In this document: one piece after another, positions 1-64,000 of the stretch | How positions within the stretch are numbered: position 1 is the stretch's first letter | Layout: the number at the start of each line of letters is the position of its first letter | Assembly: GCF_900103975.1 (NCBI RefSeq) | Contig: NZ_FNIR01000017.1 | Span: 18,927-82,926 of the forward strand | From: Klenkia soli | Lineage (GTDB): Bacteria > Actinomycetota > Actinomycetes > Mycobacteriales > Geodermatophilaceae | Direction of reading: 5' to 3' | Length of the DNA: 64,000 bases | Notes under the pieces: model-generated | Told to the model about the DNA's origin: nothing | The model's input: the letters and a program-made list of their open reading frames with translations, nothing else | Database searches by the model: none | Position numbers and translations under genes: made by a program

Positions 1-465
1 CCCGACCCCTCCGCCGCGCAGCCGGCCGTCGGCGGCCCGCAGCAACGCCGGGACGGTGAGCAGCCCGGCCAGCACCAGCGCGACCAGGCTCGCGGTGCCG
101 GCCACGGTCAGCGAGATGCCCAGCGCCGGCAGCACCGTGTCGACGACCGGGGTGCGGGAGACCCACGACGTGCCCAGGTCGCCGGTGAGCAGGCGGCCGA
201 GGAACCCCAGCGTGCCGGCCACCGGGTTCGTCGGCAGGTCCAGCTGGGTGCGGACGGCGTCGAGCGCAGCGGCGTCGGGTGCGCCCTCCTCCTCGCGGGC
301 ACGCAGCACCGACCGGGCGGGGTCCACCCCGGACAGCCAGGGCAGCGCCCCGACCAGCAGGGCGGTGCCGACCAGTGCGCCCAGGACGCCGGCCACCCGG
401 GGCAGCCGGCGCAGGACGGCGGGCGCGGGCCGCCGGGCGGTCGGGGCGCCGAGGGCGACCGTCAC
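1..465 (-). CDS. Peptide/nickel-type ABC transporter permease (partial)
   Basis: Inner-membrane permease of a DppB/NikB-type importer. Only the first 155 or so residues are present because the gene runs off the window start. A hydrophobic segment lies near residues 22-45. It is followed by the long extracytoplasmic loop typical of this family, including GDLGTSW near residue 95, and a second membrane segment begins near residue 112. The GTG start at 465 shares GTGA with the stop of the upstream binding-protein gene, so the two are probably translationally coupled. It is the fifth gene of the operon starting at 4727. A second permease would be expected just outside the window. The substrate cannot be read from this fragment. 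Confidence 0.85.
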   Translation of the reverse strand, partial: MTVALGAPTARRPAPAVLRRLPRVAGVLGALVGTALLVGALPWLSGVDPARSVLRAREEEGAPDAAALDAVRTQLDLPTNPVAGTLGFLGRLLTGDLGTSWVSRTPVVDTVLPALGISLTVAGTASLVALVLAGLLTVPALLRAADGRLRGGGVG

Positions 466-1943
466 CGACCCGCGGTGGTGGCGACCGTGACGACCTGCCG
501 CTCGAACGGGTCCTCCCCCACGCCCTGCACGCCCTGGGTCACGCCGGTGCGGCTCTGCTCGTGCAGCACGGGCACGACCGCACCGGTGGACAGCACCTGG
601 GCCTCGATGTCGGCGGCGGCCTGGCGGCGCTCGCGCGGGTCGGTCAGCGCGGCCGCCGCGGTGACGGCGGCGTCGACGTCCGGGTCGCACAGGCGGGCGA
701 GGTTGTAGCCGCCGTCGCAGGTGTAGTCGGTCTGGAGGTAGCCGACCGGGTCACCGGTGTCCAGCAGGGTGAGCCGGCTGCCCAGGACGGCGTCGAACGC
801 GCCGGCGAGCAGGTCGGGCTCGAGGGTGGCGTAGGTCTGCACGACGACCTCGACGGTGAACCCCGCCGCGCGCAGCTGCTCGGCCAGCACGGCGGCGGCC
901 TCGGGCAGCTCGGGCCGGTCGTCGTAGGTGGCCAGCCGGATGCTCGCCCCCGCGGGGTCGGCCGCGGTGGGCAGGGTCGGGGTGCTGCGCGCCGCGGCGC
1001 CCAGGGTGTCGTCGGTGAGCAGACCCGGGGCGACGTCGGCCTGGCCCTCGAAGACGCCGTCGACGACCGGCTCGGCGTCGACCGCGGCCACGGCGGCGGC
1101 GCGCAGGCCCGCGTCGGCGAAGACCCCGCCGGCGGTGTTCAGCTGCAGCGCCGTCACCCGCGGCAGCGCCGTGGTGACCACCCGCTGGTCGTCGCCGAGG
1201 GTGGCCAGCGCGGCGATCGGCACCCCCTGCACCACGTCGACCTCGCCGGCGCGCAGGGACGACGTCCGGGCGTCGGCGTCGTCGACGAAGCGGACGTCGA
1301 CGCCGTCGGCGGCCGGGGTGCCGCCCCAGTGGTCGGCCGCGGCGTCGAGGGTCGCGGACTGCGCGCCCTGCAGCTCGGTGATCTCGTACGGCCCGGTGCC
1401 GTGGCCCACCGGGTCCGGCGCGGTCGGGTCGGCGTAGGCGTCCGGGGACAGCACGACCAGCGACGGGGCGCCCAGCCGCTGCACCAGCAGCGGGTCGGCC
1501 TGGGCGGCCTGCAGCTGCACGGTGTCCTCGTCGACGGCGGTGGCCACCAGGCCGACGTCGCGCAGCACGCGCACGCCCGGGTCGGCGCCCGCGGCGGCGT
1601 TGAGCGACCCGGCGACGGCCTCGGCGTCCATCGGGGTGCCGTCGTGGAAGACGACGTCGTCGCGCAGCTCGACCAGCGCGGTGCGGTCGTCGGTGAACTC
1701 CCACGACTGCGCCAGCTGCGGCTCGGCGGCGCCGGAGTCGTCGAAGGTCACCAGCGTCTCGGCGGCGCCCATGCGGGTCAGCAGCAGGGCGTCGTCGGTC
1801 CAGGGCGACAGCGCGGCCACCGGGGGGAAGTTCAGCGCGACACGCAGGCGGTCGGACCCGCTCTCGGCGGTCCCCCCTCCGCCGGCGAAGCACCCGCCGG
1901 CGAACAGGACGGGGACGGCGAGCAGGGCGGTGCGGCGGTTCAC
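462..1943 (-). CDS. ABC transporter substrate-binding lipoprotein (SBP_bac_5 type)
   Basis: Extracytoplasmic solute receptor of 493 residues for the peptide/nickel ABC system encoded around it. The N terminus is a lipoprotein signal: two arginines, a hydrophobic stretch, then AGGC with Cys18 as the predicted lipid-modified residue. The body has family-5 features, such as an FHDGTPMDAEAV segment near residue 100 and GHGTGPYEI near residue 185. The start is GTG and it overlaps the upstream MFS gene by four bases (GTGA), as it does the permease downstream. Family members bind oligopeptides, nickel chelates or metallophores, and the sequence does not decide between them. Its position between an MFS carrier and the permease is unusual for a plain peptide importer. 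Confidence 0.9.
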   Translation of the reverse strand: MNRRTALLAVPVLFAGGCFAGGGGTAESGSDRLRVALNFPPVAALSPWTDDALLLTRMGAAETLVTFDDSGAAEPQLAQSWEFTDDRTALVELRDDVVFHDGTPMDAEAVAGSLNAAAGADPGVRVLRDVGLVATAVDEDTVQLQAAQADPLLVQRLGAPSLVVLSPDAYADPTAPDPVGHGTGPYEITELQGAQSATLDAAADHWGGTPAADGVDVRFVDDADARTSSLRAGEVDVVQGVPIAALATLGDDQRVVTTALPRVTALQLNTAGGVFADAGLRAAAVAAVDAEPVVDGVFEGQADVAPGLLTDDTLGAAARSTPTLPTAADPAGASIRLATYDDRPELPEAAAVLAEQLRAAGFTVEVVVQTYATLEPDLLAGAFDAVLGSRLTLLDTGDPVGYLQTDYTCDGGYNLARLCDPDVDAAVTAAAALTDPRERRQAAADIEAQVLSTGAVVPVLHEQSRTGVTQGVQGVGEDPFERQVVTVATTAGR

Positions 1944-3220
1944 GGGGCTCCTACGGGTTCGGGGGCTCGGGTGGTGGTGCGGACGGTGCGGCGGGTGAGC
2001 AGCCAGAGCCCGACCGCGGACGCGGCGGGCAGGGCGGCGAGGACGAGCCAGGGGACGGCGGCGGCCGGCTGCGGCACCGCGGCCAGGTCGAGCAGGGCGC
2101 CCACGCCGGTGCTGCCGACCAGCACGGCCAGACCTTCGGCGGAGGCGAGCACGCCGAAGTGGGCGCCCAGGCGGCGCTCGCCGGCCAGCCGGGGCACGAG
2201 GTCCTGGGCGACCGGGACGGCGACCATCTGGCCCAGGTACAGCAGCAGCGCGAACCCGACGGCCGGGGCCAGCGCCCAGGCACCCGACGGCGGCTCGAAC
2301 GGCGCGAGGACGGCGACCAGCAGGAACGAGGAGCTCATGAGGGCGAACCCCAGCGGCAGCGCGCGGGTGGGGCCGGCGCGGCGGGCGCGGGCGGTGATCG
2401 GCAGCTGGAGCAGCAGCACGCTGACCGCGGCGGCGACGAACATCCAGCCCAGCGCGCCCTGGGACCCGGTGGCCCGGTCGAGCTCGACCGGCAGCGCCAG
2501 GTAGAGCTGGTTGTAGGACAGCAGGTAGGTGCAGTAGCAGGCGGTGAAGGCCAGGAAGCGGCGGTTGCGGAGCACCTGACCCCAGCCGGCGGTGACGGGT
2601 TCGACGTCCCCCGTGCCGGTGCGCAGGTCGCGCGGGAGGAGCAGCACGTGCGCGACGAGGACGACGCCGAACACCCCCGCCGCGATCGTGCAGGTGACCC
2701 AGAACGGCACCCCGAGAAGCAGGGCGCCCAGCACCGGGCCGGTGACCGACCCGAGCTTGGAGGCGACGGCGTCCAACCCGAACACCTCGGCCCGGGTGAC
2801 CACCCCGGCCTCCTCGAGCCGGCGGCCCTGGTCGGCGAGCGCCGACTCGACGGCCGGGGAGAACAGCGCGGCCGCGAACCCGACCAGCACCACGCCGAGC
2901 AGCACGCCGGGCAGGCTCTCGACCACCGCCAGCACGCCGAACCCGGCGATCCGGATCGAGCAGCCGACCACCACGACGGGTTTGACCCCGAACCGGTCGG
3001 TGAGCCCACCGCCGAGGAAGAACATCCCCTGCTGGCTGAACGTGCGCACCCCCAGCACGAGCCCGACGACGCCACCGGCCAACGCCAGGTTCTCCGACAG
3101 GTGCACGGCCAGGAACGGCACGACCAGGTAGAACCCGATGTTGAAGGCCAGCTGGGAGGCCAGCAGCAACCGCGGGACCGCGGGCAGCCGGCGCAGCAGC
3201 ACCCAGGGCGCCCAGCTCAC
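1940..3220 (-). CDS. MFS transporter inside the ABC operon
   Basis: Major facilitator of 426 residues with about twelve hydrophobic segments. The intracellular loop 2 signature appears as GGLTDRFGVKP near residue 70, and a second DRxGxxP-like loop lies mid-protein. The start is GTG at 3220, overlapping the upstream ATPase stop by GTGA; the stop overlaps the binding-protein start in the same way. It therefore sits as an integral third cistron of an ABC import operon. Staphylopine-type and related metallophore loci likewise pair an MFS exporter with a family-5 ABC importer, so efflux of a chelator that the ABC system re-imports is a reasonable guess. No metallophore biosynthesis gene is in view, so this stays speculative. 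Confidence 0.88.
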   Translation of the reverse strand: MSWAPWVLLRRLPAVPRLLLASQLAFNIGFYLVVPFLAVHLSENLALAGGVVGLVLGVRTFSQQGMFFLGGGLTDRFGVKPVVVVGCSIRIAGFGVLAVVESLPGVLLGVVLVGFAAALFSPAVESALADQGRRLEEAGVVTRAEVFGLDAVASKLGSVTGPVLGALLLGVPFWVTCTIAAGVFGVVLVAHVLLLPRDLRTGTGDVEPVTAGWGQVLRNRRFLAFTACYCTYLLSYNQLYLALPVELDRATGSQGALGWMFVAAAVSVLLLQLPITARARRAGPTRALPLGFALMSSSFLLVAVLAPFEPPSGAWALAPAVGFALLLYLGQMVAVPVAQDLVPRLAGERRLGAHFGVLASAEGLAVLVGSTGVGALLDLAAVPQPAAAVPWLVLAALPAASAVGLWLLTRRTVRTTTRAPEPVGAP

Positions 3221-3978
3221 GGCGCGACCGCCTCGAGCGTCGGGACGGCGTCGAGCAGCCCGGCGGTGACCGGGTGGGCGGGGGCCCCGAACACCTGCGG
3301 CACCGGCCCCTGCTCGACCACGCGCCCGGCCTCGAGCACCAGCACGCGGTCGCACAGGTGCTGCACCACGCCGAGGTCGTGGGAGACGACGAGGAGGGCC
3401 AGGCCCTCGGCGGCCGACACCTGCGCCAGCAGCTCCACGACCTGCAGCCGGACGACGACGTCCAGGGCGCTGACCGGTTCGTCGGCGAGCAGGACGTCGG
3501 GGCGCGGTGCGAGCGCGCGGGCGATAGCCAGCCGTTGCCGCTGCCCGCCGGAGAACTCGTGCGGCCACCGGGTGGCGGCGTCGGGCTCCAGGCCGACGGC
3601 GACCAGCAGCTCGGCGACCCGGGCGGTGTGGTCGCCGTGCACCCGCAGGCAGGCCAGCGGCTCGGCGACCGCCTGGCCCACCCGCATGCGCGGGTTGAAC
3701 GAGCGGCCCGGGTCCTGCGGCACCGTCTGCACCCGACGGCGGAACCAGCGCAGCGAGCGCGCGGACCCCGGGCGCACGGGCCGGCCGTCGAGGGCGACCG
3801 TGCCGGCGTCGGGGGTGTCCAGCGCCAGGAGCAGCCGGGCCAGCGTCGACTTGCCCGAGCCCGACTCCCCCACGACGGCCACCCGCTCGCCCGCACCGAG
3901 CCGCAGCGACACGTCGTCCAGGGCCGTGACGTCCCGGTACCGCCTGGTCAGGCCCTCGGCCTGCAGCAGCGGGGTCAC
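3217..3978 (-). CDS. Peptide/nickel ABC transporter ATP-binding protein (DppF type)
   Basis: Cytoplasmic ATPase of 253 residues that powers the transporter. Walker A GESGSGKS lies at residues 37-44. The signature FSGGQRQRL lies near residue 150, followed by Walker B (LLADEP) and an SHD switch histidine. The segment with PQDPGRSFNPRM after the Q-loop is characteristic of oligopeptide/nickel ATPases. It lacks the C-terminal oligopeptide-binding extension and so is shorter than typical DppF (about 320 residues). The GTG start at 3978 overlaps the stop of the first ATPase by GTGA. The two ATPases probably form the heterodimer that drives the single complex. Confidence 0.92.
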   Translation of the reverse strand: MTPLLQAEGLTRRYRDVTALDDVSLRLGAGERVAVVGESGSGKSTLARLLLALDTPDAGTVALDGRPVRPGSARSLRWFRRRVQTVPQDPGRSFNPRMRVGQAVAEPLACLRVHGDHTARVAELLVAVGLEPDAATRWPHEFSGGQRQRLAIARALAPRPDVLLADEPVSALDVVVRLQVVELLAQVSAAEGLALLVVSHDLGVVQHLCDRVLVLEAGRVVEQGPVPQVFGAPAHPVTAGLLDAVPTLEAVAP

Positions 3979-4727
3979 CGGGTGACCGCCAGCGCCCGGG
4001 AGGCGGCCACGACGTCGGCCAGCAGCGGGTCGGTCAGCACCTCGGCCACCGGTCCGTCGGCGACCAGCCGGCCGCCGGCCAGCACCAGCAGCCGGGTGCA
4101 CAGCCGGGTGGCGACGGCGAGGTCGTGGGTGACCAGCAGCAACGCGGCGCGGTCGGGTCCGGTGACCCGGTCCAGCAGGTCGAGCACCCCGGCCTGCACG
4201 GTGGGGTCCAGCGCCGAGGTGGGTTCGTCGGCCACCAGGAGCCGGGGCGCACCGGCCAGGGCGAGGGCGATCGCCACCCGCTGCCGCTGCCCGCCGGACA
4301 GCTGGCTGGGGAAGCGCCGGTCGGTGCCGGCCAGCCCCACCTCGGCCAGCAGGGCGGCGGCCCGCTCGCGCGCCTGGCCGAACGGGACGCCCTGCGCCCG
4401 CAGCGGGAGGGCGACCTGGCGGCCGACCCGGCTCAGCGGGTCCAGCGCGGTGCCCGGGTCCTGGGCGACCAGCGCCGTCACCCGTCCGCGCAGCGGCCGC
4501 CAGGTGGCCGGCCCGGCACCGACGACCTCGGTGCCCTCGACGCGCACGCTGCCGGTGACCCGCAGCCCGGCCGGGGTCAGGCCCAGGAGCGCGCCGACCA
4601 GCTGGGACTTGCCCGCACCGGAGGAGCCGACCACGCCCACCCGCTCACCGGCGTCCACCTCGAACGAGATGCCGTCCACCAGCCGCCGTCCGGGCAGGGC
4701 GACGGACAGGTCGTGCACGCGCAGCAC
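3975..4727 (-). CDS. Peptide/nickel ABC transporter ATP-binding protein (DppD type), first gene of operon
   Basis: Cytoplasmic ATPase of 250 residues, partner of the next gene. Walker A GSSGAGKS lies at residues 34-41, the signature LSGGQRQRV near residue 142 and Walker B LLVADEP near 162, with a THD switch. The sequence AQDPGTALDPL after the Q-loop is typical of DppD/NikD proteins. The start is GTG at 4727, preceded by a good GAGGAG ribosome site about eight bases upstream. It leads a five-cistron operon (ATPase, ATPase, MFS, binding protein, permease) in which every junction is a four-base GTGA overlap, so the products are probably made in coupled amounts. Confidence 0.92.
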   Translation of the reverse strand: MLRVHDLSVALPGRRLVDGISFEVDAGERVGVVGSSGAGKSQLVGALLGLTPAGLRVTGSVRVEGTEVVGAGPATWRPLRGRVTALVAQDPGTALDPLSRVGRQVALPLRAQGVPFGQARERAAALLAEVGLAGTDRRFPSQLSGGQRQRVAIALALAGAPRLLVADEPTSALDPTVQAGVLDLLDRVTGPDRAALLLVTHDLAVATRLCTRLLVLAGGRLVADGPVAEVLTDPLLADVVAASRALAVTR

Positions 4728-4781
4728 TCAGCCACTCCTCAGGACGGGGGATCACCCGACCCTAACTGCAAGTGGTTCGCA
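4728..4781 (-). promoter_or_regulatory. Upstream region of the ABC-MFS operon
   Basis: Fifty-four bases separate the operon start from the end of the tsnR gene. It contains a locally AT-richer patch and an imperfect inverted motif, TGC(G)AA-CCAC-TTGCA on the minus strand at about 4770-4784. This could be a metal-regulator operator, but the match is weak and only the outer TGC/GCA pairs are firm. No clear -10/-35 pair is visible. Confidence 0.25.
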
Positions 4782-5591
4782 TCAACGACTGCGCATGTGG
4801 TCATCCTGGGCGAGCTGGGTGGCGTAGAGGCAGATCGCCGCGGCCACCGAGAGGTTCAACGACTCGGCCCGCCCGCGCATGGGCACCCGCACCCGGTGGT
4901 CGGCCCGTGCGGCCAGGGCGGGGGCGAGGCCACGGGCCTCGTTGCCGAACAGCCACAGCACCCGGCCGCCCAGCAGACCCTCGGCACCGGCGGCGTCCAG
5001 GGCGACTTCACCGTCACCGGCAGCGGCCAGGACGGTCACCCCGGCGGCCCGGACGTCGTCCAGCAGCGGCTCGAGGGGCGCACTGCGGACGACGTCGACG
5101 TGGAAGAGGCTGCCGGCCGACGAGCGCACCACCTTGCCCTGGAACGGGTCGGCCGAGCCGGACCCGAAGACCACGGTGCGGGCGCCGCAGGCGTCGGCGG
5201 TGCGCAGCACGGTGCCGGCGTTGCCCGGGTCGTTCAGCTCGGCCAGCGCCACGGCCAGCTGCGGCGGGTCGGTGGCCAGGGTCGCCGCGGGGACGTCGCG
5301 CAGCGGGCAGACGGCGACCAGACCCTGCGGGGTGGCGGTCTCGCTCAGCCCGCCGGCGGCCTCGTCGGTGACCAACCGCACGGGCACCCCGGCGCCGGCC
5401 AGCAGCTCGTGGTGGGTGGCCGCGGCCGACCCGGTCACGAAGACCTCCTGGGCGACCCCGGCCGCCAGCGCCTCGACCACCGCCTGCCGGCCCTCGGCGA
5501 GGAACAGGCCCGCCGCGTCGCGCCCGGCCCGGCGGGTGAGCTTGCGGGCAGCGGCGACCCGCGCGTTGCGCGCGGTGAGGGCGTCGGTCAT
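4782..5591 (-). CDS. tsnR: TrmH/SpoU-family RNA 2'-O-methyltransferase
   Basis: SAM-dependent RNA ribose methyltransferase of 269 residues. The three SpoU motifs are present: NDPGNAGTVLRTADA near residue 118, LFGNEARGL near 214 and a C-terminal VPMRGRAESLNLSVAA near 238, which form the trefoil-knot SAM site. The N-terminal 90 residues match the substrate-binding subdomain with EGRQAV near residue 33. In Mycobacterium a tsnR homologue follows infC-rpmI-rplT in the same order, supporting the name, but the exact rRNA or tRNA target cannot be read. A hairpin in the gap to rplT suggests it is only partly co-transcribed with the ribosomal genes. Confidence 0.88.
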   Translation of the reverse strand: MTDALTARNARVAAARKLTRRAGRDAAGLFLAEGRQAVVEALAAGVAQEVFVTGSAAATHHELLAGAGVPVRLVTDEAAGGLSETATPQGLVAVCPLRDVPAATLATDPPQLAVALAELNDPGNAGTVLRTADACGARTVVFGSGSADPFQGKVVRSSAGSLFHVDVVRSAPLEPLLDDVRAAGVTVLAAAGDGEVALDAAGAEGLLGGRVLWLFGNEARGLAPALAARADHRVRVPMRGRAESLNLSVAAAICLYATQLAQDDHMRSR

Positions 5592-5610
5592 CTCGTCTCC
5601 TGGACATGCG

Positions 5611-5656
5611 ACGACGCCGCCGTCGATGGGCGGGGGCCCACCGGCGACGGCGTCGT
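5611..5656 (-). terminator. Imperfect 21-bp hairpin after rplT
   Basis: A 21-base left arm (5611-5631) pairs with 5636-5656 with three mismatches around a GGGG loop in the + strand reading. It lies between rplT and tsnR, downstream of the ribosomal genes. No T-tract is evident, as is common in high-GC actinobacteria. It may terminate or attenuate transcription into tsnR. Confidence 0.6.
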
Positions 5657-5667
5657 ACGGGGTCGAA

Positions 5668-6057
5668 CTACGCGGCTGCGACGCCGGTCTGGTTCGGGGC
5701 GGCGGCGACCGCGGCGCGCGCGGTCTCGACGAGCGCGGCGAAGGCGGCCGGCTCGTTGACGGCCAGCTCGGCCAGGACCTTGCGGTCCAGCTCGATGCCG
5801 GCCAGCTTCAGGCCCTGCATGAAGCGGTTGTAGGTCATGTCGTTCTGCCGGGCCGCGGCGTTGATGCGGGTGATCCACAGCTTGCGGAAGTCACCCTTGC
5901 GCACCTTGCGGTCGCGGTAGGCGTAGGTGGCCGAGTGGAGCAGCTGCTCCTTGGCCTTGCGGTACAGGCGCGAACGCTGACCCCGGTAGCCGCTGGCGGC
6001 CTCGAGGGTCGTCCGGCGCTTCTTCTGGGCGTTGACCGCCCGCTTCACGCGTGCCAC
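5668..6057 (-). CDS. rplT: 50S ribosomal protein L20
   Basis: Ribosomal protein of 129 residues that binds 23S rRNA early in large-subunit assembly. It shows the invariant N terminus MARVKRAV and the core containing [16 protein letters not shown] and RINAAAR. It is slightly longer than the usual 117-120 residues because of an Ala-rich C-terminal tail. The start is GTG at 6057. It lies 37 bases after rpmI in the conserved infC-rpmI-rplT operon. Confidence 0.98.
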
Positions 6058-6094
6058 GTGAGTACTCCTCTGTCGGTAAGGGTGTGGGCGCCGG

Positions 6095-6289
6095 TCAGAG
6101 ACCGAGCAGCTTCTTCATCCGGGGGGCGTCGGCCGGGGACAGCACCTCGGTGCCCTTCACCCGGCGCTTGCGGGAGGAGGACTTCACCTCGAACTTGTGC
6201 TGGTTGTTGGTGTGCTCGCGGACGAGCTTCCCGCTGCCGGTCACGCGGATGCGCTTGGCCGTGCCCTTGTGGGTCTTGTTCTTCGGCAT
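6095..6289 (-). CDS. rpmI: 50S ribosomal protein L35
   Basis: Small, very basic large-subunit protein of 64 residues. It begins [13 protein letters not shown] and contains the SSRKRR stretch and the LSPAD motif expected of L35. ATG start. It sits 36 bases after infC and 37 bases before rplT, so the three are almost certainly one transcript. Confidence 0.98.
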
Positions 6290-6325
6290 GTCCTGGTCCT
6301 CACTCGTGCGGTCTGGGTCGGCCCG

Positions 6326-6988
6326 TCAGGCCTGGTCGGCCTCGACGGGCGACGGGGGTGCGGGCTTCGGCGGCGACTGGGGGGCCAGCGGCCGCTCCTG
6401 CACCTCGGCGGCGGGCTCGGCCGAGTTCTCGGCGGCCTTGGCCTTCTTGCGCTCCACGATCTGGGCCTGCTGCGCCGCCTGGTTGCGGTGCGGCGCGATG
6501 ACCATGACCATGTTGCGGCCGTCCTGCTTGGGGTTGGACTCCACGACGCCGAGGTCGGTGACGTCGCCCGCCAGGCGCTGCAGCAGCCGGTAGCCCATCT
6601 CGGGGCGGGACTGCTCGCGACCGCGGAACATCACCGTGATCTTGACCTTGTCGCCGCCCTTGAGGAAGCGGACGACGTGGCCCTTCTTGGTCTCGTAGTC
6701 GTGCGGGTCGATCTTCAGCCGCAGACGCATCTCCTTGATGACGGTCTGCGTCTGGTTGCGACGGGCCTCGCGCTCCTTCTGCGCGGCCTCGTACTTGAAC
6801 TTCCCGTAGTCCATGAGCTTCACGACGGGCGGGCGCGCCATGGGGGCGACCTCGACGAGGTCGAGCTCGCTGTCCTGGGCCAGGCGCAGCGCCTCGCCGA
6901 TCGAGACGATGCCGACCTGCTCGCCCTCGGGCCCCACGAGACGGACCTCGGGGACGCGGATGCGGTCGTTGATGCGTGGCTCGGTGAT
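6326..6988 (-). CDS. infC: Translation initiation factor IF-3, apparent ATC start
   Basis: IF-3 binds the 30S subunit, prevents premature 50S joining and checks the start codon. The 220-residue product has the N-domain ([15 protein letters not shown], then [13 protein letters not shown]), the linker with MDYGKFKYE near residue 75 and the C-domain ending before an Ala/Pro/Lys-rich tail. The conserved [11 protein letters not shown] block is encoded but no ATG, GTG or TTG precedes it: between an in-frame TGA ten codons upstream and this block the only plausible initiator is ATC at 6986-6988, placed five bases after AGGAG. The first ordinary start, GTG at 6937, would delete the conserved N terminus. 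E. coli infC starts at AUU and is autoregulated through it, so similar feedback is likely here. Confidence 0.95.
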
Positions 6989-7040
6989 GGCCTCTCCTCT
7001 GCGTTCTGCGACGAGGAGTCAGCGTCCCGACCCGAAGAAG

Positions 7041-7070
7041 GGCCCTCGACCCGCTGGTGCGGGGAGGGCC
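7041..7070 (-). promoter_or_regulatory. Leader hairpin upstream of infC
   Basis: On the minus strand GGCCCTC pairs with GAGGGCC and inside it CCCGC pairs with GCGGG around an ACCA loop. This 30-base hairpin lies about 50 bases ahead of the infC start and is followed by CTTCTTC. It is placed where an attenuator or translation-control element of the infC operon would be. It could also simply be a terminator. The rest of the 225-base gap (6989-7213) shows no gene. Confidence 0.6.
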
Positions 7071-7213
7071 AGGAGCCGGCGGACCGACCCCCGTACTTCA
7101 GGTGACCTGGGTGCCTGTGACGGCGTCAGGTGGGAGCGGGCTCCTCTTGGTCCGGCGGCCCGGGGCGGGGCTGCCGGTGGTGGTGCGCCTCATGTAGCGG
7201 GGTGAGACGCCCT

Positions 7214-7675
7214 TCAGACTACCCCGTCGGCGCGGCTGGCGGCCAGCAGGGTGCGCATGCCCTCGACGGCGCGGACGGCGCGCTCGCCGTCGGCGGCCTG
7301 GACGGCGAGGACGGAGAGCTCGTCGTCGTCGACGAGCAGCAGCGAGGCCCAGGGCGAGTTCTGGTCGAACCGGACCGCGCGGACGTGCGCCCACGGCAGC
7401 CGGTGGGTGCCCACGATGTTGCGCACCGTCACGCCCTCGGCGTCGGCGTCGACCCGGGCGCGGGACAGGTACAGCGTGGCCGCGGCCATGGCCAGGCCCA
7501 GGCCGCTGGTGGCCACCTGGTCCGAGGTCTGGAAGGCCACGACGCCGGTGGTGGAGGACTTCAGCAGGATCGACACGACCAGCATCACGCCGAAGATCAC
7601 CGCCGCCATGAGGCCGCACATGATGCGCTGGCGGCGGGGTGTGGCGGACACGGTCGTGATCGCGGTCGAGGTCAC
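7214..7675 (-). CDS. PH-domain-like small membrane protein
   Basis: Protein of 153 residues with two hydrophobic segments (about residues 17-37 and 50-70) followed by a beta-rich domain containing VRNIVGTHRLPWAHVRAV and SPWASLLLVDDDELSVL. This arrangement matches the bacterial PH-like (bPH_6) proteins common next to infC or riboflavin genes in actinobacteria. The role is unknown. GTG start at 7675. It is read in the same direction as infC and ends upstream of the infC leader. Confidence 0.7.
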   Translation of the reverse strand: MTSTAITTVSATPRRQRIMCGLMAAVIFGVMLVVSILLKSSTTGVVAFQTSDQVATSGLGLAMAAATLYLSRARVDADAEGVTVRNIVGTHRLPWAHVRAVRFDQNSPWASLLLVDDDELSVLAVQAADGERAVRAVEGMRTLLAASRADGVV

Positions 7676-7698
7676 CCCCGCAGTGTCCCACTGGCAGA

Positions 7699-8763
7699 GT
7701 GCGGGCGGTGACCAGCAGCGAGATCACCGGGACCGCCCAGCACGCGGCCTGGCAGGCCAGGGAACTGCCGCCGGTCGAGGAGGTCCGCCCGGGGTTGTGG
7801 TCCATCCCGGTGCCGATCCCGCACAACCCGCTGCGCTACGTGTCGGTGCACGCCTTCGCCCTCGAGGGCGGCGGTCTCGGCCTGGTCGACTGCGGGTGGG
7901 AGCACGAGGCGGGCTGGACGGCGCTCACCGACGGCCTGACCGGCATCGGCGCGGGCATCGCCGACGTCCGCGGGGTGCTCATCACCCACCTGCACTTCGA
8001 CCACCTGGGGTTGGCCGGCCGCGTGCGCGAGGCCAGCGGGGCGTGGATCGCCATGCACCCGGCCGACGGCGACGTCGTCCGGCAGATGTCGGGCCGGGAC
8101 GGCGCGGCCGCGGTGGCCACCCAGGTCGGGTTCCTGGTGGGCCTGGGGGCCGACCGGGAGACCGCGGTGTCCGACGTCGGTGACCCCGCGCGGTGGGAGT
8201 CCTTCCACCGCATGGCCACCCCCGACCGCGACCTGCTCGACGGCGACGTCGCCGACTTCCCCGGGTGGTCGCTGCGGGCGGTGCACACCCCCGGCCACAC
8301 CGCCGGGCACCTGTGCTTCGACGAGGAGCGCACGGGGGTCTTCCTGTCCGGCGACCACGTGCTGCCCCGCATCAGCCCGAACATCTCCACCAACCCCGGC
8401 GGCGAGGCCGACCCGCTGCGCGACTACCTGGCCGCCCTGGCCGCCGTCGGGCAGCGGCCCGAGCCGGCCGAGGTGCTGCCGGCCCACGAGTGGCGGTTCA
8501 CCGGGCTGACCGCCCGCACCGACGCGCTGCGGGCGCACCACGAGGGCCGGCTGGCCGAGCTGCTGACCGCCGTCCGCGAGCACCCGGGCAGCACGCCGTG
8601 GGACCTCGCGGGCCACCTGACCTGGTCGCGCCCGTGGTCGTCCTACGAGCGCGGCATGCGGGTCTTCGCCGTGACCGAGACCGACGCGCACCTGCGGCTG
8701 CTGGCCAGCCGCGGCGCCGTCGTGGGCACCGCGGGGCCGGTGCCGCGCTTCACCGCGGCGTGA
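7699..8763 (+). CDS. MBL-fold metallo-hydrolase
   Basis: Metallo-beta-lactamase-fold hydrolase of 354 residues. The metal-binding signature THLHFDH lies at residues 96-102, the third histidine in HTPGHTAGH near residue 195, an SGDH aspartate-histidine near 220 and a late PAHEW histidine near 258. A roughly 80-residue C-terminal helical region resembles the accessory domain of LACTB2-like enzymes. The substrate is unknown. Two in-frame GTG codons (7699 and 7708) are possible starts and neither has a clear ribosome site, so the mRNA may be leaderless. The gene diverges from the PH-like gene and is followed after 10 bases by a P-loop kinase gene. Confidence 0.85.
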   Translation: MRAVTSSEITGTAQHAAWQARELPPVEEVRPGLWSIPVPIPHNPLRYVSVHAFALEGGGLGLVDCGWEHEAGWTALTDGLTGIGAGIADVRGVLITHLHFDHLGLAGRVREASGAWIAMHPADGDVVRQMSGRDGAAAVATQVGFLVGLGADRETAVSDVGDPARWESFHRMATPDRDLLDGDVADFPGWSLRAVHTPGHTAGHLCFDEERTGVFLSGDHVLPRISPNISTNPGGEADPLRDYLAALAAVGQRPEPAEVLPAHEWRFTGLTARTDALRAHHEGRLAELLTAVREHPGSTPWDLAGHLTWSRPWSSYERGMRVFAVTETDAHLRLLASRGAVVGTAGPVPRFTAA

Positions 8764-8773
8764 GGTCGGCGGC

Positions 8774-9349
8774 GTGAGGTTCACCGACCTGGCCGCCCGG
8801 GTGATGGCCGCACCACCTCGGCTGGGGACGACCCGGCTGGTGCTCGTGGACGGCCCCGCCGGGTCGGGCAAGACGACGTTCGCCGGGCGGCTGGCCGCCG
8901 AGCTGGACGGCGCACCGGTGGTGCACCTGGACGACCTCTACGACGGCTGGACCCTCGACGGGGTCACCGAGCGGCTCGCCGCGTGGGTGCTGGACCCGCT
9001 GGGGCAGGGCCGGGACGCGGAGTTCGCCGCCTACGACTGGGCGACCGGCCGGTTCGCCGTCCCCACGACGGTGCCGGCCCGCGGCGCGCTGGTCGTCGAG
9101 GGCTGCGGCGCCGCCTCCCGGGCCGTGGACGACGCCGCCTCGCTGCGGATCTGGGTGGAGGCCCCGCCCGAGGTCTGCGCGCAGCGGTGGGCGGCCCGCG
9201 GTGGTGCGGCGATGACGGCGTTCCAGCCGGCCTGGGCCCGCGCCGAGGGGGTCGTCTTCGCCCGCGAGGGCACCCGGGACCGGGCGGACCTGCGGGTCGA
9301 CGGTGCCCCCGCCGTCCCGCCGTCCCCGGGGTCCTTCGCGGTGCTCTGA
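8774..9349 (+). CDS. P-loop nucleoside/uridine kinase-like protein
   Basis: Protein of 191 residues with Walker A GPAGSGKT at residues 27-34 and a conserved HLDDLYDGW after it, the pattern seen in actinobacterial uridine-kinase-like proteins where the aspartates bind substrate. A lid-like ARGGAAM segment lies near residue 145. The substrate is not established. GTG start, 10 bases after the MBL hydrolase, probably co-transcribed; the stop is two bases from the convergent TetR gene. Confidence 0.75.
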   Translation: MRFTDLAARVMAAPPRLGTTRLVLVDGPAGSGKTTFAGRLAAELDGAPVVHLDDLYDGWTLDGVTERLAAWVLDPLGQGRDAEFAAYDWATGRFAVPTTVPARGALVVEGCGAASRAVDDAASLRIWVEAPPEVCAQRWAARGGAAMTAFQPAWARAEGVVFAREGTRDRADLRVDGAPAVPPSPGSFAVL

Positions 9350-9351
9350 GG

Positions 9352-9927
9352 TCAGGCGCAGGCGAGGATCGACTCGACCAGCTCGGCCCGGCGGTGGGCC
9401 GGGACCGGACGACCGCGGCCGGTGATGCGCTCCCACACCGCCCCGCCCAGGACGGCGGTGATCCACTGCTGGCGGGCGGCGCCGATCGGCTCGGCCCGGC
9501 GACGGGCGCGGGCCGCCACGGCGCACATCACCTCGCAGACGGCGTCGGTGACCGCGACCTCGACGCCGGCGCGCAGCAGCGGGTCCCGGCCGGCGGCCTC
9601 GGCGACGGCGGCCACGGCCAGCTCACCCCGGCCCAGCGGGCGGGACCAGTGCTCCAGGGCGGCCCCCAGGTCGCGGGCGGTGCTGCCGGTGTCGCCGCGG
9701 TCGACGACCACCGGCACGGTCGCGACGGCCTCGCCGACCAGGGCGGACAGCGAGGGCCAGGTGGCCCGCAGCCGGGTCACCGGCAGGCCGGCCCGGTCGG
9801 CGACGTCGTCCAGGGCCAGTCCGTGCCACCCCCGCTCGGCCAGCAGCTGCACGGCTGCGGCGAGGGCGGCGGCCGAGGCGGGGTCCGCGGCGGGCGCGGC
9901 GGGGAGGGTGGGCAGCGGAAGCGACAT
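9352..9927 (-). CDS. TetR-family-like transcriptional regulator
   Basis: Regulator of 191 residues. The N-terminal helix-turn-helix region (about residues 24-65) reads LLAERGWHGLALDDVADRAG, followed by an L-rich second helix, as in TetR proteins but with TRLRATW in place of the usual recognition helix ending. The C-terminal half is a helical ligand or dimer domain. ATG at 9927 was chosen because AGGA lies nine bases upstream; an ATG-type frame extends 20 codons further. It diverges from the polysaccharide deacetylase gene. The target is unknown. Confidence 0.75.
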   Translation of the reverse strand: MSLPLPTLPAAPAADPASAAALAAAVQLLAERGWHGLALDDVADRAGLPVTRLRATWPSLSALVGEAVATVPVVVDRGDTGSTARDLGAALEHWSRPLGRGELAVAAVAEAAGRDPLLRAGVEVAVTDAVCEVMCAVAARARRRAEPIGAARQQWITAVLGGAVWERITGRGRPVPAHRRAELVESILACA

Positions 9928-10051
9928 GGCCGGTCCTGGGGTCCCAGAGGGGTGAGGTTCCTCACCCATCGGCAGTCGGCTCCGCACCGGGCAGGACGTC
10001 GTCCCACCTGCACCACGTGTCCCTCGGGTCCCGGCCGGGCAGTGGGGTGTC

Positions 10052-10933
10052 GTGGACTCCCCCGCCCGGCACGGCCGCTACCCCTGGTCCCCGCTCCCGG
10101 AGCGCCCCCTGTACGACTGGCCCGGCGGGCGCCGGCTGGCGGTCTACGTCGGCCTGAACCTGGAGGTGTTCGACTTCGGCGACGGGCTCGGCGCCGAGCT
10201 GGCCCCCGGCGGCGGTGACCCCGACGTCCTCAACTACTCCTGGCGGGACTGGGGCAACCGGGTCGGCGCCTGGCGACTGCTGGAGACCCTCGACGCGCTC
10301 GGGCTGCCGACCTCGGTGATCGCCAACGGCCGGGTGCTCACCGAGTGCCCCGGCCTGGTCGAGGCCTTCCTGGCCCGCGGCGACGAACTGGTCGGGCACG
10401 GCCGCACCAACGCCGAGCGGCAGGCCGACCTCACCGAGGACGACGAGCGGGCCCTGGTCGCCGAGGCCACCGCCGCGCTGACCACGGCCGCCGGGCGTGC
10501 TCCCGCGGGGTGGCTGGGGCCGTGGATCTCGGAGAGCCGGGTGACCCCGGACCTGCTGGCCGAGGCCGGCTACGGGTACCTGCTGGACTGGGCGCACGAC
10601 GACCAGCCGACCTGGCTGACCACCCGCGACGGCGGGCGGATCCTCTCGGTGCCCTACCCGCAGGAGCTCAACGACATCCCGGCCGTGGTGTCCCGCCAGG
10701 TGTCGGGCCAGGACTTCGCCGACATGGTCGTGGCCACCTTCGACGAGATGCTCGAGCAGTCCCGCTCGGCGCCGCTGGTCATGGGCATCGCCGTCCACCC
10801 CTACGTCGTCGGTCACCCGCACCGGCTGCGACCGCTGCGGGCGGCGCTGGCGCACGTCGCGGCGCACCGGGACGACGTCTGGCTCACCACGGCCGGCGCG
10901 ATCGCCGAGCACGCCGCACCGGTGACTCCCTGA
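10052..10933 (+). CDS. Polysaccharide deacetylase-family protein (PuuE/allantoinase-like)
   Basis: NodB-fold hydrolase of 293 residues. Features include YVGLNLEVFDFG near residue 31, the NYSWRDWGNRVGAWRLL region and ELVGHGRTNAERQ near residue 113, and an MGIAVHPYVVGHPHRL segment near 250. This pattern fits the PuuE-type subfamily that acts on ureides or related amides rather than cell-wall chitin, but the actual substrate is not shown. GTG start. The next gene follows after 28 bases on the same strand. Confidence 0.78.
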   Translation: MDSPARHGRYPWSPLPERPLYDWPGGRRLAVYVGLNLEVFDFGDGLGAELAPGGGDPDVLNYSWRDWGNRVGAWRLLETLDALGLPTSVIANGRVLTECPGLVEAFLARGDELVGHGRTNAERQADLTEDDERALVAEATAALTTAAGRAPAGWLGPWISESRVTPDLLAEAGYGYLLDWAHDDQPTWLTTRDGGRILSVPYPQELNDIPAVVSRQVSGQDFADMVVATFDEMLEQSRSAPLVMGIAVHPYVVGHPHRLRPLRAALAHVAAHRDDVWLTTAGAIAEHAAPVTP

Positions 10934-10961
10934 CACATCCCCGGAACACGGACGCAGCACG

Positions 10962-12101
10962 ATGGACGGCGTGACCGAGACCGTGCCCGAGCCCGCGCCC
11001 GAGCCCGTGGACGTCCTGCCCCTGGCCGGCTACACCGTGGCCGTCACCGCGGCCCGCCGGTCCGAGGAGCTGGCCGCGCTGCTGGACCGCCGCGGCGCCC
11101 GGGTCATCGCCGCGCCGGCCATCCGGATCGTGCCGCTGTCCGACGACGCCGAGCTGGTGGCCGCCACCCGCGAGGTGCTCCGCGCCCCGGTCGACCTGGT
11201 CGTGGCCACCACCGGCGTGGGCTTCCGCGGGTGGCTGGAGGCCGCCGACGCCTGGGACCTGCCGCTGGTCGAGCACCTCTCCGGCGCCCGGGTGCTGGCC
11301 CGGGGCCCCAAGGCCCGCGGCGCGATCCGCGGCGGCGGGCTGGTCGACGCGTGGTCACCGGCGTCCGAGAGCTCGGCCGAGGTGCTCGAGCACCTGCTGT
11401 CCGGCGCCGAGGGACCGCTGGAGGGCCGCCGGATCGCCGTCCAGCTGCACGGGGACCCGCTGCCCGACCTGGTGGCCGGTCTGCTCGCCGTCGGGGCCGA
11501 CGTCCTGCAGGTGCCGGTCTACCGGTGGGTGCTGCCCGAGGACACCGCCCCGCTGCGCCGGCTGGTGCACACCATCGCCGCCCGGGCCGTCGACGCCGTC
11601 ACCTTCACCTCCGCCCCCGCGGCCGCCTCGCTGCTGCAGGTGGCCGAGCAGGAGGGCGTGCTGGCCGGGGTGCTCGCCGGCTTGACCGACGGGGTGCTCG
11701 CCGTCGCCGTCGGCGCCGTGACGGCGGGTCCGCTGGAGGCCGCCGGCATCACCACCGCCCAGCCCGACCGGGCCCGGCTCGGGGCGCTGGCCCGCGAGGT
11801 GGTCGCCCGGCTGCCCGAGCGCGACGCCGTCCTCACCGCCGGCGGGCACCGCCTGCAGGTGCGCGGGCACGCCGTCGTCCTCGACGGCCGGCTGGTCGAG
11901 CTGGCGCCGGCGCCGATGACCGTGCTGAAGTCCCTGGCCCGCCGCCCGGGTGCGGTGGTCTCGCGGCCGGACCTGCTGGCCACCGTCTCCGGCGGGTCGG
12001 ACGCGCACGCCGTCGAGATGGCCGTGACCCGCCTGCGGGCCGCGCTCGGCGCACCGGTCGTGGAGACCGTCGTCAAGCGCGGCTACCGCCTGGCCGTCTA
12101 G
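10962..12101 (+). CDS. Uroporphyrinogen-III synthase-like protein with C-terminal winged-helix DNA-binding domain
   Basis: Protein of 379 residues. Residues about 25-265 match the HemD fold (VAVTAARRSEELAALLDRRGA, then FTSAPAAASLL near residue 210). Residues about 290-379 form an OmpR-type winged helix with LVELAPAPMTVLKSLARRPG and a final VKRGYRLAV. M. tuberculosis Rv0260c has the same architecture and also sits beside a narK gene. This looks like a HemD-fold domain turned into a sensor, perhaps of a tetrapyrrole or of nitrate/nitrite status. That would fit because NirB needs sirohaem. It ends tail to tail with the nitrate transporter, the two stops sharing CTAG. ATG start. Confidence 0.88.
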   Translation: MDGVTETVPEPAPEPVDVLPLAGYTVAVTAARRSEELAALLDRRGARVIAAPAIRIVPLSDDAELVAATREVLRAPVDLVVATTGVGFRGWLEAADAWDLPLVEHLSGARVLARGPKARGAIRGGGLVDAWSPASESSAEVLEHLLSGAEGPLEGRRIAVQLHGDPLPDLVAGLLAVGADVLQVPVYRWVLPEDTAPLRRLVHTIAARAVDAVTFTSAPAAASLLQVAEQEGVLAGVLAGLTDGVLAVAVGAVTAGPLEAAGITTAQPDRARLGALAREVVARLPERDAVLTAGGHRLQVRGHAVVLDGRLVELAPAPMTVLKSLARRPGAVVSRPDLLATVSGGSDAHAVEMAVTRLRAALGAPVVETVVKRGYRLAV

Positions 12102-13489
12102 ACCGCGACCTTTCCCGGGCGCAGGTACACGGCCCAGGTGACCGCGACGCAGACCAGGTAGAAGGCGATGAAGACCAGGTAGGCGCCGTCCCCGGTGCCC
12201 GTGGTGAGGAACGACTGCCGGAAGGCCAGGTTCACCAGCACGCCGCCGAAGGCCCCGACCGCGCCGGCGATGCCGATCACGGCACCGGACATGCGCAGTG
12301 CCCGACGATCAGCGGTCGCGGACTCCTCGCCTGCCGCGACGGCGTCCATGGCCTGCACCCGGAAGACCGCCGGGATCATCTTGTAGGTCGAGCCGTTGCC
12401 CAGGCCGCTGAGCACGAACAGCAGCACGAAGCCGACGACGAACAAGGGCAGCGAGCCGACCTGGCTGGCGACGAAGACCACCAGGGCGCCGACGGCCATG
12501 GCCACGAAGTTCCACAGCGTGATGCGGGCGCCGCCGAACCGGTCGGCGAGCTTGCCCCCGACCGGGCGGATCAGCGAGCCCAGCAGCGGGCCGAGCCAGG
12601 TCAGCGACGCCGCGGCCAGCGGGGTGGCGAACGAGCTGGCGAACTGGTTGGTGAGCACCTGGCCGAAGGCGAAGCTGAACCCGATGAACGAGCCGAACGT
12701 GCCGATGTACAGGAAGGACATCACCCAGGTGTGCCGCTCGCGGGCCGCGTCGCGCAGCGCCCGGGGCTGGTTGGCCAGCGTGGTCAGGTTGTCCATCACC
12801 AGGGCGGCGCCGACGGCGGCCAGCACGATGAAGGGCACGTAGACCAGCAGCACGACGCGCGGGTGCTCGGCCCCGACGGTGGCCAGCACGAGCAGCCCGA
12901 CCAGCTGGATCACCGGCACCCCGAGGTTGCCGCCGCCGGCGTTGAGCCCGAGCGCCCAGCCCTTCTCCCGCTCGGGGTAGAAGGCGTTGATGTTGGTCAT
13001 CGAGCTGGCGAAGTTTCCGCCGCCCACACCGGCCAGGCAGGCCACCAGCAGCAGCGTGGAGTAGGAGACGCCGGGCTCGAGCACCAGGGCGGTGGCCACG
13101 GTCGGCACCAGCAGCAGAGCCGCCGACACGATCGTCCAGTTGCGGCCGCCGAAGCGGGCGACGGCGAAGGTGTACGGCAGCCGCACGAACGCGCCCAGCG
13201 CCGTGGGCAGCGCGGTGAGCAGGAACTTCTGCGCGGCCACCTCGGGTGGCTCGCCGGTGAAGGTGCCGGCGGCCACGTAGGCCGGGCCGAGGAACAGCAC
13301 CATCACCGACCACAGGCTCCAGATCGAGAAGCCGATGTGCTCGGAGAACACCGAGAACCACAGGTTCCGGCGGGCGATGCGCTTGCCGGTGGCGGCCCAG
13401 AACTGCGGGTCCTCGGGGCGCCAGTCGTCGATCCACCTCCCGCCCCGGCGGGTGCTGGTGGTGGGTGCGGTCTCGGTGGTCACGGCCAT
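12098..13489 (-). CDS. narK: NarK-type nitrate/nitrite MFS transporter
   Basis: Inner-membrane nitrate importer or nitrate/nitrite antiporter of 463 residues with about twelve hydrophobic segments. The nitrate signature GVGGGNFASSMTNINAFYP occurs near residue 148, and a second glycine-rich signature (VLSGLGNGSTYKM) near residue 360. An arginine in the first helices (VRLPYTF) fits the substrate-binding Arg of NarK. The N terminus includes WRPEDPQFW, typical of actinobacterial NarK. It would supply nitrate to the nasA-nirBD operon at 15.4-20.7 kb. No convincing GlnR box was found by eye in the 134 bases upstream. Confidence 0.92.
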   Translation of the reverse strand: MAVTTETAPTTSTRRGGRWIDDWRPEDPQFWAATGKRIARRNLWFSVFSEHIGFSIWSLWSVMVLFLGPAYVAAGTFTGEPPEVAAQKFLLTALPTALGAFVRLPYTFAVARFGGRNWTIVSAALLLVPTVATALVLEPGVSYSTLLLVACLAGVGGGNFASSMTNINAFYPEREKGWALGLNAGGGNLGVPVIQLVGLLVLATVGAEHPRVVLLVYVPFIVLAAVGAALVMDNLTTLANQPRALRDAARERHTWVMSFLYIGTFGSFIGFSFAFGQVLTNQFASSFATPLAAASLTWLGPLLGSLIRPVGGKLADRFGGARITLWNFVAMAVGALVVFVASQVGSLPLFVVGFVLLFVLSGLGNGSTYKMIPAVFRVQAMDAVAAGEESATADRRALRMSGAVIGIAGAVGAFGGVLVNLAFRQSFLTTGTGDGAYLVFIAFYLVCVAVTWAVYLRPGKVAV

Positions 13490-13623
13490 GCGGCGACCCT
13501 GCCGATCCCGGGTGACCCGACGGTTGCCCCTGCGGGCGAGCTGTGTTCCGTTCCCCGCACCGGGGCTGACCCGACGTGGTGAGGAATGCTGCGCGCGCGG
13601 GTCGCGACCCGCATGATCACCCC

Positions 13624-14397
13624 GTGACCTCTCCCGAACCGGGCCGTTCGCTGATCGAGTCGGGCTTCGGGATCGCCGGGTCCATGACCGGCTCGGCCGC
13701 CACCGTCGTCTACTCCCCCGCCGACGCCGCGCTGCAGCTGGACGACCGGTTCTCGGGGTGCCTGCGCGACCTGGCCGACGACCTCGGCGGCGGAGCGCTG
13801 CCGCAGCGCGAGGCGGCCCGGGCCGGGGCGGCGCTGGCCTTCGCCGTCGAGCACGGCGTCTCGCTGTCCCGGCGGGAACGCCACGTGCGCTCCGACGGCT
13901 TCTTCGCCGAGCGGGCCGGCGGCCGGGTGGCCGCGCGCGAGGTGGGCGAGGGCGTGCTGCTGGCCGCCCGCGCCGCGGCCGACGAGCGGCGGGTGCGGCA
14001 CCTGGGCTACCTGCTGGCCGAGGTGGTCTTCTCCCCCGACGTCGACGCCGCCCTGGCCGAGCGGGCGCTGCTGGTGGCCCGCGACCTCACCTGGCGGCAG
14101 TGGGCGCTGCTGGCCGCGGTCGGCCGCCGCGAGCGCTCACCGCTGCCGCTGGTCCCGGTGCCGGTCGACCCGCGGGCCTGGTCGACCTGGGGCGCCCTCG
14201 AGGACCTGGTGGGGCTGCAGGAGGCCGGGCTGCTCGACCCGCCGGTCGCCGTCCCCCGGCCCGGCGGCGCCGCCCAGCCCCGGCTGCGCCCGGCCGACCT
14301 GCGGCTGACCCGACGCGGCGTGCTGCTGCACCGGCTGCTGGCCCTGGACTTCGTCCGCGCCGACGACGTCGACGCCGCCCTCTCCGCGCTCAGCTGA
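13624..14397 (+). CDS. Hypothetical protein
   Basis: Soluble protein of 257 residues, not recognised. It is rich in Ala, Arg and Leu with predicted helices and no membrane segment. Near its start is a glycine-rich stretch (ESGFGIAGSMTGSAATVVYSP), and an ERRVRHLGYLLAE helix lies near residue 123. The GTG at 13624 is the most likely start, although the frame is open further upstream. Its 3' end overlaps the convergent proline iminopeptidase gene by eight bases. Amphipathic repeats hint at a helical bundle. No function can be assigned. Confidence 0.65.
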   Translation: MTSPEPGRSLIESGFGIAGSMTGSAATVVYSPADAALQLDDRFSGCLRDLADDLGGGALPQREAARAGAALAFAVEHGVSLSRRERHVRSDGFFAERAGGRVAAREVGEGVLLAARAAADERRVRHLGYLLAEVVFSPDVDAALAERALLVARDLTWRQWALLAAVGRRERSPLPLVPVPVDPRAWSTWGALEDLVGLQEAGLLDPPVAVPRPGGAAQPRLRPADLRLTRRGVLLHRLLALDFVRADDVDAALSALS

Positions 14398-15337
14398 CCC
14401 CGGCGACCCGGTCGAGGAAGGCGCCGAAGGGCGCGCCCATCGAGGCGCTGGAGTGGCCGGCGTCGCCCACCACCACGAGCTCGCCGGCCGGCCAGGCCCG
14501 GTGCAGCGCCCAGGCCGTGCCGAGCGGGCCGCTGACGTCGAACCGGCCGTGCACCATGATCCCCGGGATGCCGGCGAGCCGGTGGGCGTCGCGGAGCACC
14601 TGCCCGGGTTCGAGGAAGCAGCCGCGGGCCCAGTAGTGGGTGACCACCCGGCAGATGGCCAGCTGGTCGGTCGGCGCCATGACCGTGAAGCGGGGCCGGT
14701 GGTCCGGGGCGAGCGAGACGTGGGCGTCCTCCCAGGCGCACCACGCGGCCGCGGCGTCGGCGCGCACGCGGGGGTCGGGGTCGTGCAGCAGCCGGTCGTA
14801 GGCGGCGGGGAGGTCGGCGGCGTGGCCGACGTGCCCGGCGAAGGCCTCCCACTCGCGCGGGAAGACCCGGCCGACGTCGCGGGTGATCCAGTCGATCTCG
14901 CCCTGGTCACCGCTGGTGATCGCGACCAGGCACAGCTCGGTCACCCGCTCGGGGAACGTCTCCGCGTAGACCAGCGCCAGCGTCACGCCCCACGACCCGC
15001 CCCACACGAGCCACCGGTCGATGCCCAGGTGCTCGCGCAGCCGTTCGAGGTCGGCGACCAGGTGCTGGGTGGTGTTCGCCGAGAGGTCGACCTCGGGTTC
15101 GCCCGCGAACGGTGTGCTGCGGCCGCAGTTGCGCTGGTCGAACAGCACGATGCGGTAGCGCTCGGGGTCGAAGGAGCGGCGCATGCCGGGGCTGCTGCGA
15201 CCACCCGGGCCGCCGTGCAGCACCACGGCGGGCTTGCCGTGGGGGTTGCCCGAGGTCTCCCAGTAGAGCCGGTGCCCGTCGCCGACGTCGAGCATCCCGC
15301 TGTCGTGCGGCTCGATCGCCGGGTACTGCGCAGCCAT
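14390..15337 (-). CDS. pip: Proline iminopeptidase (alpha/beta hydrolase, S33)
   Basis: Cytoplasmic peptidase of 315 residues that removes N-terminal proline. The S33 features are in order: oxyanion-hole HGGPGG at residues 41-46, DQRNCGRS near 67 and the nucleophile elbow GGSWG at 113-117 (Ser115). The acid Asp lies in HGRFDVSG near 265 and the His in GDAGHSSA near 295. The family normally has DQRGCGRS; here N replaces G in the middle. ATG start. It follows nirD by 31 bases on the same strand and might be read through from the nitrite operon, but no functional link is known. Confidence 0.92.
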   Translation of the reverse strand: MAAQYPAIEPHDSGMLDVGDGHRLYWETSGNPHGKPAVVLHGGPGGRSSPGMRRSFDPERYRIVLFDQRNCGRSTPFAGEPEVDLSANTTQHLVADLERLREHLGIDRWLVWGGSWGVTLALVYAETFPERVTELCLVAITSGDQGEIDWITRDVGRVFPREWEAFAGHVGHAADLPAAYDRLLHDPDPRVRADAAAAWCAWEDAHVSLAPDHRPRFTVMAPTDQLAICRVVTHYWARGCFLEPGQVLRDAHRLAGIPGIMVHGRFDVSGPLGTAWALHRAWPAGELVVVGDAGHSSASMGAPFGAFLDRVAGVS

Positions 15338-15368
15338 GCCCCCACCCTGCCACCCGTGGGCCGCGGTG

Positions 15369-15680
15369 TCAGACCTCGACGACGAGGTGGCCGTCCGCCT
15401 CGCGGACCGCGTAGACCGGCAGCGGGCCCGCGCCGGTCGTCGGGGTGCCGTCCCAGCGCCAGGCGTTGAGGTGCAGCGGGCACACCACCACGCGGGCGTC
15501 GCTCTGGCCGTCGGCGATGGGTCCGCCGGCGTGCGGGCAGACCGCGGCGACCGCGCGCAGCGAGCCGTCGCGCAGCCGGAAGACCGCCACCGACGTGTCG
15601 CCGGCGGTGAAAGCGCGGCCCTCCCCCACCGGCACCTCGTCGGCCCGGCCGACCACGTGGGCGGTCACGGTCGTCGTCAT
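15369..15680 (-). CDS. nirD: Assimilatory nitrite reductase small subunit (Rieske)
   Basis: Small subunit of NAD(P)H-dependent nitrite reductase, 103 residues. A Rieske-type [2Fe-2S] fold carries C48-x-H50 (CPHAGG) and C67-x2-H70 (CPLH). Both pairs are intact, as in many actinobacterial NirD proteins, whereas E. coli NirD lacks the cluster ligands. The ATG start overlaps the nirB stop by ATGA, indicating coupled translation with the large subunit. Confidence 0.93.
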   Translation of the reverse strand: MTTTVTAHVVGRADEVPVGEGRAFTAGDTSVAVFRLRDGSLRAVAAVCPHAGGPIADGQSDARVVVCPLHLNAWRWDGTPTTGAGPLPVYAVREADGHLVVEV

Positions 15681-18196
15681 CGGACCGGCACCTGCGGAAG
15701 CACGGTCAGCGGCAGCGACGTGCGGAACTGCCCCGGCGACGCCGGCTCCGCCCGGTCGCGGGCCCACGGGTCGGTGTAGGCGTCGACCGAGCGCTGGATG
15801 CCCTCGTCGAGCGCGGCGCACAGACCCTCGCTGTCCTCCAGCAGCACCGCCTTCAGCCGGTCGAGGCCGAAGCGCGGCACGAAGTCGTAGGTGCGCTCGA
15901 GCCAGTTGCCGTTCTCCCGGTAGAGCTGCAGGAACCGGCCGGTCAGCTCCAGCACCTCGGCCGTGGTGGAGACGGTGGCCAGCAGGTCGCCCTTGCGCAC
16001 CGAGGCACCGGCGGCGCCGCCGACGTAGACCTCCCACCGGCCCTTGCCGGTGGCCACGACACCGACGTCCTTGACGTAGGCCTCGGCGCAGTTCCGCGGG
16101 CAGCCGACCACGGCCATCTTGATCTTGGCCGGGCTCTCGACGCCCTGGAACCGGGTCTCCAGGTCGATGCCGAGCTGGGTGGAGTCGTCCAGGCCGAAGC
16201 GGCAGAAGTCGCTGCCCACGCAGGTCTTCACCGTGCGCATCGACTTGCCGTAGGCGTAGCCCGAGGGCATGTCGAGGTCGGCCCACACCTTCGGCAGGTC
16301 CTCCTTGCGGATGCCGAGCAGGTCGATCCGCTGGCCACCGGTGATCTTGACCATCGGCACGTCGTACTTCTCCGCGACGTCGGCGATCTTGCGCAGCTGG
16401 TCGGGGGTGGTGACCCCGCCCTTCATCTGCGGGACGACGGAGAACGTGCCGTCGCGCTGGATGTTGGCGTGCACCCGGTCGTTGACGAACGTGGCGTCGG
16501 GCTCGGTGACGTAGTCGCTGCCCCAGATCATCTTGAGCAGGCTGGCCAGCCCCATCTTCGACTTCGCGTCCTCCTCGCCGCCCCGGGCGAGGGTGGCGAA
16601 GACGGCGGAGACGCTGCGCAGGTCGTGCCGCTTGATCGCCGCGATCAGCTCGGGCTTGGGCATCGGCACACCCGGCACGTACCAGGACGCCGACTCCTCC
16701 TCGGTGAGGGCGCCGTCGGCGGCCCACTCGACGATCCGCTGCACCAGGCCCTTGCACGAGCCGCAGCCCTTGCCGGCGCGGGTGGCGTCCATGACCTTCG
16801 GCAGCGAGGTGCAGCCGTCGGCGACGGCACCGCAGATCCGGTCCTTGGTGACGCCGTTGCAGTTGCAGACCTGGGAGTCGCCGGGCAGCTCGGCCACGCC
16901 CACCTCGGCGTCGCCGTCGGAGAGGTCGACCAGCAGCTTGATCCGCTCGGCCGGCAGCGGCGTGCGCCGGTCGAAGGCCTGGGTCAGGAAGGCGACCTTG
17001 CGGGTGTCGCCGACCAGCGTGGCGCCGATGAGCTGGTCGTCGCGGACGACGACCGAGAGGTACACCCCCCGCTTGGGCTCGCTGATCACCAGGAACTCGT
17101 CGCTGTCCCGCTCGGGGGTGCTCACGCCCATGACCGCGACGTCGACCCCGGCCACCTTGAGCTTGGTCGCCGTCCGGGAGCCGGTGTAGGCGGCCTCGGG
17201 GTCGGCCCCGGTGAGCAGGTCGGCCAGCACGGTGGCGTGCTCCCAGGCGGGGGCGACCAAGCCGTAGACGGTGCCGCGGTGCTGCGCGCACTCACCGATC
17301 GCGTAGACGTCGGGGACGTCGGTGGCGAGGCGGTCGTCGACCAGGATCGCCCGCTCGACCTCGACCCCGGACCGGACGGCGACGTCGGTGTGCGGGCGCA
17401 CCCCGGCGGCCACCACGAGCAGGTCGCAGTCCAGGGTGCGGCCGTCCTTGAGCACCACACCGGTGACCCGGTCGGTGCCCAGCACCTCGGTGGCCATCGC
17501 GTCGGTGTGCACGGCGATGCCGAGCTCCTCGACGCTGCGCCGCACCACCCCGCCGGCCTCGACGTCGAGCTGGGCGTTCATCAACCAGCCCATCGCGTGG
17601 ACCAGCTCGACCTCCATGCCCTGGGCCTGGAGCGCACGGGCGGCCTCCAGCCCGAGCAGCCCGCCACCCATCACCACGGCCTTCCGGTGCGTGCGGGAGG
17701 CCGCCAGCATCTGCCGGGTCTCGTCGATGGTGCGGAACCCGACGACGCCGTCCAGGAGTGCGCCGTCGGCGGTGCGGACGCCGGTCATGGGCGGGATGAA
17801 CGAGTGGCTGCCGGTGGCCAGCACCAGGTGGTCGTAGGCGGTGGCCGTGCCGTCGGCGGCGTGGACCACCTTGGCCGCGGTGTCGATGCGCTCGACCCGC
17901 ACCCCGGCGCGCAGCTCGACGTCGCGCTCGGCGTACCAGTCGTGGCTGTTGAGCACGATGTCGGCCTCGTCGGCCTCCCCGGCCAGCACCGGGGACAGCA
18001 TGATCCGGTTGTAGTTGCCGTGCGGTTCGTCGCCGAAGACGGTGATCCGGAAGTGCTCGCCGCCGTCCCGCTCGAGCACCTCCTCGACGAACCGTGCCCC
18101 GGCCATGCCGTTGCCGACCACGACGATCTGCGCGCGCGAGTCGGCCGCCTGCAGGACCGCGAACTCGCGCGTCGAGCCACCCAGGATCGCCGTCAT
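15677..18196 (-). CDS. nirB: Assimilatory nitrite reductase large subunit
   Basis: Cytoplasmic enzyme of 839 residues that reduces nitrite to ammonium with NAD(P)H. The N-terminal FAD/NAD(P)H module begins VVVGNGMAGARF near residue 24, with a second dinucleotide motif MGGGLLGLEAA near 155. A BFD-like [2Fe-2S] module follows: CNCNGVTKD near 430 and GCGSCK near 463. The sirohaem/[4Fe-4S] half has CVGSDFCRFG near 660 and the distal CPRNCAEAYVKD near 705. Its start overlaps the nasA stop by one base (TGATG) and its stop overlaps nirD. The product ammonium feeds nitrogen assimilation. Confidence 0.96.
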   Translation of the reverse strand: MTAILGGSTREFAVLQAADSRAQIVVVGNGMAGARFVEEVLERDGGEHFRITVFGDEPHGNYNRIMLSPVLAGEADEADIVLNSHDWYAERDVELRAGVRVERIDTAAKVVHAADGTATAYDHLVLATGSHSFIPPMTGVRTADGALLDGVVGFRTIDETRQMLAASRTHRKAVVMGGGLLGLEAARALQAQGMEVELVHAMGWLMNAQLDVEAGGVVRRSVEELGIAVHTDAMATEVLGTDRVTGVVLKDGRTLDCDLLVVAAGVRPHTDVAVRSGVEVERAILVDDRLATDVPDVYAIGECAQHRGTVYGLVAPAWEHATVLADLLTGADPEAAYTGSRTATKLKVAGVDVAVMGVSTPERDSDEFLVISEPKRGVYLSVVVRDDQLIGATLVGDTRKVAFLTQAFDRRTPLPAERIKLLVDLSDGDAEVGVAELPGDSQVCNCNGVTKDRICGAVADGCTSLPKVMDATRAGKGCGSCKGLVQRIVEWAADGALTEEESASWYVPGVPMPKPELIAAIKRHDLRSVSAVFATLARGGEEDAKSKMGLASLLKMIWGSDYVTEPDATFVNDRVHANIQRDGTFSVVPQMKGGVTTPDQLRKIADVAEKYDVPMVKITGGQRIDLLGIRKEDLPKVWADLDMPSGYAYGKSMRTVKTCVGSDFCRFGLDDSTQLGIDLETRFQGVESPAKIKMAVVGCPRNCAEAYVKDVGVVATGKGRWEVYVGGAAGASVRKGDLLATVSTTAEVLELTGRFLQLYRENGNWLERTYDFVPRFGLDRLKAVLLEDSEGLCAALDEGIQRSVDAYTDPWARDRAEPASPGQFRTSLPLTVLPQVPVR

Positions 18197-20742
18197 CAGA
18201 CCTCCACCAGGCCCAGGTCGACCACGAGCTCGCCGGTGATGCCCTCGGGGGCGGCGACGTGCAGGGTGACGACGCTGCCGCCGGGGAGGTCCTCGACCAC
18301 CCGCAGCGGCACGTGCACGTCGCCCCTGGCCCCGATCGGGAACCAGCGCATCGGCTCGCCGTCGCGCACCAGCAGCACGTAGACCAGCTCGGGCGTGGAG
18401 TTGCCGCCGCGGAAGTACAGCGCCTGGGCACTCGCGCCGGCGGGCACGGTGTAGGTGAGCGCCGGGTCGACGGGGCCGGGCTTGGTGAGGCCCTCGCCGG
18501 TGATCGGGTAGACGCCCTGCAGGAACCTCGGGGTGCTCTTCACGGCTGCGGTTCTCCTCCGGGTGGGGGTGAGCGGGGTGCGGGGTGCGGTCTCGAGGAC
18601 GAGGGGCACCGGTTGGGAGATCGGGGCGGGCACCTGCTCGACGGGTCCGCCGACGCGGGCGACGGCGACCGCGCAGGTCTTGAAGGCCGGCATGCGGCTG
18701 ATCGGGTCGAGGGCGGCGTCGGTGAGCGCGTTGGCGCTGGACCCGCCGCCCCAGTGGAAGGGCGCGAAGACGACGTCCGGGCGGATGGCGTCGGTGACCG
18801 TGGCGGTGAACCGGGCCTTGCCGCGACGGGTGGTCAGCTCGACGACGTCGTCGTGCGCGATGCCGTGCTGGGCGGCGAGGTCGGGGTGCAGCTCGCAGCG
18901 CGGGGCCGGGGCCACGAGCTGCAGGCTGCGGGAGCGCCGGCTCTGGGTGCCCGACTGGTACTGGGCCATCACCCGGCCGGTGGTGAGCACGTAGGGGTGC
19001 TCGGCGTCCGGGGGCTCGTGCGCGCCGACGTGCTCGACGGCGACGAACCGGGCCCGACCGTCCGGGGTCGGGAAGCGGTCGAGGAACAGCCGCGGGGTGC
19101 CGGGGTGCGCAGGCGTCGGGCAGGGCCAGAACACGCCCTGCTCGGCGTCCACCCGGTCCCAGGTGATGCCTGCGTAGTCGGCCTTGCCGCCGGCGCTGGC
19201 CCGGCCGAGCTCGGCGAAGACGGTCTCGGGGTCGGCGCTGAAGTGCGCCCCGGCGCCGAGCCGGTCGGCCAGGTCGGCCATGAGCGCGAGGTCGTCGCGG
19301 GCCTCGCCGGGCGGGTCGAGTGACTTGCGTCGGCGGATGACCCGGCCCTCGAGGTTGGTCATGGTGCCGTCCTCCTCCGCCCACATGGCGCTGGGCAGGA
19401 CGACGTCGGCGAGCTCCGCGGTCTCGGACAGGAAGAAGTCGCTGACCACGAGGAACTCGAGATCGCGCAGCCGCCGGACCACGCGGCGGGCGTCGGGGGC
19501 CGAGACCGCCACGTTGGAGGCGAGCACCAGGAGGGCGTGCACGTCGCGGCCCAGGGCGTCGAGCAGCTCGAAGGCGCTGCGACCGGGCTGCGGCAGGTCG
19601 GCGGGGTCGACGCCCCACACGGCGGCGACGTGCGCCCGCGCGGCGGGGTCGCCCAGCATCCGGTAGCCGGGCAGCTGGTCGGCCTTCTGCCCGTGCTCGC
19701 GGCCGCCCTGGCCGTTGCCCTGCCCGGTGACGGTGCCCCAGCCGCTGCCCGGGCGGCCGACCAGGCCGAGGGCCAGCGCCAGGTTGATCCACGCCTGCGC
19801 GGTGTCGGTGCCGTTGCGGTGCTGCTCGGCGCCGCGGGCGGTCAGCACGATCGCGTTCTCGGCCTGCGCGAGGGCGAGCACGGTCCGGCGCATCTGCGCC
19901 ACCGGCACCCCCGTCAGCCGCTCGACCCGGTCGGGCCAGTACGCCTGCACCGAGGCCCGGACGGCGTCCCACCCGGTCGTGCGGGCGGCGACGTACTGCT
20001 CGTCGACCAGGCCATCGGCGACCGCGATGTGCAGCAGTCCGTTGGCCAGCGCAAGGTCGGTGCCGGGCAGGGCCTGCAGGTGCAGCTCGGCGGCGCGGGC
20101 GGTCGCCGTCCGGCGGGGGTCGACGACGAACAACCGGCCGCCCTTCTCCCGGGAGGCGTCCAGGTACTGCATCGCCGGCGGCATGGTGTCGGCCGGGTTG
20201 CTGCCCACCAGCAGCAGGACGTCGGCCCCGCCGACGTCGGCCAGCGGGAACGGCAGGCCGCGGTCCAGGCCGAACGCGCGGTTGGCCGCACCGGCCGCCG
20301 AGGACATGCAGAAGCGGCCGTTGTAGTCGATCTGCGAGGTGCGCAGCGCGACCCGGGCGAACTTGCCGAACTGGTAGGCCTGCTCGTTGGTCAGCCCACC
20401 GCCGCCGAAGCAGCCGACCGCGTCGCGGCCGTGTCCGGCCTGGGTGGCGTGGATGCCGGCGACCACGAGGTCGAGGGCGGCGTCCCAGCTGGTCTCCACG
20501 AACGGCGACGTGCGGTCGCCGGGGGTGCTGCGGACCAGCGGTCGGGTCAGCCGCTCGGGGTGGTCGAGCAGCTCGGGGGCCGACCAACCCTTGGAGCACA
20601 GGCCACCGCGGTTGGTCGGGAAGTCGGCCGGGACGAGGGTGGCCGGCCGGTCGCCGGCGGTCAGCGCGATGCCGCACTGCAGGGCGCAGTAGGGGCAGTG
20701 GGTCTGCGTCGTCCGGGTGCGGGGCGGCGCTGGGGTGGGCAC
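18196..20742 (-). CDS. nasA: Assimilatory nitrate reductase catalytic subunit with fused C-terminal domain
   Basis: Molybdopterin enzyme of 848 residues that reduces nitrate to nitrite in the cytoplasm. The N-terminal [4Fe-4S] site is C16-x2-C19-x3-C23 and C49. Mo-bis-MGD domains follow (LVGSNPADTMPP near residue 180, EEDGTMTNLEGRV near 465) and the dinucleotide-binding domain carries VLTTGRVMAQYQSGTQSRR near 600. Residues from about 734 onward form an extra 115-residue domain beginning STPRFLQGVYPI, resembling small stand-alone actinobacterial proteins near nitrite reductase genes. GTG at 20742 was chosen because homologues start close to the first Cys; an ATG at 20847 is also in frame. No BFD or flavin domain is present, so electrons probably come from ferredoxin or a separate partner. 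Confidence 0.9.
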   Translation of the reverse strand: MPTPAPPRTRTTQTHCPYCALQCGIALTAGDRPATLVPADFPTNRGGLCSKGWSAPELLDHPERLTRPLVRSTPGDRTSPFVETSWDAALDLVVAGIHATQAGHGRDAVGCFGGGGLTNEQAYQFGKFARVALRTSQIDYNGRFCMSSAAGAANRAFGLDRGLPFPLADVGGADVLLLVGSNPADTMPPAMQYLDASREKGGRLFVVDPRRTATARAAELHLQALPGTDLALANGLLHIAVADGLVDEQYVAARTTGWDAVRASVQAYWPDRVERLTGVPVAQMRRTVLALAQAENAIVLTARGAEQHRNGTDTAQAWINLALALGLVGRPGSGWGTVTGQGNGQGGREHGQKADQLPGYRMLGDPAARAHVAAVWGVDPADLPQPGRSAFELLDALGRDVHALLVLASNVAVSAPDARRVVRRLRDLEFLVVSDFFLSETAELADVVLPSAMWAEEDGTMTNLEGRVIRRRKSLDPPGEARDDLALMADLADRLGAGAHFSADPETVFAELGRASAGGKADYAGITWDRVDAEQGVFWPCPTPAHPGTPRLFLDRFPTPDGRARFVAVEHVGAHEPPDAEHPYVLTTGRVMAQYQSGTQSRRSRSLQLVAPAPRCELHPDLAAQHGIAHDDVVELTTRRGKARFTATVTDAIRPDVVFAPFHWGGGSSANALTDAALDPISRMPAFKTCAVAVARVGGPVEQVPAPISQPVPLVLETAPRTPLTPTRRRTAAVKSTPRFLQGVYPITGEGLTKPGPVDPALTYTVPAGASAQALYFRGGNSTPELVYVLLVRDGEPMRWFPIGARGDVHVPLRVVEDLPGGSVVTLHVAAPEGITGELVVDLGLVEV
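18541..18560 (-). promoter_or_regulatory. Internal ribosome site and GTG inside nasA
   Basis: On the minus strand GGAGGAG (18554-18560) lies ten bases ahead of an in-frame GTG (18541-18543). Initiation here would yield the last 115 residues of the nasA frame as a separate small protein. The main frame is open through this point, so fusion and internal initiation are both possible. Confidence 0.5.
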
Positions 20743-20923
20743 GTGGGCGAGCCTGCAGACGGCCCGTGTCCGGTCCGCTGCGCCGACGTCAAGGTCGCGT
20801 TCCGTCGTCCTCACCGGCGGGCGGGGGCCACCGTGCGGTCGGTTCATCCCTCGGGGTCATGCAGCCCGGGCGCTCGTTGCCGATGACCTCGGGGACGCAC
20901 CCCGACATCGAGGAGAAGCACCC

Positions 20924-21493
20924 GTGACCGCCACCGACGACCTCGTCGAGCGCAACCGCACCTGGTCGGCCGCCCAGGCGCCGTCCGACCTGCCCATCCA
21001 GCCGCGGCTGCACGTCGCCGTGGTCACCTGCATGGACTCGCGGCTCGACCTCTTCGACGTCCTGGGGCTGGCCCCGGGTGAGGCGCACGTGCTGCGCAAC
21101 GCCGGCGGCATCGTCACCGACGACGTCGTGCGGTCGCTGGCCATCTCCCAGCGCAAGCTCGGCACCCGCGAGGTGGTGCTCGTGCACCACACCGACTGCG
21201 GCATGCAGAAGATCACCGACGACGGGTTCCGGGCCGAGCTGCAGGCCGCCAGCGGGGTCGCGCCCTCGTTCGCGATCGAGACCTTCACCGACCTCGAGGA
21301 GGACGTCGCCCAGTCGGTGCGCCGGGTGCGGCGCTCGGCGTTCCTGCTGTACCCCGAAGCGGTGCGCGGGTTCGTGCACGACGTGGCCAGCCACGAGCTG
21401 CGCGAGGTCGTGGTGCCCGGGCGGGCCGAGCGCCGCGAGCGCGACCTCGACCGCGAGCGCGGCGTCAGTCCAGTCCGCCTCGCTGCCTCTTGA
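20924..21493 (+). CDS. Beta-carbonic anhydrase (Rv1284-like)
   Basis: Zinc enzyme of 189 residues that interconverts CO2 and bicarbonate. The ligands are Cys36 and the Asp38 dyad partner in TCMDSR, and His89 and Cys92 in HHTDCG. The LRNAGGIVTDDVVRSLAIS block closely resembles M. tuberculosis Rv1284. The GTG start is preceded by GAGGAG eight to ten bases upstream. The C-terminal tail past about residue 165 is arginine- and glutamate-rich and runs into the convergent arfB gene, overlapping it by 29 bases. It diverges from nasA. Confidence 0.93.
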   Translation: MTATDDLVERNRTWSAAQAPSDLPIQPRLHVAVVTCMDSRLDLFDVLGLAPGEAHVLRNAGGIVTDDVVRSLAISQRKLGTREVVLVHHTDCGMQKITDDGFRAELQAASGVAPSFAIETFTDLEEDVAQSVRRVRRSAFLLYPEAVRGFVHDVASHELREVVVPGRAERRERDLDRERGVSPVRLAAS

Positions 21494-21902
21494 GCTGCCC
21501 GCGCTGCTTCTTGGCGGTGATCCTGCGTTCCTTCGAGCCGCGGGTCGGCTTCGTCCTCCTGCGCGGCGGGGCCGGGGGCGCCAGCGCCTGACCGATGGCC
21601 ATGGCCATGCGGGCGCGGGCGGCCTCGCGGTTGCGCAGCTGCTGCCGGTGCTCGGACGCCGCGATGGTGAGGACGCCGTCCACCAGCCGTGACCCGAGCC
21701 GCTCGGCGAGGCGGGCCTGCTGGTGCTCGGTCAGGCCGGGGACGTCCAGCACGTGCACCGACAGCTCGACCCGGCTGTCGGCGGTGTTGACACCCTGCCC
21801 GCCCGGGCCCGAGGAGCGGCTGAACCGCCAGCCGAGCATGCCCGCGGGCACGACCAGCCGCGGGGTGACCGGGAGGTCGCCTGCGGGGTCGTCGGTGGGC
21901 AC
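21465..21902 (-). CDS. arfB: Alternative ribosome-rescue peptidyl-tRNA hydrolase
   Basis: ArfB/YaeJ-type factor of 145 residues that frees stalled ribosomes by hydrolysing peptidyl-tRNA. The catalytic GGQ lies at residues 34-36 in SSGPGGQGVN. The basic C-terminal tail (many Arg/Lys, including RGSKERRITAKKQRGQLKRQ) would enter the empty mRNA channel. GTG start at 21902; the frame upstream is open but lacks homology. The gene is read towards the carbonic anhydrase and overlaps its end. Confidence 0.92.
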   Translation of the reverse strand: MPTDDPAGDLPVTPRLVVPAGMLGWRFSRSSGPGGQGVNTADSRVELSVHVLDVPGLTEHQQARLAERLGSRLVDGVLTIAASEHRQQLRNREAARARMAMAIGQALAPPAPPRRRTKPTRGSKERRITAKKQRGQLKRQRGGLD

Positions 21903-21965
21903 GGCGACCAGTCTCCCGTGACCGGCAACCCGGTTGATCGGCGGACCGGAGGAGGATCGGCGTCC

Positions 21966-22865
21966 GTGCGCTCCTCCCTCGCCGACGCCCTGGCCGCCGG
22001 ACCCGTCGTCCTGGACGGCGGGCTCTCCACCGAGCTGGAGTCCCGCGGGCACGACGTGACCAGCGCGCTGTGGTCGGCGCAGTTGCTGCGGGACGACCCG
22101 GGTGCGATCCGCGACGCCCACGCCGCCTTCGAGGCCGCCGGCGCCCAGGTGGCGACCACCGCCAGCTACCAGGCCACGGTGCCCGGCTTCACCGCCGCCG
22201 GGTTCGCCGACGCCGAGGGCCTCATCGCCCGCTCGGTGGAGCTGGCCCGGGAGGGGGCGCCGTCCTCGTGGGTCGCGGGCTCGGTGGGCCCGTACGGGGC
22301 GTACCTGGCCGACGGGTCGGAGTACACCGGCGCGTACCTCTCCTCCGTGGGCGTCGAGGAGCTGAGGGCCTTCCACCGGCCGCGGCTCCAGGTGCTCGCC
22401 GAGGCCGGCGTGGACGTGCTGGCCTGCGAGACGCTGCCCGGGGCCGCCGAGGTCGAGGCGCTGCTGGCCGAGGTGACCGCGCTCGACGTCCCCGCCTGGT
22501 TCTCGCTGTCCTCGGTCACCGGCCCGGACGGCGTGACCCGCACCCGCCGCGGCGAACCGCTGAGCGACGTCCTGGGCATGGTCCGCGGGGTCGACCAGGT
22601 GGTGGCGGTGGGCGTCAACTGCACCGATCCGGCCTCCGTCGTCCCGGCGGTGGTGTGGGCGCGGGTGGCCAGCGGCAAGCCGGTCGTCGTCTACCCCAAC
22701 AGCGGCGAGACCTGGGACGCCGACGCCCGCGCGTGGACCGGGGACGCCGGGGTCGGCGACGTGTCCGCCTGGTTGTCGGCCGGTGCGCGGCTGGTCGGCG
22801 GCTGCTGCCGGGTGCGGCCGGCCCACATCGCGACCGTGGCCGGGACCGTCGGAGGGCTGCACTAG
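21966..22865 (+). CDS. mmuM: Homocysteine S-methyltransferase
   Basis: Methyl transfer from S-methylmethionine or SAM to homocysteine, giving methionine. The 299-residue product has an N-terminal LDGGLSTELESRGHD, a catalytic-barrel ACETLPGAAEVEALL, and the zinc cysteines in VGVNCTDP (near residue 218) and GGCCRVRPAHI (near 284). GTG start preceded by GGAGGAGG nine bases upstream. It diverges from arfB. The gene symbol is by family only; other S-methyltransferases share the fold. Confidence 0.88.
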   Translation: MRSSLADALAAGPVVLDGGLSTELESRGHDVTSALWSAQLLRDDPGAIRDAHAAFEAAGAQVATTASYQATVPGFTAAGFADAEGLIARSVELAREGAPSSWVAGSVGPYGAYLADGSEYTGAYLSSVGVEELRAFHRPRLQVLAEAGVDVLACETLPGAAEVEALLAEVTALDVPAWFSLSSVTGPDGVTRTRRGEPLSDVLGMVRGVDQVVAVGVNCTDPASVVPAVVWARVASGKPVVVYPNSGETWDADARAWTGDAGVGDVSAWLSAGARLVGGCCRVRPAHIATVAGTVGGLH

Positions 22866-22875
22866 CTTCCCCGGC

Positions 22876-23625
22876 ATGCACGAGGACTTCGACGGCCCCG
22901 AGCTCGACCCGGCGGTGTGGACACCGCACTACCTGCCGATGTGGAGCAGCCGCGCCGCGACCGCGGCCGCCTACCGCCTCGCCGACTCGCAGCTGGTGCT
23001 CTCGGTGCCGGTGGACCACCCGGTGTGGCTGCCCGAGGACCACGACCCCCCGTTGCGGGTGTCGGGCATCCAGTCCGGCAACCGGTCGGGTCCGGTCGGG
23101 TCGACGTCCGGCCAGCAGGAGGTCTTCCCCGGGCAGCGCGTGCGTGAGGAGCAGCCGCGCAGCGTCGGGCACCTGGTCTCCGCGGGGCACGTCGAGATCA
23201 CCTGCGCGATGCACCTGTCGCCGCGGTCCATGGCCGCGCTGTGGTTGTGCGGCTTCGAGGAGGTGCCGGCCGAGTCCGGCGAGATCTGCGTGGTCGAGGT
23301 GTTCGGCGACGCCGTCGACCCGGGGGTCTCGGCGGAGGTGGGCATCGGCCTCAAGCCCATCCGCGATCCCCACCTGGCCGCCGACTTCGCCGCACCCCGG
23401 CTGCCGGTCGACGTCGCGGAACCGCACACGTACGCCGTCGACTGGGACGCGTCCGAGGCGGTGTTCCGGGTCGACGGCGAGGTGGTGCGCCGGTGCGCTG
23501 CACCCCCGACCTACCCGCTGCAGCTGATGGTCGCCGTCTTCGACTTCCCGGCGCGCAGCGACGGCACCGACGGGCACCTCGTACCCGAACTGGTGGTGGA
23601 CGCGATCGTGTCCCGACCCGCATGA
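22876..23625 (+). CDS. GH16-like concanavalin-fold protein
   Basis: Protein of 249 residues related to glycoside hydrolase family 16. It starts with DFDGPELDPAVWTPHYLP, and a GHVEITCAMHLSP strand region lies near residue 105. The catalytic-site counterpart is EICVVEVFGD near residue 138, where GH16 normally has E-x-D-x-x-E; here Cys replaces the central Asp while both glutamates remain. There is no signal peptide, so it acts in the cytoplasm. It may be a degenerate or altered-specificity enzyme. ATG start, ten bases after mmuM. Confidence 0.72.
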   Translation: MHEDFDGPELDPAVWTPHYLPMWSSRAATAAAYRLADSQLVLSVPVDHPVWLPEDHDPPLRVSGIQSGNRSGPVGSTSGQQEVFPGQRVREEQPRSVGHLVSAGHVEITCAMHLSPRSMAALWLCGFEEVPAESGEICVVEVFGDAVDPGVSAEVGIGLKPIRDPHLAADFAAPRLPVDVAEPHTYAVDWDASEAVFRVDGEVVRRCAAPPTYPLQLMVAVFDFPARSDGTDGHLVPELVVDAIVSRPA

Positions 23626-23643
23626 GGGAGGCTGGGGGGCACC

Positions 23644-26148
23644 ATGACCGTCCTCTCCCCGCCTGACGGCGCCGACGCCGACACCCTGTTCACCGACTTC
23701 GCCGCCTGGGCGGAGGCCGCCGGCACCACGCTGTACCCGCACCAGGAGGAGGCGCTGATCGAGCTGGTCAGCGGCGCCAACGTGGTGCTGGCGACCCCCA
23801 CCGGCTCGGGCAAGTCGCTGGTGGCCACCGGTGCGCAGTACGCCGCGATGGCGCAGGACCGGGTGAGCTTCTACACCGCGCCGATCAAGGCGCTGGTCAG
23901 CGAGAAGTTCTTCGCCCTCTGCGGGGTCTTCGGCGCGGAGAACGTCGGCATGCTCACCGGCGACGCCGCGGTCAACGCCGACGCCCCGATCATCGCCTGC
24001 ACCGCCGAGATCCTGGCCAACATCGCGCTGCGCGAGGGGCCTTCCGCGGACATCGGCCTGGTCGTGATGGACGAGTTCCACTTCTACGGCGACCCCGACC
24101 GCGGCTGGGCGTGGCAGGTGCCGATCCTGGAGCTGCCGAACGCCCAGTTCCTGCTCATGTCGGCGACGCTGGGCGACACCACCGCGCTGCGCGAGGACCT
24201 CACCCGCCGCACCGGCCGGCCCACCGCGCTGGTCGCCGGGGCCGAGCGCCCGGTGCCGCTGCACTTCTCCTACGCCACCACCCCGGCGCACGAGACGATC
24301 CAGGAGCTGCTGGACACCCGGCAGGCCCCGGTCTACGTCGTGCACTTCACCCAGGCCGCCGCGCTCGAGCGGGCGCAGGCGCTGATGAGCGTGAACGTCT
24401 GCACCAAGGAGGAGAAGGCCAAGATCGCCGACCTGATCGGCGGGTTCCGGTTCTCCAGCGCCTTCGGGACGACCCTCTCGCGGTTGGTGCGGCACGGCAT
24501 CGGCGTGCACCACGCCGGGATGCTCCCCAAGTACCGGCGGCTGGTCGAGCAGCTGGCGCAGGCCGGCCTGCTCAAGGTCATCTGCGGCACCGACACCCTG
24601 GGCGTGGGCATCAACGTGCCGATCCGCACGGTGGTGTTCTCCGCGCTGTCCAAGTACGACGGCACCCGGGTGCGCATGCTGTCGGCGCGGGAGTTCCACC
24701 AGATCGCCGGTCGGGCCGGGCGGGCCGGGTTCGACACGGCGGGGTACGTCGTCGTCCAGGCGCCCGACCACGAGGTCGAGAACCTCAAGCAGTTCGCCAA
24801 GGTCGCCGACGACCCGAAGAAGCGCCGCAAGCTCGTGCGCAAGAAGGTGCCCGAGGGCATGGTGCCGTGGAGCGAGGCCACCGCGCAGCGGCTGGAGACC
24901 GCCGAGCCCGAGCCGCTGACCAGCCACTTCCAGGTGACCACCGGGATGCTGCTCAACGTGCTGGCCCGCCCGGGCGACCCGGTGGCGGCGCTCGCGAAGC
25001 TGCTGACCGACAACCACGAGCCGCGCAAGCGCCAGCTGAAGCTGATCCGCGACGCGATCGGCATCGGCCGCACGCTGATCGCCGCCGAGGTGGTGGAGCG
25101 GGTGGTGCTGGACGACGGCCGGGTCACCTACCAGCTGACCGGTGACCTGCCGGCCGGGTTCGCGCTGAACCAGCAGCTCTCGACGTTCGCGCTGGCCGTC
25201 ATCGACCTGCTGGACCCCGAGTCCGACACGTTCGTGGTCGACGTCGTCAGCGTCATCGAGTCGACGCTGGACGACCCCCGGCAGATCCTCGGCGCCCAGC
25301 TGAACAAGGCCCGCGGCGAGGCGGTGGCCGAGATGAAGGCCGAGGGGATCGAGTACGAGGAGCGCATGGAGCTGCTCGAGGAGGTCAGCTACCCCAAGCC
25401 GCTGGCCGAGCTGCTCGAGGCCGCGCACGAGACGTTCGTGCGCGGCAACCCGTGGGCCGCCGCGGTCCAGCCCTCGCCGAAGTCCGTCGTCCGCGACATG
25501 TGGGAGAGCGCCTACACCTTCCGCGAGCTGGTCAACGCCTACGGGCTCACCCGGTCCGAGGGTGCGGTGCTGCGCTACCTGACCGATGCCTACCGGGCGC
25601 TGCGGTCGGGGGTGCCCGCCGAGGCGCGCACCGAGGAGGTGACCGACGTCGTCGAGTGGCTCGGCGAGGTCGTGCGGCAGGTCGACTCGTCCCTGCTGGA
25701 CGAGTGGGAGGAGCTGACCAACCCCTCGGACGCCGTCGACGTGCCCGCCGTCCCGGCCCGGCCGCGGCCGCTCACCGGCAACGTGCGGGCGTTCACCGCG
25801 ATGGTGCGCAACGCGGTCTGGCAGCGGGTGCAGTTCTGGGCCCGCCGGCGCTGGTACGACCTGGGCGAGCTGGACGCTCCCGCGGGCTGGGACGCCGAGC
25901 GGTGGGGCGAGGTGGTGCAGGCCTACTTCGCCGAGCACGCCGAGGTGCTCACCGGCGCCGACGCGCGCGGGCCGGCCCTGTTCGTCGTCGACCGGTCGTC
26001 TGCGGGCCTCTGGAAGGTGCGGCAGATCGTCGACGACCCCGAGGGGAACCACGACTGGGGCATCGACGTCGAGGTCGACCTGGAGGCCTCCGACGAGCAG
26101 GGCGCTCCGGTGCTGCGGGTGGTCGACGCCGGCCGCAAGGACGCCTAG
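23644..26148 (+). CDS. DEAD/DEAH-box helicase with DUF3516 C-terminal domain
   Basis: Ski2-like ATP-dependent helicase of 834 residues. Motif I is ATPTGSGKS near residue 48 and motif II is DEFHFYGD near 143, with DEFH in place of DExH. Motif III is SATLGDT near 175 and motif VI is QIAGRAGRAG near 355. The second half matches the actinobacterial DUF3516 domain, with many acidic and coiled segments. Related to HelY/Mtr4-type helicases, so a role in RNA processing or turnover is likely but unproven. ATG start with GGGAGG about 12 bases upstream. Confidence 0.9.
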   Translation: MTVLSPPDGADADTLFTDFAAWAEAAGTTLYPHQEEALIELVSGANVVLATPTGSGKSLVATGAQYAAMAQDRVSFYTAPIKALVSEKFFALCGVFGAENVGMLTGDAAVNADAPIIACTAEILANIALREGPSADIGLVVMDEFHFYGDPDRGWAWQVPILELPNAQFLLMSATLGDTTALREDLTRRTGRPTALVAGAERPVPLHFSYATTPAHETIQELLDTRQAPVYVVHFTQAAALERAQALMSVNVCTKEEKAKIADLIGGFRFSSAFGTTLSRLVRHGIGVHHAGMLPKYRRLVEQLAQAGLLKVICGTDTLGVGINVPIRTVVFSALSKYDGTRVRMLSAREFHQIAGRAGRAGFDTAGYVVVQAPDHEVENLKQFAKVADDPKKRRKLVRKKVPEGMVPWSEATAQRLETAEPEPLTSHFQVTTGMLLNVLARPGDPVAALAKLLTDNHEPRKRQLKLIRDAIGIGRTLIAAEVVERVVLDDGRVTYQLTGDLPAGFALNQQLSTFALAVIDLLDPESDTFVVDVVSVIESTLDDPRQILGAQLNKARGEAVAEMKAEGIEYEERMELLEEVSYPKPLAELLEAAHETFVRGNPWAAAVQPSPKSVVRDMWESAYTFRELVNAYGLTRSEGAVLRYLTDAYRALRSGVPAEARTEEVTDVVEWLGEVVRQVDSSLLDEWEELTNPSDAVDVPAVPARPRPLTGNVRAFTAMVRNAVWQRVQFWARRRWYDLGELDAPAGWDAERWGEVVQAYFAEHAEVLTGADARGPALFVVDRSSAGLWKVRQIVDDPEGNHDWGIDVEVDLEASDEQGAPVLRVVDAGRKDA

Positions 26149-26199
26149 CCGCGTCGGGGGGCCCGGACCGGCTGTGGCATCGTCGCGGGCGATGCGGTC

Positions 26200-26985
26200 G
26201 TGAGCTGGTTCGAGATGCTGGCGGTGGTCGGCGCCGGCCTGGCGGCGGGCGGCATCAACGCCGTCGTCGGCTCGGGGACCCTCGTGACGTTCCCGGTGCT
26301 GCTGGCCGTCGGGCTGCCGCCGGTGACCGCGACGGTGTCGAACTCGATGGGTCTGGTGCCCGGCAACCTCACCGGGGCCCTGGGCTACCGGCACGAGTTG
26401 ACCGGCCAGCGCCGCCTGCTGCTCTCGCTGTTCCCCGCCTCGGTGCTGGGTGCGCTGACCGGGGCGTTCCTGCTGCTGCACCTGCCCGCATCGGCGTTCG
26501 AGACCGTCGTACCGGTGCTGGTCGGGCTCGCGGTCGTGCTCGTGGCCACCCAGCCGCTGCTGCAGCGGTGGCTGGCGTCCCGGCGCACCGGCGCCGGCCC
26601 GGCGCCGACCGACCGGGTGGGGCCCGGCCGGACCGCTGCCCTGTTCGGCTGCGCGTACGCCACCGGCACCTACGGCGGCTACTTCGCGGCCAGCCAGGGC
26701 GTGCTGCAGATCGGGTTGTTCGGGCTGCTGCTCCCCCACTCGCTGCAGCAGCTCAACGCCCTGAAGAACGTGCTGACGCTGGGGGTGAACGCGGTCGCCG
26801 CCCTCACCTACGTCGTGGTCGCCGCCGACCGCATCGACTGGCGCGCCGCGGGGCTGGTCGCAGCGGGTTCGCTGGTGGGCGGCTTCCTGGGCGGCCGGTA
26901 CGGACGCCGGCTGCCCTCGTGGCTGCTGCGCTCGCTCATCGTGGTGGTCGGCGTCGTCGCGATCGTGGTGCTGGTGACCCGGTGA
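26200..26985 (+). CDS. TSUP (TauE/SafE) family permease 1
   Basis: Membrane protein of 261 residues with about eight hydrophobic segments. The N-terminal GGGINAVVGSGTLVTFPVLL repeat and the central CAYATGTYGGYFAAS segment mark the TSUP family, which exports sulfite, sulfoacetate or other organosulfur anions. The GTG start lies 51 bases after the helicase. The stop overlaps the start of a second TSUP gene by GTGA. Confidence 0.88.
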   Translation: MSWFEMLAVVGAGLAAGGINAVVGSGTLVTFPVLLAVGLPPVTATVSNSMGLVPGNLTGALGYRHELTGQRRLLLSLFPASVLGALTGAFLLLHLPASAFETVVPVLVGLAVVLVATQPLLQRWLASRRTGAGPAPTDRVGPGRTAALFGCAYATGTYGGYFAASQGVLQIGLFGLLLPHSLQQLNALKNVLTLGVNAVAALTYVVVAADRIDWRAAGLVAAGSLVGGFLGGRYGRRLPSWLLRSLIVVVGVVAIVVLVTR

Positions 26986-27743
26986 CCGCCCTGGAGTGGG
27001 TGCTGCTGCTGGCCGCCGGCGTGGGCGGTGGGCTGACCGGGTCGATCGCCGGGCTCGCCTCGCTGGTCAGCTACCCGGCGCTGCTGGCGGCCGGGCTGCC
27101 GCCGGTGACCGCCAACGTCACCAACACCGTGGCGCTGGTGTTCAACGGGGTGGGGTCGGTGAGTGCCTCGCGACCCGAGCTCGTCGGTCAGGCACGCCGG
27201 CTGGTGCCGCTGTCGGTCGCCGCTCTGCTGGGCGGTGTCACCGGCACCGTGCTGCTGCTGGTCACCCCGGCCGGCGGGTTCGAGCGGATCGTGCCCTTCC
27301 TCATCGCCGGGGCGTCGGTGGCGATCCTGGTGCAGCGACCCCCGCGTGAACTGGCCGCCGAGGGGGCCCGGGAGTCGCACGGGTCGCCCTGGGGCCTGGC
27401 GCTCGGGGTCTACGCCATCGCGATCTACGGCGGCTACTTCGGCGCGGCGGCCGGCGTCCTCATGCTGGCGATGTTCCTGCTGACCACGGGCACCACCGTG
27501 CCCCGCGGGAACGCGGCCAAGAACGTGCTGCTGTTCGTGGCCAACCTGGTCGCCGCGGTCGGGTTCGCCCTGTTCGCCGAGGTGGCGTGGGCGGCGATGC
27601 TGCCGCTGGCCATCGGGTTCTTCGTCGGGGGCCGGCTGGGTCCGCGCGTGGTGCGCCGGGTCGACGGCACCTGGTTGCGCCGGGTCATCGCCGTCCTCGG
27701 GCTGGGTCTGGCGATCAAGTTGGGGTTCGACGCGTTCAGCTGA
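26982..27743 (+). CDS. TSUP (TauE/SafE) family permease 2
   Basis: Second TSUP-family membrane protein, 253 residues. It carries GGGLTGSIAGLASLVSYPAL at the N terminus and IAIYGGYFGAAAGVLMLA in the middle. It is a divergent paralogue of the gene just before it, with the same GTG-start overlap (GTGA), so the two may form a heteromer. The substrate is unknown. Its 3' end overlaps the convergent phosphotransferase gene by eight bases. Confidence 0.88.
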   Translation: MTALEWVLLLAAGVGGGLTGSIAGLASLVSYPALLAAGLPPVTANVTNTVALVFNGVGSVSASRPELVGQARRLVPLSVAALLGGVTGTVLLLVTPAGGFERIVPFLIAGASVAILVQRPPRELAAEGARESHGSPWGLALGVYAIAIYGGYFGAAAGVLMLAMFLLTTGTTVPRGNAAKNVLLFVANLVAAVGFALFAEVAWAAMLPLAIGFFVGGRLGPRVVRRVDGTWLRRVIAVLGLGLAIKLGFDAFS

Positions 27744-28599
27744 GGACGGCGGCCAGCGCGCGCAGCGACTGGGCGACGATGCCGGGGTTGGTGTCCCGGT
27801 GGTACGGCAGCGCGATCACCGCCTGGCTGATCACCCACCCGCGGGCCCGGGCGACGGTCGCGTCGTCCTGACCGTGCAGGAACCGGTCGGGACGGCGGAA
27901 CAGGTGCCAGGCCGGCACGAGGTCGGCCGCCGGGTCGCCGGTGGTGAGGGAGCCCCAGTCGATGACCGCCGACACCCGCCCCTCGTGCACCAGGACGTTG
28001 CCGGGCAGCAGGTCACCGTGCAGCCAGACGTCCTCGCCCCAGCCGGGTGCCGCCACGGCGTCGGTCCAGGTCGCCAGCGTGCGGGGGCCGTCGACCGCAC
28101 TGCCCAGGACGGCGACGCACTCCCGGACCTCGTCGTCCCGCTCCGCGAGCGGCCCACCCCTGCTCCGCGGCCTGCGCGGCGGTGCCGTGTCCGTCGGGAC
28201 GGCGTGCAGGGCCGCGACGAAGTGGGCCAGGAGGTCGGCGTCCTGGTCGCCGAGCCGTTGCCGCACCGGGTGGCCGGGCAACCACTCCCAGACCGACCAG
28301 GCGTACGGGTAGCCGTGCGCGGGTCGCCCCGTCGCCCGGTGCTGCGGCACCGCCAGCGGCAGGTGCGGGCCGAGCACCGGCAGCCAGCGGCGCTCGGCCT
28401 CGGCCTGCCCGGTCGCCCAACCCACCACCGGCAACCGGACGACGAGGTCGTCGCCCAACCGGTGCACGTCGTGGTCGGTGTCGTGGTGCTCGACCCGGGT
28501 CATCGGGCGGTCGGCCCACTGCGGGAACTGCTCGTCGACCAGCTGTCGCACGAGTGCAGGCGTCGCGATGACCTGGTCGGGGTGCATGCGCGCTGACAT
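27736..28599 (-). CDS. Aminoglycoside phosphotransferase-family protein
   Basis: Kinase-fold protein of 287 residues. The catalytic loop HGDLLPGNVLV lies near residue 195 and the metal-binding DWGSLTTGDPAADL near residue 217. LVVRLP with a following gap gives a weak ATP-lysine position. APH-family members phosphorylate antibiotics, homoserine, choline or fructosamine; neither neighbours nor sequence decides. ATG at 28599 is taken as start; the frame is open for 69 further codons upstream but that part is low-complexity. Convergent with TSUP 2. Confidence 0.82.
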   Translation of the reverse strand: MSARMHPDQVIATPALVRQLVDEQFPQWADRPMTRVEHHDTDHDVHRLGDDLVVRLPVVGWATGQAEAERRWLPVLGPHLPLAVPQHRATGRPAHGYPYAWSVWEWLPGHPVRQRLGDQDADLLAHFVAALHAVPTDTAPPRRPRSRGGPLAERDDEVRECVAVLGSAVDGPRTLATWTDAVAAPGWGEDVWLHGDLLPGNVLVHEGRVSAVIDWGSLTTGDPAADLVPAWHLFRRPDRFLHGQDDATVARARGWVISQAVIALPYHRDTNPGIVAQSLRALAAVLS

Positions 28600-28794
28600 C
28601 GCCGCCAGCTTTGCGTGCTGCGCGGCGGGCGGCCACCGAATTCGTCGCTCGTCTCCTGGCCCGGCAGACCGCTGCCACGGGAGTCGCGACTTCTTTCCTT
28701 GCAAGGCGAACATGGTCAAGACCCGCAGCTGATCTGTGGACAACCCGCTGACCTGTGCATTCACCTCGCCGACAGCGACCCGTTCCGGTAGACT

Positions 28795-28810
28795 TCGAAC
28801 ACACATTCGA
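28795..28810 (+). promoter_or_regulatory. LexA (SOS) box upstream of the HNH gene
   Basis: TCGAAC-ACAC-ATTCGA matches the actinobacterial SOS box TCGAAC-N4-GTTCGA with one mismatch (A for G). The wider TTCGAA-CACACA-TTCGAA (28794-28811) is symmetrical in its arms. It lies 22 bases ahead of the GTG start and just after a TAGACT (28788-28793) that could be a -10 element, so LexA would block initiation. Confidence 0.75.
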
Positions 28811-28832
28811 ACACGACGGTCGGGAGGGTGAC

Positions 28833-30740
28833 GTGCAGCAGGCGGTGGTGGGCACCCGGTTCGGGTTGTCGCTGGGCATCGCCCAGGTGGAGGTGTTCGC
28901 CTCGGCTGCGGCGAAGGCTGCGGTGCTGGAGGCCGAGCGGGCCGCGCAGGTCGCGGCTGGTCTGCCGCTGGATGTGGTGCACCGGCCGATGCGGTTGTCC
29001 GAGCTGCTGGTCACCTCTGCCACGACCCGGGCGGGGGTGCAGGCGGTGTTGGCTGACGTGGCCGAGGCCCAGGCCGAATTGCATGCCCTGCAGGCCGCCG
29101 CCATCTCCCGGCTGGCCGAGCTGCAGCCGGCGCAGACGGTGCTGCCCGGTGCCCGCGACGACGACCCGGCCGACCCGGATCGTCCCGACGACTGGGTGGC
29201 TGACGAGGTCGCGGTCGTGCTGGGCATCAGCGTGGGGTCGGCGTCGACGTTGGTGGCCAAGCAGCGGGCGCTGTTCGAGCAGCTGCCAGCGGTGTGGGTG
29301 GCGCTGGCCGACGGCCGGATCGACGTCCGCCGCGCCCAGGTGCTCGTCGATGCCCTGGCCGACCGCAAGCAGTCCGCCGGTGGCGGTCTGCCCGACGACG
29401 TGGTCGACGCCATCGCCGCCCAGGGTCTCGGGTGGATCGGCGAGGGCATCGGCCCCACGCCGCTCACCGACCGGATCGCCGGTGCCGTCATCGCCGCCGA
29501 CCCGGCCGAGGCCGACCGCCGTGCCGAGCGCCGCAAGCGCCGGCAGAACGTCACCAGCCTGAGCCAGGGCGACGGCCTGGCCTCGCTGCGCACCGACCAC
29601 GCTGATGCCGCCGACGTCGCCGAGCAGCTCGAGGTCATCGACGCCCTGGCCGCGAGCATGCGCAAGGGCGGGGACAAGCGCCCGATGGGTCAGCTCCGGG
29701 TCGCCGCCCACCACCAGCTGATCACCCGCCCCTGGCAGCCCTTGCCCGATGACGTCGCAGCTGCCCGCGGGCAGCTACGAATGCGCGTGGACCTGGCCGA
29801 CCTGGACCACCTCGGCCCGGTGGCGAATCCACGGGACGACCCGACGACCACCGCCGCAGCCACCGTGGACCCGCCGGCCGACGACCTGCCGGTGTCAGCG
29901 CCCGGTGCCGGGTCGGGGATCGGGTCCATCGGTGGGCTGACGGTGTCCCCGGTGGCGGTCGCCGAGCTGCTGGCCCGCTACGAGGCGCTGCTGGTCACCG
30001 GACCTCGCGGGTGGGTCGACGGCGGGCAGGTGTGGTTCGAGATCACCGACGCCACCGGCCGGCTGCAGGCGCTCACCTCACCGGCCCAGGCCCGCGCCGC
30101 GGTTCGCCGCGGCACCGGGTTGGGCCCGCCACCGGCGGTTGACCGGTACAGCCCCAGCGCCGACCAGGTCCGCTTCGTCAAGGCCCGCGACCAGCACTGC
30201 CGGTTCCCTGGCTGCCACCGGCCCGCCGAGTACGTCGACCTCGACCACGTCACCGCCTACGACCACGACAACCCCACCGCCGGCGGACGAACCTGCGTCA
30301 CCAACCTGGTCTGCCTGTGCCGACGACACCACCGGCTCAAGACCCACGCCCCCGGCTGGCACTTCGCCATCGACCCCGACGGCACCCTGCACGTCACCCC
30401 ACCCGGCGGACGCACCCGCACCACCAAGCCCGCATGCATCGCCGAGGCCGACATGTCGACACGGGGCCACCTCGACACCCTCACCGACCTCCTAGGCCCC
30501 ACCCCGAAGCGCTACCGCACCCCCACACCTGAACAACGCGCCGCAAGGCGAACGGCCGCAGTCGAACGAGCACGGCTGGCCGCAGACATCGAGGCCGAGC
30601 TCGACGCAGCCCTCGCCCGCCGCGCCGACGGGAGCCGACCTGCCGGGGGCCGGGAGCCCTCGCCGGGAGCTGCCGCGAACCAGGCGCCGGTTGCCGACGG
30701 GCCGACGGCGGTCCAGGACGACGAGCCGCCGCCCTTCTGA
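28833..30740 (+). CDS. DUF222/HNH endonuclease domain protein (13E12 repeat family)
   Basis: Protein of 635 residues from GTG 28833, preceded by GGGAGGG about five bases upstream. The N-terminal two thirds is the helical DUF222 domain, with PMRLSELLVTSATTRAGVQ near residue 55, a DDWVADEVAVVLGIS motif near 132 and a Pro/Ala-rich linker. The C-terminal HNH nuclease begins QHCRFPGCHRP and includes DLDHVTAYDH and NLVCLCRRHHRLKTH, so the zinc Cys and catalytic His are intact. Such proteins are SOS-induced in mycobacteria, and one carries a phage attachment site in M. tuberculosis. The role may be nucleic-acid repair or mobile-element related; it is unproven. Confidence 0.9.
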   Translation: MQQAVVGTRFGLSLGIAQVEVFASAAAKAAVLEAERAAQVAAGLPLDVVHRPMRLSELLVTSATTRAGVQAVLADVAEAQAELHALQAAAISRLAELQPAQTVLPGARDDDPADPDRPDDWVADEVAVVLGISVGSASTLVAKQRALFEQLPAVWVALADGRIDVRRAQVLVDALADRKQSAGGGLPDDVVDAIAAQGLGWIGEGIGPTPLTDRIAGAVIAADPAEADRRAERRKRRQNVTSLSQGDGLASLRTDHADAADVAEQLEVIDALAASMRKGGDKRPMGQLRVAAHHQLITRPWQPLPDDVAAARGQLRMRVDLADLDHLGPVANPRDDPTTTAAATVDPPADDLPVSAPGAGSGIGSIGGLTVSPVAVAELLARYEALLVTGPRGWVDGGQVWFEITDATGRLQALTSPAQARAAVRRGTGLGPPPAVDRYSPSADQVRFVKARDQHCRFPGCHRPAEYVDLDHVTAYDHDNPTAGGRTCVTNLVCLCRRHHRLKTHAPGWHFAIDPDGTLHVTPPGGRTRTTKPACIAEADMSTRGHLDTLTDLLGPTPKRYRTPTPEQRAARRTAAVERARLAADIEAELDAALARRADGSRPAGGREPSPGAAANQAPVADGPTAVQDDEPPPF

Positions 30741-31005
30741 GCCGAACCAGCGCGCGGACGATCGCGTGCCGATCCGGGTGACGCGACGTGGTTGTCGCAC
30801 TGCGACTCATCGCGCGACGAGCCGGCGACCGCCACGGGGAGCTCGCGCAGGACGGAGCGGTCGTCCGGGTCCGGGCGCCACTGGGTGGAGTCGGCAATCG
30901 CAGGGGGCTCGGTCACCGCAGAGCGGTTCGGTCACCGCAGGACCCGACCAGATCGCTGCGCGGTGATCGATGCCGTGCCCGGCGACGGGGAGGCCGGGCG
31001 GGTGC
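30741..31005. other. Intergenic region with a 13-bp direct repeat
   Basis: No gene is supported here. A direct repeat TCGGTCACCGCAG occurs at 30909-30921 and 30928-30940, a 19-base period. Each copy carries the palindrome CGGTCACCG. The spacing of about two helical turns resembles a tandem operator, but no gene start sits close to it. No terminator hairpin was seen after the HNH gene. Confidence 0.55.
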
Positions 31006-31566
31006 TCAGCCCAGGGCGGCGATGGCGGCGACGGTGGTGGTGACCCGGGCGATCAGCGGGAAGACGCGGGCCACGGCGAACTCGTGCATGACCGCGTCCA
31101 CACTGCTGGTGGCGTCCTCGGCCACGACGACCGCGTAGCCGTGCTCGTACGCCGACCGCGCGGTGGACTCGATCCCCATGTTGGTGGCCAGACCGGCCAG
31201 CAGCACGGTCTCCACGGACCGCTTCCGCAGCTCGGCGTCCAGGTCGGTCTCGTGGAAGGCGTCCCACCCGCGCTTCACCACCAGGACGTCGCCCAGCGGC
31301 CGCAGCTCGTCGACGACCTCGCCCAGGGCGGGCCCGCCGGCGCGCCGCTGCACATCCGCGTCCGTCGGCGGCGCGGTCCCCTCGCGGGCCTCGACCCGCA
31401 CCAGCACCACCGGCGCCGACACCGCCCGGAAGGCCTCGGCCAGCTGCACCGCGTTCTCCAGCACCGTGTCCGCCGGGTGCGGTCCGACGTCCCGGCTCAC
31501 CACCCCCCGCTGCAGGTCCACGAGCACGAGCGCAGTGCTGGCGGGGTCCAACGACGAGACGGGCAC
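31006..31566 (-). CDS. Isochorismatase-fold hydrolase lacking the nucleophilic cysteine (YecD-like)
   Basis: Cysteine-hydrolase-fold protein of 186 residues. The acid Asp is in VLVDLQRG near residue 17 and the Lys in VVKRGWDAF near residue 98. Where nicotinamidases have the catalytic Cys, this has LATNMGIESTARSAYEHGY, Gly replacing Cys. The same TN-x-G-x-EST pattern is found in E. coli YecD, so this is a recognised Cys-less branch rather than a broken gene. Its reaction is unknown. GTG start at 31566; it diverges from the next gene. Confidence 0.8.
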   Translation of the reverse strand: MPVSSLDPASTALVLVDLQRGVVSRDVGPHPADTVLENAVQLAEAFRAVSAPVVLVRVEAREGTAPPTDADVQRRAGGPALGEVVDELRPLGDVLVVKRGWDAFHETDLDAELRKRSVETVLLAGLATNMGIESTARSAYEHGYAVVVAEDATSSVDAVMHEFAVARVFPLIARVTTTVAAIAALG

Positions 31567-31651
31567 GGGCAACCTCCACGGCACGGACGGACGGCCCCGA
31601 GCCTGCCACCACCCACCGACACCGACCGGGCCGAGGTGGCACGGTGACCGG

Positions 31652-32341
31652 GTGACCCTGCTCGAGGACGCCGTCGGGGCCAACGTGGCGTGGTGCGCGC
31701 GGGTGTCCGGCGGCCCCGGCACCGAGCCCCACCCGGGGTGCTGGCTGGCACCGCCGGACCCTCCCCCGTTCTTCCCCGACCTGGTCACCCTCCGGCCGCT
31801 GGTGTCCGCCACGGACGTGGCCGCGGCACTGCGGGACCGTCCGGTCTGCTCGGTGAAGGACAGCTGGGCGGACGTCGACCTCACGTCGAGCGGGTTCCGG
31901 ATGCTGCTCGAGGCGACGTGGATCGGCCGGGCGGCGGCAGGCGAGCCGGCGGCAGCACCCACCGGGTGGGGCACCGTGACGACCCCCGCCGAGCTCGGGG
32001 CCTGGAGCGTCGCGGCGGGTCTGCCGGAGTCGCTGCCCGTCGCGCTGCTGGACGCACCGGAGGTCGCCGTCCTCGCCCGGCGCCGGGCCGGTCGGCTGGT
32101 GGCGGGGGCCACGGCGAACCGGTGGCGGGGCGCCGTGGGGCTGACGAACGTCGCCGGCGACGACCCCTGGGCCGACCTGCTGGCGATGCACGCCGGCGCC
32201 GACGTGACCGGCTACGAGCACGGGGACGAGCTGGTGGCCGCGTGCGCGGCCGGCATGGTCCCGCTCGGGCCGCTGCGGATCTGGGTCAGGCAGAGCCCTT
32301 CGGACGGGCCCGCAGGTGCATCCGCTCCCCCTGCTTGCTGA
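31652..32341 (+). CDS. Hypothetical protein, possibly GNAT-like
   Basis: Protein of 229 residues, not firmly recognised. The second half (GRLVAGATANRWRGAVGLTN, then HAGADVTGYEHGDELVAACAAGMVPLGPLRIWVR) resembles the layout of a GNAT acetyltransferase beta-strand and CoA-loop region. No canonical QxxGxG is visible. The N-terminal half has a Pro-rich PPDPPPFFPD. GTG start. Its last 56 bases overlap the convergent XRE regulator gene, so one of the two 3' ends may be shorter in function than in frame. Confidence 0.6.
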   Translation: MTLLEDAVGANVAWCARVSGGPGTEPHPGCWLAPPDPPPFFPDLVTLRPLVSATDVAAALRDRPVCSVKDSWADVDLTSSGFRMLLEATWIGRAAAGEPAAAPTGWGTVTTPAELGAWSVAAGLPESLPVALLDAPEVAVLARRRAGRLVAGATANRWRGAVGLTNVAGDDPWADLLAMHAGADVTGYEHGDELVAACAAGMVPLGPLRIWVRQSPSDGPAGASAPPAC

Positions 32342-32888
32342 ACAGCGCCAGCAGCTCGACCGGGTGGCCGTCGGCGCTGCCGAACCAGTGCGGGGTGCGG
32401 GTGTCGAACTCCGCCGCCTCACCCCGCCCCAGCACCAGGTCGTGCTCGGCCAGCACGAGGCGCAGGCGACCGGCGAGCACGTAGAGCCAGTCGTAGCCCT
32501 CGTGGGTCTTCTGGTCGGGCTCACCCCGCTCGCCCCCGGCGGGCAGCAGCAGCTTGTAGGCCTGCAGCCCGCCGGGCTGGGTCGACAGCGGCCACATCGT
32601 CATGCCGTGCATCTGCACCGGCGTGGCCCGCACCCGCGGGTCGCCCACCGGCGGCGCGCCGACCAGCTCGTCCAGTGGCACCCCGTGGGCCCGCGCGATC
32701 GGCAGCAGCAGCTCCAGGGTCGGCTTGCGCCCGCCGGACTCCAGCCGCGACAGCGTGCTCACCGAGATCCCGGTGGTGGCCGACAGCGCGGTCAGCGTGA
32801 GGTCCCGCCGCTGGCGCAGCGCCCTCAGCCGGGGCCCCACCCCGGCGAGCACCGACGAGTCGGTCGACGTGTCGACTCCTCGACTCAC
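32286..32888 (-). CDS. XRE-family regulator with cupin domain
   Basis: Transcription regulator of 200 residues. The N-terminal helix-turn-helix (about residues 16-70) reads LRALRQRRDLTLTALSATTG then SVSTLSRLESGGRKPTLELL, a classic Cro/C1 motif. A C-terminal cupin (about residues 110-195) holds THEGYDWLYVLAGRLRLVL and FDTRTPHWFGS and may bind a small effector. GTG start at 32888 sharing GTGA with the amylase stop, so it is expressed with the GH13 gene upstream. The HTH half resembles PuuR/cupin regulators. Confidence 0.85.
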   Translation of the reverse strand: MSRGVDTSTDSSVLAGVGPRLRALRQRRDLTLTALSATTGISVSTLSRLESGGRKPTLELLLPIARAHGVPLDELVGAPPVGDPRVRATPVQMHGMTMWPLSTQPGGLQAYKLLLPAGGERGEPDQKTHEGYDWLYVLAGRLRLVLAEHDLVLGRGEAAEFDTRTPHWFGSADGHPVELLALFSKQGERMHLRARPKGSA

Positions 32889-34564
32889 AGCAACCTCCGC
32901 GTCCCCGGTGCCACCACCCGCAACCAGCGGAACCCGTACCCCTCCAGCGGCACCTCGGCGCGGCCTCGCTCGTCCAGCGCCGTGGTGCCCTCCACCAGCA
33001 GGTCGGCCAGCAGGTGCTCGGCGCCGCACCCGTCGAGCGCCACCGGCACGACCACGGGCTCGGCCCCCAGGTTGTGCAGCGCGAGCAGCGCCCCGTCGTC
33101 CCACGAGCACAGGTGCGCCAGGACGGCGGTGTGCGGCTGGTCCAGCACCTCGAAGGACCCCCACCCGAGCTCGGGGCACTCCTTCCGGCGCGCGATCAGC
33201 AGCCGGAAGAACGTCAGCAGCGAGTCCGGGTCCTTGCGCTGGTCGGCGACGTTGACGAACTCCGGCCCGTAGCCACCGGTGACCACGGGGCCGGGCAGCC
33301 TCGAGGCACGGGCCCGGGAGAAGCCGCCGTTGGTCCCCGACGTCCACTGCATGGGCGTGCGCACGGCGAGCCGGCTGCCCACCGACAGCTGCTCCCCCAT
33401 GCCGATCTCCTCGCCGTAGAAGATCGTCGGGGTGCCGGGCAGCGAGAACAGCAGGCTGTAGACCAGCCGGATCCGTCGGGGGTCGCCGCCGAGCATCGGG
33501 GGCAGCCGGCGGATCAGGCCGCGGTCGTAGATCTGCATCTCGGGCTCGGGGCCGAAGGCGGCGAAGACCTCCTGCCGCTCGTCCTCGGTCAGCTTGTCCA
33601 GCGTCAGCTCGTCGTGGTTGCGCACGAACGTCGCCCACTGCGACTCCGGCGCCGTGGCCGGCCGACCGGTCAGCGCACGCGCCAGCGGACCGGCGTCGCC
33701 GCGGGCCAGCGACAGGTAGGTCGCCTGCATCCCGATGAAGTCGAACTGCATCGTCAGCTCGTCGCCGTCGGTGCCGCCGTAGAACTCCAGCTGCTCGTCG
33801 AAGGGCAGGTTGACCTCGCCGAGCAGGATCCCGCCGTTGGTCCGCCGGTCCAGGAACGCCCGGATGTCGCGCAGGTAGGCGTGCGGGTCGGGCAGGCGGT
33901 CGGCCTCGGCCGTCGAGGTGCCGGCGGTGTCCAGCAGGAACGGGACGGCGTCCATGCGGAAGCCGTCGATGCCCAGCTGGGTCCAGAACCCGACGATCTT
34001 GGCGATCTCGTCGCGGACCAGCGGGTTCGTGACGTTCAGGTCGGGCTGGGTCTTGTAGAACTGGTGCAGGTAGTACTCGCCGGTCTTCTCGTCCAGCTCC
34101 CAGATCGAGTCCTCCTGGTCGGGGAACACGACCTGGTCGCTGGTGTCCGGCGGGGTGTCCGAGCGCCAGACGTACCAGTCGCGGTACGGGTTGTCGGTGG
34201 ACCTCCGCGACTCCTTGAACCACGGGTGCTGGTCGGAGGTGTGGTTGACCACCAGGTCGACGATCACCCGCAGCCCGCGGTCGTGCGCGGTGCGGATCAG
34301 CTCGACCACGTCGCCGTGGGTGCCCAGCCGCGGGTCGACGCCGTAGAAGTCGGTGATGTCGTACCCGTCGTCCCGCTCGGCGGTCGGGTAGAAGGGCATC
34401 AGCCACAGGCAGGTGACGCCCAGGTCGACCAGGTGGTCCAGCCGCTGCACCAGCCCGGGGAAGTCGCCGGTGCCGTCGTCGTCCCAGTCCATGTAGGTCT
34501 CGACGTCCAGGCAGTACAGGACGGCGTTCTTCCACCACAGGTCCGCGGTGTCGCTGACCCTCAC
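32885..34564 (-). CDS. GH13 alpha-amylase-family enzyme, trehalose synthase-like
   Basis: Glucan-active TIM-barrel enzyme of 559 residues. The catalytic residues are in place: nucleophile Asp in GIDGFRMDAVPF near residue 204, acid/base Glu in ILLGEVNLPF near residue 246 and the stabiliser Asp in FVRNHDEL near residue 310. The barrel begins LYCLDVETYMDWDDDGTGDF, as in TreS-like proteins that isomerise maltose to trehalose, but hydrolases share these motifs. ATG or GTG at 34564. It is co-transcribed with the downstream XRE regulator and diverges from a small gene at 34648. Confidence 0.87.
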   Translation of the reverse strand: MRVSDTADLWWKNAVLYCLDVETYMDWDDDGTGDFPGLVQRLDHLVDLGVTCLWLMPFYPTAERDDGYDITDFYGVDPRLGTHGDVVELIRTAHDRGLRVIVDLVVNHTSDQHPWFKESRRSTDNPYRDWYVWRSDTPPDTSDQVVFPDQEDSIWELDEKTGEYYLHQFYKTQPDLNVTNPLVRDEIAKIVGFWTQLGIDGFRMDAVPFLLDTAGTSTAEADRLPDPHAYLRDIRAFLDRRTNGGILLGEVNLPFDEQLEFYGGTDGDELTMQFDFIGMQATYLSLARGDAGPLARALTGRPATAPESQWATFVRNHDELTLDKLTEDERQEVFAAFGPEPEMQIYDRGLIRRLPPMLGGDPRRIRLVYSLLFSLPGTPTIFYGEEIGMGEQLSVGSRLAVRTPMQWTSGTNGGFSRARASRLPGPVVTGGYGPEFVNVADQRKDPDSLLTFFRLLIARRKECPELGWGSFEVLDQPHTAVLAHLCSWDDGALLALHNLGAEPVVVPVALDGCGAEHLLADLLVEGTTALDERGRAEVPLEGYGFRWLRVVAPGTRRLL

Positions 34565-34647
34565 GCGTGCAGGTCCGGGTCGGTCATGGCCTGTGTCTAT
34601 CGGGTACCCGCCGCTCCGGCGACCTGGGTGTGCGGGAGGCTGCCCAC

Positions 34648-35127
34648 GTGCCCGGCTACCTCCCCCTCCGCGGCTGGACCAGCACGCCCGCGCCGGGCGA
34701 GCCCGGCTGGCTCGACGTCACCGACGGCGCCGGCGTGCAGCGCGCCCGGGTCTCCGGCCTGCGCCGCCGACGGACGACGGCCGCGGCGCGGCAGACCCTG
34801 ACCGTGCACCTGCCCGACGGGTCGACCACGCCGCTGCGCAACGGCACCCGCTGGTGGGGCACCCGCCGGGCCCGCACCCGGGGTCTGCTCACCCTGGGCG
34901 GGGTCTCCTACGTGCTGCAGCACCGCACCGGGCGGCGGGCCCGGGTGCTGCGGGACGGCGCCTGGCTGTCCACGCTGCTGCGGTCGGCGCCCGGCCCGGC
35001 GATCGAGGTGCGTGCGCCGCACACCCCCGACGACGAGCTGGCCACCGCGTTGTTCGCCCACGTCCTGCGCCCCGGCCGGGCCAGCGTGCTGGGCGGGGTC
35101 GCCGAGGTCCTGGCGTCCGGCCCCTGA
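34648..35127 (+). CDS. Hypothetical protein, basic
   Basis: Arg-rich protein of 159 residues with no recognised family. It begins VPGYLPLRGWTST and contains a WWGTRRARTRGLLTLGG stretch near residue 70. It ends with LSTLLRSAPGPAIEVRAPHTPDDELATALFAHVLRPG, seemingly helical. GTG start preceded by GGGAGG eight bases upstream. It lies just before hrpB on the same strand (27-base gap), so the two may be co-transcribed. Confidence 0.55.
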   Translation: MPGYLPLRGWTSTPAPGEPGWLDVTDGAGVQRARVSGLRRRRTTAAARQTLTVHLPDGSTTPLRNGTRWWGTRRARTRGLLTLGGVSYVLQHRTGRRARVLRDGAWLSTLLRSAPGPAIEVRAPHTPDDELATALFAHVLRPGRASVLGGVAEVLASGP

Positions 35128-35154
35128 CGCACCCGGCCCTGGCAGACTGGGTGC

Positions 35155-37593
35155 GTGCTGCCCGCCGACGTCGACCTGCCCGTGCGCGCGGTGCTGCCCG
35201 AGCTGCTGGCCGCCCTGGCCGACCACGGCAGCGCCGTGCTGGTCGCTCCCCCGGGCACCGGGAAGACCACGCTGGTGCCGCTGGCCCTCGCCGCGACCGG
35301 CACCGTGCTGGTCGCCGAGCCGCGCCGGGTGGCCGCCCGAGCCGCGGCCCGGCGGATGGCATCGCTGCTCGGCGAGCCGGTCGGGCAGCGGGTCGGGTTC
35401 AGCGTGCGCGGGGAGTCCCGGCGCTCGGCGGCCACCCGGGTCGAGGTGGTGACGACGGGGTTGCTGCTGCGCCGGCTGCAGGCCGACCCGGAGCTGCCCG
35501 GCGTCGACGCCGTGGTGCTCGACGAGGTGCACGAGCGGCAGACCGACACCGACCTGGCCCTGGCGTTCGCCCTCGACGTCCGGGCCACCCTGCGGCCCGA
35601 GCTGCAGCTGCTGGCGATGTCCGCGACCGCCCAGGCCGACCGGCTGGCCGCCCTGCTCGGCGGGGCCCCCGTGGTCGAGGCCACCGGGGCGCTGTTCGAC
35701 GTCGGGGTCCTGTGGTGCCCGCCGACCCCGCCCGTGCAGCCACCCCTGGGCACCCGGGTCGACCCCCGGCTGCTGGACGCCGTCGCCGACACCGTGCGGC
35801 GGGCGCTGGCCGAGACCGCCCACGACGTGCTGGTGTTCCTGCCAGGCGCGGCGGAGATCGGCGGGGTGCAGCGCCGGCTGGGCGGGCTGGACGTCGACGT
35901 CCGTCCGCTGCACGGCCGGCTGCCCGCGGCCGAGCAGGACGCCGCTCTCACCCCCGGCCCGCGGCGGCGGGTGGTGCTGGCCACCGACGTCGCCGAGTCC
36001 AGCCTGACCGTGCCCGGTGTCCGGGTGGTCGTCGACGCCGGCCTGGCCCGCACCCCGCGGGTCGACCTGTCCCGCGGGCTGGGCGCCCTGGTCACCGTGC
36101 CGGCCTCCCAGGCCGCGGCCACCCAGCGGGCCGGCCGGGCCGGGCGCGAGGGCCCGGGCCGGGTCTACCGGTTGTGGTCCGAGGCCGAGCATGCCCGCCG
36201 GCCGGCTGCCCCCGAGCCGGAGATGGCCACCGCCGACCTCACCCAGGTCGCCCTCGAGCTGGCCTCCTGGGGCGCGCGGGGCGGGGTCGGGCTGGCACTG
36301 CTGGACCCGCCGCCCGCGGCCGCGATGACCGTCGCCGGGCAGACCCTGCGCACCCTGGGGGCCGTCGACGAGCACGGGCGGGTCACCGACCGCGGCCGCC
36401 GGCTGTCCTCCGTGGGAGCCCACCCCCGCCTGGCCCGCGCGCTGCTCGACGGCGCCCCCCTGGTCGGCCGCCGGCGGGCCGCCGAGGTGGTCGCGCTGCT
36501 CTCGACCGACAGCAGCCCGCGCTCGGACGACCTGGTCGCCGCCCTCCGCGAGGCCCGGCAGGGGCACGGGCCCTGGCGCGACGAGGTCGCCCGGCTCGAG
36601 CGCGCCGTCCCCGACTCCCGCCGCACCGACGTCCCCGACGACACCGCCGCCGGGCTCGTCACGGCGCTGGCGCACCCGGAGTGGCTGGCCCGGCGCCGGC
36701 CGCGCACCGAGCGCACCTACCTGCTGGCGGCCGGCACCGGCGCCGAGCTCCCCCCGGGCACCGCGCTGGCCGGCGCCGGGTGGATCGCGGTCGCCGCCGC
36801 CGACCGGGCCCCGGGCCGCCGCGACGCCCGGGTGCGGCTGGCCGTCGCCGTGGACCAGGCGACCGCCCTCGAGATCGGCGAGCACACCGACGGCCCGGAG
36901 GTCGTCTGGCGGGACGGCGACGTGCGGGCCGCCCGGGTCGAGCGGCTCGGCGCGATCGTGCTGACCGAGCGGCCGTTGCCGGACCCCGACCCCGACCTGG
37001 TCGCCGCCGCGGTGGCCGAGGGACTGCGCGCCGAGGGCCTCGCGCTGCTGCGGTGGAGCCCGGCCGCCACGTCGCTGCGCGAGCGGCTGGCCGCCGCCCA
37101 CGCGGGGCTCGGCGAGCCCTGGCCCGCGGTGGACGACGCAGCGCTGCGCTCCGCCCTCGGCGCCACCCCGCAGGTGCGTGCCGCCCGCAGCCGCGCCGAC
37201 CTGCGCCGGCTGGACGTCGTCGCCGCGCTGCGGGCCCTGGTGCCGTGGCAGGTCGCCGGCACGCTCGAGGACGTCGTCCCCGAGAAGGTGGTGGTGCCCG
37301 GCGGCACCGGCCACCGGGTCGACTACGCCAACCCGGAGAGCCCGACGGCGTCGATGCGGGTGCAGGAGGCGTTCGGCTGGGCCGACACCCCGGTGGTCGC
37401 CGGTCGCCCGCTGCGGCTGGAGCTGCTGTCGCCGGCCCGCCGCGTCGTGGCCACCACGGGTGACCTGGGTGGGTTCTGGACCACCGGCTACCCCGCGGTG
37501 CGCAGCGAGCTCAAGGGGCGGTACCCCAAGCACCCCTGGCCCGAGGACCCGGCCCGGGCCGTGCCCACCCGCCGGGCCAGGCCCCGGCCCTGA
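35155..37593 (+). CDS. hrpB: ATP-dependent helicase HrpB
   Basis: DEAH-type helicase of 812 residues. Motif I is APPGTGKTTL near residue 32, motif II is DEVHERQ near 120 and motif III is SATAQ near 158. Motif V/VI is near 280 (TDVAESSLTVPG) and 320 (QRAGRAGREGPG). The C-terminal third contains the HrpB-specific domain ending KGRYPKHPWPEDP, whose YPKHPWPxDP signature identifies the family. The exact RNA target is unknown. GTG start. Confidence 0.92.
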   Translation: MLPADVDLPVRAVLPELLAALADHGSAVLVAPPGTGKTTLVPLALAATGTVLVAEPRRVAARAAARRMASLLGEPVGQRVGFSVRGESRRSAATRVEVVTTGLLLRRLQADPELPGVDAVVLDEVHERQTDTDLALAFALDVRATLRPELQLLAMSATAQADRLAALLGGAPVVEATGALFDVGVLWCPPTPPVQPPLGTRVDPRLLDAVADTVRRALAETAHDVLVFLPGAAEIGGVQRRLGGLDVDVRPLHGRLPAAEQDAALTPGPRRRVVLATDVAESSLTVPGVRVVVDAGLARTPRVDLSRGLGALVTVPASQAAATQRAGRAGREGPGRVYRLWSEAEHARRPAAPEPEMATADLTQVALELASWGARGGVGLALLDPPPAAAMTVAGQTLRTLGAVDEHGRVTDRGRRLSSVGAHPRLARALLDGAPLVGRRRAAEVVALLSTDSSPRSDDLVAALREARQGHGPWRDEVARLERAVPDSRRTDVPDDTAAGLVTALAHPEWLARRRPRTERTYLLAAGTGAELPPGTALAGAGWIAVAAADRAPGRRDARVRLAVAVDQATALEIGEHTDGPEVVWRDGDVRAARVERLGAIVLTERPLPDPDPDLVAAAVAEGLRAEGLALLRWSPAATSLRERLAAAHAGLGEPWPAVDDAALRSALGATPQVRAARSRADLRRLDVVAALRALVPWQVAGTLEDVVPEKVVVPGGTGHRVDYANPESPTASMRVQEAFGWADTPVVAGRPLRLELLSPARRVVATTGDLGGFWTTGYPAVRSELKGRYPKHPWPEDPARAVPTRRARPRP

Positions 37594-37624
37594 GTGACAC
37601 CGGTCCTACGAGGATGATCGCCGC

Positions 37625-38464
37625 GTGCAGAGACGACACGTGGACGCCGACATCTCCCGCTCCTGGCTGCTGGTCAACGGCGCCCGCGACCACGCGGAGT
37701 TCGACGAGAAGCTGGCCTCGCGGGCCGACCAGGTCATCCTCGACATCGAGGACGCCGTCGACCCCAAGGCGAAGCCGCAGGCACGCGCCTCGGTCGTGGA
37801 GTACCTCTCCGCCGAGCGCGACCGCCCGGCGTGGGTGCGCATCAACGACCACTCGACCCCGTTCTGGGCCGACGACGTCACCGCCCTGGCCGGCCTGCCG
37901 GGCCTGGCCGGCGTGATGCTGGCCAAGACCGAGGCCGCCGAGCACGTCACCGAGACCTACGACCGCCTCGGCGGGTCCACCCGGGTGCTGGCGCTGGTCG
38001 AGTCCGCGCTGGGCATCGAGGAGGCCGTGCGCATCGCCTCGGCCCGCGGTGCGTTCCGGCTGGCCTTCGGGTCCGGCGACTACCGCCGCGACACCGGCAC
38101 CGCCGCCGACGACCTCGCCATGGCCTACCCGCGCTCCCGCCTGGTCGTGGGCAGCCGCATCGGCGGGCTGCCCGGCCCGATCGACGGCCCGACCGTCGGC
38201 TCCAGCCACGGCGTGCTGCGCGAGGCCACCGGCGTCACCGTGTCCCTCGGGCTGACCGGCAAGCTCTGCCTGGACGTCGAGCAGCTGCCGGTCATCAACG
38301 AGGTCATCAGCCCCACGCCCTCCGACGTCGCGTGGGCCACCGACTTCCTGGCCGACTTCGACGCCCGCGGCCAGGTCATCCGCGACGGCAGCGACCTGCC
38401 CCGCCTGGGCCGGGCCCGCAAGATCACCACGCTGGCCACAGCGCTGGGCATCCAGCCCGCCTGA
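37625..38464 (+). CDS. CitE/HpcH-HpaI family lyase
   Basis: TIM-barrel lyase of 279 residues, such as citramalyl-CoA, malyl-CoA or related. The metal-ligand Glu is in LALVESALGIEEA near residue 125 and Asp in LAFGSGDYRRD near residue 150. DQVILDIEDAVDPKAK near residue 37 is typical of CitE-like proteins. Length is near the family norm. There is no citD or citF partner, so it is probably a stand-alone CitE-like enzyme rather than citrate lyase. GTG start. Confidence 0.82.
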   Translation: MQRRHVDADISRSWLLVNGARDHAEFDEKLASRADQVILDIEDAVDPKAKPQARASVVEYLSAERDRPAWVRINDHSTPFWADDVTALAGLPGLAGVMLAKTEAAEHVTETYDRLGGSTRVLALVESALGIEEAVRIASARGAFRLAFGSGDYRRDTGTAADDLAMAYPRSRLVVGSRIGGLPGPIDGPTVGSSHGVLREATGVTVSLGLTGKLCLDVEQLPVINEVISPTPSDVAWATDFLADFDARGQVIRDGSDLPRLGRARKITTLATALGIQPA

Positions 38465-38479
38465 GACGGGTCCCGCAGC

Positions 38480-39160
38480 TCAGCGCAGCAGCTCCAGCAC
38501 CGCGGCGGGGTCGGTGGCGACGTCGGTGTGCAGGCCGGCGCCGTCGCCGACCACCCGCCAGCCCCGCCGGCCGGCCTCCTCGGCGTCGGCGTCGTAGGCC
38601 CGCGAGAGGTGCACGAAGGTGACGTCGTCGTGCGGCCACACCTCGGGCACCGGCACCGGCTCGTCGTAGAGGTCCAGCGGCAGGGACGGCGCCTCGGCGG
38701 TGATCTCGGCCCGCAGCGCGTCGTCGGGCACCAGGTCGGCCATCGCGTCGGGCCCCCACCAGGTCGGCCACGGCGCGATCCGGCCGTCCCGGGCGAGCGC
38801 CGCGACCGCCGTCCGCAGCCCGACCGACGGGAGCGTCACCCCGGTGGCGGCCGGCACGACCGCGTCCACCCACACCACACGCGACGCCCCCACCGCGGCC
38901 GCCACCTGCGGCAGGACGACGCCCGCACCGGAGTACCCCAGGACGGCGTCGACCGGCGCCGCGCCGTCGAACGCCGAGCAGTACCCGTGGGCCTCCGCGG
39001 TGTAGGCCGACCACCACCCCGGCCCGGTCTCGACGGTGTGCCGCAGGTCCGGGACGGCGACCTGGTCGCCCCGGGCCCGCAGGGCGCGGGCCAGCGGGCG
39101 CAGGACCGCCGCGCTGAGCAGCGGCGGGTGGCACAGCAACCAGCTCGTCATGCCCGTCAT
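38480..39160 (-). CDS. Alpha/beta hydrolase-fold protein
   Basis: Small hydrolase-like protein of 226 residues. It has WLLCHPPLLSAAVLRPLA at the N terminus and a nucleophile-elbow-like LGYSGAGVV (G-x-S-x-G) near residue 74. FVHLSRAYDADAEEAGRRGWRV lies near the acid position and GAGLHTDVA near the C terminus offers a histidine. The pattern is typical of small actinobacterial hydrolases of unknown substrate. Two ATG codons (39160 and 39151) are possible starts. It diverges from malQ. Confidence 0.75.
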   Translation of the reverse strand: MTGMTSWLLCHPPLLSAAVLRPLARALRARGDQVAVPDLRHTVETGPGWWSAYTAEAHGYCSAFDGAAPVDAVLGYSGAGVVLPQVAAAVGASRVVWVDAVVPAATGVTLPSVGLRTAVAALARDGRIAPWPTWWGPDAMADLVPDDALRAEITAEAPSLPLDLYDEPVPVPEVWPHDDVTFVHLSRAYDADAEEAGRRGWRVVGDGAGLHTDVATDPAAVLELLR

Positions 39161-39221
39161 CACACCCCGGGGACGGGCCCGCCGCGCGGCGCAGCCGACC
39201 GGCAGCCCCGAGGATGGGGTG

Positions 39222-41069
39222 GTGACCCGCGAACCGGCAGCACCCGTCACCGACCGCTGGGGCATCGACGCCACCTGGCTCGACGCCCTCGACACCGAGC
39301 ACACCGTCGAGCAGGCCACGATCGACCGGTTGCGCGAGGTCGTCGGCGAACCGCCGGCCGACCTGGACGAGACCGCCCCGATCGTCGCGATGCCCGGTGA
39401 CGCCCTCGAGGTCGACCGCGCGCTGGTGGTGTGCGAGGACGGCACCAGCCTGGACGTCGACGGCGAACTGCCCGAGGACACCCCGCTGGGCTACCACCGA
39501 CTGCGCACCCCCGACGGCCGCGACCGGCTGCTGGTGGTGCACCCCGGCCGCTGCTGGCTGCCCGCCGAGCGCAGCTGGGGCTGGGCGGTGCAGCTCTACG
39601 CCGCCCGCGGCACCGGGTCGGCCGGGATCGGCGACCTGGCCGACCTGCGCACGGTCCGCGAGCTGGCCGAGTCCCAGGGCGCGGGGTTCGTGCTGGTCAA
39701 CCCGCTGCACGCGGTCGGCCCCGGCCCCGAGCAGGAGGACAGCCCGTACCTGCCGGCCACCCGCCGCTTCCGCAACCCGGTCTACCTGCGGCTCGACGAC
39801 GTCCCGGGCGTGCAGCTCACCGATGCCGACCGGGCCCGGGTGGCCGAGCTCAACGGGGCCGAGCTGGTCGACCGGGACGCGATCTGGGTGCTCAAGCGCG
39901 CCGTCCTGCAGCGCACGTTCGACGCCGACCCGCACCCCGAGGGGTTCCGCGACTGGTGGTGGCACTCCGGGCAGCAGCTGCAGGACTGGGCGAACTGGTC
40001 CGCGATCGCCGACGAGCACGGCGCGAACTGGTCCGACTGGCCGGCCGACCTGCGCGACCCGCGCTCCGACGCCGTCCGCACCTGGTCGCACGAGCACGAG
40101 CCGCAGGTGGCCTTCCACGCCTGGCTGCAATGGCTGCTGGACCAGCAGCTGGCCGCCGCCACCGGTGACCTGACCGTCATCCAGGACCTCCCGATCGGCG
40201 TCTCCGGCGGCGGCGCCGACGCGTGGGCCTGGCAGGACGTGCTGGCCCAGGGCGGGGTCAGCGTGGGCGCTCCCCCGGACGCCTTCAACGCCGCGGGGCA
40301 GGACTGGGGCTCGCCGCCGCTGGTGCCCTGGCGGCTGCGCGCGGCGGACTACGCGCCGTTCGTCGAGTCCATCCGGGCCACGATGGCCGGCGCCGGCGGT
40401 CTGCGCATCGACCACGTGATGGGGCTGTTCCGGCTGTGGTGGGTCCCCGGCGGCGACCCGACGAAGGGTGCCTACGTGCGCTACCCGGCGGAGGACCTGC
40501 TGGGCATCGTCGCGCTGGAGAGCCACCGCGCGCAGGCGGTCGTGGTCGGCGAGGACCTCGGCACGGTCGAGGACGGCGTCCGCGAGGCCATGGCCGAGCA
40601 CGGCGTGCTGTCCTACCGCCTGCTGTGGTTCGAGGACGACGCCCCCGCCGACTGGCCGGCCGCCTCGATGGGTGCGATCACCACGCACGACCTGCCGACC
40701 GTGGCAGGCCTGTGGACCGGCTCCGACGTCGCCGAGCAGGTCGAGCTGGGCACCGGCGAGCAGCCGCAGCTGGCTCAGGACCGCCAGCAGCTGCTGGCGC
40801 ACCTGACCGGCCACCCCGACGGCCCCACGAAGCGGATGGGCGTGCCGAAGGCGGTCGAGCGGGCGCACCGGCTGCTCGCCACCGCCCCCTGCACGCTGCT
40901 GTCGGCGACGCTCGACGACGCCCTCGGCGTCGAGCGCCGGCCGAACGTGCCCGGTGCGATGCAGCGGCCCAACTGGTGCCTGCCGCTACCCGTACCGGTC
41001 GACCAGCTGGCCGGGCACGCCGGGGTGCGGTCGGTCGCCCGCGCGCTCGGGGGACGGGCTCAGGCGTAG
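39222..41069 (+). CDS. malQ: 4-alpha-glucanotransferase (amylomaltase)
   Basis: GH77 disproportionating enzyme of 615 residues that moves glucan segments among malto-oligosaccharides. The nucleophile Asp is in GLRIDHVMGLFRLWW near residue 394, the acid/base Glu in VVGEDLGTVEDGV near 440 and the third Asp in TTHDLPTVAG near 490. Preceding elements such as SPYLPATRRFRNPVYL also match. It is shorter than many actinobacterial MalQ proteins (about 700 residues) because the N-terminal region is compact. GTG at 39222 with GAGGA seven bases upstream. Its stop overlaps the convergent next gene by ten bases. Confidence 0.92.
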   Translation: MTREPAAPVTDRWGIDATWLDALDTEHTVEQATIDRLREVVGEPPADLDETAPIVAMPGDALEVDRALVVCEDGTSLDVDGELPEDTPLGYHRLRTPDGRDRLLVVHPGRCWLPAERSWGWAVQLYAARGTGSAGIGDLADLRTVRELAESQGAGFVLVNPLHAVGPGPEQEDSPYLPATRRFRNPVYLRLDDVPGVQLTDADRARVAELNGAELVDRDAIWVLKRAVLQRTFDADPHPEGFRDWWWHSGQQLQDWANWSAIADEHGANWSDWPADLRDPRSDAVRTWSHEHEPQVAFHAWLQWLLDQQLAAATGDLTVIQDLPIGVSGGGADAWAWQDVLAQGGVSVGAPPDAFNAAGQDWGSPPLVPWRLRAADYAPFVESIRATMAGAGGLRIDHVMGLFRLWWVPGGDPTKGAYVRYPAEDLLGIVALESHRAQAVVVGEDLGTVEDGVREAMAEHGVLSYRLLWFEDDAPADWPAASMGAITTHDLPTVAGLWTGSDVAEQVELGTGEQPQLAQDRQQLLAHLTGHPDGPTKRMGVPKAVERAHRLLATAPCTLLSATLDDALGVERRPNVPGAMQRPNWCLPLPVPVDQLAGHAGVRSVARALGGRAQA

Positions 41070-41578
41070 CCGTCGACCAGGGCGCCCCTGCTCTGGTTCG
41101 ACGACAGCTGCGCGGCTACCTGCGGGTTGGCGTCCAGCAGGTCCTGGATGCCGGTGCCGTCAGTGAGGCGGGCCAGCAGGTCGTCGGAGGAGATGCCGAA
41201 GGCGTCCGAGAGGGCCTGGATGCCGCTCTGCGCGTCCACCGGCGGCTTGGGCGGCGGGCCGCCGGCCGGACCGCCGGGGCCGATCTTCCCGCTGGCGATG
41301 TCGGTGGCCATGGCGCTGGGTGCATCGGTGGGCAGCGTGGCCTGGATGGTGGCGACCAGGTCGTCCTCGTCGACGCCGGCCGCCTCGGCCAGCTCGGACA
41401 TGGTCTTCCCGCCGGCCAGCTGGGTCTTCAGGGTGTCGGCGTCGATGCCCAGCAGGTCGGCCACGGCGGCGTTGGTCTTCTCCGGGCCACCGCCGCCGGG
41501 GGGCGGGCCGGACGGGCGTTGGGTCTGGGCGGTGGCCCACGCGGCCGAGGTGGACGACAGGGCGCTGATGCTGCTCAC
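41060..41578 (-). CDS. Hypothetical helical protein
   Basis: Protein of 172 residues, family not recognised. After a glycine/proline-rich linker (PSGPPPGGGG) come helical units such as LLGIDADTLKTQLAGGKTM then ELAEAAGVDEDDLVATI. A second similar unit, ALSDAFGISSDDLLARLTDG, lies near residue 128. The repeats (L-GI/V-D/S-x-D-x-L) resemble those of small surface or spore-coat-like proteins of unknown role. GTG start with GGAGGA eight bases upstream. Confidence 0.6.
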   Translation of the reverse strand: MSSISALSSTSAAWATAQTQRPSGPPPGGGGPEKTNAAVADLLGIDADTLKTQLAGGKTMSELAEAAGVDEDDLVATIQATLPTDAPSAMATDIASGKIGPGGPAGGPPPKPPVDAQSGIQALSDAFGISSDDLLARLTDGTGIQDLLDANPQVAAQLSSNQSRGALVDGYA

Positions 41579-41705
41579 GAGGTGTTCCTCCAGGGGTGCG
41601 GTGGTGCGGACACCCACGCCATCGGCCCGCGGCCCCCGCCGCTCCACCGGATCAGGGCCCCTCACAGGCCCGTGACAGCCACCCACAGCCGGCTGATACG
41701 TCGGC

Positions 41706-42935
41706 TCAGCGGCGGGCCGGGTCCAACGACCGGGTCCGCCCGAGCACCAGGGTGAGCACCAGCGCGGCCAGGCACAGGCCCCCCGACAGCATCGCCACCG
41801 CGGTCCACCCGGCGCCCTGCCAGGCCTGCCCGGCGAGGGTGCCGCCGACTGAGGACCCGACGTAGTACCAGAACGAGTACAGCGAGGCCGCCTGCCCCAC
41901 CGGTCGGCCGCCCAGCGCCGCGCGTGCGGCCACCCATCCGCTGGCGACGGCGTGGGCGGCGAAGAAGCCGACGGTCAGCACGCACAGCCCGAGGACGAAG
42001 CACCACAGCGGCGCCAGCGTCGTCAGGCCCAGCCCGGCGACCATCACCACGACCGACAGGGGGACGACGAGCCGCCGGCTCGACCGGTCGGCCAGCCACC
42101 CGGCGGTCGGCGAGCTCGCCGAGCCGAGCAGGTAGGCCAGGAACACCAACGACGCCAGCGCCGGGGTGAGGTCGTAGGGCGGGGACTCCAACCGGAACGT
42201 CCCGGCGTTGTAGACCGCGACGAAGGCGGCCATGAGGAACGCCGCGAACGCGTACAGGGCGAGCAGCGCCGGGTCGGTGAAGGCACTGCCCAGCGAGCGC
42301 AGCAGCGGGGCCGACCGGTCCACCGGCCGGAACCGACGTGGTGGTGGCAGCAGGACCCGGACGGCGACCGCGCACGCCACGCCCAGCACGGCGACCCCGC
42401 CCAGGGCGACCCGCCAGCCGCCGAGGTCGGTGAGGAACCCGCCCAGCAGCCGGCCGGTCAGCCCGCCGATCGCGTTGCCGGCGATGAACAGCCCGACCGC
42501 ACGCGAGGTCACCGACGGGTGCAGCTCCTCGCGCAGGTAGGCCACCGCGACCGCCGACAGCCCGGCCAGGGCGAACCCCTGGGCCCCACGCAGCACCAGC
42601 AGCACCGGCCAGGTGGGGGCCAGCGCGATGCCCACGGCCAGCACGGCGGATGCGGCCAGGCTCAGCTGCAGGATCCCGGTGCGCCCGCGCCGGTCGGACA
42701 GCGGTCCCAGCACGAGCAGGCCGACCGCCAGCGCCACGGTGGACACCGAGATGGCCAGCGTCGACCCGGCCGGGGTGACGTCGAAGGCCCGGGTGAGCTC
42801 GGGCAGCAGCGCCTGCGGCTCGTAGAGCATCGCGAACGTGGCGAGGCCGGCCAGGAACACCGACACCGACGCCCGGCGCAGGCCCGCGTCGCCGGCCCGG
42901 TGGCCCTCGGGCAGGTCCACGACGGTCGGCAGCAC
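41706..42935 (-). CDS. MFS transporter (drug/arabinose efflux type)
   Basis: Twelve-segment MFS exporter of 409 residues. Motif A is LGPLSDRRGRTG near residue 78, motif B/C regions are VLRGAQGFALAGLSAVAVAY near 125, and a second motif A-like WLADRSSRR lies near 300. The order VFLAGLATFAMLYEPQALLP near the start fits YnfM-type family members. The substrate is unknown. GTG start at 42935. It diverges from the WcbI-like gene. Confidence 0.87.
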   Translation of the reverse strand: MLPTVVDLPEGHRAGDAGLRRASVSVFLAGLATFAMLYEPQALLPELTRAFDVTPAGSTLAISVSTVALAVGLLVLGPLSDRRGRTGILQLSLAASAVLAVGIALAPTWPVLLVLRGAQGFALAGLSAVAVAYLREELHPSVTSRAVGLFIAGNAIGGLTGRLLGGFLTDLGGWRVALGGVAVLGVACAVAVRVLLPPPRRFRPVDRSAPLLRSLGSAFTDPALLALYAFAAFLMAAFVAVYNAGTFRLESPPYDLTPALASLVFLAYLLGSASSPTAGWLADRSSRRLVVPLSVVVMVAGLGLTTLAPLWCFVLGLCVLTVGFFAAHAVASGWVAARAALGGRPVGQAASLYSFWYYVGSSVGGTLAGQAWQGAGWTAVAMLSGGLCLAALVLTLVLGRTRSLDPARR

Positions 42936-43013
42936 GACCCCACCCTGCGCCCGGCAGCCCGGTCGGGGCCAGCCGGGGTCGCCCATCTCACGTCCCCCGC
43001 GGATGCTGGGGGC

Positions 43014-43964
43014 ATGACGGACAACCAGGTCGAGGCCGCGGTCCCCGAGCACCTCCGCCGCTGGCACGAGCTCGACGCGGCCACCGTCGAACCCGGCAGC
43101 GTCGGCTTCGTCTGGGGCAACTGCCAGGCCGAGTCGATCCGCCGGATGGTCGCCCCGGCCGGCGAGGCGCACGGGGTGGAGTTCGTCCGGCTGCCGCCGG
43201 TGTTCGAGATGGACGAGGCCGAGGTCGGCCGGCTGCACGCGCTGATGGCCGTGGCCGGGGTGCTCGTGACCCAGCCGGTGAAGGACGAGTACCGGGTGCC
43301 CGGCTGCGGCAGCGAGCAGCTGGTCGCCCTGCTGCCGGCCGACGCCCGGGTGGTCCGGGTGCCGACCACCTACTACGAGGGCCTCTTCCCCTGGCAGGTG
43401 CACGCCCACGACGCCGACGGGCGGGTGGACGCCCCGCTGACCGACTACCACGACCTGCGGCTGCTGGACGCCGCCGTCCGGGGGTGGGACGTCGACCGCG
43501 CGGTGGCCCGGATCGAGGAGCTCCAGCCTGCCGCCGACGCCGTCCGGGACCTCGCCGCCCGCTCGCAGGCCGAGCTGCGGCGCCGCAACACCCACCTGGA
43601 CGTCGACACCACCGACGCGGTGGTCGCCGGCGGGGCGGAGGCGATGTGGACGGTGAACCACCCGGCCAACGCCACGCTGCGCGAGGTCGGCGTCGGGGTG
43701 CTCACCACGCTGGCCTGGTCCGGGGACCCTGCCGTCCCCGACCACCAGATGCTGGGCGGGTCGCAGGCACCGCTGGAGGCCGCCGTCCTCACCGCGCTGG
43801 ACCTCGACCCGGCCGCCGCCCGGCCGCGGTGGTCGCTGGCCGGCCGGGACACCCCGTGGGCCGAGGTCGCGGCGGCCCAGCTCGCGCTCTACGCGGAGCA
43901 GCCCGAGGTCGCCCGCCGCGCGGTCGAGAAGTACGCCGACCGGACGGCGGCCCTGGGGCTGTGA
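43014..43964 (+). CDS. WcbI-like protein
   Basis: Protein of 316 residues with an N-terminal WGNCQAESIRRM near residue 35. This recalls the GNCQ motif of WcbI (polysaccharide-modifying) proteins. VPTTYYEGLFPWQVHAH near residue 117 and EAMWTVNHPANATLREVG near residue 208 also fit. WcbI members act in capsule or lipid modification as CoA-dependent acyltransferase-like enzymes, but here no capsule genes are adjacent. ATG start. The next gene overlaps by GTGA. Confidence 0.7.
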   Translation: MTDNQVEAAVPEHLRRWHELDAATVEPGSVGFVWGNCQAESIRRMVAPAGEAHGVEFVRLPPVFEMDEAEVGRLHALMAVAGVLVTQPVKDEYRVPGCGSEQLVALLPADARVVRVPTTYYEGLFPWQVHAHDADGRVDAPLTDYHDLRLLDAAVRGWDVDRAVARIEELQPAADAVRDLAARSQAELRRRNTHLDVDTTDAVVAGGAEAMWTVNHPANATLREVGVGVLTTLAWSGDPAVPDHQMLGGSQAPLEAAVLTALDLDPAAARPRWSLAGRDTPWAEVAAAQLALYAEQPEVARRAVEKYADRTAALGL

Positions 43965-44404
43965 CCGCGCGGCTCACGCGGGCCGACGTCGGCTGCTGGG
44001 TGCTCAAGTCCGCCCGGTTGCCCGACCTCGTGGCTCCGGGCTGGGCGCCGGGCACCGCGGTGGATCTGACCCGGTGCGTCCGGCCGTCCTACCGGCTGGG
44101 GCTGATCTCGGTCGGCGACCCGGTCCTGCTGTGGTGCAGCGGCCGGGCCGACCCCGGGGTGCACGCGACCGGGACCGTCACCGGAGCTGTGGAGGCCTCC
44201 GACGACGGTCCCGTCGTGGTCGTGCGCTGGGTGCGGCGGGAGCCGCCGCTGCCCCGCGGGGCGCTGCTCGCCGACCCGGTGGCCCGGGACGCCGAGGTGC
44301 TGCGCATGCCCGCCGGCAGCAACCCGTCCTGGCTGTCGCCCGCGCAGTGGCGGGCGGTGCGGGACCTGTCGCCCAGCGCAGCGGTCAGCCCTGGGTCGGG
44401 TTGA
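43961..44404 (+). CDS. Small PUA/EVE-like protein
   Basis: Protein of 147 residues with a beta-rich layout beginning VGCWVLKSARLP, then YRLGLISVGDPVLLWCSG near residue 47. The W-x-x-K entry, a central strand ending in W and GxxxATGTVTG recall EVE/PUA-fold proteins, which bind modified nucleic-acid bases. This is a low-confidence fold call. GTG start sharing GTGA with the WcbI-like gene, so co-translated. Its stop overlaps the convergent dehydrogenase gene by 20 bases. Confidence 0.6.
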   Translation: MTARLTRADVGCWVLKSARLPDLVAPGWAPGTAVDLTRCVRPSYRLGLISVGDPVLLWCSGRADPGVHATGTVTGAVEASDDGPVVVVRWVRREPPLPRGALLADPVARDAEVLRMPAGSNPSWLSPAQWRAVRDLSPSAAVSPGSG

Positions 44405-45527
44405 GCACGACCTTGGTCCAGCCGTCGTCCCGGGCGTCGAAGTGCCGGTACGCGTCGGGTGCGGCGTCCAGACCCAGGTTGTGGCTGACCAGCATCGAGG
44501 GCTTCGCCCGGTCGGTGTGGATCAACCGGGCCAGCGCGCGGTTGTAGTTCTTCACGTTGGCTTGGCCGTTGCCGACCGTCTGGCCCTTGAACCAGAACTT
44601 GCCGTAGTCGAAGGCCAGCTGGCCCTTCTTGGCCAGCTCGTCGGAGGCACCCGGGTCCTCGGGCAGGAACAGGCCGACGACACCGATGGTCCCGGTGGCC
44701 TTCACGATCTCGACCAGACCGTTCATCGTCATGTTGGGCCGCTCGTTGCCCTGGCTGTCGTGCGCCTGGTAGCCGATGGCCTCCACGCCGCGGTCGGTGC
44801 CGCGACCCTTCGTGGCGTCCTTGATCTGCTCGATCGGGTCGCCCTTCGAGGAGTCGATGCCGATCGCGCCGAACTTCTCGGCCAGCGCCAGGCGCTCGCT
44901 CAGGTGGTCGATCACGTAGACCTCGCTGGCGCCCTGCAGCACGGCCGAGTAGCCGGCCATCAGGCCGACCGGGCCGCCGCCGTACACCGTGACGGAGTCA
45001 CCGGGGGCGACCTTCGCCAGCCGCGTGCCGTGCCAGCCGGTCGGGAAGATGTCGGCCAGCATCACGTAGTCGTTCTCCTTCTCCACGCTGTCCTCGGGGA
45101 GCTGGAGGGCGTTGAAGTCGGCGAACGGCACGCGGAGGTACTCGGCCTGGCCACCGCTGTACCCGCCCATCCCGGCGAAGCCGTAGGCGCCGCCGGCGAC
45201 ACCGGGGTTCACGGTGAGGCAGAAGCCGGTGCGGCCCTGCTCGCAGTTCTCGCAGAAGCCGCAGCCGATGTTGAACGGCAGCACGACCCGGTCGCCGATG
45301 CTGAGCTTGGTCACGCCCGAGCCCACCTCGACGACCTCGCCGAGGTTCTCGTGGCCGATGACCATGCCGGTCTCCAGGTCGGTCCGGCCCTCGTACATGT
45401 GCAGGTCCGATCCGCAGATGTTGGTGGCGGTGACCCGGATGACGGCGTCGGTGGGCTGCTCGACGGCGGCGTCGGGGACCTGCTCGACCGCGACGTCGCG
45501 GGGGCCCTTGTAGACGAGTGCGCGCAT
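44385..45527 (-). CDS. fdhA: Zinc-dependent formaldehyde dehydrogenase, glutathione-independent
   Basis: Medium-chain dehydrogenase of 380 residues. Catalytic zinc ligands are Cys in TNICGSDLH near residue 38 and the His in VIGHENLGE near residue 58. The structural zinc cysteines form CGFCENCEQGRTGFC near residue 90. The NAD site GGGPVGL lies near residue 180. The FNIGCGFCENC plus GGAYGFAGMGGYSGGQAEYLRV segment is characteristic of the Pseudomonas-type fdhA group (bifunctional dismutase). It probably oxidises formaldehyde without added glutathione. ATG start. Confidence 0.88.
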   Translation of the reverse strand: MRALVYKGPRDVAVEQVPDAAVEQPTDAVIRVTATNICGSDLHMYEGRTDLETGMVIGHENLGEVVEVGSGVTKLSIGDRVVLPFNIGCGFCENCEQGRTGFCLTVNPGVAGGAYGFAGMGGYSGGQAEYLRVPFADFNALQLPEDSVEKENDYVMLADIFPTGWHGTRLAKVAPGDSVTVYGGGPVGLMAGYSAVLQGASEVYVIDHLSERLALAEKFGAIGIDSSKGDPIEQIKDATKGRGTDRGVEAIGYQAHDSQGNERPNMTMNGLVEIVKATGTIGVVGLFLPEDPGASDELAKKGQLAFDYGKFWFKGQTVGNGQANVKNYNRALARLIHTDRAKPSMLVSHNLGLDAAPDAYRHFDARDDGWTKVVLNPTQG

Positions 45528-45648
45528 GGGTGTCCTCCTGGGGCTGGTGCGTGGGAGCGCCCGGGAGACCGCGCCTGGTGGCATGGCTCCCGGCGCATGT
45601 GGTGCACAACAGGACTGCCCGCCACCCGGGGGGTCCCAACCCTCCGGT

Positions 45649-45981
45649 TCAGCCCGGGCGGGGGGCGTACATGATCAGCGCGACGCCGACCAGGCAGACG
45701 AGGGCGCCCGCGACGTCCCACCGGTCGGGGCGGAACCCGTCGGCCACCGCCGCCCACACCAGCGACCCGACGATGAACACCCCGCCGTAGGCGGCCAGCA
45801 CCCGGCCGAAGGACGCGTCGGGCTGCTGCGCGGCGACCACGCCGTACAGGCCGAGGGCGACCACCCCCAGGCCGACCCAGAGCCAGCCGCGGTGCTCCCG
45901 CAGCCCCTGCCAGACCAGCCAGGCGCCACCGATCTCGAGCACCGCGGCCAGCACGAACAGCGCGATCGAGCGGGCGGTCAC
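45649..45981 (-). CDS. ynfA: YnfA-family (UPF0060) membrane protein
   Basis: Small membrane protein of 110 residues with four hydrophobic segments. It shows the family pattern of [16 protein letters not shown] near residue 16, [27 protein letters not shown] near residue 45 and a C-terminal [12 protein letters not shown]. Related proteins include small drug-resistance-like transporters; the substrate here is unknown. GTG start at 45981 overlapping the GntR stop by GTGA, so it is controlled with that regulator. Confidence 0.9.
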
Positions 45982-46361
45982 CGGGCGTCGGTGAGCGCCG
46001 CGTGCACGACGGCCAGCACCGTGTCGTCGTCCAGCCCGTCGACGCGGGCGGCGGCGACCAGCCGGTTGGCCGCCGAGCGCAGCCGGGCCCGGGCCGGGTC
46101 GCCCGACCCGCCGGTGACGACGGTGCCGGCCCGACCGCGGCCCTCGACCAGCTCGTCGGTCTCGAGCTCGGCGTAGGCCCGGGCGACCGTCCCCGGCGCG
46201 ACCCCGAGCTGCTCGGCCAGCCCGCGGACGGTGGGCAGCCGGTCGCCCTCCACCAGGTCACCGGCGTGCACCAACCCGGCGATCTGCTCGCGGAGCTGCT
46301 CGTAGGGCGGGGTGCCGTTGCCGACGTCCACCGAGATCGCCAAGGTCACCGCACCGGTCAT
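45978..46361 (-). CDS. GntR-family (YtrA-type) transcriptional regulator
   Basis: Short GntR regulator of 127 residues. The winged helix (about residues 14-80) has [42 protein letters not shown] and [10 protein letters not shown] short C-terminal dimer helix follows, as in YtrA-type regulators that control nearby transporters. ATG start. It overlaps ynfA and is divergent from the DUF998 gene, with only 36 bases between starts, where an operator would have to sit. Confidence 0.85.
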
Positions 46362-46397
46362 GCGCACCAGTCTGCCGGGCTGGGACCATGGGTCCCC

Positions 46398-47234
46398 GTG
46401 AGCGACAGCGACGACCCCACGGGCACCGCCCCCACCTCCCTGAGCCGCACCCGCTACCTGGCCGGCGGGGTGGCCTGGCTGCTCACGCTGCAGTTCTTCG
46501 TGCTGGAGGCGGTCAGCATCGCCCGGTTCGGCGGCTACAGCCGGGTCGACCAGGCGATCAGCGACCTGGGCACCGCGCTGTCCCCCGCGGCCGGTCTGAT
46601 GAACACCTCGTTCGTCGCGCAGGGCGTGCTGATCGCCGTCGGCGCCGCGCTGCTGTTCCCGGCGCTGGTCGGGTTGGGCGGGCGGCTGGCGCTGGTGCTG
46701 CTCTCGGCCGCCGCGGTCGGCACGGTGCTGGTCGGCCTCTTCCCCTCCGACGACGGCGGCGCCACGCACACCGTCGGCGCGATCCTCTACCTGCTGGGCA
46801 GCGGCCTGGGGCTCATCGCGCTGGCCTACTCCGTGCGTCCGCGCTCCGAGGCCGTCGGCACGGTGCTGGCCCTGCTCGGTCTGGTCGGCGTCATCGGCAC
46901 GGTCTTCTTCGGCACCGGCGTCACCCAGTTCCTCGGCTACGGCGGCATGGAGCGGCTGGGCGCGTACGTGCTGCCGATCGGGCTCGCCGTGGCCGCCGTC
47001 CTGCTGGTCCGGCAGGGCGACGACTGGCAGGTCGCCCTCCCCGAGGGTGCGGACGCGCCGCTGACGAAGCGGCAGCGCCGCGAGCTGGAGCGAGCCGAGG
47101 CCTTCGACCGCGCCCGCGAGCGGGACGAGGCGCTGGAGGCCCACGCCCGCAAGCAGGCCGACGGTGGCGACGACGACGAGCCGGACGAACCCTTCGACGA
47201 GGAGGCCGCCTGGAAGACCCCCCGTCAGCGCTGA
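46398..47234 (+). CDS. DUF998 membrane protein
   Basis: Membrane protein of 278 residues with about six hydrophobic segments. It shows SRVDQAISDLG near residue 49 and GLFPSDDGGATHTVGAILY near residue 115, both DUF998 signatures. The C terminus is a charged, Asp/Glu/Arg-rich tail of about 60 residues (TKRQRRELERAEAFDRARE) predicted to be cytoplasmic. No function is known for the family. GTG start. Its end overlaps the convergent amidohydrolase gene by 10 bases. Confidence 0.8.
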   Translation: MSDSDDPTGTAPTSLSRTRYLAGGVAWLLTLQFFVLEAVSIARFGGYSRVDQAISDLGTALSPAAGLMNTSFVAQGVLIAVGAALLFPALVGLGGRLALVLLSAAAVGTVLVGLFPSDDGGATHTVGAILYLLGSGLGLIALAYSVRPRSEAVGTVLALLGLVGVIGTVFFGTGVTQFLGYGGMERLGAYVLPIGLAVAAVLLVRQGDDWQVALPEGADAPLTKRQRRELERAEAFDRARERDEALEAHARKQADGGDDDEPDEPFDEEAAWKTPRQR

Positions 47235-48430
47235 GCGACCACCTGCCCGGCCCGCACCACGGCCCGGGGCGCGGCGTGCCGGGCCAGCAGGTCGACGGTG
47301 CGCGCCGCGTCGTGCACCAGGAGGTCACCCGGACCGCCCTCGCGCAGGCCGAACCCGGACAGGCCCAGCACCCGGGCCGCGCCGGTGGTGACCAGGTCGA
47401 CCAGCGCCTCCAGGTCGGCCGCCGACCGCATCTCCAGCAGGTGGGCGGCCAGGAACGCCACCTCGAGCAGGTTGTGCCGGCCGAAGGGGTAGTAGGCGTC
47501 CTCGACGTCGTCCTGGCCCAGCCCGACCGGTAGCCCCTCGGCCAGGAGCCGGCGCACCGGAAGTGCACGGCCCCCGGTGTGCGGGTCGCTGACGAAGCCG
47601 AGCCCGGCCGCCCGGGCCTGGCCGACCACCTCGACCAGGGCCGCGTCGTCGTAGCCGCCCAGCGCGCGGGCGTGGCAGGCGACCCCGCGGCCGACCAGCC
47701 CGTGCTCGACCATCGCCTGCGCCAGCATCCCGGTGGTGCGGTAGGCCGGGTCCGGGGCGTCGTCGGTCAGCATGGCCACCCGCAGGCCGCGCCGGGCGGC
47801 CAGTGCGCAGGCCCACTCGACGTGCGCCCGCTGGTCGGCCTCGCCGTCCTCGATCCACGGGATGCCGCCCACCACGTCGGCGCCCAGGTCCAGCGCCGCC
47901 TCGACCAGCTCCGCCGTCCCGGGGTCGCGCAGCACGCCGTCCTGCGGGAAGGCCACCACCGAGACGTCCACGACCCCCGCGACCTCGGCGCGGGCGGTGA
48001 GCACCGCCTCCATGCCGATCAGCCCGGCGGCGGAGTCGACGTCCACGAAGGCCTGCACGTGCAGCACACCGTGCTCGACCCCCAGCTGCAGCACCTCGCG
48101 GATGCCGGGCAGCAGCAGGTCGACCGACCAGTGCTCCTTCACGGCGCTGGCCAGGTCGATGCTCACCGCCGACTCCGCCATGCCCTCGGCGGTGTAGGCC
48201 GCCAGCGCCGCCTCGCCGGCCAGCGGCAGGGTGCGCACCTTGTCCAGGTGCAGGTGGCCGTCGACGCACGGCTCGGTGACCAGACCGCCGTCGGCGGCGA
48301 CCACGGGGACGCCGTCGGGTCGGGCCAGCGACCCGACCGGGGCCAGCGCGGCCACCCGCCCGTCCACCACGTGCACGTCGACCACCCGGCCGTCGCGGAG
48401 GCGGGCATCGGTCACCAGCAGGTCGGCCAT
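47225..48430 (-). CDS. Cytosine deaminase-like amidohydrolase
   Basis: Metal-dependent deaminase of 401 residues. The metal site has DGHLHLDK near residue 58, later GVACHARALGGYDD near residue 252 and a proximal Asp in LGQDDVEDAYYPFGRHN near residue 312, the layout of CodA-like enzymes. The N-terminal composite beta domain begins DLLVTDARLRDGRVVDVHV. The substrate could be cytosine, isoguanine or another N-heterocycle; it is not determined. ATG start at 48430. Confidence 0.85.
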   Translation of the reverse strand: MADLLVTDARLRDGRVVDVHVVDGRVAALAPVGSLARPDGVPVVAADGGLVTEPCVDGHLHLDKVRTLPLAGEAALAAYTAEGMAESAVSIDLASAVKEHWSVDLLLPGIREVLQLGVEHGVLHVQAFVDVDSAAGLIGMEAVLTARAEVAGVVDVSVVAFPQDGVLRDPGTAELVEAALDLGADVVGGIPWIEDGEADQRAHVEWACALAARRGLRVAMLTDDAPDPAYRTTGMLAQAMVEHGLVGRGVACHARALGGYDDAALVEVVGQARAAGLGFVSDPHTGGRALPVRRLLAEGLPVGLGQDDVEDAYYPFGRHNLLEVAFLAAHLLEMRSAADLEALVDLVTTGAARVLGLSGFGLREGGPGDLLVHDAARTVDLLARHAAPRAVVRAGQVVAQR

Positions 48431-48465
48431 GACCGCACTCCTACCGCACGCGTGTGACGGCGGGG

Positions 48466-49227
48466 TCACCGCTCCTGGTCGGTGGGGCGGACCAGGATCT
48501 CGTTCACCGCCACGTGCCGGGGCTGGCTGACCATGTAGACCACCGCGCGGGCGATGTCGTCGGCCTGCAGCGGCGTCATCTCGGCGGCCATCTTCTTCGA
48601 CGCGGCCTTCGCCTCGGGCTGGGTGATGTGGTCGGTCAGCTCGGTCGCCACGGCGCCGGGCTCCACCAGACCGATCCGCACACCCCTCGTGGTGACCTCC
48701 TGGCGGAGGGACTCGCTGAAGGCGTTCACCGCCCACTTGCTGGCGTTGTAGACACCGGCGCCCTTGCGGGCCTGCCGGCCGGCCACGCTGGAGACGTTGA
48801 CGACGTCGCCGGACCCCTGCTCGACCATGCCCTCGACCGCGGCGTGCGTCATGTACATGAGGCCCAGCACGTTGGTGTGCAGCATGCGGCGCCAGTCCTC
48901 GGTGTCGGCGCCGACGACCGTGCCCAGCAGCATCACCCCGGCGTCGTTCACCAGGACGTCCAGCCCGCCCAGCTCGGCCCGGGTGCGGGCCACGGCGTCG
49001 GTGCAGGCCTGCTCGTCGGTGACGTCGAGGTCGAGCACCAGCACCCGGGCGCCCTGCCCCTCCAGCCGCTGCGCGAGGTCGGCCAGCCGGTCGGTCCGGC
49101 GGGCCCCGATGGCGACCGCGGCGCCGGCCTCGGCCAGCGCCAGGGCGGTGGCCTCGCCGATCCCGGACGAGGCCCCGGTGACCAGGGCGACCCGGCCCTC
49201 GAGCGGACGGACGACGGTGCTGCTCAT
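48466..49227 (-). CDS. Short-chain dehydrogenase/reductase
   Basis: Classical SDR of 253 residues. The cofactor motif VTGASSGIGEAT lies near residue 16, NDAGVMLLG near 90 and Ser in VNVSSVAGRQ near 142, with catalytic Y-x-x-x-K in YNASKWAVN near residue 159. An Arg after the second strand (GARRTDRL) suggests NADPH. The YdfG-like sequence RPTDQER terminates the protein. ATG start. It diverges from the FhuF-like gene. Confidence 0.87.
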   Translation of the reverse strand: MSSTVVRPLEGRVALVTGASSGIGEATALALAEAGAAVAIGARRTDRLADLAQRLEGQGARVLVLDLDVTDEQACTDAVARTRAELGGLDVLVNDAGVMLLGTVVGADTEDWRRMLHTNVLGLMYMTHAAVEGMVEQGSGDVVNVSSVAGRQARKGAGVYNASKWAVNAFSESLRQEVTTRGVRIGLVEPGAVATELTDHITQPEAKAASKKMAAEMTPLQADDIARAVVYMVSQPRHVAVNEILVRPTDQER

Positions 49228-49311
49228 GCGGGTGCTCCCTACGAGGGTCGACGACGGACTCCCCCACCCTGCGCGCACCGGCCCCGGTCGGCGCGCTGGC
49301 AGGCTGGACCC

Positions 49312-50007
49312 GTGCCCGCCGACGTCGCCGCCGCCCTCGCTGCGGCCGCCCGCCTCGGGCCCTTCTGCGCGGTGGACGACGACGCCGGGCCCTGCGGGGT
49401 CGACCTGGCCGACGCACCCGGGTTGCTGGCGGCGCGGACCCGGGCCGTCGTCGCGGTGCTCGGCCCGGACGCCGAGCCGCGGGTGGTGCGCTCGCTGGTG
49501 CACCTCGGGGTCGTGGCCCGGGTGCTGTCCCCGGCGATCGGTGCCGCGCTCGCGACCGGTGTGCTCCCGGTGCCGACCTCGGTGCGCCTGCAGCCGGCGG
49601 GGTCGAACCCGGTGCCGATGGCGTGGGCCGGCGTCCGCGGGGTCGCCGTCCCGACCCCGGACGACGTCGCGGGCGCTCTGGCCGAGCACTGGCTGGCCTC
49701 GCTGGTGCAGCCGTTCACCGACGTCGTCGCGGCCTCCGGGGTGTCCCGGCAGGTGCTGACCGGCAACGTGGTCTCTGCCGTGCACGGCACCGGCGTCGTC
49801 GTGGCCGCCGCCCGGCCCGACCTGGCCGCCGGGGCCCGTGCCCTGGTCGACGCCCTCGTCGCCGCGGGACCGCTGGCCGGCACGGGCGCACGCCGGCCCG
49901 ACGGCAGCTTCGTGCGCAGGTCGTGCTGCCTGGTGCAGCGGCTGCCCGGCGCCGGCACCTGCGCGGACTGCGTGCTGGTGCGCCCCGCGGCCCCCCTACC
50001 TGCATAG
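49312..50007 (+). CDS. FhuF-like (2Fe-2S) protein
   Basis: Protein of 231 residues ending in the FhuF [2Fe-2S] signature: RRSCCLVQRLPGAGTCADCV carries the unusual C-C-x10-C-x2-C ligands near residue 205. The body resembles the ferric-siderophore-reductase fold, including a GNVVSAVHGTGVVVAAARP segment. Such proteins release iron from siderophores in the cytoplasm. It lies immediately upstream of the cobalamin riboswitch. GTG start. Confidence 0.85.
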   Translation: MPADVAAALAAAARLGPFCAVDDDAGPCGVDLADAPGLLAARTRAVVAVLGPDAEPRVVRSLVHLGVVARVLSPAIGAALATGVLPVPTSVRLQPAGSNPVPMAWAGVRGVAVPTPDDVAGALAEHWLASLVQPFTDVVAASGVSRQVLTGNVVSAVHGTGVVVAAARPDLAAGARALVDALVAAGPLAGTGARRPDGSFVRRSCCLVQRLPGAGTCADCVLVRPAAPLPA

Positions 50008-50051
50008 GTGCGCAGCTGCGACCTTGGCCGATCGGGGAACCCCGCCGTAGC

Positions 50052-50145
50052 GTCCGCCGCGCTGCGGTGCAGGGAAGCCGGTGGGAGTCCGGCGCGGTCC
50101 TCGCCACCGTCACCGGGGTCCACCCCGGGAGCCGGACACCGGCCG
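50052..50145 (+). promoter_or_regulatory. Cobalamin (B12) riboswitch
   Basis: The conserved core is intact: GCAGGGAAGCCGGTGGGAG, then TCCGGCGCGGTCC, TCGCCACCGTC, a CCGGGG/CCCCGG hairpin and AGCCGGACACCGGCC closing the structure. These match the B12-riboswitch consensus (AGGGAA, GGTG-x2-A-x-TCC, GCCAC-x-GT and the closing stem). It sits 40 bases ahead of cbtB. High adenosylcobalamin would lower expression of the cobalt transporter. The ends are approximate. Confidence 0.9.
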
Positions 50146-50185
50146 CGGCATCACCCACGAGGCATGGACCGGAAGGAACCCACCG

Positions 50186-50389
50186 ATGACCTCCGCACAG
50201 CACAGCCCCACCCGCACCGCCGTCCCCCGCATCGCGGTGCCCGCCTGGGCGTGGGCGCTGGCCCTGCTCGCCCTCTTCGCGCTGTACCTGGTCGCCCAGG
50301 ACAACGGCGCCGTGCTGGCCTCGGCCGGCGACGTCGCCCACGAGTTCTTCCACGACGCCCGGCACTCGCTGGGCATGCCCTGCCACTGA
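50186..50389 (+). CDS. cbtB: Predicted cobalt transporter subunit CbtB
   Basis: Small membrane protein of 67 residues with a single hydrophobic helix (about residues 20-40) and a histidine-rich C-terminal end, HEFFHDARHSLGMPCH, the family hallmark that probably binds cobalt. ATG start with GGAAGGAA seven bases upstream. Its stop overlaps the cbtA start by one base (TGATG). Expression is expected to be controlled by the B12 riboswitch upstream. Confidence 0.92.
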   Translation: MTSAQHSPTRTAVPRIAVPAWAWALALLALFALYLVAQDNGAVLASAGDVAHEFFHDARHSLGMPCH

Positions 50390-51141
50390 TGGCGGCCACC
50401 CTCGAGGAACCCCGGCAGCAGACCGCCCCCCGGTTCGGTCCGCTGCTGGGCCGGTTCGCCCTGGCCGGCCTGGCCGGCGGCGCCGCCTCCGGCATCTGGG
50501 CGATGGTCGTCACCGAGCGGACCATCACCCCGGCCCTCGCGCTCGAGGAGGCCCGCACCGCGGCGTCCCACGAGCACTCCGAGGAGCTGTTCAGCCGGCA
50601 CACCCAGCTGCTCGGCGGGTTCCTGGGCACGGTGATCGCCGCCGTGGTGTTCTCCGTCGTCGTCGCCGCGGTGTTCGCCGGCGTGCGGCACCGGCTGCCC
50701 GGGCGCAGCGACGTGGGGCGGGTCGCCGTCCTGGCCGCCATCGGGTTCGCGGTCTTCGCGCTCCTCCCGGCCATCAAGATCCCGGCCAACCCGCCGGCGG
50801 TCGGCGACCCGGACACCATCGACACCCGCACGGCGATCTACATCGCCGTGCTCGGGGCCGGGGTGGTCACGGCGCTGCTGGTCGGCGCCCTGGTCGGCAC
50901 GCTGCGGTCCCGCGGCCTGCACCCCTCCGCGGTGGCGACGGCGGCCGTGCTGGCCACCGTCGCCCTGGTCACCGCGATGGTGCTGCTGGTCCCGGACAGC
51001 CCGGACAGCATCTCCGCCGACGTCCCCGCCGCGGTGGTGTGGGACTTCCGGTTGGCCTCCCTCGGCCAGCTGGCCGTCCTCTGGACGACGCTGGGCCTCA
51101 CCGCCGGCTACCTGGTCGACAAGCTGGCCCGCCGGGCCTGA
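50389..51141 (+). CDS. cbtA: Predicted cobalt transporter subunit CbtA
   Basis: Membrane protein of 250 residues with five or so hydrophobic segments. It begins with a short cytoplasmic segment and LLGRFALAGLAGGAASGIWAM, has HTQLLGGFLGTVIAAVVF near residue 72 and LAAIGFAVFALLPAIKIPANPP near residue 117, all typical of CbtA. CbtA with CbtB is predicted to import cobalt for cobalamin synthesis. Translation is coupled to cbtB. A strong terminator hairpin follows at once. Confidence 0.92.
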   Translation: MAATLEEPRQQTAPRFGPLLGRFALAGLAGGAASGIWAMVVTERTITPALALEEARTAASHEHSEELFSRHTQLLGGFLGTVIAAVVFSVVVAAVFAGVRHRLPGRSDVGRVAVLAAIGFAVFALLPAIKIPANPPAVGDPDTIDTRTAIYIAVLGAGVVTALLVGALVGTLRSRGLHPSAVATAAVLATVALVTAMVLLVPDSPDSISADVPAAVVWDFRLASLGQLAVLWTTLGLTAGYLVDKLARRA

Positions 51142-51150
51142 CCACCCACG

Positions 51151-51188
51151 ACGAACGGCCCGCTCCCTGCCGGGGGCGGGCCGTTCGT
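51151..51188. terminator. Bidirectional terminator between cbtA and the PucR gene
   Basis: A perfect 13-bp stem ACGAACGGCCCGC / GCGGGCCGTTCGT (51151-51163 with 51176-51188) encloses a 12-base loop. It lies between convergent genes and overlaps the stop of the PucR-type gene. It should stop transcription from both sides, although no T-tract is present. Confidence 0.8.
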
Positions 51189-53155
51189 CATGCCTGGGCG
51201 TGGGAGAGGGACTCCAGGCCGTCGTCCAGGAAGGGCAGGGCCGAGGCCTCGACCGGGGGCCGGTGCACCTGGTCCAGACCGCGCATGCGGGCCGCGTGCA
51301 GGGCCAGCAGCAGGTTCAGCCGCAGCGTGGGGTCGGAGGTGAAGGGCCCGAGCATGCGCTCGAGCTTGCCGATGCGGTAGCGCATCGTGTTGTAGTGGAA
51401 GTGCAGCCGGCGGGCCGACTCGGCCACGTTCAGGTTGGTCTCCAGCAGCACCCGCAGGGTGTCGCGGAGGTCGGCGGAGTCGGGGTCGGTGGCGTCGGCC
51501 AACGACCCGAGCACCTCGTCGACGTAGGAGCGCAGCTCGGAGCTGTCCGGGATCAGCGACAGCAGCCGGAACACCCCCAGCTGGTCGAAGTGGGTGACGG
51601 TGGCCTCGCCGTGGATCTCCTGGCCGACCTGCAGGGCCCGCTGCGCCTGCTGGTGGGCGTCGGCCAGCCCCGAGAGCACCTGCGCCGGCCGGCCGATGCC
51701 GGTGGCCAGCACCCGGCCCACCCGGCGCAGCCGGGCGTTGACGCGGCCGGTGACGGCGGCGACCAGCCCGGTCAGCTCCTCGGGGGTGCGGCCGTCCAGC
51801 GGCAGCACGGTGACGATCTCGGTGGCCAGCCCGGCGACGGCCGCACCGGCGACCTCGCCGTCGATCGCGGCCCGCCAGCCGTCGGCCAGCCGGTCCAGGA
51901 CGTCCAGCGCGCGGGTGGGGTCGGTGTTGGCGTCGGCCACGGTCTCGGTGGCGGTGACCAGCACGACGACCGGGCCGTCCAGTCGCCAGCCGAAGGAGCG
52001 GGTGTAGGCCAGGGCGCGCTCGGTGTGGCCCACGGTGCCGCTGACCAGCCGGCGGACCATGTCGCCCTGGAACCGCAGCTCGACCGAGTGCACGGCCTGG
52101 TGGCGGATCTCGGACAGCGCCGCGATGACCGCGCCGCGCTCGAGGACCGCCCCGGCGCCGACCAGCATCGGGCCGTGCCGGTTGACCGCGACCAGCCAGC
52201 CGTGCCGTTGGTCGCCGGCCATGATCGGCGCGACCGCGTACTCGCCGACCCCGCCGGGGAGCTCGTGGTGCCCGGGGACCAGCAGGATGCCGTCGGCCGG
52301 GGACAGGTCGGCGTCGGCCAGCACGTCGGCCGGGGTGACGATCGCCTGGTCGGCCCGGTTCTCGGAGAGCCGCCGCGCGCTGGGCAGGTCGGAGTAGGCG
52401 TCGTCGGCCGCGGCGTCCAGCAGCCAGAGCCAGTCGCGCACCTCGGTGACGTCGTCGGCCGGGCCGGCGGAGGTGGCGATCTCGCGGTCGGGGCCCAGGC
52501 CCAGCACCGCGGCGCCGTCCAGGAAGGTGGCCGCCTGCGCGGTGACCTCGGCCAGCCCGCCGCCGGTGAGCGCGACGTCGATGAACTGGTTGTGCATGCG
52601 GTCGGCCAGGCTCAGCGCCTGCGTCTGCTTGGCCACGATCGCGCCGAACACCTCGGCCACGACGAGGTCCAGCCGCGAGGTGCGCGGCAGGGCGACGATC
52701 GGAAAGCCCCGCCGGTCGGCCTCGTAGCGCACCTCGGCCGGCACCGCGGGCGGGCCGTCGGAGTCGCGGTAGGCCAGCGCGGCGGTGCCCAGCGCGGTGA
52801 GCCGCTCGATCAGCGCCCGGCACTGGCCCGGGTCGGCCGGGGGCAGCCGCGCGCCGAGGACCACCAGGACGTCGGGACCGGCGCCGGCCAGCGGGTCGGC
52901 CGGGTCGTCGACGACCACCTGGCGCACCACCCGGCCGGCACCTGCCGAGCCGGCGACCAGGGTGCCGTCGGTCAGCGCGAGCAGCTGCGTCACCGACAGG
53001 CCCATGCTGTCCTCGAGCGCGGTGCGCTCGGTCGGGGCCACCCGGGACAACGCGGGCTCCGACCGCTGCGGGACCTGACGGAACGGAGCCGTACGAATAC
53101 CCTCCGACATGCCAGTCACCGCATACTCACGATCAGTCACCGCGTCGTCCCCCAT
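51188..53155 (-). CDS. PucR-family transcriptional regulator
   Basis: Regulator of 655 residues from the ATG at 53155. The N-terminal PucR domain (about residues 55-180) contains GLSVTQLLALTDGTLVAG. A central GAF/CdaR-like region follows, and the C-terminal HTH (about residues 580-625) reads TLRVLLETNLNVAESARRL then FHYNTMRYRIGKLERML. PucR-type proteins control purine or other nitrogen-compound catabolism. It diverges from the DUF2877 gene, which it may control. The start is uncertain: in-frame ATGs also occur at 53218 and 53110. Confidence 0.85.
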   Translation of the reverse strand: MGDDAVTDREYAVTGMSEGIRTAPFRQVPQRSEPALSRVAPTERTALEDSMGLSVTQLLALTDGTLVAGSAGAGRVVRQVVVDDPADPLAGAGPDVLVVLGARLPPADPGQCRALIERLTALGTAALAYRDSDGPPAVPAEVRYEADRRGFPIVALPRTSRLDLVVAEVFGAIVAKQTQALSLADRMHNQFIDVALTGGGLAEVTAQAATFLDGAAVLGLGPDREIATSAGPADDVTEVRDWLWLLDAAADDAYSDLPSARRLSENRADQAIVTPADVLADADLSPADGILLVPGHHELPGGVGEYAVAPIMAGDQRHGWLVAVNRHGPMLVGAGAVLERGAVIAALSEIRHQAVHSVELRFQGDMVRRLVSGTVGHTERALAYTRSFGWRLDGPVVVLVTATETVADANTDPTRALDVLDRLADGWRAAIDGEVAGAAVAGLATEIVTVLPLDGRTPEELTGLVAAVTGRVNARLRRVGRVLATGIGRPAQVLSGLADAHQQAQRALQVGQEIHGEATVTHFDQLGVFRLLSLIPDSSELRSYVDEVLGSLADATDPDSADLRDTLRVLLETNLNVAESARRLHFHYNTMRYRIGKLERMLGPFTSDPTLRLNLLLALHAARMRGLDQVHRPPVEASALPFLDDGLESLSHAQA

Positions 53156-53221
53156 GTCGCTCGATTGCCGGACACACGCCCCGGATTCTGTCAGAGCTAC
53201 CCGTCCAGCCGCACGCATTCT

Positions 53222-53236
53222 TGGCTAGTTCCGCCA
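53222..53236. promoter_or_regulatory. Candidate operator between PucR and DUF2877 genes
   Basis: The perfect inverted repeat TGGC-N7-GCCA (53222-53236) lies in the 248-base gap between the two divergent start codons. Nothing else obviously regulatory is seen there beyond two AT-richer patches around 53225 and 53260. It is a candidate site for the adjacent regulator. Confidence 0.4.
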
Positions 53237-53403
53237 TACGGAGCTGTCCGACGCGCCGCATAGGTTCGAGTTCCGCGCAGTGATCCCGTGCACGGATGGT
53301 AAGCCGTCGCCGACGGTGCCGGACCCCGGTCCGGCGCGCCTCCGCACGGCACCGCACGGACGGCGGCCCAGGGGTCGGCCGCCGGCACCCACGGGAGGAC
53401 AGC

Positions 53404-54405
53404 ATGCGCACCGCAGCACCGCACGAGACCACCACCGCCGTGGGTCGCGCCGCCCGCATGGGCGTGCCCACCATCCCGCTCCCCCGGGACTCCGCGCAGG
53501 CCGCCCGCCGCACCGCCGGGCCCGCCCGCGACCTCCCCGTCGCCGCCACCGCCGCCCCCGCCGTGCCGGCCGCCGCCAGCACCGGGATCGCCGAGCTGCT
53601 GCGCGGCCCCGCCCGGCGCGCGAGCGTGCTGCTGTCGGTGCCGGCCGCGGTCTACCTGAGCGTGCCCACCGCCCAGGGCGTCGAGGTCGTCGGCGTGCTG
53701 ACCGCCGACGCCGCCCGGCTGCCCCTGGGCCTCGTGCTGTCCCGCCGGGCCAACGGCCGTCCCCTGGTCTCCGCGCCCTCGGGCGCCCCGGCCACCGTCG
53801 GCGGTGGCCGGGTCGTGGTCGGCGACCTCACCGTGTCCGCCGCCGCGTGGTGGGACCCCCGCCCCCGCCTGCCCGGCGCCCGCCCCTCCCTGCTGCCCGA
53901 GGGCGTGCGCACGCTGCGCACCGCGCTCTACGGCGACGCCCCGCACAGCGCGTTCGTGCTGCCCGGTCTGCCCGGCGGCCCCAGCGGCCCGCTGGCCGCC
54001 CTGCGCGGTGCAGTCCGCCGCGCCGACCTGGACGCCGCGCTGCGCACGGCCACCCGCCTGGTCGGTCTCGGTCCGGGCCTCACCCCGGCCGGCGACGACG
54101 TCCTGGCCGGCACCGTGGCCGGGCTGGTCCTGCTGGGTCACCCCGCGGCCGAGCGCTTCGGCGCCGGGGTGCACGCCCTGGCCGCCGCGCGCACCACCGA
54201 GCTGTCCCGGGCGCTGCTCAAGCACGCCGCGGCCGGTCGGGTCAGCGGCGAGTTCGCCGCCGTGGTCCGCGGGCTGGTCGGCCAGGGTGATCTGGTCGCC
54301 GCGATCGCCGCCCTGCTGGCCACCGGCTCCACCAGCGGCCGGGCGATGACCCTGGGGCTGTGCACCGCCATCGACCTGGCCGAGCGGACCGCCCGCCCCC
54401 GCTGA
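53404..54405 (+). CDS. DUF2877 protein (AllH/YlbF-like)
   Basis: Protein of 333 residues belonging to DUF2877, the family that includes E. coli AllH (YlbF), a subunit of the oxamic transcarbamylase AllFGH in anaerobic allantoin use. Typical family segments are LRGAVRRADLDAALRTATRL near residue 205 and GLGPGLTPAGDDVLAG near residue 225, with an ARTTELSRALLKHAAAGR region near 262. The first 60 residues are Ala/Pro-rich and poorly conserved. Partner AllF or AllG genes are not in view. ATG start preceded by GGGAGGA. Confidence 0.8.
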   Translation: MRTAAPHETTTAVGRAARMGVPTIPLPRDSAQAARRTAGPARDLPVAATAAPAVPAAASTGIAELLRGPARRASVLLSVPAAVYLSVPTAQGVEVVGVLTADAARLPLGLVLSRRANGRPLVSAPSGAPATVGGGRVVVGDLTVSAAAWWDPRPRLPGARPSLLPEGVRTLRTALYGDAPHSAFVLPGLPGGPSGPLAALRGAVRRADLDAALRTATRLVGLGPGLTPAGDDVLAGTVAGLVLLGHPAAERFGAGVHALAAARTTELSRALLKHAAAGRVSGEFAAVVRGLVGQGDLVAAIAALLATGSTSGRAMTLGLCTAIDLAERTARPR

Positions 54406-54422
54406 CGCGGGGCGCGGGCGGT
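54388..54422. terminator. Bidirectional terminator hairpin after the DUF2877 gene
   Basis: A nine-base outer stem ACCGCCCGC/GCGGGCGGT (54388-54396 with 54414-54422) plus a six-base inner stem CCCCGC/GCGGGG, with one bulged C and loop TGAC. The loop contains the DUF2877 stop codon. It separates that gene from the convergent catabolic operon ending at 54431. Confidence 0.8.
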
Positions 54423-54430
54423 CCCGCCGG

Positions 54431-55597
54431 TCAGCGGCCGGCGAAGGTGTCGGCGACCCAGTCGGCCACGAAGACGCTGACGTGCGGCAGGTGGTCCAGC
54501 CCGATGTGCTCGGTGGCCCCCTCCTCGGGGGTGAAGACCCGCAGCTCGCGCTTGGGGGAGTTCACGGCCTGCTCGTAGGAGCGGTGCGCGTACTCCAGCG
54601 GGATCTGCCGGTCGTTCGCCCCGTGGGCCACGAGGAACGGCACGGTGATCTGCTCGACCACGCCGTCCAGGTGCACGCCGTCGGCGAAGTCCAGGAAGGC
54701 GTCGAGGTGGTGCTCGTCGCCCTCGATGCCCCACACCCACAGCACGTGCGACCAGTAGTGCGGCACGGGCCGCTCGCCCTCGCGCTGGGCCCGACGGCGC
54801 TGGACCGCGCCCCAGTTGTGGTTGGCGCCCCACGCCACGCACAGCGCGAAGCGCTTCTCGAACGCCGCCGCCCGCGGGGAGAAGTAGCCGCCCAGCGACC
54901 AGCCCACGATGCCGATCCTCGAGGTGTCGACGTCGTCGCGGGTCTCGAGCCAGTCCACCGCCGCGCCGGCCCACACCTCGGTGTCGATGCGGGCGGTGAT
55001 GCCCTGCAGCCGCAGCGACTCCCCCGTGCCCGGCTGGTCGAGCATGAGGCAGGAGATGCCGCGCTCGGCGAGCTCCAGCCAGTGGTTGGAGGAGTACATG
55101 TGCTCCTTGGTGGAGTCCAGGCCGTTGACCAGCACGATCACCGGGGCCGGACCGTCGTCGGTGGCCGGGGCGGCGCTGAAGTAGGCCGGCAGGGTCTGGC
55201 CCTCGTAGGGGATCTCGACCCGGCTCACCCGTGGGCTGTGGGTGGCGAAGGCGCGCTCGGCGAGCTCGGTGACCCGCTTGTACGTGGGCACCCGGTCGGG
55301 GCTGGTGTGGGCGAGCATCCGCTCGGCCTGGCACAGGTAGTTGGTCGCCCGGAACCACAGCTGCCCGGCGGTGCGCGTGTGCCCGGCCTTCTCGGCCGCC
55401 TCGGCCTGGTCGACCAGCTGGTCGGTCAGCGCCGTCCAGGCCCGCAGGAAGTCCTGGGTGCCGGCGTCCTCGCCCTGCTGGGCGGCGTCCTTGATCGGGC
55501 GGCAGGCGCGGTCGACCTCGTCGATGAGGCCCCCGGAGTTCAGGGTGGCGACGACGCCCAGGTTCCAGACGTAGTTGCCCGGGAAGTACTCGAACAC
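54431..55597 (-). CDS. Alpha/beta hydrolase, C-C bond hydrolase-like (DHPON hydrolase type)
   Basis: Alpha/beta hydrolase of 388 residues. The nucleophile elbow GWSLGGY places Ser at about residue 234. DQPGTGES near residue 187, the acid in HGANDRQIP near 320 and a late His in EHIGLDHLP near 367 complete the triad. An N-terminal helical cap of about 120 residues precedes the core, as in 2,6-dihydroxypseudooxynicotine hydrolase and other C-C-cleaving family members. It is the last gene of the catabolic operon, 15 bases after the SDR gene. The substrate is unknown. Confidence 0.82.
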   Translation of the reverse strand: MFEYFPGNYVWNLGVVATLNSGGLIDEVDRACRPIKDAAQQGEDAGTQDFLRAWTALTDQLVDQAEAAEKAGHTRTAGQLWFRATNYLCQAERMLAHTSPDRVPTYKRVTELAERAFATHSPRVSRVEIPYEGQTLPAYFSAAPATDDGPAPVIVLVNGLDSTKEHMYSSNHWLELAERGISCLMLDQPGTGESLRLQGITARIDTEVWAGAAVDWLETRDDVDTSRIGIVGWSLGGYFSPRAAAFEKRFALCVAWGANHNWGAVQRRRAQREGERPVPHYWSHVLWVWGIEGDEHHLDAFLDFADGVHLDGVVEQITVPFLVAHGANDRQIPLEYAHRSYEQAVNSPKRELRVFTPEEGATEHIGLDHLPHVSVFVADWVADTFAGR

Positions 55598-55612
55598 GGT
55601 CGTTCCTCTCGA

Positions 55613-56371
55613 TCAGGTGGATGTGCGGACGGCGTCGCTGATGGACTTCACGCCGCCGTGGGCGGTGAGGCCGCCGTCGACGGGGATCTCCGCGCCGGTG
55701 ATGAAGGAGGCGCCCTCCCCCAGCAGGAAGGCGACCAGGGGTGCGACCTCGTCGACCGTGCCGGTGCGGCCCAGCGGCGTCTCGGCGACGTTGGCGGCCC
55801 GGAAGGCCGGTGCGGCCGAGGCGGTCATGGGCGTCTCGACGTAGCCGGGGTGGATGGTGTTGACCCGGATGCCGCGCGGGCCCAGCTCCAGGCAGGCGGC
55901 CTTGGCCAGCCCGCGCAGGGCCCACTTGCTGGCCGTGTAGGCGGCCGGGAAGTGCCCGGTCAGCCCGGCCACCGACCCGACCACCACGACCGAGCCGCCC
56001 GGCGCCATCAGCGGGGTGATCGCCTGCAGCCCGAGCAGGGTGCCGGTCACGTTGACCGCCATGACCCGCTCGAGGTCGGCCGGGGCCAGCTCGGTGACCC
56101 GGGCCCGCCAGGTGATGCCGGCGTTGCAGACCAACCCGTGCACCCCGCCGTGCACCGCGCCGAGGCCCTCGGCCAGCTCGGCCCAGCCCGCGGCGTCGGT
56201 GACGTCGAGCCTGCGGTAGGTGGCCCCGCCGAGGTCCTCGTCGGGGGTCTCCCCCAGGTCGACGGCGACCACCCGGGCGCCCAGCGAGCTGAGCAACCGC
56301 GCCTCGGCGGCCCCCTGGCCGCGGCCGGCGCCGGTGACGACGACGACCTCCCCGGCCAGGTCGGCGGTCAC
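55613..56371 (-). CDS. Short-chain dehydrogenase/reductase of the catabolic operon
   Basis: SDR of 252 residues. The cofactor motif VTGAGRGQGAAEA lies near residue 12, CNAGITWRAR near 80, Ser in VVVGSVAGLTG near 130 and catalytic Y-x-x-x-K in YTASKWALRG near 145. An Asp at the end of the second strand (VVAVDLGE) points to NAD(H). Probably oxidises a hydroxylated ring or side chain in the pathway. GTG start at 56371 overlapping the FAH stop by GTGA. Confidence 0.88.
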   Translation of the reverse strand: MTADLAGEVVVVTGAGRGQGAAEARLLSSLGARVVAVDLGETPDEDLGGATYRRLDVTDAAGWAELAEGLGAVHGGVHGLVCNAGITWRARVTELAPADLERVMAVNVTGTLLGLQAITPLMAPGGSVVVVGSVAGLTGHFPAAYTASKWALRGLAKAACLELGPRGIRVNTIHPGYVETPMTASAAPAFRAANVAETPLGRTGTVDEVAPLVAFLLGEGASFITGAEIPVDGGLTAHGGVKSISDAVRTST

Positions 56372-57342
56372 CGGGTGCGGGCGCGGGTGCGCGTCCGGGC
56401 GGGTGCGACCGGCGGCAGGTCGACCCCGGCAACCACCTGGTTGCGGATGGTGCCGATGCCCTCGACGGTCATCTCCACGACGTCCCCGGGCTGCAGGGGC
56501 GGCGGGGTCCTGGAGTCCGGGGACGAGCCGTTGCGGCCCCACAGCTCGCCCAGGCATCCGCCGTTGCCGCAGGTGCCCGAGCCGAGCACGTCCCCGGACC
56601 GGACGACGGTGCCGCGGCTGGCGTAGGCCACCAGCTCCTCGAAGGGCCAGCCCATGTTGGAGAGCAGGTCCTCGCCCACGAGTTCGCCGTTGACGCGGAC
56701 CTGCATCTGCAGGGCCAGGAACCCGTCGGCGTCGCGGTAGGGCTCCAGCTCGTCGGCCGTCACCAGCCACGGGCCCAGGGTGGTGGCGAAGTCCTTGCCC
56801 TTCGCCGGGCCGAGGCTGACCTTCATCTCGCGGGCCTGCAGGTCGCGGGCCGACCAGTCGTTGAACACGGTGTAGCCGAAGACGTGCTCGCCGGCCCGCT
56901 CCGGGGCCACCGAGGCGCCGTCGCGGCCGATGACCGCGGCCACCTCGAGCTCGAAGTCCAGCACCGAGCACCCGGGCGGGACGGCGACGTCGTCGTGGGC
57001 GCCGACCATCGCGTAGGGGTTGGTGAAGTAGAAGGTGGGCGCCTGGTACCACTCGTCGACCACGCCGCCGGTCCCGCCGGTGACGCCCTTGACCACGCCC
57101 TCGACGTGCTCCTCGAAGGCGACGAAGTCGCGCACGGTCGGCGGGTGCAGCGGCGGCAGCAGCCGCACCTCGGCCAGCGGCACGGCCGGCGCCTCCAGCG
57201 CCTGCTCCCCCGCCGCGATCGCCGTCGCCAGGCCCGACCGGACCAGCTCCAGCACGGTGGTGCCGGGGATGCCGTGCACGCCGGCGTCGGAGACGACGCC
57301 GGCGGACACCTCGCCCTGGTGCTCCCAGGTGGCGAACCGCAT
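56368..57342 (-). CDS. Fumarylacetoacetate hydrolase-family protein
   Basis: FAH-fold enzyme of 324 residues. Metal-binding residues appear in LDFELEVAAVIG near residue 125, the GYTVFNDWSARDLQAREM core near 155 and LLSNMGWPFEELVAYASRG near 225. GSGTCGNGGCLGELWGR near 250 is the typical FAH-fold loop. FAH-superfamily members hydrolyse acylpyruvates or act as 2-oxo-acid hydratases or decarboxylases after ring cleavage. ATG start; its start overlaps the dioxygenase stop (TGATG) and its stop overlaps the SDR start. Confidence 0.87.
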   Translation of the reverse strand: MRFATWEHQGEVSAGVVSDAGVHGIPGTTVLELVRSGLATAIAAGEQALEAPAVPLAEVRLLPPLHPPTVRDFVAFEEHVEGVVKGVTGGTGGVVDEWYQAPTFYFTNPYAMVGAHDDVAVPPGCSVLDFELEVAAVIGRDGASVAPERAGEHVFGYTVFNDWSARDLQAREMKVSLGPAKGKDFATTLGPWLVTADELEPYRDADGFLALQMQVRVNGELVGEDLLSNMGWPFEELVAYASRGTVVRSGDVLGSGTCGNGGCLGELWGRNGSSPDSRTPPPLQPGDVVEMTVEGIGTIRNQVVAGVDLPPVAPARTRTRARTR

Positions 57343-58292
57343 CAGACCGGGGGTGCCACGAAGAGACCCTTGTCGGGGTCGTTGAACGACTTCTGCGCGA
57401 CGAACTCGTTCATCGCGTTCGCGGTGCCCCACTGGTCGCTGACCTCGGGGTTGGAGAAGTCGTAGAGCGAGGGGTGCCAGGTGTCCTCGTCGACCAGGTC
57501 CAGCTCGGTCGTGTACTCGACGGTGTTGCCGTGCGGGTCCAGGAAGTAGGAGAACGTGTTGTTGCCGGCCATGTGCCGACCCGGGCCCCAGATCTTCTCC
57601 ACGCCCGCGCGCAGCGCCCGGCCGGTGCCGCGCATGTACTCGTCGATGCCGCGCAGCTCGAAGGAGGCGTGGTGCAGCGAGGCGTGCGGGCCGCGGGCCA
57701 CCGCGAGGCTGTGGTGCCAGGCGTTGGTGCGCAGGAAATACATCATGTTGCCCATGCGGGGGTGCATGAGGGTGTCCGACAGCGCGAACCCGAAGTGCTG
57801 CTCGTAGAACGCGACCGTCTTCTCGGGCTCGCTGGAGTTGATCACCACGTGCGACAGCCGCACCGGGATCGACTCGCCCTCCTCGATCTTGCGGTGCTCG
57901 CGGACGGCGACGTCGGCCGAGACCTCGACGGTGCGGCCCTCGTTGTCGAAGAAGCGGAAGCCGTAGCCGCCGCCGGGGGTCTGCAGGTCGGTCGGCTCGT
58001 GCACCAGCTGCACACCGGCGCTGGCCATGCGGGCGGCCAGGGTGTCGACGTCGGCCCGGTTCGCGGCACCGAAGGAGATCAGGTCGATACGCTTGTCGGC
58101 GGCCTCACGGAGCCGGACGACGTACTGCTCGGGGCTGCCCTCGGCGGCCAGGAACGAGAGACCGCTGTCGGTGGTCTCCTCCTTCAGGCCCCAGGTGTTG
58201 GTGAAGAAGTCGGTCTGGGTGCGCAGGTCCGGCACGGCCAGGTCGATGTGGCGCAGGTGGGTGATGAGGCGGGTCTTCTCGGGTGCGGTCAC
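57342..58292 (-). CDS. Type I extradiol ring-cleavage dioxygenase (VOC fold)
   Basis: Two-module VOC enzyme of 316 residues that cleaves a catechol-like ring next to the diol. The Fe(II) ligands occur at expected places: His148 in RLSHVV, His207 or 208 in LHHASFEL and Glu259 in GNTVEYTTEL. The PHGNTVEY ending is the BphC/type I signature. It sits between the flavin monooxygenase, which would provide the diol, and the FAH-type enzyme, which could process the product. ATG start. Confidence 0.9.
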   Translation of the reverse strand: MTAPEKTRLITHLRHIDLAVPDLRTQTDFFTNTWGLKEETTDSGLSFLAAEGSPEQYVVRLREAADKRIDLISFGAANRADVDTLAARMASAGVQLVHEPTDLQTPGGGYGFRFFDNEGRTVEVSADVAVREHRKIEEGESIPVRLSHVVINSSEPEKTVAFYEQHFGFALSDTLMHPRMGNMMYFLRTNAWHHSLAVARGPHASLHHASFELRGIDEYMRGTGRALRAGVEKIWGPGRHMAGNNTFSYFLDPHGNTVEYTTELDLVDEDTWHPSLYDFSNPEVSDQWGTANAMNEFVAQKSFNDPDKGLFVAPPV

Positions 58293-58305
58293 TGTCTTCT
58301 CCTGG

Positions 58306-59436
58306 TTACGCGGGCTGGCTGACGACGGTGGCGACCCCGCGCATGAGCGACGCGACGTCGCCCTGCACGTGGTCGAGCTGCCACTGGGCGAGCTGGTTGG
58401 AGGCGTCGACGACGGTGCGGGCCCGCTCGACGCGGCGGTCGTGGAAGGCGTCCCACAGCTCGGCGTCCAGGACGTCGCGCTCGACGAGCAGCTGCCCGAG
58501 GACGGCGGCGTCCTCCAACGCCTGCGCGCCGCCCTGGGCCACGGTGGGCGGGCAGGTGTGCGCGGCGTCGCCGATCACGACCACCCGGCCGCGGTTCCAC
58601 GGCGCGGGCAGCAGGTGGGTCTCGAACCAGGTGTAGTTCACCCGGGACGGGTCGGTGAGCGACGCGCGGATCTCGTCCCAGGGCCCGTGGTAGGCCTCGG
58701 ACAGCTGGCGCATGGTGGCCAGCTGCTCGTCGGGGGTCAGGGTCGAGCGGTCCTGGGCGTCCTCGACGATGTAGGCGTAGATCGAGTCCTCGGCCGTCGG
58801 GCAGTAGCCGGCGATGTAGCTGGGCCCGCCGTAGAACAGGTCGGTGCGGGTGACGCTGGCCGGCCGGGGGCCGAAGGCGCGCCAGATGCCCATGCCGGTG
58901 GACTTCGTCTCGAGCTCGATGCCGATCATGCGGCGGGTCCACGACCGCACGCCGTCGGCGCCGATCACCAGGTCGTAGCGGCCCGACGAGCCGTCGGAGA
59001 ACGTGACGTCGACGCCGTTGTCGTCCTGGGTCAGGTCCGTGGTGGTCGTGGCGTAGCGCAGCTTCACCCCGACCTCGGCGGCCTTGTCGTGCAGCAGCCC
59101 TGCCAGGTCGGGGCGGGTCATGCCCATGGCTGCCGGGTAGTCCGGGCCACCGGTCTTCGCGTCCGGGACGGCGAACATCTCGCTGCCGGCCGGGTCCGGC
59201 GCCCGGAAGCCGGTGACGTCGAAGGGGTAGCCGCGGTCGCGTGCGGACTCCCAGACGCCGAGGCCGTCGAGCTCGCGCAGGGCGTTGCCCTGCAGGGTGA
59301 TGCCCGAGCCGAGGGCGTGGACGTCGGGCTTGACCTCGACCAGGTCGACCGCCACGCCGGCGCGCGCGAGCCGGATGGCGACACCGGCACCGGCCAGGCC
59401 ACCGCCGACCACCAGGACGTTCTGCACTGCACTCAT
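58306..59436 (-). CDS. FAD-dependent aromatic monooxygenase
   Basis: Flavoprotein hydroxylase of 376 residues, UbiH/PHBH-like. The FAD dinucleotide motif is VVGGGLAGAGVAIRLA near residue 9; the DG motif is VIGADGVRSWTRR near residue 158, and the GD motif VVIGDAAHTCPPTVAQGG lies near residue 293. Such enzymes use NAD(P)H and O2 to hydroxylate aromatic or N-heteroaromatic rings. It is 10 bases after the cyclase gene and 13 bases ahead of the dioxygenase gene. ATG start. Confidence 0.9.
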   Translation of the reverse strand: MSAVQNVLVVGGGLAGAGVAIRLARAGVAVDLVEVKPDVHALGSGITLQGNALRELDGLGVWESARDRGYPFDVTGFRAPDPAGSEMFAVPDAKTGGPDYPAAMGMTRPDLAGLLHDKAAEVGVKLRYATTTTDLTQDDNGVDVTFSDGSSGRYDLVIGADGVRSWTRRMIGIELETKSTGMGIWRAFGPRPASVTRTDLFYGGPSYIAGYCPTAEDSIYAYIVEDAQDRSTLTPDEQLATMRQLSEAYHGPWDEIRASLTDPSRVNYTWFETHLLPAPWNRGRVVVIGDAAHTCPPTVAQGGAQALEDAAVLGQLLVERDVLDAELWDAFHDRRVERARTVVDASNQLAQWQLDHVQGDVASLMRGVATVVSQPA

Positions 59437-59446
59437 CGCGGCACTC

Positions 59447-60424
59447 CTACTTGACGGCGATCGGGGCGACCGGGGCGCCGACGGCGCCGGTCACGGGCAG
59501 GGGCGGGGCGGCGAGCAGGAACTCGTGGACGCCGTCGGCCGCGCAGTCGTCGGCCAGCGCCTCGAGGTCCCACATCTCGCCCAGGAACAGGCCCAGGTGC
59601 GGGATGGCGACCTGGTGGAAGGGCTGGAAGGTGGGCACCGAGAACTCGCTGGGCCGCACCTCGACGCCCCAGGTGTCGGTGGCCACGGCGGCGACGTCGT
59701 GCTCGCGCAGCCAGTCCAGGCTGGTGAACGACAGGCCCGGGGACTCGCCACCGGCGTAGTCGCCCCAGCCGGTGCCGGCGGCGATGGAGCGGCGGGCGCG
59801 GGCCAGCCGGCCGGTGCGCACCAGCAGCAGGTCGCCGCCGGTGACCTCGACCCCGGCGGCCGCGGCACAGGCGTCGAGGTGCTCGGGGGTGATCGCGAAG
59901 CCGTCGGGCAGCTCGCCGTCGGTGCCGTGCGAGCGGCCGACGTCCAGCAGCACGCCGCGGCCGACGAACCGGCCGGCGGTGGTCTCGATGCCGGTGGTGT
60001 TGTCGCCCTCGCTGGTCACGATCGCCCCGGCCCGGCGGCCGTTGTAGGCCTTGCCGTGGTCGAAGATGTGGCCCAGGCCGTCCCACTGGGTGGAGGCCTG
60101 CAGCGGCATGGTGATCATGTCGTCGGCGCCGCCGATGCCGTGCGGGAAGGCGGGGATGCCGGCCTCGGCGTCCAGGCCGGTGCCGAGCATGGCGTGCACG
60201 GGGTTGACCCGGCGCAGCCAGCCCTTCTGCGGGCCGTCGGTGTTGAAGTGCTGGGTGAGGTCGAAGCTCTCGCCCCGGCGGACCAGGGCCGCGCCCTGCA
60301 CCCGCTTCTCCGGGGTGAGCAGGTTGAGGGTGCCGAGCACGTCGTCGTCGCCCCACCGGCCCCAGTTGGAGACCCGCCCGGCGGCGGCGGCGATGGTGGC
60401 TTCGGGGTCCTGCGGGTCGAACAC
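59447..60424 (-). CDS. Cyclase-family metal-dependent hydrolase
   Basis: Member of the cyclase family (kynurenine formamidase and isatin hydrolase fold), 325 residues. Metal-binding positions appear in STQWDGLGHIFDHGK near residue 112, in place of the common H-x-GTH-x-D-x-x-H, and a C-terminal FHQVAIPHLGLFLGEMWDLEAL. The usual first histidine of HxGTHxD is replaced by QWDG, so it is an atypical member, similar to several actinobacterial relatives. It opens the catabolic operon and may act on an amide or lactone of the substrate. ATG or GTG at 60424. Confidence 0.8.
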   Translation of the reverse strand: MFDPQDPEATIAAAAGRVSNWGRWGDDDVLGTLNLLTPEKRVQGAALVRRGESFDLTQHFNTDGPQKGWLRRVNPVHAMLGTGLDAEAGIPAFPHGIGGADDMITMPLQASTQWDGLGHIFDHGKAYNGRRAGAIVTSEGDNTTGIETTAGRFVGRGVLLDVGRSHGTDGELPDGFAITPEHLDACAAAAGVEVTGGDLLLVRTGRLARARRSIAAGTGWGDYAGGESPGLSFTSLDWLREHDVAAVATDTWGVEVRPSEFSVPTFQPFHQVAIPHLGLFLGEMWDLEALADDCAADGVHEFLLAAPPLPVTGAVGAPVAPIAVK

Positions 60425-60497
60425 GGCAGCGCACTCCTGTCATCGGTGACGCGGACCACTGTCGACCCGGACGGGCCATCAGGGAAGACCGGATCCT

Positions 60498-60512
60498 TGA
60501 TGCCGGGCATCA
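60498..60512. promoter_or_regulatory. Candidate LysR operator in the divergent promoter
   Basis: TGATGCC-G-GGCATCA (60498-60512) is a perfect 15-bp palindrome of T-N13-A form in the 109-base gap between the cyclase and LysR genes. A second inverted repeat, ATCAGGGA/TCCTTGAT (60478-60485 with 60494-60501, one mismatch), overlaps it. This is the layout of the recognition and activation sites of LysR-type regulators. Confidence 0.65.
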
Positions 60513-60533
60513 GTCGGGTGGATGATCCGCGGT

Positions 60534-61454
60534 GTGAACGTGGCCAACCTGGACCTCAACCTGCTGGTGTCCCTGGACGCCCTGCTGGGCCAGCGCAGCG
60601 TCACGAAGGCGGCCAAGCAGCTGGGGTTGTCGCAGCCGGCCCTGTCGGCGTCGCTGGCCCGGCTGCGCCGGCACTTCGGCGACGACCTGCTCACCCGGGT
60701 CGGCAACGAGTACCGGCTGACCCCGCTGGCCGGCCAGCTGCAGCTGCAGGCCCGGCTGGCGCTGGAGTCGGTGCACCGGGTGTTCACCGCGCAGCCCTCG
60801 TTCGACCCGGCCGAGTCGACCCGGGAGTTCAGCCTGCTGCTCTCGGACTACGGGGTCACGGTGCTGGGCGACACCCTCGCCGCGCTGCTGGACGAGGTGG
60901 CCCCGCACGCCCGGCTGCGGCTGGCGCCGCACACCCCGGAGCTGGTCGACCGGGCCGACCAGGCGCTGCTGGCGGTGGACCTCATGCTGCTGCCGATGGG
61001 CTTCCTGGCCGACCTGCCGCACGCCGAGCTCTACGCCGACGAGTGGGTGGTGGTGTTCTCGGCCGACCACCCCGACATCGACGACCGGGTGACCGTCGAC
61101 CAGCTGCGCACGCTGCCCTGGGTGGCGGTCTACCACGGCCCGAACGCCTCGACCCCGGCCGCGCGGGTGCTGCGGCAGCGGGGCATCGAGCCCACGGTGC
61201 AGGTGGTCACCGAGAACTTCCTGACCGTACCCGGTCTGGTCGCCGGCTCGCGCCGCATCTCGCTGCTGCAGCGCCGGCTGGTCGACCTGCTGCCCCTGGA
61301 CACCGGGGTGCGCACGCTGCCGTGCCCGCTGGACGTCGGTGGGCTGGTCGAGGCCATGTGGTGGCACCCGGTCTACGAGCGCGACCCCGACCACGTGTTC
61401 CTGCGCGACCTGGTGCTGCGGGCCGCCCGGCAGGCCACCACGCCGGTCGGCTGA
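60534..61454 (+). CDS. LysR-family transcriptional regulator
   Basis: Regulator of 306 residues from GTG 60534 (ATG at 60522 is four codons earlier). The N-terminal helix-turn-helix reads NLDLNLLVSLDALLGQRSV then KAAKQLGLSQPALSASLARL. The C-terminal effector domain has FSLLLSDYGVTVLGDTLAALL near residue 95. NodD/PcpR-like LysR proteins of this layout sense aromatic inducers. It diverges from the catabolic operon, which it probably activates from the palindrome between them. Confidence 0.9.
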   Translation: MNVANLDLNLLVSLDALLGQRSVTKAAKQLGLSQPALSASLARLRRHFGDDLLTRVGNEYRLTPLAGQLQLQARLALESVHRVFTAQPSFDPAESTREFSLLLSDYGVTVLGDTLAALLDEVAPHARLRLAPHTPELVDRADQALLAVDLMLLPMGFLADLPHAELYADEWVVVFSADHPDIDDRVTVDQLRTLPWVAVYHGPNASTPAARVLRQRGIEPTVQVVTENFLTVPGLVAGSRRISLLQRRLVDLLPLDTGVRTLPCPLDVGGLVEAMWWHPVYERDPDHVFLRDLVLRAARQATTPVG

Positions 61455-61575
61455 CCCATCCACGGGGCTGATGCACCCCGCCGCAGGATCTATTGGTGGT
61501 GGGGCCTCCCGGTCCGCACACTCCCGCTCAGTGACACCGGTCACCGACGACCAGCACCGAGCCCAGGAGAACACC

Positions 61576-62796
61576 GTGTCCCAGACCCTCGACGGTCCCG
61601 TCCCCGGGGCGGCCGCCACCGGCATCGACGTGGGTGCCCTGCACCCGGTCACGGGCCGCCCGGCCCGCCGCCGCGAGATCGCCGTCCTCATGGCCGCCAG
61701 CTGCATGCCGATCCTCGGCGCCGTGCTGCTGGCCCCGGTCCTGCCCACCCTGCAGCGGGCGTTCGCCGGCACCCCCGGGGTGGACGCCCTGGCCCCGCTC
61801 GTGCTCACCGCGCCGGCGCTGATGATCGCGCTGCTGGCCCCGGTCGCCGGCCGCATCGTCGACGCCGTCGGCCGCAAGCGGCTGCTGGTCGGCGCCCTGG
61901 CCGTCTACGCCGTGCTCGGCACCGCGCCCGTGCTGCTGGACTCGTTGCCCGCCGTCCTCGCCACCCGCATCGGCGTCGGCATCACCGAGGCCGCGATCAT
62001 GACCTGCTGCACCACCCTGATCGCCGACTACTCCGCCGGTGCCCGCCGGGCCAAGCTCTTCGGCCTGCAGACCATCGCCACCACGCTGTCGGCCACCGTG
62101 TTCTTCGCCCTCGGCGGCGCCCTGGGCAGCAGCAACTGGCAGACGCCGTTCTACCTCTACCTGCTGGCCCTGCCGCTGGCCGTGCTGGCCGCCGTCCTGC
62201 TCTGGACCCCGACCGTGCCGCCGCGCGCCACCACCGCGCTGCCCCCGCTTCCCTGGCGTCGCATGCTGGTGCCGCTGGCCGTCAGCCTGGTCGGCGGCGT
62301 GGTGTTCTACACCCCGATCGTCGAGCTGTCCTACGTGCTGGACTCCCTCGGCGTCACCGCGACCGCCGCCATCGGCGGGATCGCGGCCGTCGCGTCGCTG
62401 GCCACCGCCGCGGGCGCGGCCTCGTTCCCGAGGATCGCCGCCCGGGGCCCCAGGTTCCTGCTGCCGCTGGCCTTCGGGCTCGCCGGGCTCGGCCTGGTCG
62501 TGCTGGGCCTGGCCCCCGCCGTGCCGGTCGCCGTGGTCGGTGCGGTCATCGCCAGCGCGGGCACCGGGATCATGCTGCCCAGCCTGCTCACCTGGGTCGT
62601 CGGCGGCCTGGCGCTCGAGGAGCGCGGCCGCGGCACCGGCCGCTGGACCGCCGCCCTGTTCCTCGGCGAGTTCCTCTGCCCGCTGCTGGTCATCGCCATC
62701 TCCGGTGCGCTGTCGGGCATCGCCGCCGCGGTCGCCGTCGTCGGCGGCATCTCGGTGCTGATCGCGGTCGTCGTCCGGCAGCTGCGCCTGACCTGA
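61576..62796 (+). CDS. MFS transporter next to the catabolic cluster
   Basis: Transporter of 406 residues with about twelve hydrophobic segments. Motif A is PVAGRIVDAVGRKRLL near residue 85 and the second-half counterpart is weak (FPRIAARGPRFLLPL). A long N-terminal cytoplasmic stretch of 35 residues precedes the first helix (IAVLMAASCMPILGAVLLAP). GTG start with AGGAGA six bases upstream. It follows the LysR gene on the same strand with a 121-base gap, so it may import the pathway substrate or export an intermediate. A perfect terminator follows. Confidence 0.86.
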   Translation: MSQTLDGPVPGAAATGIDVGALHPVTGRPARRREIAVLMAASCMPILGAVLLAPVLPTLQRAFAGTPGVDALAPLVLTAPALMIALLAPVAGRIVDAVGRKRLLVGALAVYAVLGTAPVLLDSLPAVLATRIGVGITEAAIMTCCTTLIADYSAGARRAKLFGLQTIATTLSATVFFALGGALGSSNWQTPFYLYLLALPLAVLAAVLLWTPTVPPRATTALPPLPWRRMLVPLAVSLVGGVVFYTPIVELSYVLDSLGVTATAAIGGIAAVASLATAAGAASFPRIAARGPRFLLPLAFGLAGLGLVVLGLAPAVPVAVVGAVIASAGTGIMLPSLLTWVVGGLALEERGRGTGRWTAALFLGEFLCPLLVIAISGALSGIAAAVAVVGGISVLIAVVVRQLRLT

Positions 62797-62807
62797 CCGC
62801 TCGCGCG

Positions 62808-62840
62808 GGCCCCGATGTCGGGCTACCCGACATCGGGGCC
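62808..62840. terminator. Perfect 15-bp bidirectional terminator
   Basis: GGCCCCGATGTCGGG (62808-62822) pairs perfectly with 62826-62840 around the three-base loop CTA. It lies between convergent genes (MFS ends 62796, the small minus-strand gene ends 62847). It should stop transcription in both directions and marks the edge of the cluster. Confidence 0.85.
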
Positions 62841-62846
62841 GCGCCG

Positions 62847-63134
62847 TCAGCTGCGGACGACGTGGGCGCGCACGGCGCCGCCCTCGACCCACCCCTTCGA
62901 CGTGGCGTAGCCGATCATCGCGTCGAACCCCTCGGCCCACGCCGGGTCGGCCGGCCCGGCCTGCCGGAGGCGTTCCACCGGCAGCCACACGTGGTCGCCG
63001 TCGAGCCGACCGAGGTCACCCAGTCGGCCGACGAGCTCGTCGTCGGGCAGCCCGGCGGGGGCGAGCACCTCCAGCCGCCGCAGGTCGGCGACGTCGATGA
63101 CGGCGGCGGTGGGCTGGTGCGCGTCGATCTGCAC
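62847..63134 (-). CDS. Hypothetical small protein
   Basis: Protein of 95 residues, not recognised. It begins VQIDAHQPTAAVIDVADLRRL and ends EGFDAMIGYATSKGWVEGG then AVRAHVVRS. GTG start with GAGGAG about five bases upstream. It follows the sugar-isomerase gene by 14 bases on the same strand, so it is probably the second gene of that operon. Confidence 0.65.
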   Translation of the reverse strand: MQIDAHQPTAAVIDVADLRRLEVLAPAGLPDDELVGRLGDLGRLDGDHVWLPVERLRQAGPADPAWAEGFDAMIGYATSKGWVEGGAVRAHVVRS

Positions 63135-63148
63135 GGGTGCTCCTCGGG

Positions 63149-64000
63149 TCAGCTGCGGGAGAAGGCCGCGTCGAAGGCGGCCGACGGCGGGTCGAAGGCC
63201 AGCTTCCGGACGAACTCCAGGGCCTCGGGTGCGCCGACCAGGCGGTCCATGCCGGCGTCCTCCCACTCGATGCTGATCGGCCCGTCGTAGCCGATGGTGT
63301 TCAGCATCCGGAAGCACGCCTCCCACGGGACGTCGCCGTGCCCGGTGGACACGAAGTCCCAGCCGCGGCGGGGGTCGGCCCAGGGCAGGTGGGAGCCCAT
63401 CCGGCCGTTGCGGCCGTTGCCCACCTGCTTCTTCGCGTCCTTGCAGTCCACGTGGTAGATCCGGTCGCGGAAGTCCCACAGGAACCCGACCGGGTCCAGG
63501 TCCTGCCACACGAAGTGCGAGGGGTCCCAGTTCAGGCCGAAGGCCTCGCGGTGGCCGATGGCCTCCATCGTGGCCACCGTCGTCCAGTAGTCGTAGGCGA
63601 TCTCGCTGGGGTGCACCTCGTGGGCGAACCGGACCCCGGCGGCGTCGAACTCATCCAGGATCGGGTTCCACCGGTCGGCGAAATCCTGGTACCCGGCGGC
63701 GACCATCGACTCGGGCACCGGCGGGAACATCGCGACGGTCTTCCAGATCGAGGACCCGGTGAACCCGACGACCGTCTTCACGCCCAGAGCCTGGGCGGCG
63801 TGGGCGGTGGCCTTCATCTCCTCCGCCGCCCGCTGCCGGACGCCCTCGGGGTCGCCGTCGCCCCACACCCGCGGGTCGACCATGTTCTGGTGCCGGGCGT
63901 CGATCGGGTCGTCGCACACGGCCTGGCCGTTGAGGTGGTTGCTGATCGCGAAGACCTGCAGCCCGTGCTGCTCGAGCAGGTCCTTCTTCGCCCGCAGGTA
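63149..64000 (-). CDS. Sugar phosphate isomerase/epimerase (partial)
   Basis: TIM-barrel protein; at least 283 residues are present and the frame continues past the window edge. Metal-site positions are seen in [37 protein letters not shown] and [13 protein letters not shown], matching the xylose-isomerase-like barrel family (IolE/IolI/hydroxypyruvate isomerase). The segment [20 protein letters not shown] marks a subfamily common in soil actinobacteria that acts in sugar or inositol catabolism. The start is outside the window. Confidence 0.87.

What the first reader, a model, noticed from the sequence alone, without database searches (positions are those of the whole stretch)
54431..62796. 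Six-gene ring-cleavage operon with its own LysR regulator and transporter, substrate unknown
Cyclase-family hydrolase, flavin monooxygenase, type I extradiol dioxygenase, FAH-family enzyme, SDR and a DHPON-hydrolase-like alpha/beta hydrolase are packed with gaps of at most 15 bases or overlaps, facing a LysR gene and an MFS gene, and bounded by two strong terminators (54388-54422 and 62808-62840). The order reads as hydroxylation, ring cleavage, then C-C and acylpyruvate-type hydrolysis. No classical meta-pathway aldolase or aldehyde dehydrogenase is present and the opening cyclase is unusual, so the pathway may be for an amide-, lactone- or N-heterocycle-bearing aromatic. The pathway direction is inference from enzyme families.
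Basis: partly seen in the sequence, partly recalled or inferred. Interest (0 to 1): 0.72.

Follow-up and report, generated by a model that had tools for sequence, protein, structure and literature searches.

The report
Actinobacterial flavonoid-type A-ring degradation operon
A soil-type actinobacterium and nearly half of the genomes searched in its family carry a tight set of ring-opening genes built around a hydrolase that also sits in bacterial gene clusters resembling the one for breaking down the plant flavonoid naringenin, so the set is predicted to let these bacteria dismantle flavonoid-like plant compounds, which would extend that chemistry to a second large bacterial group.

Summary
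The operon is real and as described: six minus-strand genes (hydrolase, SDR, FAH, type I extradiol dioxygenase, flavin monooxygenase, cyclase), junctions from a 4-base overlap to a 15-base gap, divergent from LysR and MFS genes, flanked by strong hairpins without U-tracts. It is not an orphan. The hydrolase is 51% identical over its full length to the hydrolase beside FdeC-type dioxygenases in proteobacterial clusters whose order fits the naringenin fde operon, and about 23% identical to the nicotine-pathway hydrolase. The monooxygenase belongs to the same NCBIfam subfamily as the FMOs of those clusters; dioxygenase, cyclase and FAH are same-superfamily stand-ins from other subfamilies. In its bacterial family hydrolase and dioxygenase occur together, within about 3 kb, in 49 of 112 genomes; 2 have the dioxygenase alone. 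The SDR is optional. Best explanation: predicted A-ring catabolism of a flavonoid-like polyphenol: hydroxylation, extradiol cleavage, retro-Claisen C-C hydrolysis, then cyclase and FAH hydrolysis. The N-heterocycle reading is disfavoured. No substrate was tested, and Herbaspirillum's own sequences could not be fetched. New variant of a known kind.

The parts
54431..55597 (-). alpha/beta hydrolase (ABH) of the FrsA / DHPON-hydrolase / Ayg1 / AntI fold class, of the type at the FdeB position of fde-like clusters; predicted retro-Claisen C-C hydrolase. Motifs GWSLGG (Ser234), GANDRQ (Asp329), TEHIG (His364); the three residues are invariant over 21 sequences
55613..56371 (-). SDR oxidoreductase (adh_short_C2), optional member of the operon
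56368..57342 (-). FAH-family hydrolase (PF01557), predicted acylpyruvate-type hydrolase
57342..58292 (-). type I (VOC) extradiol dioxygenase (EDO) with His148, His208, Glu259 as likely metal ligands; closest solved chain 3b59
58306..59436 (-). group A flavin monooxygenase (FMO), NCBIfam NF005313 (421.9 bits, cut-off 372); GGGLAG and GDAAHTCPPTVAQG motifs
59447..60424 (-). long cyclase-family hydrolase (PF04199, 325 aa), QASTQWDGLGH in place of the HxGTHxDxxxH of the short fde-like cyclase; closest solved chain 5ibz
60425..60521 (.). divergent intergenic region, presumed to hold the operon promoter and the LysR site (no sigma-70-like site found)
60522..61454 (+). LysR-type regulator, divergent from the operon
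61576..62796 (+). MFS transporter
54383..54428 (-). strong hairpin at the 3' end of the operon (no U-tract), shared with the convergent gene
62803..62846 (+). strong hairpin after the MFS gene (no U-tract)

Best explanation
The operon is a set of ring-cleavage-family genes beside a divergent LysR gene, found in 49 of 112 genomes searched in its family (by its hydrolase and dioxygenase), that likely takes apart the A-ring of a flavonoid-like plant polyphenol by the same logic as the naringenin-degrading fde pathway. Shown here: gene content, order, conservation, and that the hydrolase (ABH) is close kin of the one beside FdeC-type dioxygenases in fde-like clusters. Inferred: the MFS protein imports the compound and LysR senses it; the FMO adds a hydroxyl next to an existing one on the A-ring (C8 for FdeE and IfcA) to make a catechol; the extradiol dioxygenase opens that ring; the ABH hydrolyses the resulting 1,3-dicarbonyl by a retro-Claisen C-C cleavage, releasing a short oxo-acid from a pyranone or lactone that carries the rest of the molecule; the cyclase-family hydrolase opens that lactone and the FAH-family enzyme splits the acylpyruvate-type fragment; the SDR, present in about half of the relatives by gene spacing, adjusts a carbonyl for particular substrates.
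For: (1) ABH: 51% identity over 388 residues to the Diaphorobacter and Massilia proteins near FdeC-type EDOs, 46-53% to the other fde-like, Nitrospirillum and sphingomonad ones compared; 45 rows of this type are split by one branch from 4 outgroup rows (SH-aLRT 93; DHPON hydrolase itself was not in the tree). (2) Cluster identity: the Massilia VOC is 62% identical to P0166, named by its source 'naringenin degradation protein FdeC'; Diaphorobacter, Azospirillum, B. anthina and P. hospita show ABH, VOC, Rieske, FMO, then cyclase, FAH and epimerase in that order, with MFS and cupin genes in three of them and some insertions, which fits FdeC = Hsero_1005 and FdeE = Hsero_1007 (PMC10755750, passages). 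(3) PMC11069340 (passages and section 16) says that the ifc hotspot's DHPON-like alpha/beta hydrolase, FMO and glyoxalase resemble fde genes. (4) FMO in the same NCBIfam subfamily, above cut-off, as the 3 fde-like and 1 sphingomonad FMOs tried. (5) Two distantly related EDO types interchange around the same ABH: window-type in actinobacteria and sphingomonads, FdeC-type in Burkholderiales, Azospirillum, Marinomonas and G559, which argues for one shared task. (6) ABH and EDO lie on one contig, starts at most 3.03 kb apart, in 49 of 49 ABH-bearing genomes among 112 of the family; 2 have EDO only, 61 neither at this threshold. (7) The ABH model (pLDDT 80.7) has DHPON hydrolase, Ayg1/Wdyg1 and AntI among its best full-length fold matches; DHPON hydrolase cleaves a C-C bond and Ayg1, Wdyg1 and AntI trim hydroxyaryl polyketides, a retro-Claisen reaction (PMC11165489, passages). 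(8) fdeR too is a LysR gene divergent from its operon and responds to naringenin (PMC10799723, passages).
Against: The EDO is 32-37% identical to FdeC types over the C-terminal half and 26% over the length in one, and lies in another deep clade; the FAH matches over 160 residues at 34% and no blastp match to the fde-like cyclase was found; no Rieske ferredoxin, cupin or epimerase gene is in the operon. FMO identity is only 33-38%. FrsA and SMU_737 match the ABH model as well as DHPON hydrolase does, so fold alone does not give retro-Claisen chemistry. The EDO subfamily also occurs in unrelated contexts. Knock-out of the ifc hydrolase 59470 did not affect daidzein degradation. Of 8 other class-level genomes with an ABH, L037 and L044 lack most of the set. 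A LysR gene beside a catabolic operon is common and says little.
Confidence: 0.55

Rival explanations
1. Same chemistry, other substrate: the operon degrades a non-flavonoid acyl-phloroglucinol, chromone, xanthone or aromatic polyketide pigment made by plants, fungi or other actinobacteria; FMO, EDO and ABH act as in the best explanation.
For: The ABH fold class acts on polyketide-derived hydroxyaryl compounds as well (Ayg1, Wdyg1, AntI); actinobacterial FMO and EDO form their own clades, so substrate range may differ; a Streptomyces plasmid relative of the EDO lies near polyketide synthase genes.
Against: The only literature links that I found for clusters holding this ABH type are to flavonoids (fde by FdeC-type neighbours; ifc).
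Confidence: 0.25
2. An N-heterocycle (hydroxypyridine, nicotine-derived pyridine, indole derivative) is the substrate.
For: DHPON hydrolase (2jbw) is the best PDB hit of the ABH by sequence and by Foldseek; 6-hydroxynicotinate 3-monooxygenase is the best PDB hit of the FMO.
Against: About 23% identity to 2jbw against 46-53% to hydrolases of fde-like and sphingomonad clusters; the 4-hydroxypyridine kpi cluster uses an amidohydrolase-type dioxygenase and another alpha/beta hydrolase (PMC7356986, passages).
Confidence: 0.07
3. A simple substituted phenol or hydroxybenzoate/phenylacetate meta-pathway, with ABH as an ordinary meta-cleavage-product hydrolase and FAH as hydratase or isomerase.
For: EDO is closest in NCBIfam to catechol 2,3-dioxygenase and HpaD, FAH to rhamnonate-pathway, fumarylacetoacetase and HpaG models.
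Against: All those matches are far below their cut-offs; no aldolase or semialdehyde dehydrogenase among the genes of 54431-62796; the ABH has the long N-terminal lid of the FrsA class, unlike meta-cleavage hydrolases (last clause recalled).
Confidence: 0.08

Closest known systems
fde (naringenin degradation) operon of Herbaspirillum seropedicae SmR1 (known here from papers only) and fde-like clusters of Diaphorobacter, Azospirillum, Burkholderia, Massilia (compared here)
   Same: ABH close kin (51% to Diaphorobacter and Massilia), FMO of the same NCBIfam subfamily, an extradiol VOC dioxygenase, a PF04199 cyclase, an FAH enzyme, MFS and LysR genes
   Different: EDO, cyclase and FAH are from other subfamilies; no Rieske ferredoxin, cupin or epimerase; an SDR instead; Actinomycetota
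ifc (isoflavone catabolism) cluster of Variovorax sp. V35
   Same: FMO then extradiol VOC logic; a DHPON-like alpha/beta hydrolase in the hotspot (PMC11069340, passages)
   Different: IfcD cupins absent here; V35 hydrolase not needed for daidzein; four Bradyrhizobium loci with a more distant FMO (about 35% to the Diaphorobacter one) had no ABH within 15 kb
Sphingomonad FMO-EDO-ABH-cyclase-FAH clusters (e.g. Novosphingobium pentaromativorans pLA3, N. resinovorum HR1a)
   Same: same five enzyme types, with window-type EDO (39%) and ABH (48%) in these two
   Different: short cyclase, TonB receptor and MBL-fold hydrolase added; I met no reported substrate
2,6-dihydroxypseudooxynicotine hydrolase (2jbw), Ayg1/Wdyg1, AntI, FrsA
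   Different: 15-23% identity; other pathways

Membership tests
fde-type flavonoid A-ring pathway | FdeB-position alpha/beta hydrolase of the same type | tested here: met
   51% over 388 aa to Diaphorobacter and Massilia cluster members; one side of a branch against 4 outgroups
fde-type flavonoid A-ring pathway | FdeE-type FMO (8-hydroxylase) | tested here: inconclusive
   same NCBIfam subfamily over cut-off but 33-38% identity and its own clade
fde-type flavonoid A-ring pathway | FdeC-type dioxygenase | tested here: not met
   an extradiol VOC enzyme with the metal-ligand motif, but of another deep clade
fde-type flavonoid A-ring pathway | Rieske ferredoxin, cupin, epimerase genes | tested here: not met
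   none in 54431-62796
fde-type flavonoid A-ring pathway | cyclase, FAH, MFS, LysR genes alongside | tested here: met
   same Pfam families for cyclase and FAH, though other subfamilies; MFS and divergent LysR present
fde-type flavonoid A-ring pathway | growth on, induction by, or turnover of naringenin | not testable with these tools
   needs experiment
DHPON hydrolase (nicotine pathway) | close sequence relation to 2jbw | tested here: not met
   about 23% identity
FrsA-class lidded alpha/beta hydrolases | full-length fold with N-terminal helical lid and Ser-Asp-His | tested here: met
4-hydroxypyridine kpi pathway | KpiC amidohydrolase-type dioxygenase | tested here: not met
   operon has a VOC dioxygenase and no amidohydrolase gene

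The most novel reading that the evidence does not exclude
Flavonoid A-ring catabolism is a modular pathway shared by Actinomycetota, sphingomonads and Burkholderiales in which the FdeB-type hydrolase is the fixed core: it is the missing retro-Claisen enzyme that splits the ring-cleavage product of 5-hydroxylated flavonoids into an oxaloacetate-like acid and a pyranone, while dioxygenase, cyclase and finishing enzymes have been swapped for distant or unrelated ones in each lineage.
Probability: 0.35. Interest if true: 0.68.

Novelty: new variant of a known kind. Interest (0 to 1): 0.5.

Why it matters
If true, aerobic flavonoid A-ring breakdown, which the papers I saw describe for Herbaspirillum and Variovorax, with IfcA homologs reported only from Proteobacteria (PMC11069340), is also widespread in soil actinobacteria. 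It also names a candidate for the C-C cleavage step that the ifc study left unassigned (compound X2 to X3), at least for 5-hydroxy substrates, which one enzyme assay can test.

Tried and rejected
N-heterocycle reading: rejected as main reading on identity and on the kpi comparison. EDO as diagnostic gene: dropped, because close relatives (64-68%) sit in unrelated Rhodococcus, Corynebacterium and Streptomyces contexts. Twenty extra proteins near the ABH in other actinobacteria (phosphoesterase, methyltransferase, PLP decarboxylase, FAD_binding_4 and others) gave no clear substrate hint. Paper searches turned up no actinobacterial flavonoid A-ring cluster; the library lacks most subscription papers, and the two original Marin fde papers are not held. 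A search for palindromic T-N11-A LysR boxes (at least 5 of 6 positions) near the LysR and MFS starts gave none. My ORF clustering of the 80 named loci undercounts: it put EDO in 71, FMO in 64, FAH in 63, LysR in 57 of 80, yet one search found FMO and EDO in L122 and L123 that it had missed. Tree rows were chosen by hand: 19 of the 20 regions, 17 of the 80 named loci under a sphingomonad label (incl. Caulobacter and Rhodobacteraceae) and 3 under an fde-like label, and plasmid loci; quick trees, SH-aLRT only, several long branches flagged. Of the 22 plasmid records, 12 were fetched, 4 of the 7 Bradyrhizobium ones among them.
Full report
Observation. Pfam and NCBIfam give the named families. The flanking inverted repeats fold with z -6.5 and -7.2 but have no U-tract, and the consensus scan lists no terminator and no sigma-70 promoter.

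Conservation. With the dioxygenase (EDO) as probe, 33 of 60 relatives (own genome included) have some match at E<=0.001; the 7 other same-genus genomes that are 99% complete (G001-G007) have a 94-99% one, the 73% complete G008 none. In the 15 short loci returned (own included), cyclase-FMO-EDO-FAH are adjacent in 15. Of 7 same-family or same-genus regions holding the hydrolase (L045-L048, L050-L052), cyclase-FMO-EDO-FAH-ABH is found in 7, SDR in 3, the divergent LysR in 6, MFS in 4 (in L046 the hydrolase match is split in two). Over 112 family genomes (own included) the hydrolase (ABH, E<=1e-100) is in 49 and the EDO in 51; all 49 ABH genomes carry an EDO on the same contig, start-to-start 1.9-3.03 kb; 2 have EDO only; 61 have neither. 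Spacings fall into 25 short and 24 long, as expected from absence or presence of the 0.76-kb SDR (the SDR itself was looked for only in the loci above). Fisher's test gives p about 8e-30, but genomes are not independent. Across the class, 9 of 246 sampled genomes (own included) have the ABH at E<=1e-60; of the 8 others, five (L038, L039, L040, L042, L043) carry it within about 10 kb of an FMO homolog, L041 has FAH and SDR about 7 kb away with an EDO cut by the region's end, L037 and L044 lack most of the set, and L043 has only a 23% EDO-like match. Twelve of the regions are not in the count of 7: five (L049, L053-L056) were fetched for their EDO and show other arrangements without an ABH match in the region, the rest are the class-level ones just told.

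Link to fde. Sphingomonad plasmids showed FMO-EDO-ABH-cyclase-FAH, and one scan of named genomes gave 80 loci of that hydrolase, mostly sphingomonads, with Nitrospirillum, Marinomonas, Caulobacter and others. In Marinomonas (L126) and G559 (L142) the same ABH, cyclase and FAH come with a different EDO type. A protein search with the Massilia member of that type returned P0166, named 'naringenin degradation protein FdeC' by its source. Plasmid loci with this type show ABH-VOC-Rieske-FMO-MFS-cyclase-cupin-FAH-epimerase: complete in Diaphorobacter and P. hospita, complete with an inserted EthD gene in B. anthina, with parts missing or moved elsewhere. This is consistent with FdeC = Hsero_1005 and FdeE = Hsero_1007 (PMC10755750, passages), with a ten-ORF operon (PMC9422121, passages) and with a divergent, naringenin-responsive LysR, FdeR (PMC10799723, passages). 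That FdeB is the ABH is my inference from this order, helped by the statement that the ifc hotspot's DHPON-like hydrolase resembles an fde gene (PMC11069340, passages).

How far the window fits. ABH: 51% over the whole length to Diaphorobacter and Massilia, 46-50% to others. FMO: 33-38%, NF005313 at 421.9 bits against 479-535 for four relatives, cut-off 372. EDO: 32-37% over the C-terminal half, 26% over the length in L126, other clade. FAH: 34% over 160 residues. Cyclase: same Pfam family, no blastp match to the short fde-like cyclase; its QASTQWDGLGH stands in place of HxGTHxDxxxH. So the actinobacterial operon shares the core hydrolase type and the FMO subfamily, and fills the remaining roles with other subfamilies.

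A hint on the hydrolase's role. In the 12 plasmid loci compared, FMOs 55-100% identical to the Diaphorobacter FdeE-position protein (itself included) come with the ABH in 7 of 7 loci (L146, L147, L149, L150, L152, L153, L166); L148 has ABH and EDO without an FMO match. Four Bradyrhizobium loci with FMOs at about 35% (IfcA-like by position and identity, not compared with IfcA itself) have no ABH within 15 kb. In Variovorax V35 disruption of the hydrolase left daidzein degradation intact and the X2-to-X3 enzyme is unidentified (section 16). Daidzein lacks the 5-hydroxyl whose keto form would make the ring-cleavage product a 1,3-dicarbonyl; a retro-Claisen hydrolase would then be needed for 5-hydroxy compounds only. 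This is inference from recalled structures; soybean strains also meet genistein, which has the 5-hydroxyl, so the absence from Bradyrhizobium loci is not clean support.

Downstream. The own genome has 8 places matching the intradiol dioxygenase family over its cut-off, so routes for a released B-ring catechol or protocatechuate are plausible, not shown.

Organism. Not told; named hits to the EDO at 81-85% are Geodermatophilus and Modestobacter proteins, so a Geodermatophilaceae-like actinobacterium is my inference.

Verdict. A real, conserved but patchily distributed operon, best read as the actinobacterial variant of fde-type A-ring catabolism; substrate class inferred, not tested.

Noticed in passing
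L053 (7976-9055) and L056: Sister operon in a same-order and a same-family genome: EDO and FMO separated by about 1 kb, in L053 by an Amidohydro_2 (PF04909) gene, with no ABH match in the region; the C-C hydrolase step may be replaced by a decarboxylase for another substrate (the L056 insert was not translated).
   Followed up: partly
L152 (Paraburkholderia hospita pmHSR1_P): An ifc-like set (FAH, more distant FMO, FdeC-like EDO, Rieske) lies about 5 kb before a full fde-like set on one plasmid typed as conjugative.
   Followed up: no
L153 and hits H67-H71 (Roseomonas mucosa plasmids): Five Roseomonas mucosa plasmids, four from human samples, carry the FdeC-type gene; L153, the one fetched, has an ABH-EDO-FMO trio.
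   Followed up: no
L062, L064, L070, L072 and others; L148: Some sphingomonad loci have a GH3-like glycosidase gene near the set, others a P450-like or Rieske-oxygenase-like gene (read by eye from sequence); a Pseudomonas plasmid has an annotated GH3 gene near it. As if glycosylated or methoxylated plant compounds were handled.
   Followed up: no
window 51188-54405: Left neighbours are a PucR-type regulator (51188-53218, minus) and an AllH-like oxamate carbamoyltransferase subunit gene (53296-54405, plus), suggesting purine or allantoin catabolism.
   Followed up: no
L043 (G260): An actinobacterial cluster with LysR, cyclase, FMO, FAH, ABH, SDR and MFS homologs but only a 23% identical EDO-like protein: a possible third dioxygenase type around the same hydrolase.
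   Followed up: no
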